From contig CAMOCO010000005.1 of NCBI GenBank assembly GCA_946610715.1, positions 1 through 35,466 of the forward strand: 35,466 nt of DNA. The letters are read 5' to 3'. Made by a program: the position numbers and the translations under genes. How positions within the stretch are numbered: position 1 is the stretch's first letter; every line of letters begins with the position of its first letter. Under the pieces are notes generated by a model. It was not told the origin of the DNA. It searched no databases and worked only from the letters and a program-made list of their open reading frames with translations. The DNA is from an uncultured Clostridia bacterium (lineage in GTDB: Bacteria > Bacillota > Clostridia > Lachnospirales > Lachnospiraceae). This document shows, piece after piece, positions 1-35,466 of the stretch.

Positions 1-1574
1 TAATAGAGAACATTGGATGACGGAAGTCCTGTGGTTTTCTTCTCTCCTGTCTCAACATTTACCACTTCATCAGCCTTATAGTCTCTGGTCTGAATTACCT
101 TAAGTCCACCGATCTCCTTTGGCGGATTCTCACGGAAATTCTGCATCTTCTTCTGAATCTCTGCAGCACCGTCAATGCCCTTAAGCTCCAGAGTTGCAAG
201 ACCTTCTCTGTAATATCCGTATTTTTCATAAAGATCCAGCATTGCATCCCACAGAGTCTTGCCCTGTTTCTTATAGAATGCCGCAACCTCACAAAGCATC
301 ATAACTGCCACAATCGAATCCTTATCTCTTGCATAGGTTCCCGTAAGGCATCCATAGGACTCCTCAAGACCGAATACATAATTATTGCAGCCCGTCTGCT
401 CAAATATCTTAATCTGCTCACCGATATATTTGAATCCTGTCAGAACCTCAACACATCTGGCGTTATAATTAGCTGCAATAGCCTTTGCAAGATCGGTCGT
501 AACTATAGTTGTAACGAGAGCCGGATTTTCAGGCATTGTACCTGTAGCCTGTCTCTCACTGAATATATATTCCGCTATAAGCATTCCTGACATATTTCCG
601 GTAAAGCTTACATATTCACCTGTCTTTGTATCTTTTGCATATACACCAAGTCTGTCTGCATCGGGATCGGTAGCGAGAACGATATCCGCATCCACATCCT
701 TTGCCAGTTTAAGGGCAAGCTCCCACGCCTTCGGGCTTTCCGGATTCGGATAAGATACTGTCGGGAAATTTCCGTCGGGAATCTTCTGCTCGGGTTCAAC
801 ATAAACCTGTGTAAATCCAAGATCCTTAAGGACGCGTCTTACCGGAACATTTCCTGTTCCGTGAAGCGGTGTATAAACAATCTTCATATCCTTCGCCATC
901 TCCGGGATTATTTCCGGATGGATACTCTGCTTCTTAACCTCAGCAAGATACTTGTCATCAAAATCGGAACCGATAACATTGAAAAGTCCGAGAGCTCTTG
1001 CATCATCCTCATCCATTGTCTTAACAGCTGAAAAATCCGTGATCTTTGCAACTTCATCCATTATTCCCGTATCATGAGGCGGTGTAACCTGTGCTCCATC
1101 CTCCCAGTAAACCTTATATCCGTTATATTCTCTGGGATTATGACTTGCAGTAACCATGATACCTGCCGTACATCCGAAATATCTTACTGCAAATGAAAGC
1201 TCCGGAGTCGGTCTGAGTGATTCAAAAAGATATGTCTTAATTCCGTTGGCATTGAGACATCTTGCAGCCTCTCTTGCAAATTCCGGTGAAAAGTTACGAC
1301 TGTCATGAGAGATAGCAACACCCTTATCCTGACCACCATGAGCCACAATATAATTAGCAAGTCCCTGTGTTGCCTGACGGACAGTATAGATATTCATCCT
1401 GTTCGTACCCGCACCTATAACTCCTCTGAGACCACCGGTTCCGAACTCAAGGCTGCGATAAAACCTGTCCTCGATTTCAGCATCATTTCCCTCAATACTC
1501 CTAAGCTCAGCCTTGGTATCCTCATCAAAATACGGATCCTCAAGCCAGCTCTGATACAACTCACGATATGTCAT
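1..1574 (-). CDS. phosphoglucomutase/phosphomannomutase family protein (alpha-D-phosphohexomutase), 3' end truncated by window edge
   Basis: Minus-strand reading from ATG at 1574 gives MTYRELYQSWLEDPYFDEDTKAELRSIEGNDAEIEDRFYRSLEFGTGGLRGVIGAGTNRMN...GVAISHDSR, typical of the phosphohexomutase N-terminus; RBS-like GGAGGAGG just upstream; frame open to the window edge. Confidence 0.88.
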   Translation of the reverse strand, partial: MTYRELYQSWLEDPYFDEDTKAELRSIEGNDAEIEDRFYRSLEFGTGGLRGVIGAGTNRMNIYTVRQATQGLANYIVAHGGQDKGVAISHDSRNFSPEFAREAARCLNANGIKTYLFESLRPTPELSFAVRYFGCTAGIMVTASHNPREYNGYKVYWEDGAQVTPPHDTGIMDEVAKITDFSAVKTMDEDDARALGLFNVIGSDFDDKYLAEVKKQSIHPEIIPEMAKDMKIVYTPLHGTGNVPVRRVLKDLGFTQVYVEPEQKIPDGNFPTVSYPNPESPKAWELALKLAKDVDADIVLATDPDADRLGVYAKDTKTGEYVSFTGNMSGMLIAEYIFSERQATGTMPENPALVTTIVTTDLAKAIAANYNARCVEVLTGFKYIGEQIKIFEQTGCNNYVFGLEESYGCLTGTYARDKDSIVAVMMLCEVAAFYKKQGKTLWDAMLDLYEKYGYYREGLATLELKGIDGAAEIQKKMQNFRENPPKEIGGLKVIQTRDYKADEVVNVETGEKKTTGLPSSNVLY

Positions 1575-1753
1575 TTTACGTCCTCCTCCTGTAAATATAT
1601 ATATGAACTTTGTGTATCTCAATCTCCACCAAAAAGTCTTATTTATTATATCATTTAAATAGCGCTTTATAAACTGTTATTTTTTTTGTATAATGACATA
1701 AATGTCGCTGACTAAGCGCTTTCTTATATTATTAAACCAAAAGGATAACTAGT

Positions 1754-2827
1754 ATGAAAAAAATCGTTCTTACCGGTGGCGGAACCGCCGGACATGTTAC
1801 CCCTCATATAGCCATCATTCCACGCCTTAAGGAGATGGGATATGAAATAAGCTATATCGGTACTTATGACGGAATCGAAAAAAAACTGATTGAAGATATA
1901 GGAATTCCTTATTACGGAATATCCTCCGGAAAGTTAAGAAGATATTTTTCCTGGAAGAATTTTACCGACCCTGCAAGAGTTTTAAAGGGATTTAGGGAAG
2001 CAAAAAAAATCCTTAAGGAAATAAAGCCTGATGTGATTTTTTCAAAGGGCGGATTTGTAACCGTTCCTGTTGTCTTTGCCGCAAGTAAACTTAAAATTCC
2101 TATCGTTATCCATGAATCGGATATGACTCCCGGTCTCGCAAATAAGCTGGCGCTGCCAAAGGCTGACAGAGTCTGCTGTAACTTTCCGGAAACAAGAGAT
2201 ACATTTCCCGAAGGTATAGCAACTGTTACGGGAACTCCCATACGTCCCGAGCTTTTCAGCGGTAATGCTGAAAATGCATTTAAAGTATGCGGCTTTACCG
2301 AAAAGAAACCCACTGTCCTTGTAGTAGGCGGCAGTACAGGAAGCGTAAGCGTTAATAATGCCATAAGAAACTGTCTTCCGAAGCTGCTTACCGAATATAA
2401 TGTGATTCATATCTGCGGCAAGGATAAAACCGATCCTATCTTTAACGGAATGCCCGGATATGCGCAGTTTGATTATGTAAAAAAAGAGCTGACGGATATG
2501 TTTGCCCTTTCAGATCTGGTTATATCCAGAGCCGGTGCAAATGCCATCTGTGAACTCCATGCTCTCCACAAGCCGAATATCCTCATTCCTCTTCCTCTCA
2601 AGCAGAGCAGAGGCGACCAGATACTTAATGCGCAGTCTTTTGAAAAATGCGGCTACAGCAAGGTCATCATGGAGGAAGACATTGAGGATGATACAATAGT
2701 GAATGCTGTCCATGAGGTATTTAAGAATAAAGATAAATATATTGAAGCCATGTCCCGTGACAGAGAGGCCGATGCGATCACTCTGATAACCGGTATCATT
2801 GACAGCCTTACAATAAAAGAAGCTTAA
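1754..2827 (+). CDS. murG: UDP-N-acetylglucosamine--N-acetylmuramyl-(pentapeptide) pyrophosphoryl-undecaprenol N-acetylglucosamine transferase MurG
   Basis: GGGTAGHVTPHIAI N-terminus, HESDMTPGLANKLA, VVGGSTGSVSVN, RAGANAICEL...PLPLKQSRGDQILNA motifs; 357 aa. Confidence 0.96.
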   Translation: MKKIVLTGGGTAGHVTPHIAIIPRLKEMGYEISYIGTYDGIEKKLIEDIGIPYYGISSGKLRRYFSWKNFTDPARVLKGFREAKKILKEIKPDVIFSKGGFVTVPVVFAASKLKIPIVIHESDMTPGLANKLALPKADRVCCNFPETRDTFPEGIATVTGTPIRPELFSGNAENAFKVCGFTEKKPTVLVVGGSTGSVSVNNAIRNCLPKLLTEYNVIHICGKDKTDPIFNGMPGYAQFDYVKKELTDMFALSDLVISRAGANAICELHALHKPNILIPLPLKQSRGDQILNAQSFEKCGYSKVIMEEDIEDDTIVNAVHEVFKNKDKYIEAMSRDREADAITLITGIIDSLTIKEA

Positions 2828-2862
2828 AAAAGAAGAACCCGAAGTTTCGGGTTCTTCTTTTA
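2826..2862 (+). terminator. Rho-independent terminator downstream of murG
   Basis: AAAAGAAGAACCCGAA-GTT-TCGGGTTCTTCTTTT near-perfect hairpin with flanking A/T runs directly after the murG stop; may also serve the convergent minus-strand gene. Confidence 0.85.
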
Positions 2863-2875
2863 TATTCATTACTTA

Positions 2876-3400
2876 TTAATTGTTTCCACAGAGGAAATTC
2901 AGCAGAAGCTGATAATACGGACTTTGCTGATCATACTCATTTTCAGCAGCGGAAACTGAAACCAGTGTTCCTTTTGTAACTTCTCCATTTGCTCTTGTAA
3001 CATCAAACTTGAGTCTTACATGACAATTTTGGTATGTAATATTAGTATCATCCGCCATTACACTTGGCATTTCTACATTAACCTTATATGCATCACCATA
3101 AACCGTCATGGTTCCATTACCGTTTTCATCTACATTCTTCTCGCCGATTGTCCATGCAGCGCCTTTATAACGTGCAAGCATAGATCCAAAGGATACATCA
3201 TTTTGAGGAACTTTTGCATCCTTGATAATTGCAATAACATCAGGAGACCATGGCATCGTAAAACTCTGAATTGACTCCTTCATTGGTCCTTTTATAGATG
3301 CCGGTAAGATTAAAAATATAATTACCAATATACCGATTATGGCAATACCACCGAATATCTTACGACTTACCTTATTCTTCATACTTCTCTCCTTCTTCAA
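2876..3400 (-). CDS. hypothetical membrane-anchored protein
   Basis: 174 aa ORF, N-terminal basic residues then one hydrophobic segment (IFGGIAIIGILVIIFLILP); no recognised domain. Confidence 0.75.
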   Translation of the reverse strand: MKKERSMKNKVSRKIFGGIAIIGILVIIFLILPASIKGPMKESIQSFTMPWSPDVIAIIKDAKVPQNDVSFGSMLARYKGAAWTIGEKNVDENGNGTMTVYGDAYKVNVEMPSVMADDTNITYQNCHVRLKFDVTRANGEVTKGTLVSVSAAENEYDQQSPYYQLLLNFLCGNN

Positions 3401-3438
3401 TAAAAACCTTTAAGTTAAAAGCTTTGTAATAACAATTC

Positions 3439-4029
3439 TCAGAACAATTCTTTTTCAAGCTGATAGATATAATTCTCTATCATCTGCATACGCTTTACAT
3501 ATTCAGCTCTTGCAGTCTCCGTCTTACATCTTTTAATCTTAGGTTTATTCTTCCTGTAGAAATCTTTAATTCTGTAATAAGCACGCTTATAGCTTGCCTC
3601 ATCCTCAAGTGCCGTAGCCATGCAGTCCCACATGATTCCCAGGGCTCCCACTTCATCAAGCAGATCCGCATCCATAACTATCTTGGCCTCAATCGGAAGT
3701 TCTCTTTCGGTATCCTTATCGGAATGCTGAAGTATTATCGCTCCAACCTTCTGAATAAGCTCAGGTGCAACTCCGATGCTGTCAAGATACTCAACCGCAA
3801 TCTCAGCGCTGACTTCATTATGAGGTCTTTCCTCATCCCAGCCAACATCATGAAGCAGAGCAGCCAGAACTATTACATCCAAATCTCCTCCGAGTTTTGT
3901 CTGTAACCTGATTGCCCATCTGTAAACCCGCATGGTATGCTCATATCTGTTTCTGAAAGGATAAAGATCGGGTCTTCCATCCTCAGCAGTTGTCTTTTTG
4001 ACAAACTCAATTACTTCTGAGTAATCCAT
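3439..4029 (-). CDS. HD-domain protein (predicted metal-dependent phosphohydrolase)
   Basis: 196 aa; RYEHTMRV ... ALLHDVGWDE ... ILQHSDKD, DADLLDEVGALGI: H...HD...D pattern of HD family. Confidence 0.85.
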   Translation of the reverse strand: MDYSEVIEFVKKTTAEDGRPDLYPFRNRYEHTMRVYRWAIRLQTKLGGDLDVIVLAALLHDVGWDEERPHNEVSAEIAVEYLDSIGVAPELIQKVGAIILQHSDKDTERELPIEAKIVMDADLLDEVGALGIMWDCMATALEDEASYKRAYYRIKDFYRKNKPKIKRCKTETARAEYVKRMQMIENYIYQLEKELF

Positions 4030-4145
4030 GTTTTATGTTTCCCCTTCACATTACTATTATGGGTAAGTAACAAAAACCCACGCGTAACAACTAATTTACA
4101 TAATAACACTAAAATTTCTTTAATTCAATACAATTATTAATAAAA

Positions 4146-4412
4146 ACCACGCGGCCGATCCTCGAAATGATTCAATAAGCGTTACCTTGGCAGTTAACTC
4201 AGCCCAGGCACCCTCACGGCGCACAGAGAAATCCTGCTTAGTGCTGCTTTGTTCCCAACCTGACACGGTTCACAGGCACCTGTCGCGTAAGACCCAAACA
4301 TCAACATCACTTACCAAGGGCAGCCCTACTAAACCACCCCTCAAACCAGCCATCACCCCTGCTGTAGCGGATTGCAGGTACAGGGCACCGCTAACTCCCC
4401 GGCTGCGTGGTC
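4146..4412 (-). ncRNA. ffs: Signal recognition particle RNA, large (Alu-containing) Firmicutes type
   Basis: Minus strand reads ACCACGCAGCCGGGGAGTTAGCGGTGCCCTGTACCTGCAATCCGCTACAGCAGGG...GTGTCAGGTTGGGAACAAAGCAGCAC...GGGTGCCTGGGCTGAGTTAACTGCCAAGGTAACGCTTATT...CGGCCGCGTGGTTTTTA; matches the B. subtilis scRNA layout; complementary 5'/3' ends and 3' T-tract; about 267 nt. Confidence 0.94.
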
Positions 4413-4417
4413 TTATA

Positions 4418-4446
4418 AGTATAACCAAGTCTGAATTCTATGTCAA
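4418..4446 (-). promoter_or_regulatory. sigma-A type promoter for the SRP RNA
   Basis: Minus strand TTGACA (4446-4441) - 17 nt - TATACT (4423-4418), about 7 nt before the RNA 5' end; the -35 hexamer abuts/overlaps the tadA stop codon. Confidence 0.85.
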
Positions 4447-4938
4447 GTTTTCAGATTTTTCCTTCTGAATTTTCCCTGCCCTGAGATCTGCAAAGAATTC
4501 CTTCATAAGGCTGCTGCACTCTTCTTCCAATATACCCCTTGTGATATCAACTTTATGATTAAACCCGTCCATATTGAGAAGATTTATAACCGATCCGGCA
4601 CAGCCGGCCTTGGGATTCATACATCCGATCACAACTTCGGGGATACGAGCCTGGAGGATAGCACCCGCACACATCTGGCAGGGCTCCAGGGTTACATACA
4701 TCCTGCAGCCTTCAAGTCGCCAGTCACCCATAATCTTACTTGCCTTTTTTATAGCAAGTATCTCGGCATGAGCAAGAGTAGTCTTATCCTTATTCCGCCT
4801 GTTGTAGCCTCTTCCTATTATCTTATCTTCATATACGATTACGCACCCAATGGGAACGTCGCCGTTCTGATAAGCTTTCCGTGCCAGGCGTACAGCCTCA
4901 CGCATATACTTTATATCATTATCCATCTCTCTCTCCAT
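4438..4938 (-). CDS. tadA: tRNA-specific adenosine deaminase TadA
   Basis: LAHAEILAIKKA (HAE) and LEPCQMCAGAILQARIPEVVIG (PCxxC) zinc deaminase motifs; gene order tadA-SRP RNA typical of Firmicutes. Confidence 0.94.
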   Translation of the reverse strand: MEREMDNDIKYMREAVRLARKAYQNGDVPIGCVIVYEDKIIGRGYNRRNKDKTTLAHAEILAIKKASKIMGDWRLEGCRMYVTLEPCQMCAGAILQARIPEVVIGCMNPKAGCAGSVINLLNMDGFNHKVDITRGILEEECSSLMKEFFADLRAGKIQKEKSENLT

Positions 4939-4975
4939 GTATATATATTGCAGTTGTCAACAACCATATATTGAA

Positions 4976-5977
4976 TCAGAATCGTATGATAACCTCTGTT
5001 CCGGCACCCTCTTCAGAATAAATCTCCATATCATGCTCCAGCCTTCTGCAGAGCTTTTTGCAAAGATAGAGCCCGAGACCTGTTGAAGCCTTCCCTGCCC
5101 GTCCATTTGTTCCTGTAAACCCCTTATCAAATACGCGGCCCAGTTCAGCCTTCTTTATACCACATCCGTTATCCCGTATATGAAGCAGGGTTTCGCCATC
5201 ATCTTCAGTAAGATACACTGACAGCTTCAGCTTTTCATCCTCTCCTGCATACTTTATACTGTTATCGATAATCTGCCCTATAATGAATGTAAGCCATTTC
5301 CCGTCGCTCTTGACAGGTTTTTCCGGCTCCATATCATGGATGTCCATAACCGCTCTCATGGATATCAGAGTCTTTTTTCTGTTTTTTATACAGTCCCTGA
5401 TTATTCCTGCGATATCAACGTTTTTTATGAAGTAGTCCTTCTCAACCTCCGCACTTCTGGAATAGAAAAGCGCCTGCTCCACATATCCTTCAATCCTGCC
5501 TATCTCAACATCTATATCAGTACTGCCTACCGGATCGCTATTATGATTCTCAATAATCATTTTAGATGTGGCTATGGGGATTTTAACCTCATGCACCCAG
5601 GTTTCTATATATTCCTTATATTCTTCGAGATTCCTCTTATACCCAGCCACATTGTCACACATAGATACTTCCGCATCGCTCAGTATATCATGGAACTGCT
5701 TTCCTTCCTGTGTATCTGTTTCTTTCATAACCTCCGGAATCAGATATTTCTTAGGGAGGCCGTCCATAATCCTTTTCGTTCCCTCAAAGATTTTCTTAAG
5801 TCTCAGGTAATCCAGATATAGACACACAAAAAAACACAGCATAAGTGCTGCCGTAACATATAAAATAAGATAAAAAGATCCCTTGATCGTCATAAGGAAA
5901 ATGTCTATCGATATAATAAGTATTATAAGCCCCACCGGCCAGTACCAGTGTTCTATTACATATCTTCCGAACTTCAA
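4976..5977 (-). CDS. BceS-like intramembrane-sensing sensor histidine kinase
   Basis: Two closely spaced N-terminal TM segments, YIETWVHEVKIPIATSKMIIENH H-box, DNSIKYA N-box, DNGCGI / STGLGLYLCKKL G-boxes; 333 aa. Confidence 0.92.
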   Translation of the reverse strand: MKFGRYVIEHWYWPVGLIILIISIDIFLMTIKGSFYLILYVTAALMLCFFVCLYLDYLRLKKIFEGTKRIMDGLPKKYLIPEVMKETDTQEGKQFHDILSDAEVSMCDNVAGYKRNLEEYKEYIETWVHEVKIPIATSKMIIENHNSDPVGSTDIDVEIGRIEGYVEQALFYSRSAEVEKDYFIKNVDIAGIIRDCIKNRKKTLISMRAVMDIHDMEPEKPVKSDGKWLTFIIGQIIDNSIKYAGEDEKLKLSVYLTEDDGETLLHIRDNGCGIKKAELGRVFDKGFTGTNGRAGKASTGLGLYLCKKLCRRLEHDMEIYSEEGAGTEVIIRF

Positions 5978-6684
5978 TTTAATATATACCCCATACCGCG
6001 TCTTGTGGTCACTGCATCTACTATACCGATCTGCTCCAGTTTCCCCTTCATTCTCGTCATATTGACCGTAAGAGTATTGTCATCAACATAGGCATCATTG
6101 TCCCAGAGGAAACTTATGATATCATCTCTGGACACGATCACGCCCTTCTTTCTCACAAGGAGTGTAAGTATCTGAAGCTCATTCTTGGAGAGGATAACCT
6201 CGTCTCCTGCCGCTCCCTCTATCTTTCCTTTCATAATATCCAGTGTAAATGTATCGCCGCTCTCAAGCTCAACCTTTATAGTATCAGAATTCTCCCGGTT
6301 CTTATATGTTCTTCTCAGAACTCCTTCCATTCGCGCAAGAAGAATTCTCGTATTAAATGGCTTCGGAACAAAATCATCTGCTCCGCTCTGAATACTCATC
6401 AGCTCTGTAAGTTCACTGTTATCACTGGTTATCATTATAACCGGTGAAGATGTTTTATCACGATATGATTTACATATCCTGATTCCGTCAAATCCCGGAA
6501 GACCTATATCCAGAAGAAGAAGTGACAGCTCTTCTCCCACCAGCTTATCTATGAGACTATCTTCCTGTAAACCTTTATATTCCTCCGGTTTTATAAATCT
6601 GCCGATATATCCATTTGACTCCAGAAAGATTTTAAGTTCTTCTCCCATCTTCATATCATCTTCCAGAATTCCTATTGTATACAT
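5974..6684 (-). CDS. BceR-like OmpR-family response regulator
   Basis: YTIGILEDD, LLLDIGLPGFDGI, VIMITSD, PKPFN receiver motifs plus winged-helix C-terminus (VTTRRGMGYIL); 4-nt overlap with the kinase. Confidence 0.93.
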   Translation of the reverse strand: MYTIGILEDDMKMGEELKIFLESNGYIGRFIKPEEYKGLQEDSLIDKLVGEELSLLLLDIGLPGFDGIRICKSYRDKTSSPVIMITSDNSELTELMSIQSGADDFVPKPFNTRILLARMEGVLRRTYKNRENSDTIKVELESGDTFTLDIMKGKIEGAAGDEVILSKNELQILTLLVRKKGVIVSRDDIISFLWDNDAYVDDNTLTVNMTRMKGKLEQIGIVDAVTTRRGMGYILN

Positions 6685-6730
6685 TTACCTCTTCCTCCTG
6701 TTACATTTAACCCGTTATTACTATTCACAG

Positions 6731-8764
6731 TCAACCCAGTATCAGTTTCTTACATCCTTCATAGGTTGTCAAGAAGTATCCACCATATATAATTATCATA
6801 ATGATAAATGTAAATAATATTCCCGAAGTCATATTTATCATACCTATAGCCGATAAAAGACCTTTAATATATCTGAGTCCGAAAAATGCTGTAAATGCAG
6901 CAACCATGAGCGGTATCAGGAAATTCATAAGCACCTGGACAAACAGTGCCTTCTTCCTCATACTCTCACCTGCTCCGATTCGTGAAAGAATAGCGAACTT
7001 CTGAACTGAATCAAGGGAATCAGACATTACTTTAAGTGCTATTATTGCCGCACATGCAACAACAAAAACTATTCCTATATAGAGGACCAGAAAAACTGTT
7101 ATAACCGAGATTCCCACACTTGACTCCTTAATCTTTGTCTTGGTTGCAAGCCCGACTCCTGTCTCACCATCCTCCAGTTCCCCATTTAATGTTCTTTCAC
7201 TTATCTCTCCCAGGGCTTCCGTAAGTCTGGCATCAGCAGCGACTTTAGCTTCTTCTGTTTCAGCTTTATAATCAGCTATAACAAGCGTTGAAGTACATTC
7301 CAGTCCACTGTCCGTTGCATCTACAACTTCATCAGGTACAATGACCGCTCCCATATCAGCACTCATTCCTGACATAACTATAAATTCTGATATAACTTCC
7401 CTGTATGCGGGACTGAGCTGATACTCTCCCGGCGTAAGTACATTTCCCTGTTCCATTGACGGGTTAAGCAGTGTATTGAGAAGATCAAAATCAGATACAA
7501 TCGCATACTGATCATCGCCTATTATCAGTTCATCTCTTCCATACATTCTTTCCAGCCTGTTATAATCCGACAGTTTTATGATATTCTCAGGTGAAGACCA
7601 GTCTGCATGGAGGAATACCTCTCTTGCCTTATCCATAACAGGCGCAACCGTATCACCTATGGTAATTGAGTCGCATTCATATACAGGAATCTGAAGACTT
7701 TCTCCTGCCCAGTCATTTAATGCAACCCCTTTCTCTTCCAGAAAGCCTTCTGCATCATCGGAGTCGATAAGTATGGTAACATCCACAGGAGTTGCATTTC
7801 CGAGGCGGTGATTCAGATAGGTTCTGATGGAAAATCCACTGGAGAAAAGGCAGAGTGATATGAAAAGAAGCAGTGATATAATCACCATGGAAATGGATGC
7901 AGTATTCATATTGCCGCTGAACTGCCTTACAATATAAGAATTTAATCCCTTTTTATAGAAGTTATGTCTCTTCTCCAGCATTTTCTGGAAAAAACCGGCA
8001 AAGGAATAAAACATTACAAAAACTGCTGCAACCATGGTAAGACAGCATGCTATGAATCCATACTTACCGATAGTCGCTCCGAAGAATCCCACCTTTATAC
8101 ATACTGCTATCAGTACTGCAGCTGATAATATAAAGAGAATCACACTCATTAATTCATTTCCGATAACTCTCTTCTCCCGCTCCTTCTCAGCATTCATAAG
8201 ATCTATAAGCTTATATCCTGCCACCATCTTTGTGTTAAAGAACAGCACGATAAGAAATATGGTCACAAAGCACAGGATGGTAACCACAGCCGCCCGTGCC
8301 GATATATCGAAGGTATAATGTGTTACATCCACTTCAAACATTCCGGCAACAACTATCGACAGAAGCTGCGATCCGAAAATCCCCACAGCCATTCCGATGA
8401 TAAGTGACACAAAACCGACTGTACAGGTTTCACAGATAAGTATCCTTGACACTTTCTTCTTTCCCATTCCGAGAAGCATATATATTCCGAATTCCTTCTT
8501 GCGTCTTTTGATAAGAAATCTGTTCGCATATATGATAAGCATTCCGAGAATCACTGCAACCCCCACCGATACTCCGCTCATAAGGTCGATAAGCATTTTG
8601 ATCTTATCATTTCCGGACCTTGAAACATCCTCCATAAGCCCCTGTGTACCTATGGAATTGAACATATAAAAAATGGCAATACCTATTATAAGAGTGAAAA
8701 AGTAAACCGAATAATCACTTCTTGATTTTTTTATATTCTTTAATGCAATCTTAAATGAGTTCAT
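6731..8764 (-). CDS. BceB-like ABC transporter permease (FtsX/MacB-like, multi-TM with large extracellular domain)
   Basis: MNSFKIALKNIKKSRSDYSVYFFTLIIGIAIFYMFNS N-terminus; multiple TM helices flanking a long hydrophilic loop; adjacent to matching ATPase and TCS. ORF track start 8794 is upstream; ATG at 8764 preferred. Confidence 0.9.
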   Translation of the reverse strand: MNSFKIALKNIKKSRSDYSVYFFTLIIGIAIFYMFNSIGTQGLMEDVSRSGNDKIKMLIDLMSGVSVGVAVILGMLIIYANRFLIKRRKKEFGIYMLLGMGKKKVSRILICETCTVGFVSLIIGMAVGIFGSQLLSIVVAGMFEVDVTHYTFDISARAAVVTILCFVTIFLIVLFFNTKMVAGYKLIDLMNAEKEREKRVIGNELMSVILFILSAAVLIAVCIKVGFFGATIGKYGFIACCLTMVAAVFVMFYSFAGFFQKMLEKRHNFYKKGLNSYIVRQFSGNMNTASISMVIISLLLFISLCLFSSGFSIRTYLNHRLGNATPVDVTILIDSDDAEGFLEEKGVALNDWAGESLQIPVYECDSITIGDTVAPVMDKAREVFLHADWSSPENIIKLSDYNRLERMYGRDELIIGDDQYAIVSDFDLLNTLLNPSMEQGNVLTPGEYQLSPAYREVISEFIVMSGMSADMGAVIVPDEVVDATDSGLECTSTLVIADYKAETEEAKVAADARLTEALGEISERTLNGELEDGETGVGLATKTKIKESSVGISVITVFLVLYIGIVFVVACAAIIALKVMSDSLDSVQKFAILSRIGAGESMRKKALFVQVLMNFLIPLMVAAFTAFFGLRYIKGLLSAIGMINMTSGILFTFIIMIIIYGGYFLTTYEGCKKLILG

Positions 8765-9521
8765 CCAATTCCCCTCCGAGTACTGTTGTAACATCCACTA
8801 TTCTCTTAAAAAAGTCTTTCCTCTCTTCTTTTTCATCCCTTACTATCTCGGTAAACAGTTTTCCGTCCTTAATGAATATGATACGCCCTGCATAGCTGGC
8901 ACTGAAGGCATCATGTGTAACCATAAGAATGGTTGACCCCAAAGACTTATTAAGCCCCATCAGACTGTCCATAAGTGCTCTGGATGCTTTTGAATCCAGT
9001 GCTCCCGTAGGTTCATCCGCAAGAACAAGCGACGGATCTGTAACCACCGCTCTTGCTGCAGCAACTCTCTGCTTCTGTCCCCCCGACATCTCCGAAGGGA
9101 ACTTCTTTAGGATCTCCGTAATTCCCAGTTTTCCGGCTATATCAGCAACTCTTTCATCTATCTCAGAAGCCTTTACTCCCTTGATGGACAGTGCAAGAGC
9201 GATATTCTCCTCAGCCGTCATAGTATCAAGAAGATTAAAATCCTGAAAGATAAAACCCAGTCTGCTGCACCTGAATTCATCCAGTTTCTTACCTCTAAGC
9301 TCATTTATATCCTGCCCGTCGATAAGAACTTTTCCCGCTGAAAGTTTATCAATTGTTGATATGCAGTTAAGCAGCGTTGTCTTGCCGCTTCCACTGGCTC
9401 CCATTATTCCAACGAACTCTCCTTCCATAACATCAAAGCTGAGTCCACTGAGAGCCGCGGTGACATTTGACTTATTACCGTAATACTTCTCGGCATTTAT
9501 AACTTCAAGTATCTTTTCCAT
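8751..9521 (-). CDS. BceA-like ABC transporter ATP-binding protein
   Basis: GIMGASGSGKTTLLNCIS (Walker A), EMSGGQKQRVAAARAVVTDPSLVLADEPTGALDSK (signature, Walker B); RBS GGAGGGG upstream. Confidence 0.95.
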   Translation of the reverse strand: MEKILEVINAEKYYGNKSNVTAALSGLSFDVMEGEFVGIMGASGSGKTTLLNCISTIDKLSAGKVLIDGQDINELRGKKLDEFRCSRLGFIFQDFNLLDTMTAEENIALALSIKGVKASEIDERVADIAGKLGITEILKKFPSEMSGGQKQRVAAARAVVTDPSLVLADEPTGALDSKASRALMDSLMGLNKSLGSTILMVTHDAFSASYAGRIIFIKDGKLFTEIVRDEKEERKDFFKRIVDVTTVLGGELDELI

Positions 9522-9547
9522 TGATATCCCCTCCGATTTTTTCTAAC

Positions 9548-9561
9548 GGTAAAACCTTACC
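9548..9561. repeat. second short inverted repeat near the ATPase start, sharing the GTAAGGTT half-site
   Basis: GGTAA-AACC-TTACC; contains AACCTTAC as in the 9598-9621 dyad. Confidence 0.5.
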
Positions 9562-9597
9562 ACTTACCATGAAACCCTGCAATTCAAAAGCCCTACA

Positions 9598-9621
9598 AAA
9601 CCTTACAATGTTGTAAGGTTT
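9598..9621. repeat. perfect inverted repeat upstream of the ABC transporter operon, candidate operator
   Basis: AAACCTTACAA-TG-TTGTAAGGTTT, an 11-bp dyad about 77 nt upstream of the ATPase start codon. Confidence 0.7.
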
Positions 9622-9665
9622 CATAAGGCCCATTTTATACTTATTAAAACTTCCCACATCATAAT

Positions 9666-10517
9666 TCAGATCATGTCTGCAATAAGCGCAAACTGTTCAA
9701 GCGTCAGGGCTTCACCTCTGATTCTTGTATCTATCCCCAGTTGTGTAAGCACCTCTTCAACTCTCTCTTTTGGAATATCAAGTTCCTGAGAATTCTTAAC
9801 TGCATTAAGAAGTGTCTTACGGCGTTCCATAAAGGCAGCCCGTATAAGCTTGAAAAGAAGCTTTTCATCTCTTACCTCTACTGCCGGAGCAGGTCTTCTC
9901 TTAAGGCGTATGACCGCAGAACCCACAGCCGGTCTCGGCATAAAGCAGTTAGGCGGAACATTTGCCGCAAGGTAGGGCTCCGCGTAATACTGTACCGCAA
10001 GCGACAAAGCGCCGTAATCCTTCGTCCCCGGTCCTGCTTTCATTCTGTCGGCAACCTCTTTTTGAATCATCACCGTGAGTGAATCAAAATGCGATTTTCC
10101 TTCCAGAAGTCCCATTATGATCGGTGTGGTTATGTAATAAGGAAGATTAGCAACCACCTTGAAAGGTTCCCCACCGAAAATGCTGTCTATATCACATTTA
10201 AGAATGTCCTGATTTATTACCTCTACATTCCCATATTCCGCAAGTGTTTCGCTCAAAACAGGGATAAGCTTTTCATCTATCTCAACCGCAGTGACCTTTC
10301 CCGCCGCCTCGGCAAGATACTGGGTAAGAGTACCTATTCCGGGTCCTATTTCAAGAACATTATCATTTTTTCCTATTTCCGCAGCCTTTACTATTTTATC
10401 GATCACATGACTGTCGATAAGAAAATTCTGACCATAGGATTTTTTAAAATTAAAATTATACTTTTGAATTATTTCTATTGTTTTTTTAGGATTACTGAGT
10501 TTTGAATTCTCTTCCAA
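9666..10517 (-). CDS. rsmA: 16S rRNA (adenine1518-N6/adenine1519-N6)-dimethyltransferase RsmA/KsgA
   Basis: FKKSYGQNFLID, VLEIGPGIGTLTQYLAE, NLPYYITTPIIM, FMPRPAVGSAVIRL, AAFMERRKTLLN. Confidence 0.96.
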   Translation of the reverse strand: MEENSKLSNPKKTIEIIQKYNFNFKKSYGQNFLIDSHVIDKIVKAAEIGKNDNVLEIGPGIGTLTQYLAEAAGKVTAVEIDEKLIPVLSETLAEYGNVEVINQDILKCDIDSIFGGEPFKVVANLPYYITTPIIMGLLEGKSHFDSLTVMIQKEVADRMKAGPGTKDYGALSLAVQYYAEPYLAANVPPNCFMPRPAVGSAVIRLKRRPAPAVEVRDEKLLFKLIRAAFMERRKTLLNAVKNSQELDIPKERVEEVLTQLGIDTRIRGEALTLEQFALIADMI

Positions 10518-10536
10518 ATTATATACTCCAATCTGA

Positions 10537-11367
10537 TCAAATGTTACTGTTCAGTCTATAAAGTCTTTTTGCATTTTCCCAGGTTATATCTGCCACTTCA
10601 TCGGCACTCAGAGATTTTATCTCCGCCAGCTTCTCTATTACGTGGATCAGATACCCCGAATAATTTCTCTCTCCTCTGTGAGGCGTTGGTGTAAGGTACG
10701 GGCAGTCGGTCTCGAGAACTATTCTGTCCATTGGAATTGCTTCCACGGCACGAACAAGCTTCTTTGCATTCTTATATGTAAGTACTCCGCCTATTCCAAA
10801 GTACATGCCGGTCTTCATAAGTATCTCGGCAGTTTCCCTTGAATATGAATAGCAGTGTAAAACTCCCGGAGTGGGAATCCTGCCTGCAGAGCCGTCTTTC
10901 CCCGCCCTTTCAGACTCACCGTTTCCAAAGTACTCCAGCAGGATATCCACTGTATCCTCTGCCGCATCTCTGGAATGGATAACCACCGGGAGCGCCAGCT
11001 CCCCTGCAAGATCCAGCTGGGCTCTGAACCATTTTTTCTGAATATCTCTCTCGGGATTTTCTTCCCAGTAGTAGTCCAGACCGATTTCTCCGATGGCAAC
11101 TATTTTCTTATTTGATTCTGCCATTTCTCTTAATCTGTCCAGATCCTCATCTTTCATATTGCCGCATTCACCGGGGATCACTCCCACTGCTCCGTAAAAG
11201 AATTCATACTTTCCGGTCAGACGGACAACTTCCTCAGAGCTCTTAAGGTCGCATCCTATATCGGTAACCGCAAAAACATTTTTTTCGGCCAGACTGTTTA
11301 TAATACTCTCTCTGTCATTATCAAAAGCCCTGTCATCATAATGGGCATGTGTATCAAATATTCTCAT
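10537..11367 (-). CDS. TatD family hydrolase (metal-dependent DNase)
   Basis: RIFDTHAHYDD, AIGEIGLDYYWE, PVVIHSRDA, LHCYSYS, VLETDCPYLTP motifs; start chosen at MRIFDTHAHYD (11367); ORF track extends to 11430. Confidence 0.93.
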   Translation of the reverse strand: MRIFDTHAHYDDRAFDNDRESIINSLAEKNVFAVTDIGCDLKSSEEVVRLTGKYEFFYGAVGVIPGECGNMKDEDLDRLREMAESNKKIVAIGEIGLDYYWEENPERDIQKKWFRAQLDLAGELALPVVIHSRDAAEDTVDILLEYFGNGESERAGKDGSAGRIPTPGVLHCYSYSRETAEILMKTGMYFGIGGVLTYKNAKKLVRAVEAIPMDRIVLETDCPYLTPTPHRGERNYSGYLIHVIEKLAEIKSLSADEVADITWENAKRLYRLNSNI

Positions 11368-11493
11368 AATCCTCTTAATTCCTTGTATTTTTCCTCTCAG
11401 TATTTTATAATGATTCAGGTCATAAAACAACCGATTTTAACATAAAGTAAAATGTGACTTCTTCTCACATTTAATTACTTGATTGGAGGAAAT

Positions 11494-12678
11494 ATGATTT
11501 CACAATTCTATAAGGAGATGACCGGAAAGGAATCAGTGATCAGAAAGTTTTTTGATTACAGCAGGGAACGTGCCGCAAAGCTGGGTCCGGACAGTGTTTA
11601 TAATTTTTCCATAGGAAATCCTTCTGTCCCGGTTCCGCAGAAGTTTAACGATGCCATGACAGAGCTCCTGCAAAATGAAGATCCGGTTGCACTCCATGGA
11701 TATAGTCCTACACTCGGACAGCCAACTACAAAAGCATGCATTGCCAGATCATTAAATGAACGTTTCGGAATGAATTACGAAGCAAAGCATATATTCCCGA
11801 CTTCGGGAGCTGCCGGCGCACTTAGCCATGCGCTGAGATGTGTTGCAGGAGCAGGCGATACAGTTCTGACATTTGCGCCATACTTTCCCGAATATGTTCC
11901 ATACGTGGAAGGAACGGGTGCCAAGCTCCGGGTTGTACCTGCAGACACAACTTCTTTTCAGATTAATTTTGAAAAATTCACGGAAATGATGAGCCCGTCA
12001 GTATCTGCCGTCCTCATCAATTCACCTAACAATCCTTCCGGAATTGTTTATACAACCGAGACCATTAAAAAACTGGCCTCCATACTTTTGGAAAAACAGC
12101 AGGAATACGGTCACGAAATCTTCCTTATTACGGATGAACCTTACAGGGAACTGGTATTCAGCGGCGTTGATTCACCATTTGTTTCAAAGCTGTACGATAA
12201 CTCTATCTGCTGCTATTCATTCAGCAAATCCCTGTCACTTCCCGGTGAACGTATAGGATATATGGCAGTTAATCCAAAGGCCAAGGATGCAGATTATCTT
12301 GTTCCGATGGCAGGACAGATTTCCCGTTTCACAGGACACAACTGCCCTTCATCCATTATGCAGCTGGCCATTGAACGTGTTATAAATGACACCTCGGATC
12401 TTTCTATCTATGAAAAAAATGCCGAGCTCCTTTATAATGCTCTTTCAGCTCAGGGTTACGAAATAGTAAAACCAATGGGAACCTTCTACATGTTCCCCAA
12501 GAGCCCTATCCCCGATGCAAATGAATTCTGCTGGAAGGCCGCACGTGAGCTTGGACTTATCATCGTTCCCGGCGACAGCTTTGACTGCCCCGGATATTTC
12601 AGAATATCTTACTGCGTTGCTACAGAACAGATTGAACGCGCCATACCGCTGTTTGAAAAACTTCTGGCAATGGTCTGA
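11494..12678 (+). CDS. pyridoxal-phosphate-dependent aminotransferase, class I/II
   Basis: HGYSPTLGQPTTKACIA, NSPNNPSGIVY, ITDEPYRELVF, CCYSFSKSLSLPGERIGYM (PLP lysine region); GGAGGA RBS before ATG 11494. Confidence 0.93.
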   Translation: MISQFYKEMTGKESVIRKFFDYSRERAAKLGPDSVYNFSIGNPSVPVPQKFNDAMTELLQNEDPVALHGYSPTLGQPTTKACIARSLNERFGMNYEAKHIFPTSGAAGALSHALRCVAGAGDTVLTFAPYFPEYVPYVEGTGAKLRVVPADTTSFQINFEKFTEMMSPSVSAVLINSPNNPSGIVYTTETIKKLASILLEKQQEYGHEIFLITDEPYRELVFSGVDSPFVSKLYDNSICCYSFSKSLSLPGERIGYMAVNPKAKDADYLVPMAGQISRFTGHNCPSSIMQLAIERVINDTSDLSIYEKNAELLYNALSAQGYEIVKPMGTFYMFPKSPIPDANEFCWKAARELGLIIVPGDSFDCPGYFRISYCVATEQIERAIPLFEKLLAMV

Positions 12679-12679
12679 A

Positions 12680-14257
12680 ATGCATTATAAAGAATACTAT
12701 AACAATGAATGTGAGGAAAAAATTTTGGATATTACTAACAGTTTAGACTTAGGACCTAAGAGATATGCAGGCATACTTTTGCATCCTACATCATTTCCGG
12801 GTCCTTATGGAATTGGCGATCTCGGAAAAGGGGCCTACGATTTTGTAGACTTTTTAAACAGATCGGGCATGACTGCATGGCAGGTTCTCCCCCTTGGGCA
12901 TACCGGCTTCGGTGATTCACCTTATCAGCCCTTTTCATCCTTTGCGGGGCAGCCACTCATCATCAGCATCGACCATCTGCGTGATCTAAACCTGCTGTAT
13001 GACAGCGATTTTACGGGAATGCCAATGTGGAACCCTGAAGATATATGCTATGGTGATGTGATCAGCTTTAAGTCAAATCTTCTCCATACAGCATATGAAA
13101 GATTTACTGACGAATCGATCTCTGACAAGTTTTCATCCGACCCCGAAATGATGGAATCATATAATAAATTTATAGAAGAAAACGAATGGCTGGATGATTA
13201 TTCATTATTTATGGCAGGCAAGGACTATCATGAAGGTGCTCCCTGGTATCTTTGGGAAGATTCACTTAAAGCTCCCACTGCTGCCGAGAGAAAGGAGTGG
13301 ACTGAAAAGCTTGCACATGAGATAGGTTATTACAGATTTATACAGTTCCTTTTCCACATTGAGTGGACGGCTCTCAAGAAATATGCAAATGAAAAAGGAA
13401 TATCCATAATCGGAGATATGCCTATATTTGTCGCATGGGACAGCGTAGATGTATGGGTTCATAAAAAACTCTTTATGCTTGACTCAGATGGTTATCCAAC
13501 TTCGGTTGCCGGAGTACCGCCTGACTATTTTTCTGCCACAGGTCAGCTGTGGGGAAATCCTCTCTATAACTGGAAGGAACATAAGAGAACGAGATACGAA
13601 TGGTGGTTCAGCCGTATCAGACATCAGCTCACACTTACAGATTATGTAAGGATCGATCACTTCCGCGGTTTTGATCAGTTCTGGGCAGTACCGTACGGTG
13701 ATGAAAATGCCATTAACGGAAAATGGATCAAGGCACCGGGAGAAAACTTCTTTACCACAATGGAAGCCACCTTCGGTTATCATATGCCTATTATAGCTGA
13801 GGATCTCGGTGAGATCGATCAGTCCGTAATAGATCTCAGAGATAAGTTTGGATTCCCGGGTATGAAGGTTCTTCAATTTGCTTTTGAAAATCCAAATGAG
13901 AACAACTTCCTTCCGCATAATCACATCAGAAACTGTGTCTGCTATACAGGTACACATGATAATGATACAACTCTCGGCTGGTATAAAAACTGTTTTGAAG
14001 CTTCAAGAGATAAACTGAGACGTTATTTCAGCACTGATGCAAGTGATATATGCTGGGTAATGATCCGTGCAGCTTTTGGTTCCGTTGCAAATATGGCAAT
14101 CGTTCCCATGCAGGATGTTCTGGAACTTGATTCCTGGGCAAGGCTGAATAAGCCCGGTGTTGGAGAAGGCAACTGGTCATGGCGCTATAAACAGGAAGCC
14201 CTGACAAGTCACCTGGAAAAACGCCTCTACGAAACAGCAAAGATGTTTGGAAGATAG
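12680..14257 (+). CDS. malQ: 4-alpha-glucanotransferase (amylomaltase)
   Basis: AGILLHPTSFPGPYGIGDLGKGAYDFVDFL, AWQVLPLGHTGFGDSPYQPFSSFAGQPLI, IGDMPIFVAWDSVDVW, YVRIDHFRGFDQFWAVP, GTHDNDTTLGWY. Start at MHYKEYYNN (12680), 1 nt after the aminotransferase stop. Confidence 0.95.
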   Translation: MHYKEYYNNECEEKILDITNSLDLGPKRYAGILLHPTSFPGPYGIGDLGKGAYDFVDFLNRSGMTAWQVLPLGHTGFGDSPYQPFSSFAGQPLIISIDHLRDLNLLYDSDFTGMPMWNPEDICYGDVISFKSNLLHTAYERFTDESISDKFSSDPEMMESYNKFIEENEWLDDYSLFMAGKDYHEGAPWYLWEDSLKAPTAAERKEWTEKLAHEIGYYRFIQFLFHIEWTALKKYANEKGISIIGDMPIFVAWDSVDVWVHKKLFMLDSDGYPTSVAGVPPDYFSATGQLWGNPLYNWKEHKRTRYEWWFSRIRHQLTLTDYVRIDHFRGFDQFWAVPYGDENAINGKWIKAPGENFFTTMEATFGYHMPIIAEDLGEIDQSVIDLRDKFGFPGMKVLQFAFENPNENNFLPHNHIRNCVCYTGTHDNDTTLGWYKNCFEASRDKLRRYFSTDASDICWVMIRAAFGSVANMAIVPMQDVLELDSWARLNKPGVGEGNWSWRYKQEALTSHLEKRLYETAKMFGR

Positions 14258-14294
14258 TTAACCTTACTCAGATCAGAGTAGAAAGGAGTTCCAA

Positions 14295-15017
14295 ATGCTC
14301 AGATTTATAATAGCAATAACATTTGCAATTTTAGCAGTCATTTTCTGTATTCCTAAGCATATATATCTGAAGAACCAGATTAAAAAGGACGAAATGACGG
14401 GCTGGATCAAATCATGGAAATTCGTCCGTAAATTCTTCAAAGCGCTTCTTTTTATCTGCGGCACAAAAATAGAAGTCCGTGGACTTGAGAATATTCCGAA
14501 GGACGAAGCCGTTCTCTATGTAGGAAATCACAGAAGCTACTTTGATATAATCATACTGCATACCATCACCCCGGGTCCCGTAGGCTTCATAGCAAAAAAA
14601 GAGTTTAAGAAAATCCCTCTCTTCCACTATTATATGGATGATATCGGATGTCTGTATCTGGACAGAGATAACCCGAGAGAAGGACTTAAAACCATTTCCG
14701 AAGCCACTGAGCAGATGAAGAAAGGTCTGAGCATGAGCCTTTTTCCCGAAGGCACCAGAAATCATCAGCCCGAACTCCTGCCATTTAAACCGGGTGGTTA
14801 CAGAATGGCGGAAAAATCAAAATGCGCCATTGTTGTTACTTCAATGACCGGCTTCGATGATATATTCGAAAACAATAAACCTCTGGCAATCAGAAAAAGA
14901 CATGTTATAATAGAATTTGCACCGCCTGTTTATCCTCATGAGCTAAGCAAGGACGCCCGCAAGGAATTCTATGACAGTATTCCTTCAAAAATCATGGAAA
15001 TGCAGGCAGGAAAGTAA
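14295..15017 (+). CDS. 1-acyl-sn-glycerol-3-phosphate acyltransferase (PlsC family)
   Basis: YVGNHRSYFDIIIL (H-X4-D) and LFPEGTRNHQPELLPFKPGGYRMAEKSKCAIV. Confidence 0.92.
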   Translation: MLRFIIAITFAILAVIFCIPKHIYLKNQIKKDEMTGWIKSWKFVRKFFKALLFICGTKIEVRGLENIPKDEAVLYVGNHRSYFDIIILHTITPGPVGFIAKKEFKKIPLFHYYMDDIGCLYLDRDNPREGLKTISEATEQMKKGLSMSLFPEGTRNHQPELLPFKPGGYRMAEKSKCAIVVTSMTGFDDIFENNKPLAIRKRHVIIEFAPPVYPHELSKDARKEFYDSIPSKIMEMQAGK

Positions 15018-15038
15018 GTAAGAAATGGAGAAACTAAT

Positions 15039-15614
15039 ATGAATATCTGGATTATTCTACTTATCATATTACTGGTAATAGTCGGCGTTATGGTTGTCCT
15101 TTACTTTGTGGGCAACAAATTGCAGAAGACACAGCTTGCCCAGCGTGAACAGATGCAGGCAGCAGCACAGCCGGCAAATCTTTTCATCATTGATAAAAAG
15201 ATAATGCCCATGAAAGATGCCAAACTGCCTAAAGCTGTTATGGATCAGGCGCCTAAGAGATATCAAAAGGCAAAAATCCCGGTAGTTAAGGCTAAGGTTG
15301 GTCCTCAGGTCATGACTCTCATCTGCGATGACAGCATTTATGATGATGTTCCGAAGCATGGTGAAGTTAAAGCCATGGTAAGCGGTATCTACATTGTCAG
15401 TGTAAGGGCAATGCATAAGCAGACCAGAAAGCAGACCGAAGAAGCTGCTTCAACACGCAAGAAAACCTTCCGTGAGAAAATGCTCGGAAAGCAGGCTGAT
15501 TATCAGAAACAGCTGGATCAGGAGCTTGCCAATAAAAAGGCAAAGGAAGAAGCAAAGAAAAATAAGGCTGAAGAGAAAAAGAAACGTGAAAGAGCAAAGA
15601 AAATCGTTGACTAA
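15039..15614 (+). CDS. hypothetical single-pass membrane protein with Lys/Glu-rich coiled C-terminus
   Basis: N-terminal TM helix (IWIILLIILLVIVGVMVVLYFVG), charged C-terminus ELANKKAKEEAKKNKAEEKKKRERAKKIVD; 191 aa. Confidence 0.75.
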   Translation: MNIWIILLIILLVIVGVMVVLYFVGNKLQKTQLAQREQMQAAAQPANLFIIDKKIMPMKDAKLPKAVMDQAPKRYQKAKIPVVKAKVGPQVMTLICDDSIYDDVPKHGEVKAMVSGIYIVSVRAMHKQTRKQTEEAASTRKKTFREKMLGKQADYQKQLDQELANKKAKEEAKKNKAEEKKKRERAKKIVD

Positions 15615-15621
15615 TTTTATA

Positions 15622-16317
15622 ATGATGCTTTTACCACCACTGTCAAGCGCCGTGCTTTCAGTGGTGGCTTATTTTGCTGCTTTTATGCTCACTTACATCA
15701 TATCATTTTTCAGCATTGAGATTCTGACAGATGAATGGGGTGTAAATGTCCCCATCTTTTTACTTTTCAGAAACCTCATTATGCTGATCTTTTTTGCATC
15801 CTGGTATTACCACTTTATATTAAAACCCGGGAAAAAACATATCGATCCCTTTGAAACAGTTATAGAAAGCTTTTCCGTATTTAAAAAACATCTTTATTTT
15901 ATCCCGTTGCTGATTGCAGCGGGCTACATACTTCAGTTTCTCACTACGCATCTTTTAAGACAGCTTTCCTTAATGATGCCGGAAGTTATGCAGTCCTACA
16001 CAGAGTCGGTTTCATCCCTTATCGGCGGAACCGCCTCCCTTCTCACTGTTTTCACGGTTACATTTATCAGCCCTGTCGCAGAAGAAATTCTTTTCAGAGG
16101 GCTTTCACAAAAATATGCCGAAAGAGCATTTGGTGCTCTCCCGGCAATCTTTATTCAGGCTCTTATATTTGGTATTTTTCATATGGATATCATTCAGGGC
16201 ATTTATGCATTCCTCTACGGAACTGTCTTTGGGTTTATGGCACATAAATCCAAATCCCTGATGCCATCCATAATTCTTCATGCTGCCATAAATCTGTCAG
16301 CATATCTGATTCCCTGA
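15622..16317 (+). CDS. CPBP family intramembrane glutamic endopeptidase (CAAX protease-like)
   Basis: PVAEEILFRGLSQKYAER (EExxxR), FGIFHMDIIQGIYAFLYGTVFG, LHAAINLSAYL; start at MMLLPPLSS (15622). Confidence 0.9.
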   Translation: MMLLPPLSSAVLSVVAYFAAFMLTYIISFFSIEILTDEWGVNVPIFLLFRNLIMLIFFASWYYHFILKPGKKHIDPFETVIESFSVFKKHLYFIPLLIAAGYILQFLTTHLLRQLSLMMPEVMQSYTESVSSLIGGTASLLTVFTVTFISPVAEEILFRGLSQKYAERAFGALPAIFIQALIFGIFHMDIIQGIYAFLYGTVFGFMAHKSKSLMPSIILHAAINLSAYLIP

Positions 16318-16322
16318 TCTAT

Positions 16323-17510
16323 CTACTTCCCCAGCTTTCCGCCCTTTAATCCTCCAAGGCTTGCGGAATTCAGGATATTTGTATCAAATGCATAAGTTAT
16401 ATTATTCTCTGTTCTTTCCCTCTTAAGGGCAAGTTCTATCATTCTGTCGAGAAGCTCTTTATACGGCACTCCCAGCGGCTCCCAAAGATAAAATGCAAGA
16501 GATCCCGGAATGGTATTGATCTCATTGAAATAGAGATTTCCGTTTTCTTCATCTATCATAAAATCAATTCTGGATACTCCGTTACATCCAAGCGCCTTAA
16601 ATGCCTTTACGGCCAATGTTCTGATCTCTTCTCTCTGCTCCGGTGATATTTCAGCCGGTATCTTTCTTGCCACGCTTGCCATTCCCTTGGAACCACTGCC
16701 CTTGGCATTGCTTACATATTTATCTTCATAACTGAGTATATCTTCGGTATGCATAGGCTCTTCACATTCCGAAGCCTCTGCTTCATTTTCATCTCCGAGA
16801 ACCGAACAATTTATCTCTCTCAGCCTGGTAACTGCATGTTCAACGAGTACACGGGATGCATATCTGAAGGCATCATCTATGGAATCGGTTAATGCAGTTC
16901 TGTCTTTTGCAACACTGATACCTACACTTGATCCCAGGTTTACGGGCTTCACTATTACCGGATAACCGAATTTCTCTTCAACATTATTCAGGAGTGTTTC
17001 AATATTTTCATAATCGGAAAGTGTATATACAGCCGCATCCAGTAGCGGTATACCGGCTTCCTTAAGTACCATTTTCATTACATATTTATCCATTCCCATT
17101 GCTGATGAGAGCACATTACATCCTACAAAAGGAACTCCCACAGTCTTCAGAAATCCCTGAAGATTTCCGTCTTCAACATTTGTTCCGTGAACTATCGGAA
17201 ATACCACGTCTATATCTGTTTCATAGTTCTTGCCAAATTTTTTCTGGGGATATGCAATGAGCTTAACCCTCTCACCGTCATTTACCATGACAACTCTCTG
17301 GGATTTATCAAGCAGTCCCTTTATATCCTTGTAAGCGTCCATATTTCCGATATCATCACCTACAAACATTTCATTCTTTTTATTCATATATACAGGTATG
17401 ATATCATACTTTTCAGTATCCATATTCTGAATTGCCTGAATTGCAGATATTACAGATACCTCATGCTCTACACTTTTCCCGCCAAACAGTACTACTACCT
17501 TAAGCTTCAT
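16323..17510 (-). CDS. ddl: D-alanine--D-alanine ligase
   Basis: VVVLFGGKSVEHEVSVISA, FPIVHGTNVEDGNLQGFLKTVGVPFVGC, VKPVNLGSSVGIS, SRIDFMIDEENGNLYFNEINTIPGSL; start at MKLKVVVLF (17510). Confidence 0.94.
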   Translation of the reverse strand: MKLKVVVLFGGKSVEHEVSVISAIQAIQNMDTEKYDIIPVYMNKKNEMFVGDDIGNMDAYKDIKGLLDKSQRVVMVNDGERVKLIAYPQKKFGKNYETDIDVVFPIVHGTNVEDGNLQGFLKTVGVPFVGCNVLSSAMGMDKYVMKMVLKEAGIPLLDAAVYTLSDYENIETLLNNVEEKFGYPVIVKPVNLGSSVGISVAKDRTALTDSIDDAFRYASRVLVEHAVTRLREINCSVLGDENEAEASECEEPMHTEDILSYEDKYVSNAKGSGSKGMASVARKIPAEISPEQREEIRTLAVKAFKALGCNGVSRIDFMIDEENGNLYFNEINTIPGSLAFYLWEPLGVPYKELLDRMIELALKRERTENNITYAFDTNILNSASLGGLKGGKLGK

Positions 17511-17525
17511 TATTTTTTCCTCCAT

Positions 17526-19094
17526 TTAATAATTATCCGGCAGATCATTTTCAAGAAGTATATATTTATGTCCCTCAGCCTTTATGGAATAGGCATATTC
17601 AAGAGCTTCTTCCAGCTTTCCGAAGCATCTCAGCTTTTCCTCGGGGAAGCCCTTTTCCGCCGCTCCGTTTCTGATGGGTGCTATATGATCTTCCTTTCCG
17701 ACCAGCAGAATGTAATCACAATTCTCTGCCGCATATGTACCGAACTTATAATTATATTCTTTTTCCTTTTCACCCAGCTCAACCATTCCCGGAGTTACAA
17801 GAATTCTCACTCCCTCAAACATGTGCAAGGTTTCAACCGCTGCCTTTGAGCCTACCGGATTGGAATTATAAGCATCGTCGATTATGGTTACATCATTATG
17901 AGCTCTCAGCTGCATTCTATGCTCTACAGGCTGAATCTGTCTGACCGGAACCTTAAGCTCCTTCAGGGGTATGCCAAGTGTATTTGCAACTGCTATCGCG
18001 CCTGCAACATTTATAATATTGTGGGCTCCTACAAGCTTCATGGTGAATTCTTCCGATTCACCGCCGGGTGCTGTCACACGGAACTGCGTTCCGAGATGTG
18101 AAACAGATATAAGCTCCGAATTGTAGCCCTCACCCTTTTCCTCTGAATAATAGAAAACCTTATCCTTGTAGCTGCCGGCTTTTTCCTGAATATATTTATT
18201 ATCGCCGTTAAGGAACAGCTTTCCTCCTGCAGGAAGTGCATCAGCAAGCTCAAACTTTGTATCTTTAATGTGCTCGATATCACCAAAGGTTTCAAGATGC
18301 TGCGGGCCAATGGATGTGATAATTCCCATCTCGGGATGAACGATATCACATATTTCTTTTATATCACCCACATACCTTGCTCCCATCTCGCAGACAAATA
18401 TCTCATGAGTCGGTTTTAATGAACCTCTTATGGTTTTAACAACACCCATGGGCGTATTGTAGCTTTCAGGCGTGATCAGCACATTAAAATGATTCTTCAG
18501 TAATGTGTTCAGGTAAAATTTCACACTGGTCTTACCATAGCTTCCGGTGATGCCGATCACCTTAATTCCCTGAACACTGCGAAGCTTCTTTTTTGCATCA
18601 TTTATATAATAATTATTTATGCTCTTTTCAACAGGTCTGTTCACAAGATTTGAGAATATATCAAACCAGAACTGAACGGAAATAATTATCATCAGAATTC
18701 CGGCAAGTCTTTCAAACTTCAGGAAGACTGCCGAGAGAACAAGCGCTGCCATAAGTAGAATGATAATGGTTGCCACAAGTCTTTTAACACGCGCCGTATA
18801 AACAAGCTTCTTTTTTGTATTTAATCTTTTATGAGCTCTGAATACAAGAAATATCAGATACAGGGTTATCCAGCACAGTATATCTGCCGGAAGTGAAGTA
18901 ACAAATAATCTCAAAACCCCCACTGCAAAAGCAAATATGAGAATCCACTGTTTTCTGATATTCTTCCTGAGCCAGCTGATCTGCTCATTATTCTTATATC
19001 CATTAAGCTGAAGCATATGGATATTATACCTTAAAGCAAGAAAAAAGGCCGGAATGAACAAAGCCGCCGTTATTATGAATCTAATTATTACCAT
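17526..19094 (-). CDS. murF: Mur ligase family protein, MurF-like (UDP-MurNAc-tripeptide:D-Ala-D-Ala ligase) with multi-TM N-terminal region
   Basis: IGITGSYGKTSVKFYLNTLL (GKT P-loop), EMGARYVGDIKEIC, ITSIGPQHLETFG, DDAYNSNPVGSKAAVETL; N-terminal about 145 aa contains several predicted TM helices; adjacent to ddl. Confidence 0.88.
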   Translation of the reverse strand: MVIIRFIITAALFIPAFFLALRYNIHMLQLNGYKNNEQISWLRKNIRKQWILIFAFAVGVLRLFVTSLPADILCWITLYLIFLVFRAHKRLNTKKKLVYTARVKRLVATIIILLMAALVLSAVFLKFERLAGILMIIISVQFWFDIFSNLVNRPVEKSINNYYINDAKKKLRSVQGIKVIGITGSYGKTSVKFYLNTLLKNHFNVLITPESYNTPMGVVKTIRGSLKPTHEIFVCEMGARYVGDIKEICDIVHPEMGIITSIGPQHLETFGDIEHIKDTKFELADALPAGGKLFLNGDNKYIQEKAGSYKDKVFYYSEEKGEGYNSELISVSHLGTQFRVTAPGGESEEFTMKLVGAHNIINVAGAIAVANTLGIPLKELKVPVRQIQPVEHRMQLRAHNDVTIIDDAYNSNPVGSKAAVETLHMFEGVRILVTPGMVELGEKEKEYNYKFGTYAAENCDYILLVGKEDHIAPIRNGAAEKGFPEEKLRCFGKLEEALEYAYSIKAEGHKYILLENDLPDNY

Positions 19095-19872
19095 TTCCGT
19101 CTCCGATACCGAAATAAGCTCTCATTACATTTCTGAATTTTTCAGGCTGCTCTATATAAGAAAAATGTCCGGCTCCTTCCAGAACCACCAGCCCCGAGTT
19201 CGGTATTTTCTCTTCCATAATCCTCGCATCTCTCATAGGAGTTGCCGTATCTTTGTCTCCCCATATAAGCAGCGTATCCTGTTTTATGAGGGATAATTTA
19301 TCCGTAAGATCTTCATTTATAGCCATAACCATGCATTTTTTCATAATCGGGGATGCATTTCTGTAGTCAGCAGATCCCTGTCTGGACTTCCACTCATCCA
19401 CCACTTCCGGAAACAGAGTATAAACCACTTTATTATCCAGAATCTTTTTAAGTATCTTATACTTTCTGACACTGCATTTTTGTTTGAATGTTCTGACGGG
19501 AATAACTCCGGCACTGTCAATCAAAACTATATTTCTGATTTTAAAAGGAAGCGATGATCTTGATGCCATCTTGATGATCATTCTTCCTCCGTAGGAGTGA
19601 CCGATAAGCGTTGTCTCACTGATTCCGAGTTCTTTGAGGAATTTACAGAAAAAATCCGAATAAGCATCCAGATTCCAGGGTTCCCTTGGCTCATCACTTC
19701 CGCCAAACCCGGGAAGATCAAATTGAACCACTTTATATTTGCTGTTAATGGCGGCCGCAACGGTGTCATAATACTCCATCTTCGTCCCCCAGCCCTGAAG
19801 GATAACAGCATATTTATCACCCTCACCGGTGATCTTATAGTTTATATTATATCCGTCGATTTGAATATCCAT
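19081..19872 (-). CDS. alpha/beta hydrolase
   Basis: YAVILQGWG, GHSYGGRM nucleophile elbow, LLIWGDKD, EGAGHFSYIEQPEKF catalytic His. Confidence 0.92.
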   Translation of the reverse strand: MDIQIDGYNINYKITGEGDKYAVILQGWGTKMEYYDTVAAAINSKYKVVQFDLPGFGGSDEPREPWNLDAYSDFFCKFLKELGISETTLIGHSYGGRMIIKMASRSSLPFKIRNIVLIDSAGVIPVRTFKQKCSVRKYKILKKILDNKVVYTLFPEVVDEWKSRQGSADYRNASPIMKKCMVMAINEDLTDKLSLIKQDTLLIWGDKDTATPMRDARIMEEKIPNSGLVVLEGAGHFSYIEQPEKFRNVMRAYFGIGDGNGNN

Positions 19873-19959
19873 TCCTTAGCAATGGGGTATTCCCCTGCCT
19901 CCTTGATTAAATCTTAAACTCCGGCGCCTTGTACATTATATCCTTCTTATCCCAATTAA

Positions 19960-20661
19960 TCAACTGCTTCGACCAATGGCGGCACTGGTAAAATATACTT
20001 CTTCGGCACCTGCCCGGATGAGTGCCCGACTGCATGCTTCAATCGTTGAACCGGTGGTATAGATATCATCCACGAGAAGTATACGCCCGGGAACTTTCAC
20101 TGAAGGATTTACGGAAAATGCCTTCATAAGATTTCTCATCCTCTCTTCATTTCCCAGTTTTTTCTGGGGAAGGGTATCTATACTCCTTTGAAGCATGCGG
20201 CTGTTTACCTGCACACCAATACATTTCCCCAGTTCCGCAGCAATAAGCTCCGCCTGATTATAACCCCTTTTCTTAAACCTTTTTTCAGATACCGGTACCG
20301 GAACCAGTACATCAATAGCTGCATCCTTAAATTCTTTACAAAATCTCTCAGCTATCTCTTTCCCATAAAAGCACGCATATTCCTGCCTCATTTCATATTT
20401 CAGCCTTGAGAGAGACTCCTTAACCGGTGAAATATAATTAAATACGGGAAATCCGCGCACAAAGCTTTTCTTAATACGAACGCAGTCCGTGCAATACTCT
20501 TCTTCGGCATCATCTATTTCCTTGCCGCATTTTTTGCATAAAGGTTCCGAAACATAGCTTATATATTTTCTGCATGAGCTGCATATTCCACCCGTATCTT
20601 CAACTATATCATCGCAGATGCTGCATCTTCCGGGATATATTATCCTGACCAAATCCTTCAA
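19960..20661 (-). CDS. comF: ComF family protein (phosphoribosyltransferase-like, zinc-finger N-terminus)
   Basis: CSICDDIVEDTGGICSSC...CKKCGKEI...CTDC zinc cluster; VPVPVSEKRFKKRGYNQAELIA; RILLVDDIYTTGSTI PRPP motif. Confidence 0.94.
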   Translation of the reverse strand: MKDLVRIIYPGRCSICDDIVEDTGGICSSCRKYISYVSEPLCKKCGKEIDDAEEEYCTDCVRIKKSFVRGFPVFNYISPVKESLSRLKYEMRQEYACFYGKEIAERFCKEFKDAAIDVLVPVPVSEKRFKKRGYNQAELIAAELGKCIGVQVNSRMLQRSIDTLPQKKLGNEERMRNLMKAFSVNPSVKVPGRILLVDDIYTTGSTIEACSRALIRAGAEEVYFTSAAIGRSS

Positions 20662-20690
20662 TCATTTCTCCATTTACTATTATTACAAAG

Positions 20691-22985
20691 TTATCCGATT
20701 TCATCTATCTCGCGTATTCTCTGCTCCAGACTGGTATATCTTTTCTGTTCATTTACATTATCTATCATCACATTTACCAGATTCAGATTACCGACTATTA
20801 CAACCATCCGCTTGGCTCTTGTAACTGCTGTATATATCAGGTTTCTGTTAAACAGCCTTGAGTTGCCGGTAAGCAGCGGGATAATCACTGCCGGATACTC
20901 ACTTCCCTGAGACTTATGAATCGTAATAGCAAATGAATGTTCGATTTCATCCAGTTCTTTATAGGAATATTCCGCAATTCTTCCATCATCAAATTCCACT
21001 GTTATAATTTCATCGAAATCATTTATTTCGGAAATGATGCCCATATCCCCATTAAATACTCCGACCCCTTCATCTGAAATGAAACCGTTTTCTTTTGTCG
21101 GAACAGTACGCCACTCAAGCTTATAATTATTCTTTATCTGCATAACCTTATCACCTTCCCTAAAGATGACTCCGTTATACTCTTTTTCCCTTTTTCCGCG
21201 TTGCGGGGGATTGATATAGGATTGAAGCTTTTTATTCAGCTCAACCACTCCCAGCGCCTGCTTTCTCATAGGAGTCAGCACCTGTATCTCATTCATATCC
21301 ACCCCAAGATATCCCGGGAGATTCTTCGTAAGCAGTTCTCTCAGCTCCTCAAAAACAGATGCAACGCTATCCCTGGGAATAAAGAAAAAATCATTATTTT
21401 TATTGCTTATCTCAATCCGCTCACCCTTTTTAATCTTGTGGGCGTTGGTAATAATAGCACTTTCCTCGGACTGCCTGAATATCCTGCTCAGAACTGTTAC
21501 GGGGAAGCACCCGCCGGAAATGATATCATGCAGAACATTTCCCGCTCCCACAGAAGGAAGCTGATCCGTATCTCCTACGAGTATAAGCCTGGTTCCCGGA
21601 GTAATGGCCTTAAGCAGTGAATATAACAGATAATTATCTATCATTGATGCTTCATCCACAATTACCGCATCGCATTCCAGAGGATTATCTTCATTCTTCA
21701 TAAACTTTAGGACCTGGCTCTCGCCGCCTTCTTCTCCCGGCGCTCCCATAAATGACAACAGTCTGTGTATTGTCTGAGCTTTATATCCCGTTGATTCGGT
21801 AATTCTTTTTGCGGCTCTTCCTGTTGGTGCAGCAAGAAATGCCACTTCTCCACGAGCCTCAAAAAATTTGATGATTACATTTATTATCGTTGTTTTTCCC
21901 GTTCCGGGACCACCGGTTATAACAGCAACACCGGAAGATACCGCAGATCTTACTGCCTCTCTCTGCTCCTCCTCCAGCCGAATGCCGGTTTCCTCTTCAA
22001 CTTCCGTTATAGTTTCAGTGATATCTCCCTTAACACCCGGAGCCTGATCTCTCAGGTCGATCAGCATTCTTGCGGATGCAGCCTCACTGTAATAGTTCCA
22101 TCTGGAATAGCATACAGTCATATTATCTTTTTCATTCAGCTTTAGGACAATATCACCCTCCATGGACATCTCCAGCAATAGATCATGGAATCTTTCGGAG
22201 AATTCATTATCTACATGGGCTGTCTCGTCAAAATAAAACTCATCCTCTTCGCTTCTTTCCTCCACCAGCCTGTAGCATTTTTCCGTCAGGATGCTCTCGG
22301 GAATATAGATATGCCCTTCTGAACCTGCCTGATTTAACACATATAATACCGCAGAATGAAGTCTGAACTTTGAATCGGAGGGTATGCCCGCTTTCATTGC
22401 GATATCGTCAGCCCTTTTAAAGCCCACTCCGGGAATCTCTTCAGCTATTCTGTAAGGATTCTCCCTGATGATAGTATAGATTTCCTCACCGAATTCTCTG
22501 TAAATCTTCATGGCAAGTTTTACGCTGATACCGAACTTCGTCAAAAATATAATCACCTGCCGGAACTCGGAATTTTCTCTGTATGCCACTGCAATCTGAA
22601 TGGCCTTTTTCCGGGTGATTCCCTTTACCTCTGCCAGTCTCTCGGGTTCTTCCTCTATTATTCTTATCGTATCTTCCTTAAATTGTCTGATGATTCTGGT
22701 AGCAAGAGCCTCCCTGATTCCGCTTATCACACCGGAAGCCAGAAATCTCTTGATACCTTCCATATCTTCAGGCATGGAAAGCTCATACTCTTTTACATTA
22801 AATTGAATATCAAATTTGGGATGATGTTCATACTCACCCTCAGCACTGATATACATTCCTTCGGCTACTCCGGGCAGTATTCCCACAAATACTTCGTCCC
22901 CCTCCGTAGTCTCAACGCTCATGACGGAGTAGGCATTATCATCATTTTGAAAGATTATTTTATTTATATATCCTTCTCTTACCAT
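20691..22985 (-). CDS. recD2: ATP-dependent DNA helicase RecD2
   Basis: GITRKKAIQIA HhH region, VITGGPGTGKTTIINVII Walker A, VDEASMID Walker B, LVGDTDQLPSVGAGNVL, FAITIHKSQGSEYPAV, NLIYTAVTRAK; 764 aa. Confidence 0.95.
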   Translation of the reverse strand: MVREGYINKIIFQNDDNAYSVMSVETTEGDEVFVGILPGVAEGMYISAEGEYEHHPKFDIQFNVKEYELSMPEDMEGIKRFLASGVISGIREALATRIIRQFKEDTIRIIEEEPERLAEVKGITRKKAIQIAVAYRENSEFRQVIIFLTKFGISVKLAMKIYREFGEEIYTIIRENPYRIAEEIPGVGFKRADDIAMKAGIPSDSKFRLHSAVLYVLNQAGSEGHIYIPESILTEKCYRLVEERSEEDEFYFDETAHVDNEFSERFHDLLLEMSMEGDIVLKLNEKDNMTVCYSRWNYYSEAASARMLIDLRDQAPGVKGDITETITEVEEETGIRLEEEQREAVRSAVSSGVAVITGGPGTGKTTIINVIIKFFEARGEVAFLAAPTGRAAKRITESTGYKAQTIHRLLSFMGAPGEEGGESQVLKFMKNEDNPLECDAVIVDEASMIDNYLLYSLLKAITPGTRLILVGDTDQLPSVGAGNVLHDIISGGCFPVTVLSRIFRQSEESAIITNAHKIKKGERIEISNKNNDFFFIPRDSVASVFEELRELLTKNLPGYLGVDMNEIQVLTPMRKQALGVVELNKKLQSYINPPQRGKREKEYNGVIFREGDKVMQIKNNYKLEWRTVPTKENGFISDEGVGVFNGDMGIISEINDFDEIITVEFDDGRIAEYSYKELDEIEHSFAITIHKSQGSEYPAVIIPLLTGNSRLFNRNLIYTAVTRAKRMVVIVGNLNLVNVMIDNVNEQKRYTSLEQRIREIDEIG

Positions 22986-23034
22986 TATCTGTCAGTATCT
23001 CCCTGATTTTCCCGAAAGAAATGCCCCAAGCCCG

Positions 23035-23074
23035 ATGATGTGGGTGTCTGAATTTCTTCCGACACCCACATCAT
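23035..23074 (-). repeat. strong inverted repeat / hairpin between mreB-like gene and recD2
   Basis: ATGATGTGGGTGTC-TGAATTTCTTCC-GACACCCACATCAT: 14-bp perfect stem, with inner GAA/TTC extension after a 1x1 mismatch; no U-tract downstream on either strand. Confidence 0.75.
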
Positions 23075-23114
23075 AAACATACAATCATCATTTTATGCTG
23101 CCCGACCGCAGCCA

Positions 23115-24110
23115 TTATCCTTTTTCAGTTTCCTGTAAAAAGTCGATATATTTTCCGGCACCGATGGCCACAACCTGCATCGGATTTTCAGCAGTCATGG
23201 CAACGATTCCGGTCTTTTCCTCAAGCAATTGCTCAAATCCGTGGAGAAGGGATCCTCCACCCGTAAGAATGATTCCTCTGTCTGCAATATCTGCCGCCAG
23301 TTCAGGTGGGGTCTTTTCCAATACAGCCCTGATCTCCTCCACCACCTTTGCAACAGTCTCACGCAGCGCTTCTTCTGTCTCATCAGAGGTTATGGTTATT
23401 GTCTTGGGAAGTCCCGTGACAAGATCTCTTCCCCTTATATCCATTGAAATATTTTCAGGTCTTTTATAACACGTACCGATATTACGCTTAATCTCCTCAG
23501 CTGTAACATCTCCTATAAGAATATTATACTGTTTTCTAATATATCTTATGATCGCATCGTCAAAATCATCTCCCGCCACCTTGGAAGAAGCGGTAACCAC
23601 AGCACCTCCCATTGAAATGACAGCTATATCCGTGGTACCTCCACCGATATCCACAACAAGATTTCCGATTGGCCGTACTATATCAAGCCCTGCTCCGAGA
23701 GCTGCTGCCACCGGCTCCTCAACCAGAAAAACAAATCTTGCGCCTGCATTATATGCCGCATCTTCAACTGCTCTTCTTTCTACTTCTGTTGCACCTGAAG
23801 GAACACATATGGCAATTCTCGGTCGTCTTCCGAAGAAGCTCCTTCCGACTGCCTTTCTGATAAAATATTTTAGCATTTTCTCAGTCTTTGTAGCTTCTGA
23901 TATAACGCCATGTTTAAGTGGACGGATAGCGGTAAGATTGTCCGGCGTTCTGCCCAGCATTGCTTTTGCTTCATCGCCTATTTCTACGATTCTCTCCGAA
24001 TCCTTGTCATAAGCAATAACCGAGGGCTCACTCAGAACAACGCCGCGCCCTTTAACATATATAAGAATATTGGCACTTCCAAGATCAATACCTATATCAA
24101 GATTTGCCAT
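23115..24110 (-). CDS. MreB/Mbl family bacterial actin, rod-shape determining protein
   Basis: DIGIDLGSANILIYVKGRGVVLSEPSVIA, PLKHGVISE, CVPSGATEVERRAVEDAA, VVDIGGGTTDIAVIS, GIILTGGGSLLHG. Confidence 0.94.
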   Translation of the reverse strand: MANLDIGIDLGSANILIYVKGRGVVLSEPSVIAYDKDSERIVEIGDEAKAMLGRTPDNLTAIRPLKHGVISEATKTEKMLKYFIRKAVGRSFFGRRPRIAICVPSGATEVERRAVEDAAYNAGARFVFLVEEPVAAALGAGLDIVRPIGNLVVDIGGGTTDIAVISMGGAVVTASSKVAGDDFDDAIIRYIRKQYNILIGDVTAEEIKRNIGTCYKRPENISMDIRGRDLVTGLPKTITITSDETEEALRETVAKVVEEIRAVLEKTPPELAADIADRGIILTGGGSLLHGFEQLLEEKTGIVAMTAENPMQVVAIGAGKYIDFLQETEKG

Positions 24111-24113
24111 TTT

Positions 24114-25892
24114 TTACTCCTTTATCTGATCACTGGAAGGCACAAGCAGGATAACCGATGCATCTTCGCCATTCTTCCAGGTAATATTTATATCCGTAAC
24201 ATCAAAAATACCGCCGAGCTGATTTATATATCTTGTAAAGGTCATGGTTTTTCCTCTGTCCACCATCAGCTCGAGTTCACCGGAAAACGCAGGAACTTCA
24301 GCATTGAGCTTTGGAATCATTCTGAAGCTGTCCTGTCCTATAGGATTCATTTTTATATCCTTTATAAATCTGTCGTTAGCATACAGTACTGCTCCGGTTT
24401 CATTATTTCTGATAAATATATCCATATCCAGATTATCAAGTACCATAATAAGTTTTTTCTCGGAGTCCGTGTCTTCACTTCCGCTCACATTTATAAAACT
24501 TTTTGAGATTATCTTGCTCATCTCTCTGCCAAAGCTTATTTCCGATTCATTCCATGCTCTTTCACGTGTATTTTCAATAAAAATTAATCTGCCATAGTAC
24601 TTTCCTTTTTTTCTTATAGGAAATACCATGACTGCCCGGGCATTACCCTCAAATATTTCAACCCTCATCCGGTTGGTCATATTCTTTCTGTCTATAACAA
24701 GTCCCTCATCACGGATTTGCTTCTGGAAATCCGGATCATAATGATCATATTTCCATTCAAAAACACTTTCCTCAGTCTCGCTCTTTCCCTTTTTGGCCCA
24801 ATAATCCATAAGGTCCATTTTTTCCGGATTATCCTTATTTACCACATAATAGACCACATAGTCAATATCCAGGATTTTTCCCGCCTTTTCAAAGTACTTA
24901 TAAAAGTCCGTTGAACCTTTTTCAACTTCGGAAATCAGTTTGCTTATAAGCTTTTTTTCTTTTATTTCAAATTCAAGAGCAGCCCTCTTGTTTTCGTCCT
25001 TAATAGAAACTGCATTTCTGTTATACAGTCTGGTAAGGTGATCGGAAATCACTGAAGCAATATTCCATTGGTAATTATACACTTTAAAAAGCTTCTTCGC
25101 CTGATTGGAGTTATGCGCATAGAGAAGCCACATAGCACAGCATATCCCGTTAATAAATACAGGAGCTGCAGCAATTCTTCTCTCTCCTGCAGATTCCTCT
25201 GTTTTATAATCTTCAAATTCCATAAACAGAGGACCTGTATCCTGTATAAGTGAATTCTTTATTTTTTTGAAAAAATCGGCATATTGCGGATTCTCCAGAT
25301 AGTCATAGAATTCACCGAAATAGCTGGTGGGACCCGTAGGTTCGGTAAGAGGTGCTCCGTTCATATCCAGTACTACGGAATATAATTCACTGGCATTTGC
25401 AAAGCTGCTGAAGTAATCACAAACTTTATTATCCATGACAAATTCTTTTGTCAGCTTTACATCAGTTTTTTCCTCTTTCTCTTCGGAATCGTCATCTGCA
25501 TCAAACCTTACGCTTCTGGTTATCTCATGACATACAAACTCTACGTGATAATCATTCTCACTCATTCCAATAAACATGATATCCATATTTATTGTCCGGA
25601 GCTTACCGTCATCACCTATCAGCCTCACTTCATAAGAGAAATCCGTTCCTGTCCTGAAAGCCCGCAGCATTGCATCTGCAAACGCTTCTCTGTCATCCGG
25701 ATGAATATAATCCTCCGGAAGTCTGTAACCCTTATTGATGGTTTTGTAGTTTAATCCGAGAATCCCCACATTATCAGACAGATATTCTATCTTACTGCGT
25801 CTGACTCTTTCTATGCTATCAAACTGCCTTACCATAACTACACAGCCGGTTTTTTCAATTGCAAGATATAAATAATCCCTCTCCGAACTCAT
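24114..25892 (-). CDS. multi-domain sensory protein (PAS-like N-terminus, central GAF-like region, C-terminal PAS-like domain), no recognisable output domain
   Basis: N-terminal ...GYRLPEDYIHPDDREAFADAMLRAFRTGTDFSYEVRLIGDDGKLRTINMDI is PAS_3-like; middle AVMVFPIRKKGKYYGRLIFIENTRERAWNESEISFGREMSKII is GAF-like; C-terminal LDNLDMDIFIRNNETGAVLYANDRFIKDI is PAS-like. Confidence 0.8.
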   Translation of the reverse strand: MSSERDYLYLAIEKTGCVVMVRQFDSIERVRRSKIEYLSDNVGILGLNYKTINKGYRLPEDYIHPDDREAFADAMLRAFRTGTDFSYEVRLIGDDGKLRTINMDIMFIGMSENDYHVEFVCHEITRSVRFDADDDSEEKEEKTDVKLTKEFVMDNKVCDYFSSFANASELYSVVLDMNGAPLTEPTGPTSYFGEFYDYLENPQYADFFKKIKNSLIQDTGPLFMEFEDYKTEESAGERRIAAAPVFINGICCAMWLLYAHNSNQAKKLFKVYNYQWNIASVISDHLTRLYNRNAVSIKDENKRAALEFEIKEKKLISKLISEVEKGSTDFYKYFEKAGKILDIDYVVYYVVNKDNPEKMDLMDYWAKKGKSETEESVFEWKYDHYDPDFQKQIRDEGLVIDRKNMTNRMRVEIFEGNARAVMVFPIRKKGKYYGRLIFIENTRERAWNESEISFGREMSKIISKSFINVSGSEDTDSEKKLIMVLDNLDMDIFIRNNETGAVLYANDRFIKDIKMNPIGQDSFRMIPKLNAEVPAFSGELELMVDRGKTMTFTRYINQLGGIFDVTDINITWKNGEDASVILLVPSSDQIKE

Positions 25893-25913
25893 AACAGCAA
25901 GTAGTAACCTCCT

Positions 25914-25944
25914 AAATAAAAGAGGGACATAAAATGTCCCTCAA
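25914..25944 (-). terminator. Rho-independent terminator of the DivIVA-like coiled-coil gene
   Basis: Minus strand TTGAGGGACAT-TTT-ATGTCCCTCTTTTATTT hairpin plus T-tract. Confidence 0.85.
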
Positions 25945-25965
25945 CGTCATCAGATACATTAATAA

Positions 25966-26925
25966 CTAAGCCTGGGAACCGCTTAAATCAGAGAATGCAC
26001 TTTCTGAAATCTTAATTGTATTTTCTACTGATTCATTTACGTTAACAAGTGAGTCCTTAAGGTTGCCCAGATATTCACTGATAGAATCAAATTCTTTCTT
26101 AACCGCAGCTCTGTTCTGACGGATTTCTTCTCTGGTAGCAGCCTTCTTAATCTCACATTCCGCTGTAGTCTCATCTCTCAGCTTTGTACACTCTGCTTCT
26201 GTCTCTTCCTTAAGTCTTGTACAATCTTCCTGAGTCTTTGACATCAGATTACTGCAATACTGCTCGGTCTCCTGATTCTTTCTTGCACAAGTCTCATCAG
26301 TCTCCAGATTCAGTCTTTCACATCTTTCCTTTGTCTCTAAACTGAGCTGGTCTGTTTCTTCCTTGGTAACTCTTCTGAGATTGCTGCATTCATTCTCTGT
26401 AGTCTCACGCTGTTCACGACATGACTCATTGGTTTCTTCTATAAGTCTGTTGCATTCTGCCTCAGTAGTATTCCTTAAATTCTCACACTGGGCATTTGTC
26501 TCCTCTATCATCTGCTGACACTGAGCCGTAGATTCAGCTGTCAGTGTCTCGCATTCTTCCCTTGTCTTCCTTGTAAGTTCATCTGCCGACTCTCTTGCAG
26601 CAAGTAATGTTCTTGAAATAGATTCATATCTGGTTGCAGATTCAGAATCTCTCTTCTTATATTCTTCCAGTTCAACCTTCATTTTGGATAATTCGGTTTC
26701 AAGATTCTCATTTACACTTCTGAGATTATCAATGACACTGTCAGACTCGGTCTTATTAACTTCTCTCATTTGCTGAAGTCCCTTAACAGCCTCGCTTAAT
26801 TTTGCTGTGTCTTCCTTCAATCTGGATATCTGCTTCTCATAGTCCTCTCTCTGACCTTCAACATAAGCTTCAACCGCTTTTTTATCATATCCTCCAAATG
26901 ACACTGTCTTGATATCTAAATCCAT
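25966..26925 (-). CDS. DivIVA-like coiled-coil protein with Cys/Thr hendecad repeats
   Basis: N-terminus MDLDIKTVSFGGYDKKAVEAYVEGQREDYEKQISRLKED resembles the DivIVA/GpsB N-terminal motif (F-x-GYD-x-x-x-V); remainder strongly coiled-coil. Confidence 0.82.
   Translation of the reverse strand: MDLDIKTVSFGGYDKKAVEAYVEGQREDYEKQISRLKEDTAKLSEAVKGLQQMREVNKTESDSVIDNLRSVNENLETELSKMKVELEEYKKRDSESATRYESISRTLLAARESADELTRKTREECETLTAESTAQCQQMIEETNAQCENLRNTTEAECNRLIEETNESCREQRETTENECSNLRRVTKEETDQLSLETKERCERLNLETDETCARKNQETEQYCSNLMSKTQEDCTRLKEETEAECTKLRDETTAECEIKKAATREEIRQNRAAVKKEFDSISEYLGNLKDSLVNVNESVENTIKISESAFSDLSGSQA
26110..26571 (-). repeat. 14 consecutive 11-residue (33-nt) protein repeats, consensus xxTxxxCxxLx
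   Basis: Residues 119-272: RKTREECETLT AESTAQCQQMI EETNAQCENLR NTTEAECNRLI EETNESCREQR ETTENECSNLR RVTKEETDQLS LETKERCERLN LETDETCARKN QETEQYCSNLM SKTQEDCTRLK EETEAECTKLR DETTAECEIKK AATREEIRQNR. Confidence 0.95.
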
Positions 26926-27108
26926 TGTCTTATGCCCCTTTCAATATTACAAATTCAATTTGCGATTTTTTAAATCGACATACTACATGATAGTATAACA
27001 CAAAGCTTTTTTGAATGCATTATTATTTTGACATAAGTATCAATTTACTGAATCGCTTTTTTATGATATTATGTTACGGATGTTAGAATATCGAAAGGAA
27101 CATTAACC

Positions 27109-27825
27109 ATGATATATAAAAAAACAAGAAATAGTATATTGGTCATTCTTTCTCTGATATTACTTCTATGTACAGCGGCCTGTACGGACCAGCGGGAGAC
27201 ACGTTATCAGACCTACGTTGACAGTCTTATAACCGCAAATTATCTAAATGCCTGCGAAGAATATATCCGTGCCACCGGAGCAAATCAGGATGATGCAGAG
27301 GCCATGTATCTTCAAAATGTCACGAGACTTGCCGAGAATCTTGAATCGTATTACGGACTTGAGATTTCATCAGATGTAGAGCTGGCTCCCAGGATGGTGG
27401 AAATATCCAAAAAGATTTACGGAAAAGCACGTTTTAATACCAAGGAAGCATTTAAGGATAATAATATCTATTATGTAGATATTGAGATATATCCCATCGA
27501 CATTCTGAATCAGACACATGATGAGGTTCTTGAATATATTGAGGATTTCAACAGCCGTGTTGAAAAAGGCGAATTTAATAACTACGTTAAGGAAGATTAC
27601 GAACATGAATTCGCATCAGGTATTATAGATATATTGGATGAAGCTTCAGATTCCATGGAATATGCCGATCCCGAAACCGTAAGAGTAAGGATCATTCAAA
27701 GCGATTCAAATTTTTATATCAGCAATGACGATTTCAGAAAAATAGATATGGCAATCCTGTCTACTGACGCTTCCAAATATGAGGAAGCATCTTCTACCGA
27801 TGCTTCGCTCACAGACGCCGAATAA
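27109..27825 (+). CDS. putative lipoprotein of unknown function
   Basis: Signal peptide with lipobox LLLCTAAC followed by TDQRETRYQTYVDSLITANYLNACEEYIRAT...; 238 aa. Confidence 0.85.
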   Translation: MIYKKTRNSILVILSLILLLCTAACTDQRETRYQTYVDSLITANYLNACEEYIRATGANQDDAEAMYLQNVTRLAENLESYYGLEISSDVELAPRMVEISKKIYGKARFNTKEAFKDNNIYYVDIEIYPIDILNQTHDEVLEYIEDFNSRVEKGEFNNYVKEDYEHEFASGIIDILDEASDSMEYADPETVRVRIIQSDSNFYISNDDFRKIDMAILSTDASKYEEASSTDASLTDAE

Positions 27826-27832
27826 TGATTAT

Positions 27833-27880
27833 CAAAAAAAATTGCACCGAACCGGATTTCCCGGCTCGGTGCTTTTTTAA
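27833..27880. terminator. bidirectional Rho-independent terminator between lipoprotein gene and glmM
   Basis: AAAAAAAATTGCACCGAACCGGATTTCCCGGCTCGGTGCTTTTTT; A/T runs on both sides, convergent genes. Confidence 0.9.
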
Positions 27881-27882
27881 TA

Positions 27883-29232
27883 CTACTGTTCAATATGTCC
27901 TTTAGCTTTAATAACATCTATTACCGAATCAACATATTTCTCACATATCTCATCAGTCTCCGCTTCAACCATTACGCGGATAACAGGCTCGGTACCCGAT
28001 TCACGTACGAGAATACGTCCTGTATCTCCAAGTTCCTCAGCTACCTTTGCAACTGCTGCCTGTACATCAGGATCATTCTGTGCATCCGGCTTACTTTTTA
28101 CACGAACATTCTTCAGTACCTGCGGATAGAATACAACCGGCGCTGCAAGCTCTGACATCGGCTTCTCTTTTGCCAGGAGCACTTCCATCATCTTGATACT
28201 GGTAAGGATTCCGTCACCTGTGGTTGCATACTTTGTAAAGATTATATGGCCTGACTGCTCACCGCCGATACGGTTTCCTGTCTGAACCATGTTCTCATAT
28301 ACATATTTATCTCCGACCTTAGTCTTATCATACTCGATTCCAACCTTATCAAGCGCCTTATAAAGACCGAAATTGCTCATAACAGTTGTAACAACCTTGT
28401 TATTTACGAGCTTTCCTCTTTCCTTCATGTAGAGACCATAGATGTAGAGGATATGATCACCTGTTACCACATTTCCCTTTTCATCTACACAAAGGCATCT
28501 GTCAGCATCTCCGTCATAAGCGAATCCAACATCAAGACCCTTTTCAACTACAAATTTCTGAAGGTGCTCAATATGAGTCGATCCGCAATCTGTATTGATA
28601 TTGTATCCGTCAGGATTATCATTCATTACATATGTCTTCGCACCAAGAGCATCGAATACTCCCTTGGCAATCTGCCATGCTGCACCATTTGCAACATCCA
28701 GTCCGACTTTAACATCTTTAAAACTGTACTTGCTCATGGAAATAAGATAACCTATGTATCGATTACGTCCTGCAACATAATCTACAGTACGTCCAATCTC
28801 ATCCTTTGAAGCAATCGGAACTTCAACCTTACCATCAATATAATCCTCAACCTTAAGGATTGTCTCCTCATCCATCTTCTCACCATTTCCGTTAAGAAGC
28901 TTGATACCATTATCATAATATGGGTTATGGGATGCAGAGATCATAATACCACAGTCAAAGTCATCCACTCTGGTAATATAGGCAACTGACGGTGTAGTCG
29001 TGACATGCATAATATATGCATCTGCGCCGCTGGCCATAAGTCCTGTACAAAGAGCATATTCAAACATATATGAGCTTCTTCTGGTATCTTTACCTATAAC
29101 GATTTTAGCCTTCTTGTTCTGTCTGGCTCCATAATACCATCCGAGAAAACGTCCGATCTGAACAGCATGTTCAAAGGTCAGGTCCTTATTTGCTTCTCCG
29201 CGAAAGCCGTCTGTTCCGAAATATTTACCCAT
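27883..29232 (-). CDS. glmM: phosphoglucosamine mutase
   Basis: MGKYFGTDGFRGEAN, IGKDTRRSSYMFE, GIMISASHNPYYDNGIKL, FAYDGDADRCLCVD, VRESGTEPVIRVMVEA. Confidence 0.96.
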   Translation of the reverse strand: MGKYFGTDGFRGEANKDLTFEHAVQIGRFLGWYYGARQNKKAKIVIGKDTRRSSYMFEYALCTGLMASGADAYIMHVTTTPSVAYITRVDDFDCGIMISASHNPYYDNGIKLLNGNGEKMDEETILKVEDYIDGKVEVPIASKDEIGRTVDYVAGRNRYIGYLISMSKYSFKDVKVGLDVANGAAWQIAKGVFDALGAKTYVMNDNPDGYNINTDCGSTHIEHLQKFVVEKGLDVGFAYDGDADRCLCVDEKGNVVTGDHILYIYGLYMKERGKLVNNKVVTTVMSNFGLYKALDKVGIEYDKTKVGDKYVYENMVQTGNRIGGEQSGHIIFTKYATTGDGILTSIKMMEVLLAKEKPMSELAAPVVFYPQVLKNVRVKSKPDAQNDPDVQAAVAKVAEELGDTGRILVRESGTEPVIRVMVEAETDEICEKYVDSVIDVIKAKGHIEQ

Positions 29233-29233
29233 G

Positions 29234-29896
29234 TTATTTGTCCTCCTTGTGAATTACTTCCCCGTTATCCTTCCAGATAGAATTTTCGGGAACAACTCCC
29301 CTTACACAGGAAGTCGGATATACATTTGAATGGCGGCCTATGACTGTACCGGGATTACATACCGCATTACAGCCAACCTCAACATAATCGCCAAGCATGG
29401 CACCGAATTTCTTGATGCCTGTTTCTACATGTTCAGTCCCATTATGTACTATTACGAGTTTCTTGTCGCTCTTTACATTACTTGTAATACTTCCGGCACC
29501 CATATGACTGAAATAACCCAGAATGGAATCACCTACATAATTATAGTGAGGTGTCTGAACATGATCGAAAAGAATAACATTTTTCAGTTCAACGCTGTTT
29601 CCCACAACACAGTCAGCACCAACCAGTGCCGAACCGCGGATAAATGCCCCATGTCTTACTTCAGTATTCGGCCCGATGATACATGGCTCACCAATATAAG
29701 CAGACGGGAATACCTTCGCAGTCTTATGAATCCAGACATGCTCCGAAACCTCTTCATAATCATCTCCGAGAGTAGGTCCGAGAGAAAGGATTAAGTCCTT
29801 TATCCCCTTTAAAGCCTCCCATGGATATGTAAAGCCTGAAAGATAATCCTTTGCAAGCGTATGGTCAAGATCATACAGATCTGAAATTGTATACAT
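29234..29896 (-). CDS. left-handed beta-helix acyltransferase resembling the GlmU C-terminal GlcN-1-P N-acetyltransferase domain
   Basis: Hexapeptide repeats (VWIHKTAKVFPSAYIGEPCIIGPNTEVRHGAFIRGSALVGADCVVGNSVELKN) and HYNYVGDSILGYFSHMGAGSITSN, comparable to GlmU HLxYLGDAxIGxxxNIGAGTITxN; 220 aa, no NTP-transferase domain. Confidence 0.85.
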   Translation of the reverse strand: MYTISDLYDLDHTLAKDYLSGFTYPWEALKGIKDLILSLGPTLGDDYEEVSEHVWIHKTAKVFPSAYIGEPCIIGPNTEVRHGAFIRGSALVGADCVVGNSVELKNVILFDHVQTPHYNYVGDSILGYFSHMGAGSITSNVKSDKKLVIVHNGTEHVETGIKKFGAMLGDYVEVGCNAVCNPGTVIGRHSNVYPTSCVRGVVPENSIWKDNGEVIHKEDK

Positions 29897-29899
29897 GCT

Positions 29900-30691
29900 T
29901 TACAGCCTCTCTTTCTTCTCGATATCAAGGAAATATTTATATGTATCAACCGTAAGCTCACCGCAGGCAGCTTCATCACAAGCGATGATCGCACCATTAT
30001 GCATCTGAAGAGCACTGCATGTCCACTTGTGACTTACATTTCCTTCTACGGTTGCTGCAAGCGCACGTGCTTTATTATGTCCATTAATAAGTATAAGTAC
30101 TTCCTTGGAATCTGTTACTGTTCCAACACCTACCGAAAGTGCCTGTGAAGGAACCTTCTCCGGATCATTTCCGAAGAATCTTGAATTAACTATACGAGTA
30201 TCTGTTGTAAGATCTCTTACTCCTGTTCTTGAAGAAAGCGATGTAAACGGCTCGTTAAATGCTATATGACCATCAACGCCGATTCCGCCCATAAAAAGAT
30301 CGATTCCGCCGTAGGAAGCGATCTTCTCTTCATAACGTGCACACTCGCCTTCCGGATCATCTGTCATTCCGTTAAGGATATTGATATTCTCAGGTTTCAT
30401 GTCTACAAGATGATTAAAGAAATTGTCATGCATGAAATACCAATAGCTCTGATCATGATCCTTTGGAAGTCCCAGATATTCATCCATGTTGAATGTAACA
30501 ACATTTGCAAAAGAAAGCTCTCCTGCCTGATTCTGGCGTGCAAGCTCCTTATATACACCGATTGGTGATGAACCTGTCGGAAGACCCAGAACAAACGGAC
30601 GGTCCTCTTTATGATTCTTTATTTTAGCTGCAATATAATCAGCTGCCCATTTACACATTTTATCGTAGTTTTCCTGAATTACTACTCTCAT
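29900..30691 (-). CDS. nagB: glucosamine-6-phosphate deaminase/isomerase NagB
   Basis: [100 protein letters not shown]; start at [11 protein letters not shown] (30691). Confidence 0.95.
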
Positions 30692-30755
30692 ATTTTTTCT
30701 CTCTTTCTTATATGTAATATAAAATGAATACACCAAAGCGCATCATTCCGGTATT

Positions 30756-30890
30756 AAAAGAACCTCTGTTACGGTTTTTATTCCGCTTTTTAAATTCCTT
30801 CTGACGATATACCGGTTACCGTGACAGCATCCGCCGAGTCTTTCGACCACTGTCAGCCTCGTCACCCCTGGTATGGGCCCGGCGCTAATA
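30756..30890 (-). ncRNA. glmS-type self-cleaving ribozyme/riboswitch (GlcN6P-responsive) upstream of nagB
   Basis: Minus strand: ATTA|GCGCCGGGCCCATACCAGGGGTGACGAGGCTGACAGTGGTCGAAAGACTCGGCGGATGCTGTCACGGTAACCGGTATATCGTCAGAAGGAATTTAAAAAGCGGAATAAAAACCGTAACAGAGGTTCTTTT. Contains A|GCGCC cleavage site (between 30886 and 30885), TGACGAGG, CTCGGCGGATG, P2 helix TGACAG/CTGTCA, CGCC/GGCG pseudoknot, P3 CGGTA/TATCG, P4 AGAAGGA/TTCTTTT with P4.1 CGG/CCG. Confidence 0.9.
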
Positions 30891-30941
30891 GTTTCTGCCT
30901 CTCCTTCCCTCAGAATACTATTTTACAAATAATCAGAATGA

Positions 30942-30970
30942 ATTATAACATGATTGTTTAAAAAAACCAA
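30942..30970 (-). promoter_or_regulatory. predicted sigma-A promoter for the ribozyme-nagB transcript
   Basis: Minus strand TTGGTT (30970-30965) - 17 nt - TATAAT (30947-30942), about 50 nt upstream of the ribozyme cleavage site. Confidence 0.7.
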
Positions 30971-30995
30971 TAGATTTGATACATTTTGTGCTCAA

Positions 30996-31044
30996 TATAA
31001 AAAATGTCCCTACATGTAGGGTTATCCTGCATGAGGGACATTTC
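30996..31044 (-). terminator. Rho-independent terminator of the 113-aa gene
   Basis: Minus strand AAATGTCCCTCATGCAGGATAACCCTACATGTAGGGACATTTTTTAT, long stem and T-run. Confidence 0.85.
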
Positions 31045-31074
31045 GATTTTTCTGTTAAGTCCGCTGTCTGACTA

Positions 31075-31416
31075 TCAATTCCATTTTTCCAGATGAAATT
31101 CTTTTTTAAGTCTGTACAGACATTCGCTGATTCCATCCATTGCTACGTTAAGATTATTCAGATCAAGCAGATGATGGATCTCTCCGTTTGGATAAAACTT
31201 CTCAAATATTTCCGAAAGATTTATCACGGACGTACTGTCTTCATATTTTATAAGCTCATCCAGTTCTACTCCAAAGCCCACTAAAGCTCTGTACAGCTCT
31301 TCATCTTCCACAAGTCCGTTCGTTTTCATAACAATATCATAATAATATTTAATACCGCTTATATATCCCTTCTTATTTGAAGGCATTTCTGAAACTTTTT
31401 TTATAACCTCATCCAT
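31075..31416 (-). CDS. hypothetical protein, 113 aa
   Basis: ORF MDEVIKKVSEMPSNKKGYISGIKYYYDIVMKTNG...LEKWN followed by a terminator, downstream of metG. Confidence 0.7.
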   Translation of the reverse strand: MDEVIKKVSEMPSNKKGYISGIKYYYDIVMKTNGLVEDEELYRALVGFGVELDELIKYEDSTSVINLSEIFEKFYPNGEIHHLLDLNNLNVAMDGISECLYRLKKEFHLEKWN

Positions 31417-31454
31417 TGTATTAATCTCCTATCGTCACTTATCAGCCATTCCTG

Positions 31455-33437
31455 TCAGCTAATCATTGAACCTGCAGGTACATCTTTCTCAGCAGTAAGA
31501 AGTGCAAGATTTCCATTTTCATCTTCTGCGCAAAGAAGCATTCCCTCAGATACCACACCGGCAAGTTTTGCGGGTTCCAGATTTGTGATTACAACAACCT
31601 TTTTACCAACCATATCTTCCGGCGAATAATAATTCTTTATTCCGGAAACTATCTGAAGTACACGTCCGGCAACCTGCACCTGTGAGCAAAGCAGTTTCTT
31701 CGACTTCGGAACTTCCTCACAGGAAAGGACTTCACCGATCTGAAGCTGCATCTTGTCAAACTCCTCTATGGTAATCTGCTGCTTTACAAGATTCTCAACA
31801 CTTGTAGGTTCTGTTTTCTCTTCCTTTTTCTCAGCCTTCGGCTCTTCCTTTTCAGGTTCCTTCGGTGGGAATCTCAATGCTATCTCATCAAGCATCTTTG
31901 CTTCATCAACTCTCTGGAAAAGAATTTCAGGTGAATCCGTCACTCTGTTTCCCGAAGGATAAAGTCCAAACTGTCCGAGCTCGGTAACAGCACGTTTTTC
32001 TGTGTTCAGCTGCTTAAGTATCCTCTCACTTGTATCAGGAAGGAATGGTTCAAGAAGAGTTGCACCTATGGTAATGCTTTCCACAAGGTTATAGAGAACC
32101 GTGCTGAGGCGGTCTCTCATATGATCCTCTTTTGCAATAGCCCATGGCATTGTCTCATCAATATATTTATTACATCTCTTAAAGAGATTCCATATTTCCG
32201 TAATGGCATCGGCTACTCTGAGCTTATCCATACACTTATTTACACTAAGTCTCGTTCCGATAACAGTCTTTTTCAGATCTTCATCTATGGCATCATTTGC
32301 TCCGAGGTTTTCGACAAACCCTCCAAAATACTTATTGCTCATGGAAATGGTACGGTTAACCAGATTTCCCAGAACATTTGCAAGATCTGAATTAAATCTT
32401 TCAATCATAAGCTCCCATGATACAACTCCGTCATTTTCAAATGGCATCTCATGAAGAAGGAAATATCTTACAGCATCAACTCCGAAATAGTCTACCATAT
32501 CATCGGCATAGAGAACATTTCCTCTGGATTTACTCATCTTTCCGTCACTTTGAATCAGCCATGGATGACCGAATACCTGCTTCGGAAGCGGAATGTCAAG
32601 TGCCATAAGCATTATCGGCCAGTAGATCGTATGGAATCGGAGAATATCTTTTCCTATAAGGTGAAGATCACATGGCCAGTATTTTTTGAACATCGGATCG
32701 GATTCTCCGTTTGCATGATAACCAAGTCCGGTGATATAGTTGCTGAGTGCATCTATCCATACATATACAACATGCTTCGGATCGAAATCTACCGGAATGC
32801 CCCATTTAAATGAAGTTCTTGAAACACACAGATCCTGAAGTCCCGGCTTAAGGAATGTATTTACCATCTCATTTTTTCTTGATTCGGGCTGGATAAAATC
32901 CGGATTGTCTTCTATATATTTTATAAGCCTGTCTGCATATTTGCTCATTCTGAAGAAATATGCCTCCTCGGATGCGGGCTTTACGGGGCGTCCGCAATCA
33001 GGGCAGCATCCGTCAACCAGCTGTCCCTTGGTCCAGAAGGATTCACATGGAGTACAATACAGTCCTTCATATTTACCTTTATATATATCGCCCTTTTCAT
33101 ACAGCTTTCTGAAAATCGCCTGAATCTCCGCCTCATGATCCTTGTCGGTGGTTCTGATGAATTTGTCATAGGATGTATTCATGAGATCCCATATTCTCTT
33201 AATCTCAGCTGCTCTCTCATCAACAAATTCCTGCGGCGTTGAAAGACTTTCAAATGCTTTTGTCTCAATCTTCTGCCCATGTTCATCGGTTCCTGTCTGG
33301 AATCTTACATCATATCCGATGAATCTTTTATACCTTGCAATACTGTCTGCAAGCACTATCTCATAGGTATTACCTATATGAGGCTTTCCCGAGGCATATG
33401 CTATTGCCGTCGTAATGTAATAAGGTTTCTTTGCCAT
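31455..33437 (-). CDS. metG: methionyl-tRNA synthetase with C-terminal tRNA-binding (EMAPII/OB) domain
   Basis: YYITTAIAYASGKPHIGNTYE, GTDEHGQKIE, CTPCESFW...CCPDCGRP zinc motif, KMSKSRGNV, C-terminal IGEVLSCEEVPKSKKLL...GKKVVVITNLEPAKLAGVVSEGMLL. Confidence 0.97.
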   Translation of the reverse strand: MAKKPYYITTAIAYASGKPHIGNTYEIVLADSIARYKRFIGYDVRFQTGTDEHGQKIETKAFESLSTPQEFVDERAAEIKRIWDLMNTSYDKFIRTTDKDHEAEIQAIFRKLYEKGDIYKGKYEGLYCTPCESFWTKGQLVDGCCPDCGRPVKPASEEAYFFRMSKYADRLIKYIEDNPDFIQPESRKNEMVNTFLKPGLQDLCVSRTSFKWGIPVDFDPKHVVYVWIDALSNYITGLGYHANGESDPMFKKYWPCDLHLIGKDILRFHTIYWPIMLMALDIPLPKQVFGHPWLIQSDGKMSKSRGNVLYADDMVDYFGVDAVRYFLLHEMPFENDGVVSWELMIERFNSDLANVLGNLVNRTISMSNKYFGGFVENLGANDAIDEDLKKTVIGTRLSVNKCMDKLRVADAITEIWNLFKRCNKYIDETMPWAIAKEDHMRDRLSTVLYNLVESITIGATLLEPFLPDTSERILKQLNTEKRAVTELGQFGLYPSGNRVTDSPEILFQRVDEAKMLDEIALRFPPKEPEKEEPKAEKKEEKTEPTSVENLVKQQITIEEFDKMQLQIGEVLSCEEVPKSKKLLCSQVQVAGRVLQIVSGIKNYYSPEDMVGKKVVVITNLEPAKLAGVVSEGMLLCAEDENGNLALLTAEKDVPAGSMIS

Positions 33438-33487
33438 TTCTTTATTCTCCCCTCTGATTCAGGACTAATGATATCCTGATCATAAAT

Positions 33488-33523
33488 TAAAAACCGGGCA
33501 GACAGAGCCCGTCTACCCGATAT
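33488..33523 (-). terminator. Rho-independent terminator downstream of murA
   Basis: Minus strand CGGGTAGAC-GGGCTCT-GTCTGCCCG followed by GTTTTT. Confidence 0.8.
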
Positions 33524-33568
33524 TATACATATTTAGCCATTCTCAAACAAGAATTATTTAAATAATGT

Positions 33569-34873
33569 TTATCCGACTCTCAATTTAAACTTCTGAATCT
33601 CTCTGTCTGAATCAACAATTTCCATATTACCGCCAAGTCTTCTGACCTTTTCATCAAAATCCTCATATCCTCTCTTGATATACTGGATTTCATCAATAGT
33701 GCTGTAGCCTTCTGCTGCAAGAGCAGCTATAACAAGCGCAGCACCGGCTCTCAGATCCGATGTGGTAATTCTTGCACCTGTATATTTATTTACACCCGAA
33801 ATGATGGCTGTATTATTCTCAACTCTGATCTTTGCACCCATTCTTGCCAGCTCAGATACATATCTGAATCTGTTTTCGAAAATACTCTCCACAACAAGGC
33901 TTGTACCTGTTGCTATTCCCAGAACCGTCGCCATCTGAGCCTGCATGTCCGTCGGAAATCCGGGATAAGGAAGCGTCTTAATCTGGGTTGCTTTAAGCTC
34001 TCCGTCGGCCATAACCCTTACCGAATCATCATATTCGATAACGTTGGCACCCATCTCTATAAGCTTTGAGGATATAGCCTCAAGGTGCTTGGGGATTACG
34101 TTCTTGATAAGTATATTACCTCGTGTGGCAACTGCCATTGCCATAAAGGTTCCTGCTTCAATCTGATCCGGAATAATGGAATACTCGGCACCGTGAAGTC
34201 TTTCAACACCACGGACTCTGATCACATCAGTACCGGCACCCTTTATGTTGGCTCCCATTGTATTAAGGAAGTTTGCCACATCAACTATGTGAGGCTCTTT
34301 TGCCGCATTCTCAATAGTGGTTTTACCATCTGCAAGTGCTGCCGCAAGCATAATATTGATCGTAGCACCTACCGATACTGTATCGAGATATATATGAGCT
34401 CCTACCAGCCTTTCCGCCTGAGCCACTATTTTTCCGCCTGCAACAATCTCAGTTGATGCACCGAGCTTGCTGAAGCCTTTAATATGAAGGTCAATAGGTC
34501 TGGCACCGATATCACAGCCACCCGGAAGAGCTACATCGGCATACTTGAATCTGCCCAGCAATGCTCCGATAAGGTAATATGAAGCTCTGATCTTTCTGAT
34601 GAATTCGTCATCTACCGATAACTTATCTTCACCTTTAATACCCTTGCCGCATATTTTAACTGTGTGCTTATCCAGATACTTTACAGTTGCTCCGATATTC
34701 TCAATAGCCTTAAGCAATGTAATTGTATCTGAAACATATGGTACATTTTCTATAGTGCATTCATCTTCTGTCATAATAGCGGCCGCAAGTATACCGAGCG
34801 CGGCATTTTTAGCTCCTCCTATGACAACATCACCCTCAAGATGGACGCCACCTTTTATCACATATTGTTCCAT
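33569..34873 (-). CDS. murA: UDP-N-acetylglucosamine 1-carboxyvinyltransferase
   Basis: VIKGGVHLEGDVVIGGAKNAALGILAA, RASYYLIGALLGRF, LPGGCDIGARPIDLHIKGF (active-site Cys loop), FPTDMQAQMAT; start at MEQYVIKGG (34873). Confidence 0.96.
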   Translation of the reverse strand: MEQYVIKGGVHLEGDVVIGGAKNAALGILAAAIMTEDECTIENVPYVSDTITLLKAIENIGATVKYLDKHTVKICGKGIKGEDKLSVDDEFIRKIRASYYLIGALLGRFKYADVALPGGCDIGARPIDLHIKGFSKLGASTEIVAGGKIVAQAERLVGAHIYLDTVSVGATINIMLAAALADGKTTIENAAKEPHIVDVANFLNTMGANIKGAGTDVIRVRGVERLHGAEYSIIPDQIEAGTFMAMAVATRGNILIKNVIPKHLEAISSKLIEMGANVIEYDDSVRVMADGELKATQIKTLPYPGFPTDMQAQMATVLGIATGTSLVVESIFENRFRYVSELARMGAKIRVENNTAIISGVNKYTGARITTSDLRAGAALVIAALAAEGYSTIDEIQYIKRGYEDFDEKVRRLGGNMEIVDSDREIQKFKLRVG

Positions 34874-34975
34874 TTTACAGTTATCCTCTGTTAAAACTAA
34901 ATTCAATATAACAAGCTGAATTAGCACATAATCTTTGTAATTATATCATATATTAAGAAATTGTAAACCCAAAAA

Positions 34976-35466
34976 TTATATTATCTCATTCATGAACCTT
35001 CTGACCTCGAACCAGGCCTCCTTCGACTCGGGCATAAGCATGGCGGAATGCTGGAAAACATGGAACATTCCTTCATATTTTGTAAACCTTACCTTAACAC
35101 CGGCAGTTCTTGCCTTTTCTGCCAGAACCTCCGAATCACTGAGAAGCATTTCTTCAGTCCCGACCTGGATAAGCATAGGAGGAAATCCGGTAAAATCACC
35201 GTAAATCGGGGACAGCTCGGGATCGGTTTTGTCCGCATTTCCGATATACGGATTTTCAAAAATCACCTTGGACCTGTTATTTCCGAATACCGGATCTTTT
35301 TCAAAATTGTCTTTATATGACGGCAGTTCTGCGGAAACATCCCCCCAGGGAGACATAAGCACTATCCCTGCCGGAAGCTCTTTACCAAGTCTTTTAAGTC
35401 TGAGTGCCAGAGCCAGCGACAGTCCTCCGCCTGCCGAATCTCCGCCGAATATGATTCTGTCAGCCG
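34976..35466 (-). CDS. alpha/beta hydrolase (HSL-like esterase/lipase), 5' end truncated by window edge
   Basis: Minus strand reads ...DRIIFGGDSAGGGLSLALALRLKRLGKELPAGIVLMSPWGDVS...PPMLIQVGTEEMLLSDSEVLAEKAR...GMFHVFQHSAMLMPES; GDSAGG nucleophile motif, catalytic D and H regions. Confidence 0.92.
   Translation of the reverse strand, partial: ADRIIFGGDSAGGGLSLALALRLKRLGKELPAGIVLMSPWGDVSAELPSYKDNFEKDPVFGNNRSKVIFENPYIGNADKTDPELSPIYGDFTGFPPMLIQVGTEEMLLSDSEVLAEKARTAGVKVRFTKYEGMFHVFQHSAMLMPESKEAWFEVRRFMNEII

Follow-up and report, generated by a model that had tools for sequence, protein, structure and literature searches.

Proteins of the DivIVA/GpsB family (Pfam PF05103) have a head with a GYD..V motif followed by a coiled coil, and the DivIVA-like motif at the coiled-coil start has been described as [R/E/G]GYDxxEVD (PMC9858780). 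Such heads are already known on hendecad rods, as in Streptomyces FilP and Scy, where a DivIVA-like head carries a long hendecad rod with an Ala-rich core that arose by lineage-specific expansion (PMC9858780). In each hendecad, a single core residue faces the coiled-coil axis directly and, in dimers, has to have a small side chain (PMC9858780). Coiled coils built largely from 11-residue repeats also characterize families in the 2023 hendecad survey of Martinez-Goikoetxea and Lupas, as it is cited in PMC11676326. By title or abstract, the literature that we covered on hendecads, DivIVA, and Lachnospiraceae reports no Cys ladder, a coverage outside which the 2023 survey lies.

Here, we investigated a DivIVA-like coiled-coil protein of 319 amino acids (25966..26925, minus strand) encoded in the window, which is the whole 35,466-nucleotide stretch of DNA analyzed from an uncultured member of the Lachnospiraceae. 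The protein was delineated from its open reading frame, its Pfam DivIVA match, and an AlphaFold2 (AF2) model, and all of its parts lie on the minus strand. Residues 1–60 (26746..26925) form a DivIVA-like head with the motif GGYDKKAVE and the start of the coiled coil, as marked by residues that are invariant among 37 orthologues, namely K6, S9, F10, G11, G12, Y13, and D14. Residues 61–118 (26572..26745) form the coiled coil preceding the ladder, with a conserved YESISRTLLAARESADEL in the orthologue alignment, and fall within the DivIVA Pfam stretch, which spans residues 58–155. The ladder itself occupies residues 119–272 (26110..26571), where 14 gapless hendecads place Thr at position 3, Cys at position 7, and Leu or Met at position 10. 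Behind the ladder, residues 273–319 and the stop codon (25966..26109) encode a tail that is helical in the AF2 model and kept in the orthologue alignment.

The original prediction, made from the DNA letters, described 14 uninterrupted hendecads with a Thr, Cys, and Leu/Met pattern at positions 3, 7, and 10, and every number in it that we checked was correct. Residues 119–272 are exactly 14 × 11 residues with zero insertions. Position 3 is Thr in 13 of the 14 units and Ser in the other, position 10 is Leu or Met in 10 of 14, and position 7 is Cys in 12 of 14, with Thr (Thr 191) in unit 185–195 and Ile in the last unit, 262–272. All 12 cysteines of the protein share one 11-residue register with a single rung skipped at Thr 191, giving spacings of 11, 11, 11, 11, 11, 22, 11, 11, 11, 11, and 11. 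By simple arithmetic, the chance that 12 of 12 cysteines fall in the same class modulo 11 is about (1/11)^11, or ~3e-12, and Cys makes up 1.3% of residues in the 15 other open reading frames of the window. The self-identity of the protein is 0.31, 0.28, and 0.24 at lags of 11, 22, and 33 residues and about 0.04–0.12 at other lags. At the DNA level, the 33-mer units have a mean identity of only 47%, so the array is old and not a recent minisatellite.

The protein scores 31.3 bits against PF05103, above the cut-off of 28, which supports the DivIVA-like label it had first been given, and several of its orthologues fall below this cut-off in a six-frame search. GGYDKKAVE matches the published motif incompletely, with A and E replacing the E and D of EVD, and G precedes GYD in place of the R common in DivIVA. 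Like DivIVA and GpsB, the protein continues from this head into a coiled coil; unlike them, it has a longer hendecad rod and a Thr-Cys-Leu core. It shares its overall architecture with FilP and Scy, but those belong to an actinobacterial group and their cores favor Ala over Thr/Cys, and the ladder protein reaches 19.7 bits against the NCBIfam Scy family (NF041483), whose cut-off is 1040. In the window genome, which is 74% complete, the ladder gene is present in a single copy and is the sole Pfam DivIVA match found.

Elsewhere in the genus, canonical DivIVA has a gene of its own that neighbors yggS- and sepF-like genes (locus L051), and a third, GpsB-like paralogue is likewise encoded separately. 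The canonical copies that we read contain A-x3-A-x2-I hendecads and zero Cys; the hendecads behind the head of the ladder protein resemble them in pattern. Unlike canonical DivIVA, the window gene lies beside mreB and not sepF or yggS. Since it is a separate gene, in an mreB locus as opposed to a yggS/sepF locus, the ladder protein is a paralogue of canonical DivIVA.

Downstream of the ladder gene lie a PAS-containing sensor-like protein of 592 amino acids (24114..25892, minus strand), mreB (23115..24110, minus strand; Pfam MreB_Mbl, E = 4.7e-137), and the recD2 helicase gene (20691..22985, minus strand; TIGR01448, 841.8 bits). The PAS protein has a PAS_3 domain at residues 44–104, a sub-threshold PAS_9 match at 492–576, and a GAF-like middle recognized by inspection only; Pfam and NCBIfam searches found no output domain. 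On the other side is a lipoprotein-like gene of 238 amino acids (27109..27825, plus strand) that matches no Pfam or NCBIfam family above cut-off. The order lipoprotein-like gene, DivIVA-like gene, PAS protein gene, mreB, and recD2 is conserved in all six loci of the genus that we examined over this span, and the same neighbors flank the ladder gene in three other genomes (G843, G787, and G064). In G896 and G822, which are outgroups, the DivIVA-like gene is flanked by the PAS gene and by mreB. The lipoprotein-like gene is divergent from the DivIVA-like gene in the window and co-directional with it in two other loci (L035 and L036). The PAS protein lies between the ladder gene and mreB in related loci and is a possible signaling partner. 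The ladder protein is thus tied to mreB by position, and a functional link with MreB may follow from this placement.

Next, we searched 61 genomes for the ladder protein. It was recovered from 36 of the 37 that belong to the genus of the window DNA, and the 24 that represent other families of the order gave no match. Those carriers that have names are rumen Eubacterium and Lachnospiraceae, E. ruminantium ATCC 17233 among them. Profile searches of the order and family additionally recovered long ladders at the mreB locus type in four further genera (represented by G064, G758, G787, and G843) and partial ladders in more distant relatives. The ladder is kept in all 37 orthologues collected, which have 7–12 ladder cysteines at spacings that are almost all multiples of 11, and differences in rod length are mostly whole hendecads. 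Outside the ladder, Cys is absent from the window protein and sparse in the orthologues (26/380).

In the alignment of the 37 orthologues, the ten majority-Cys columns have a mean identity of 93%, the highest of any residue type. Ser appears in these columns once and Val never, and Ala is rare at most rungs. Across the ladder units, Cys is replaced by Thr, Ala, Leu, Met, Val, or Ile and never by a charged residue. When the Cys codons were mapped onto one tree by unweighted parsimony, we counted at least 95 synonymous TGC/TGT changes versus 12 amino-acid changes. Judged from the sequences, selection has kept the ladder cysteines and drift is ruled out within the ladder clade, because of this excess of synonymous over replacement changes and the identity of the Cys columns. 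Homologues of the same architecture lacking conserved Cys had been named in advance as a sign of drift; none are seen within the ladder clade, where Cys is the most conserved residue, and further out they do occur, with Ser at those positions.

One such homologue suggests where the rungs came from. At the same locus, genome G896 (L234/L242) encodes a recognizable orthologue that shares the head FKTVSFGGYDK and has a Pfam DivIVA score of 44.4 bits, and it reads A-x3-S-x2-M/L in the columns aligned to the Thr-x3-Cys-x2-Leu of the window protein. G822 is mixed, and the ladder of G1031 is partial. In a tree built from the sequence outside the ladder and rooted by hand, G896 and G822 are separated from a group of 18 ladder-clade proteins and G1031 (support 0.88), and the long-ladder proteins fall together (support 1.0). 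Most simply, Thr and Cys would have replaced Ala and Ser together, a direction that the tree alone does not fix.

The rod is helical, with 11-residue periodicity and a 3-4-4 core spacing, as defines a hendecad coiled coil. Helical-wheel angles at 11 residues per three turns put Thr at 0, Cys at +33, and Leu at −33 degrees, all on one narrow face. The hendecad core pattern of the original prediction is borne out in this respect and refined in another: Thr is at the center, and under the a/d/h scheme of PMC9858780 Cys takes position a, Leu position d, and Thr position h. The wheel angles make Thr the residue that faces the axis directly. The flanks of the core face differ, as position 6 on the Leu side is acidic (49% D/E) and position 11 on the Cys side is basic (59% K/R). 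This asymmetry suits a parallel helix-helix contact, as far as residue composition can indicate; attractive pairs between positions 6 and 11 within units number 113 versus 116 expected from composition and are not enriched.

The AF2 model of the ladder protein is almost all helical, with a mean pLDDT of 85 and helices at residues 15–204 and 210–315; as a single-chain run, it carries no information on the helix interface. The helix break at 205–209, near an alignment indel, is probably an artifact, because spurious bends in long coiled coils are a known trait of AlphaFold models (PMC11676326). A PDB search with the single ladder sequence gave no match. With the orthologue profile, the closest PDB sequence is 6h9l, called an uncharacterized protein by its depositors, in which the repeat ATKEDIEALRK gives T-x3-I-x2-L at 11-residue spacing, with Ile where the ladder protein has Cys; this match is between low-complexity coiled coils and is no evidence of homology.

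We then asked how the core residues vary together. For this we used 18 stretches, belonging to outgroups or to other families, which were hand-picked from matches to a Thr-Cys profile and are not a random sample. Thr at h accompanies Cys at a 58 times and Ala or Ser 0 times; Ala at h accompanies Ala or Ser at a 23 times and Cys 7 times (Fisher p 2e-15, with units uncorrected for relatedness). The score that set the phase of each stretch gives credit for Cys, Thr, and Ala but none for their pairing, and it may inflate register quality. In a within-protein permutation, 0 of 20,000 trials reached the observed coupling count. Val or Ile at h is also paired mostly with Cys at a (14 of 19 units). 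The coupling runs in the same direction inside the 37 orthologues, with an odds ratio of 7.4, again uncorrected for relatedness. Side-chain packing would lead to such a rule between two neighboring core positions.

Searching other genomes for the repeat, as had been proposed, turned up Thr-Cys hendecads in further Lachnospiraceae proteins and in one phage tail-like protein. A second DivIVA-like type, with the head FKTTLMGGFDK and 8 Cys, is found in G833 (L327, 4506–5549). Its homologues in L047, L260, and L261 have one Cys or none, which suggests that the ladder of this type was a separate gain. One Lachnospiraceae coiled-coil family, marked by a head of the LKKLSR type and the motif GNIAEA..GIFE.AQ.AA, has Thr/Val-Cys ladders of 4–13 Cys. 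It is found in genomes G1064, G776, G942, G932, G828, G885, and G935 (loci L331, 5040–5981; L329, 4440–5144; L322, L323, L324, L325, and L328), and the members tested match no Pfam or NCBIfam family above cut-off. The longest ladder seen has 19 Cys rungs, in a 556-amino-acid coiled-coil protein that is a version of the LKKLSR type (G844; L330, 4802–6472). FliH has an N-terminal part with two Cys hendecads (VREECEQLKADTRAEC) in L256 (1201–2094) and L252. A membrane-protein-like open reading frame (L249, 553–2229) has a long T-x3-M-x2-L hendecad array, with Met at the Cys position. The phage tail-like protein, on a viral contig (L133, 3645–6551, minus strand), has five T-x3-C hendecads ahead of an HAEG-repeat region and matches no Pfam family.

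A DNA pattern for three Thr-Cys units gave matches that we judged genuine, by eye from composition and strand, in 12 of the 260 family genomes and in 2 of 255 in a class sample, both of this family. Matches outside the family in the phylum- and class-wide searches were, by eye, DNA repeats in another frame or chance. Viral contigs with the pattern showed, for the most part, DNA repeats read in a different frame or short open reading frames, and L133 is the only convincing coiled coil among the viral loci listed. A tblastn search of a phage collection with the ladder gave no match. Heads differ among the types of Thr-Cys ladder protein. Some of the ladder rods may nonetheless share common descent, because coiled coils of low complexity draw one another into profile searches.

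On balance, we lean toward a reading in which Cys lies buried in the core of a Thr-Cys-Leu hendecad rod, within an mreB-linked DivIVA-like scaffold, and has a packing and not a chemical role. By analogy with the DivIVA family, the head would dimerize through its GGYD motif and would probably anchor at a membrane or curved site. The rod would be lengthened by repeated hendecad units, with a core of Thr at the center (h), Cys (a), and Leu (d) that was probably derived from an Ala-Ser-Leu/Met hendecad like that of the extant G896 orthologue. In the helix-helix interface, Cys would be a small, buried, weakly polar residue packing on a beta-branched neighbor at the core center, and an anaerobic, reducing cytoplasm would leave it little oxidation cost. 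The ladder and its conservation, the Ser counterpart in an orthologue, the Thr-Cys coupling, and the presence of such ladders in other proteins are observed; we infer burial in an oligomer interface, parallel assembly, the scaffold role, and packing rather than thiol chemistry. Packing is favored because the same Thr-Cys hendecad is found behind a range of heads, and in a phage tail-like protein, and because Cys is coupled to the neighboring core residue. We also favor the view that such a core is tolerated or preferred in anaerobes. A point against packing is that a pure size rule predicts more Ser, Ala, and Val replacing Cys than observed. The strict retention of a reactive residue in these alignments fits a thiol-specific role as well. 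The functions first suggested for the cysteines, a metal- or redox-responsive zipper or a covalently cross-linked filament, gained no support from the sequences.

Such a role would be that of a thiol-dependent scaffold, which we regard as unlikely. Here, stacked Cys rungs would be joined by reversible disulfides between helices, or would react with electrophiles, on oxygen entry, a filament would be locked or released near the MreB machinery, and the adjacent PAS protein could share in the response. The extreme retention of Cys against many synonymous changes is in its favor, as are the near-confinement of Cys to the ladder, the conserved PAS-containing neighbor, and the placement of rungs every 11 residues on the interface face. 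In an idealized straight dimer, a rough calculation gives Cys Cβ–Cβ distances of about 5.4–6.7 Å, which is above the 3.5–4.5 Å or so of a relaxed disulfide yet reachable by a small movement. However, rung number varies from 7 to 12 among orthologues, single rungs are lost in some, and one orthologue has Ser instead. Furthermore, the same ladder is carried on other heads, including that of the phage tail-like protein, and Pfam and NCBIfam searches of the conserved neighbors in related loci found no thiol enzyme. It is also doubtful that the recurrent Lachnospiraceae Thr-Cys hendecad is a thiol-based switch or anchor used in several scaffolds with different heads, one of them tied to MreB, whose rungs would alter assembly with oxygen, electrophiles, or metal.

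We find a metal-binding rod very unlikely. Designed coiled coils with Cys in a core layer bind thiophilic metals, and the ladder supplies repeated Cys layers that, in a trimer or tetramer, could bind Zn, Cu(I), Fe, or heavy metals in a metal-controlled or metal-storing filament. Against this, each layer has one Cys per chain, the core face has no His or acidic ligand, and single rungs are replaced by the non-charged residues listed above. The same searches of the conserved neighbors revealed no metal transporter or metal regulator.

There is similarly little to be said for an amphipathic lipid-binding helix, whose 11-mers would bind membrane or lipid in the manner of apolipoproteins and not another helix. 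The window protein, the orthologue profile, and other ladder proteins do give weak apolipoprotein matches, but their scores are far below cut-off. The acidic and basic flanks suit parallel helix contacts, although pairs are not enriched within units, and the presence of a DivIVA-like head points to a coiled-coil dimer. Finally, that Cys was merely copied along during hendecad amplification and has no importance is scarcely credible, since unit number does vary by whole hendecads but Cys has been retained through many independent synonymous changes (12 vs 95), the repeats are old (47% DNA identity), and the ladder occurs in other proteins.

Kept by selection and recurring in several other proteins of the family, the Thr-Cys rod looks like a real but unrecognized way to build a coiled-coil core. 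It suggests a two-residue rule for hendecad cores, in which a beta-branched center goes with Cys and Ala goes with Ala or Ser, that recurs in one anaerobic family and is open to test with short peptides. The analysis also names a conserved, uncharacterized DivIVA-like neighbor of mreB. Additionally, it raises the question of why anaerobes build long rods with Cys every third helical turn, whether for packing or as a built-in thiol response.

Follow-up and report, generated by a model that had tools for sequence, protein, structure and literature searches.

The glmS ribozyme is a self-cleaving RNA for which GlcN6P serves as the cofactor. To our knowledge, it has been described almost only in front of glmS. 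In a 2011 survey by McCown et al., all but two of 463 copies reportedly preceded this gene. A 35,466-nucleotide stretch from an uncultured member of the Lachnospiraceae (contig CAMOCO010000005.1; hereafter the window, meaning the whole stretch analysed) carries a glmS-type ribozyme in front of nagB; what might such a switch be doing at a gene annotated as a deaminase? The RNA class and the enzyme families involved are already known. A literature search, with the main 2011 survey outside its scope, returned no report of a glmS ribozyme with nagB, of one in Lachnospiraceae or of gene displacement. As far as could be checked, two things are new: the conserved linkage of the ribozyme with nagB, and the replacement of glmS by nagB under it.

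The covariance model bears out the original prediction of a glmS-type ribozyme at this position. A cmscan search of the window against Rfam matches RF00234 at 30897-30747 (minus strand) with 59.5 bits (E 1.8e-11; gathering score 37); the match is full length, covering model positions 1-167. The elements predicted earlier are all found in the sequence, on the minus strand. A predicted sigma-70-type promoter lies at 30942-30970 (TTGGTT 30970-30965, N17, TATAAT 30947-30942). The predicted cleavage site falls between A30886 and G30885 within AGCGCC. The P2 helix (30822-30855; TGACAG 30855-30850 paired with CTGTCA 30827-30822) surrounds the TCGA...TCGGCGGATG core, P3 is formed by CGGTA (30821-30817) and TATCG (30809-30805), and P4.1 by CGG (30785-30783) and CCG (30774-30772). 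The conserved catalytic core, comprising AGCGCC, GACGAGG and TCGA...TCGGCGGATG, is complete. In its full-length match, cleavage site, core and helices the RNA is like the classic glmS ribozyme, and end-product feedback by GlcN6P is expected; it differs in what follows: in place of glmS there is nagB, alone or in an operon with the acetyltransferase and glmM. The source genome, a 74% complete bin (1.67 Mb, 151 contigs), has no other RF00234 match.

The minus-strand order is metG (31455-33437), an ORF of 113 aa, a hairpin resembling a terminator of the upstream gene (30998-31043; TGTCCCT/AGGGACA, then a T run), the promoter, the ribozyme, nagB (29900-30691; 263 aa), LbH (29234-29896) and glmM (27883-29232). 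LbH is the name used here for a stand-alone GlmU-type acetyltransferase with a left-handed beta-helix. Beyond glmM lie a small lipoprotein-like gene (27109-27825, plus strand) and a DivIVA-like gene (25966-26925, minus strand); these two and metG are syntenic neighbours in sibling species, metG upstream and the DivIVA-like gene downstream. The first gene after the ribozyme is nagB, and there is no glmS anywhere in the window. As originally predicted, none has been overlooked between ribozyme and nagB, which starts at 30691 with zero intervening genes.

Both partners of nagB point towards amino-sugar synthesis. GlmM, the phosphoglucosamine mutase, scores 544.4 bits against TIGR01455 (cut-off 447.55). 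LbH resembles the acetyltransferase half of GlmU, of the archaeal type, and its nearest solved structures are 5z09 and 2ggo; as a half-length protein it falls below the whole-protein cut-offs of the curated GlmU families. Like the C-terminal acetyltransferase of ST0452 it is predicted to form a left-handed beta-helix, and the equivalents of H308, Y311, N331 and K337, to which we assign the roles they presumably have in ST0452, are kept. It differs from ST0452 in standing alone, in having Ile at the K340 position and in that its activity is predicted from sequence. This group has a split GlmU: no full-length GlmU was found in the 17 genomes tested, and the window's genome has GlmU only as the uridylyltransferase (N-terminal) half (G000:C42 2496-3245); LbH therefore plausibly supplies the acetyltransferase step. 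A GlmR/YvcK-like gene adjoins the ribozyme-nagB unit in two relatives (L177 5782-6735 and L202 2059-3006). In B. subtilis, GlmR/YvcK promotes GlmS-dependent peptidoglycan synthesis (PMC6171935).

The linkage of ribozyme and nagB is conserved across the family. A covariance search finds RF00234 in 74 of 397 family genomes; 59 of these ribozymes precede glmS, 13 precede a nagB/LbH/glmM unit and 2 are cut at contig ends. NagB is found in 230 of the same 397 genomes when the window's NagB is used as the query. The window type (74-100% identity) occurs in 14 of them, 13 of which have the ribozyme before nagB or its operon. Only the ordinary type, with identity of ~47% or less (mostly 38-47%), occurs in the other ~216, and none of the 74 family ribozymes precedes a nagB of that type. 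The ribozyme thus goes with one NagB subfamily.

Within this subfamily the gene order varies. Ribozyme-carrying units are arranged as nagB-LbH-glmM, LbH-nagB-glmM, LbH-glmM-nagB or nagB alone, and the ribozyme stands on nagB without adjoining LbH or glmM in L078, L104, L171, L177, L186, L190 and L197. The order glmS-ribozyme-LbH-nagB-glmM occurs in G230 (L072), and the ribozyme also lies between glmS and LbH in L184; in these two loci cleavage could detach glmS from the downstream part of the transcript, unless a promoter intervenes. A Clostridiales-1 sRNA (RF01699) is found at L189 1342-1508, upstream of a ribozyme-LbH-glmM-nagB unit.

Named relatives give a similar picture. These comprise 80 loci from GTDB genomes, 79 of them tabulated, with the ribozyme sought up to 3 kb upstream. 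Where NagB is at least 83% identical to that of the window, 38 of 53 loci have the ribozyme and 15 have none in the locus; the figures are 1 of 7 at 75-82% identity and 0 of 19 below. In four ribozyme-free relatives there is no remnant even at a lax threshold. Most named relatives are rumen metagenome bins; Ruminococcaceae bacterium P7 (L162) is listed as an isolate strain. Whether the ribozyme was gained once was examined on the NagB tree, which has little depth and poor branch support. A contig labelled Flexilinea (Chloroflexota; L203) encodes a NagB of 86% identity together with glmM and without a ribozyme; this may reflect horizontal transfer or mis-binning.

The window's own genus documents the exchange of the regulated gene. 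The ribozyme is present in 55 of its 61 genomes, and most copies precede glmS. Six fetched loci (L309, L313, L317, L320, L324 and L325) have the arrangement ribozyme-glmS-LbH-glmM; the window, G449 (L323) and G432 (L328) have ribozyme-nagB-LbH-glmM. LbH and glmM in these loci are 90-98% identical to those of the window, whether the locus is of the glmS or the nagB type. The flanks are also common to both arrangements, with metG before and lipoprotein-like, DivIVA-like and PAS-type genes and MreB after. Five of the 61 genomes have nagB (the window's, G449, G432, G407 and G418). The first four have ribozyme-nagB and no ribozyme-linked glmS; nearly all other genomes of the genus have ribozyme-linked glmS and no nagB. 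At the same locus, G418 has glmS-nagB-LbH-glmM with no ribozyme or remnant, even at a lax threshold. nagB has taken over the glmS slot in a ribozyme-controlled operon, at the same locus and among the same neighbours. A gene swap at a fixed locus with the switch unchanged is a natural experiment which predicts the direction of a reversible enzyme.

The RNA has been maintained next to its new partner. The comparison covers 50 distinct nagB-linked ribozymes with the core pattern, a few further copies that do not fit the pattern being excluded. GACGAGG is kept in 50/50 and TCGGCGGATG is exact in 40/50; P2 is fully paired (6/6) in 50/50, with 12 different pair sequences. Since the core is invariant and P2 is intact in 12 pair variants, the nagB-linked RNA is probably working. 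All 14 loci of named relatives checked with the Rfam covariance model exceed the gathering score (38-71 bits); the low scorers among them are L202 and L158, at 38-39 bits. In G257 (L108, ~918-1340) a ribozyme with only 30.1 bits precedes a truncated nagB, and the unit seems to be decaying there.

The NagB of the window is a well-conserved member of its family, scoring 379.7 bits against TIGR00502 (cut-off 236.9). The comparison with E. coli NagB uses what we take to be its sequence, numbering and allosteric-site residues. The two types share fold family, length and active-site residues; D72, D141, H143, E148, R172 and K208 are kept in 51/51 ribozyme-linked NagBs. They differ at the GlcNAc6P allosteric site, where R158, K160, S151 and T161 are replaced (mostly R158G, K160R, S151T and T161D/N), and in the biosynthetic-looking operon and regulation of the window type. 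The allosteric changes were considered as a mark of ribozyme control and rejected as non-specific; they are common to many related NagBs without a ribozyme, and for this reason are compatible with, and not diagnostic of, a biosynthetic NagB. Searches for the catabolic partner nagA gave no hit in G229 or G257 (97-99% complete), in G154 or in the window's genome (74% complete), and no more than weak partial matches in G230, G298 and G167. The gene is present in six other carriers and absent from the fetched flanks of ribozyme-nagB loci.

These features favour a biosynthetic NagB which would convert Fru6P and NH3 to GlcN6P under product feedback. Net synthesis is suggested by the position of nagB in the glmS slot and by its partners, GlmM and a GlmU-type acetyltransferase. 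It is also favoured by loci in which nagB has kept the ribozyme although LbH and glmM lie elsewhere, by the lack of a nagA hit in several near-complete carriers and in the flanks of ribozyme-nagB loci, and by the GlmR-like neighbours in L177 and L202. The original prediction had argued for a biosynthetic role from regulatory logic; the glmS slot, the operon partners, the ribozyme-nagB linkage and the nagA pattern lend this support at the level of sequence.

Synthesis by a NagB has a precedent, since the Giardia GlcN6P deaminase, likewise of the NagB family, makes GlcN6P from Fru6P and ammonia and is not modified by GlcNAc6P (PMC4281351); the same direction is suggested here. Unlike the window NagB, the Giardia enzyme belongs to a eukaryote, acts at the first committed amino-sugar step at encystment and has no ribozyme. 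Against synthesis, the NagB of Akkermansia shows no GlcN6P formation at physiological levels, with a Km for NH4 of 41 mM (PMC5902328). The NagB reaction is reversible and its constant is about 0.2 M (PMC11593775). With a constant of this size, amination requires high ammonia and a strong downstream pull. Ammonia in the rumen is in the millimolar range. Further points against the biosynthetic reading are the glmS that carriers retain, the nagA of six of them, and the lack of a ribozyme at 15 of 53 close NagB relatives and in G418.

The sequence comparisons show the ribozyme with its conserved core, its linkage to nagB and the replacement of glmS. It is likely, on all of this, that the ribozyme controls the nagB-acetyltransferase-glmM operon and that NagB works mainly in the aminating direction under end-product repression. 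We infer that cleavage, net amination and mRNA decay would be connected as follows. NagB would run mainly from Fru6P and NH3 to GlcN6P, GlmM and the acetyltransferase would take GlcN6P on to GlcNAc-1-P, and the uridylyltransferase encoded elsewhere would complete UDP-GlcNAc. At high GlcN6P the ribozyme would cleave its own mRNA before nagB; the fragment with a 5'-OH would then be degraded, resulting in end-product repression. In Bacillus, the 5'-OH cleavage product is degraded by RNase J, and RNase J is present in 8/8 genomes tested.

The same operon could be read with NagB as an ordinary catabolic deaminase which is a passenger, the ribozyme serving glmM and the acetyltransferase. The TIGR00502 score well above cut-off, the nagA of some carriers and the biosynthetic genes of the operon fit this reading. 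It is nevertheless improbable: nagB sits in the glmS slot and keeps the ribozyme before it when LbH and glmM are elsewhere, and several near-complete carriers yielded no nagA. Moreover, a ribozyme on an aminating NagB gives end-product repression, whereas on a deaminating NagB the substrate would repress its own deaminase, which is self-reinforcing. NagB is similarly improbable as a two-way Fru6P/GlcN6P buffer set by ammonia and GlcN6P, with the ribozyme limiting total enzyme at high GlcN6P and no fixed direction. Reversibility (PMC11593775) and the presence of glmS in carriers agree with a buffer; net synthesis is indicated by the partners of nagB in the operon and by its having replaced glmS.

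Two further explanations concern the RNA and the assemblies. Low scores, such as that beside the truncated nagB in G257 and those of L202 and L158, would suit a ribozyme that decayed after its glmS was lost and no longer regulates nagB. A relic of this kind is very unlikely given the full-length match in the window, the survival of the linkage through changes of gene order, and the invariant core and P2 pairing kept by compensating changes in 50/50 copies. An artefact of assembly or binning comes to mind as the window and most relatives are metagenome-assembled genomes. It has a negligible chance of being correct and was rejected, since the linkage recurs in ~40 separate assemblies with several gene orders, one record (L162) is of an isolate strain, and synteny is conserved inside the genus.

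If NagB is mainly aminating, as preferred here, its relation to GlmS has to be considered, because carriers of ribozyme-nagB also have glmS and NagB is thus not strictly needed. The earlier impression that glmS is absent holds for the window but not for its genome, where a copy truncated at a contig end lies on a different small contig (C146); the idea that the genome lacks glmS was rejected on account of this fragment. The glmS copies of carriers group in a clade of their own (100/100 support) and share ~50% identity with the ribozyme-linked type. For 20 copies of this clade, the genome or contig also has a window-type nagB, and none of them is preceded by a ribozyme; one copy with a ribozyme occurs in G260, whose NagB is exclusively of the other type. 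The 5' end of the window genome's own glmS is cut and its leader unreadable; the fragment is 67-69% identical to the separate clade versus ~50% to the ribozyme-linked type.

In many carriers the separate-clade glmS adjoins GlnA, PyrG, AsnB, GuaA, PurF and a response-regulator-like protein. The fragment in the window's genome (G000:C146, L341, 1-2901) likewise has downstream neighbours resembling a glutamine synthetase and a response regulator, the latter of the same type. This neighbourhood looks like a glutamine-use regulon. Since the carriers' glmS neighbours glutamine-using enzymes, a glutamine route through GlmS is proposed beside an ammonia route through NagB, and the share of each enzyme may depend on nitrogen supply. 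The chances are about even that this mostly rumen Firmicutes clade has two nitrogen-dependent routes to GlcN6P, with NagB fixing free ammonia under the taken-over glmS ribozyme and locus, and glutamine-dependent GlmS in glutamine clusters. If true, amino-sugar synthesis would have its own equivalent of the choice between GDH and GS/GOGAT.

The glmS ribozyme has been treated as a one-gene regulator and an antibacterial target; here it is found clade-wide on a non-homologous enzyme. If NagB does aminate, it would constitute an ammonia-fixing entry to bacterial cell-wall synthesis, and annotations that equate NagB with a deaminase would misdirect metabolic models of these genomes. Elsewhere in the window, a large bacterial SRP RNA lies at 4147-4410 on the minus strand (175.8 bits).
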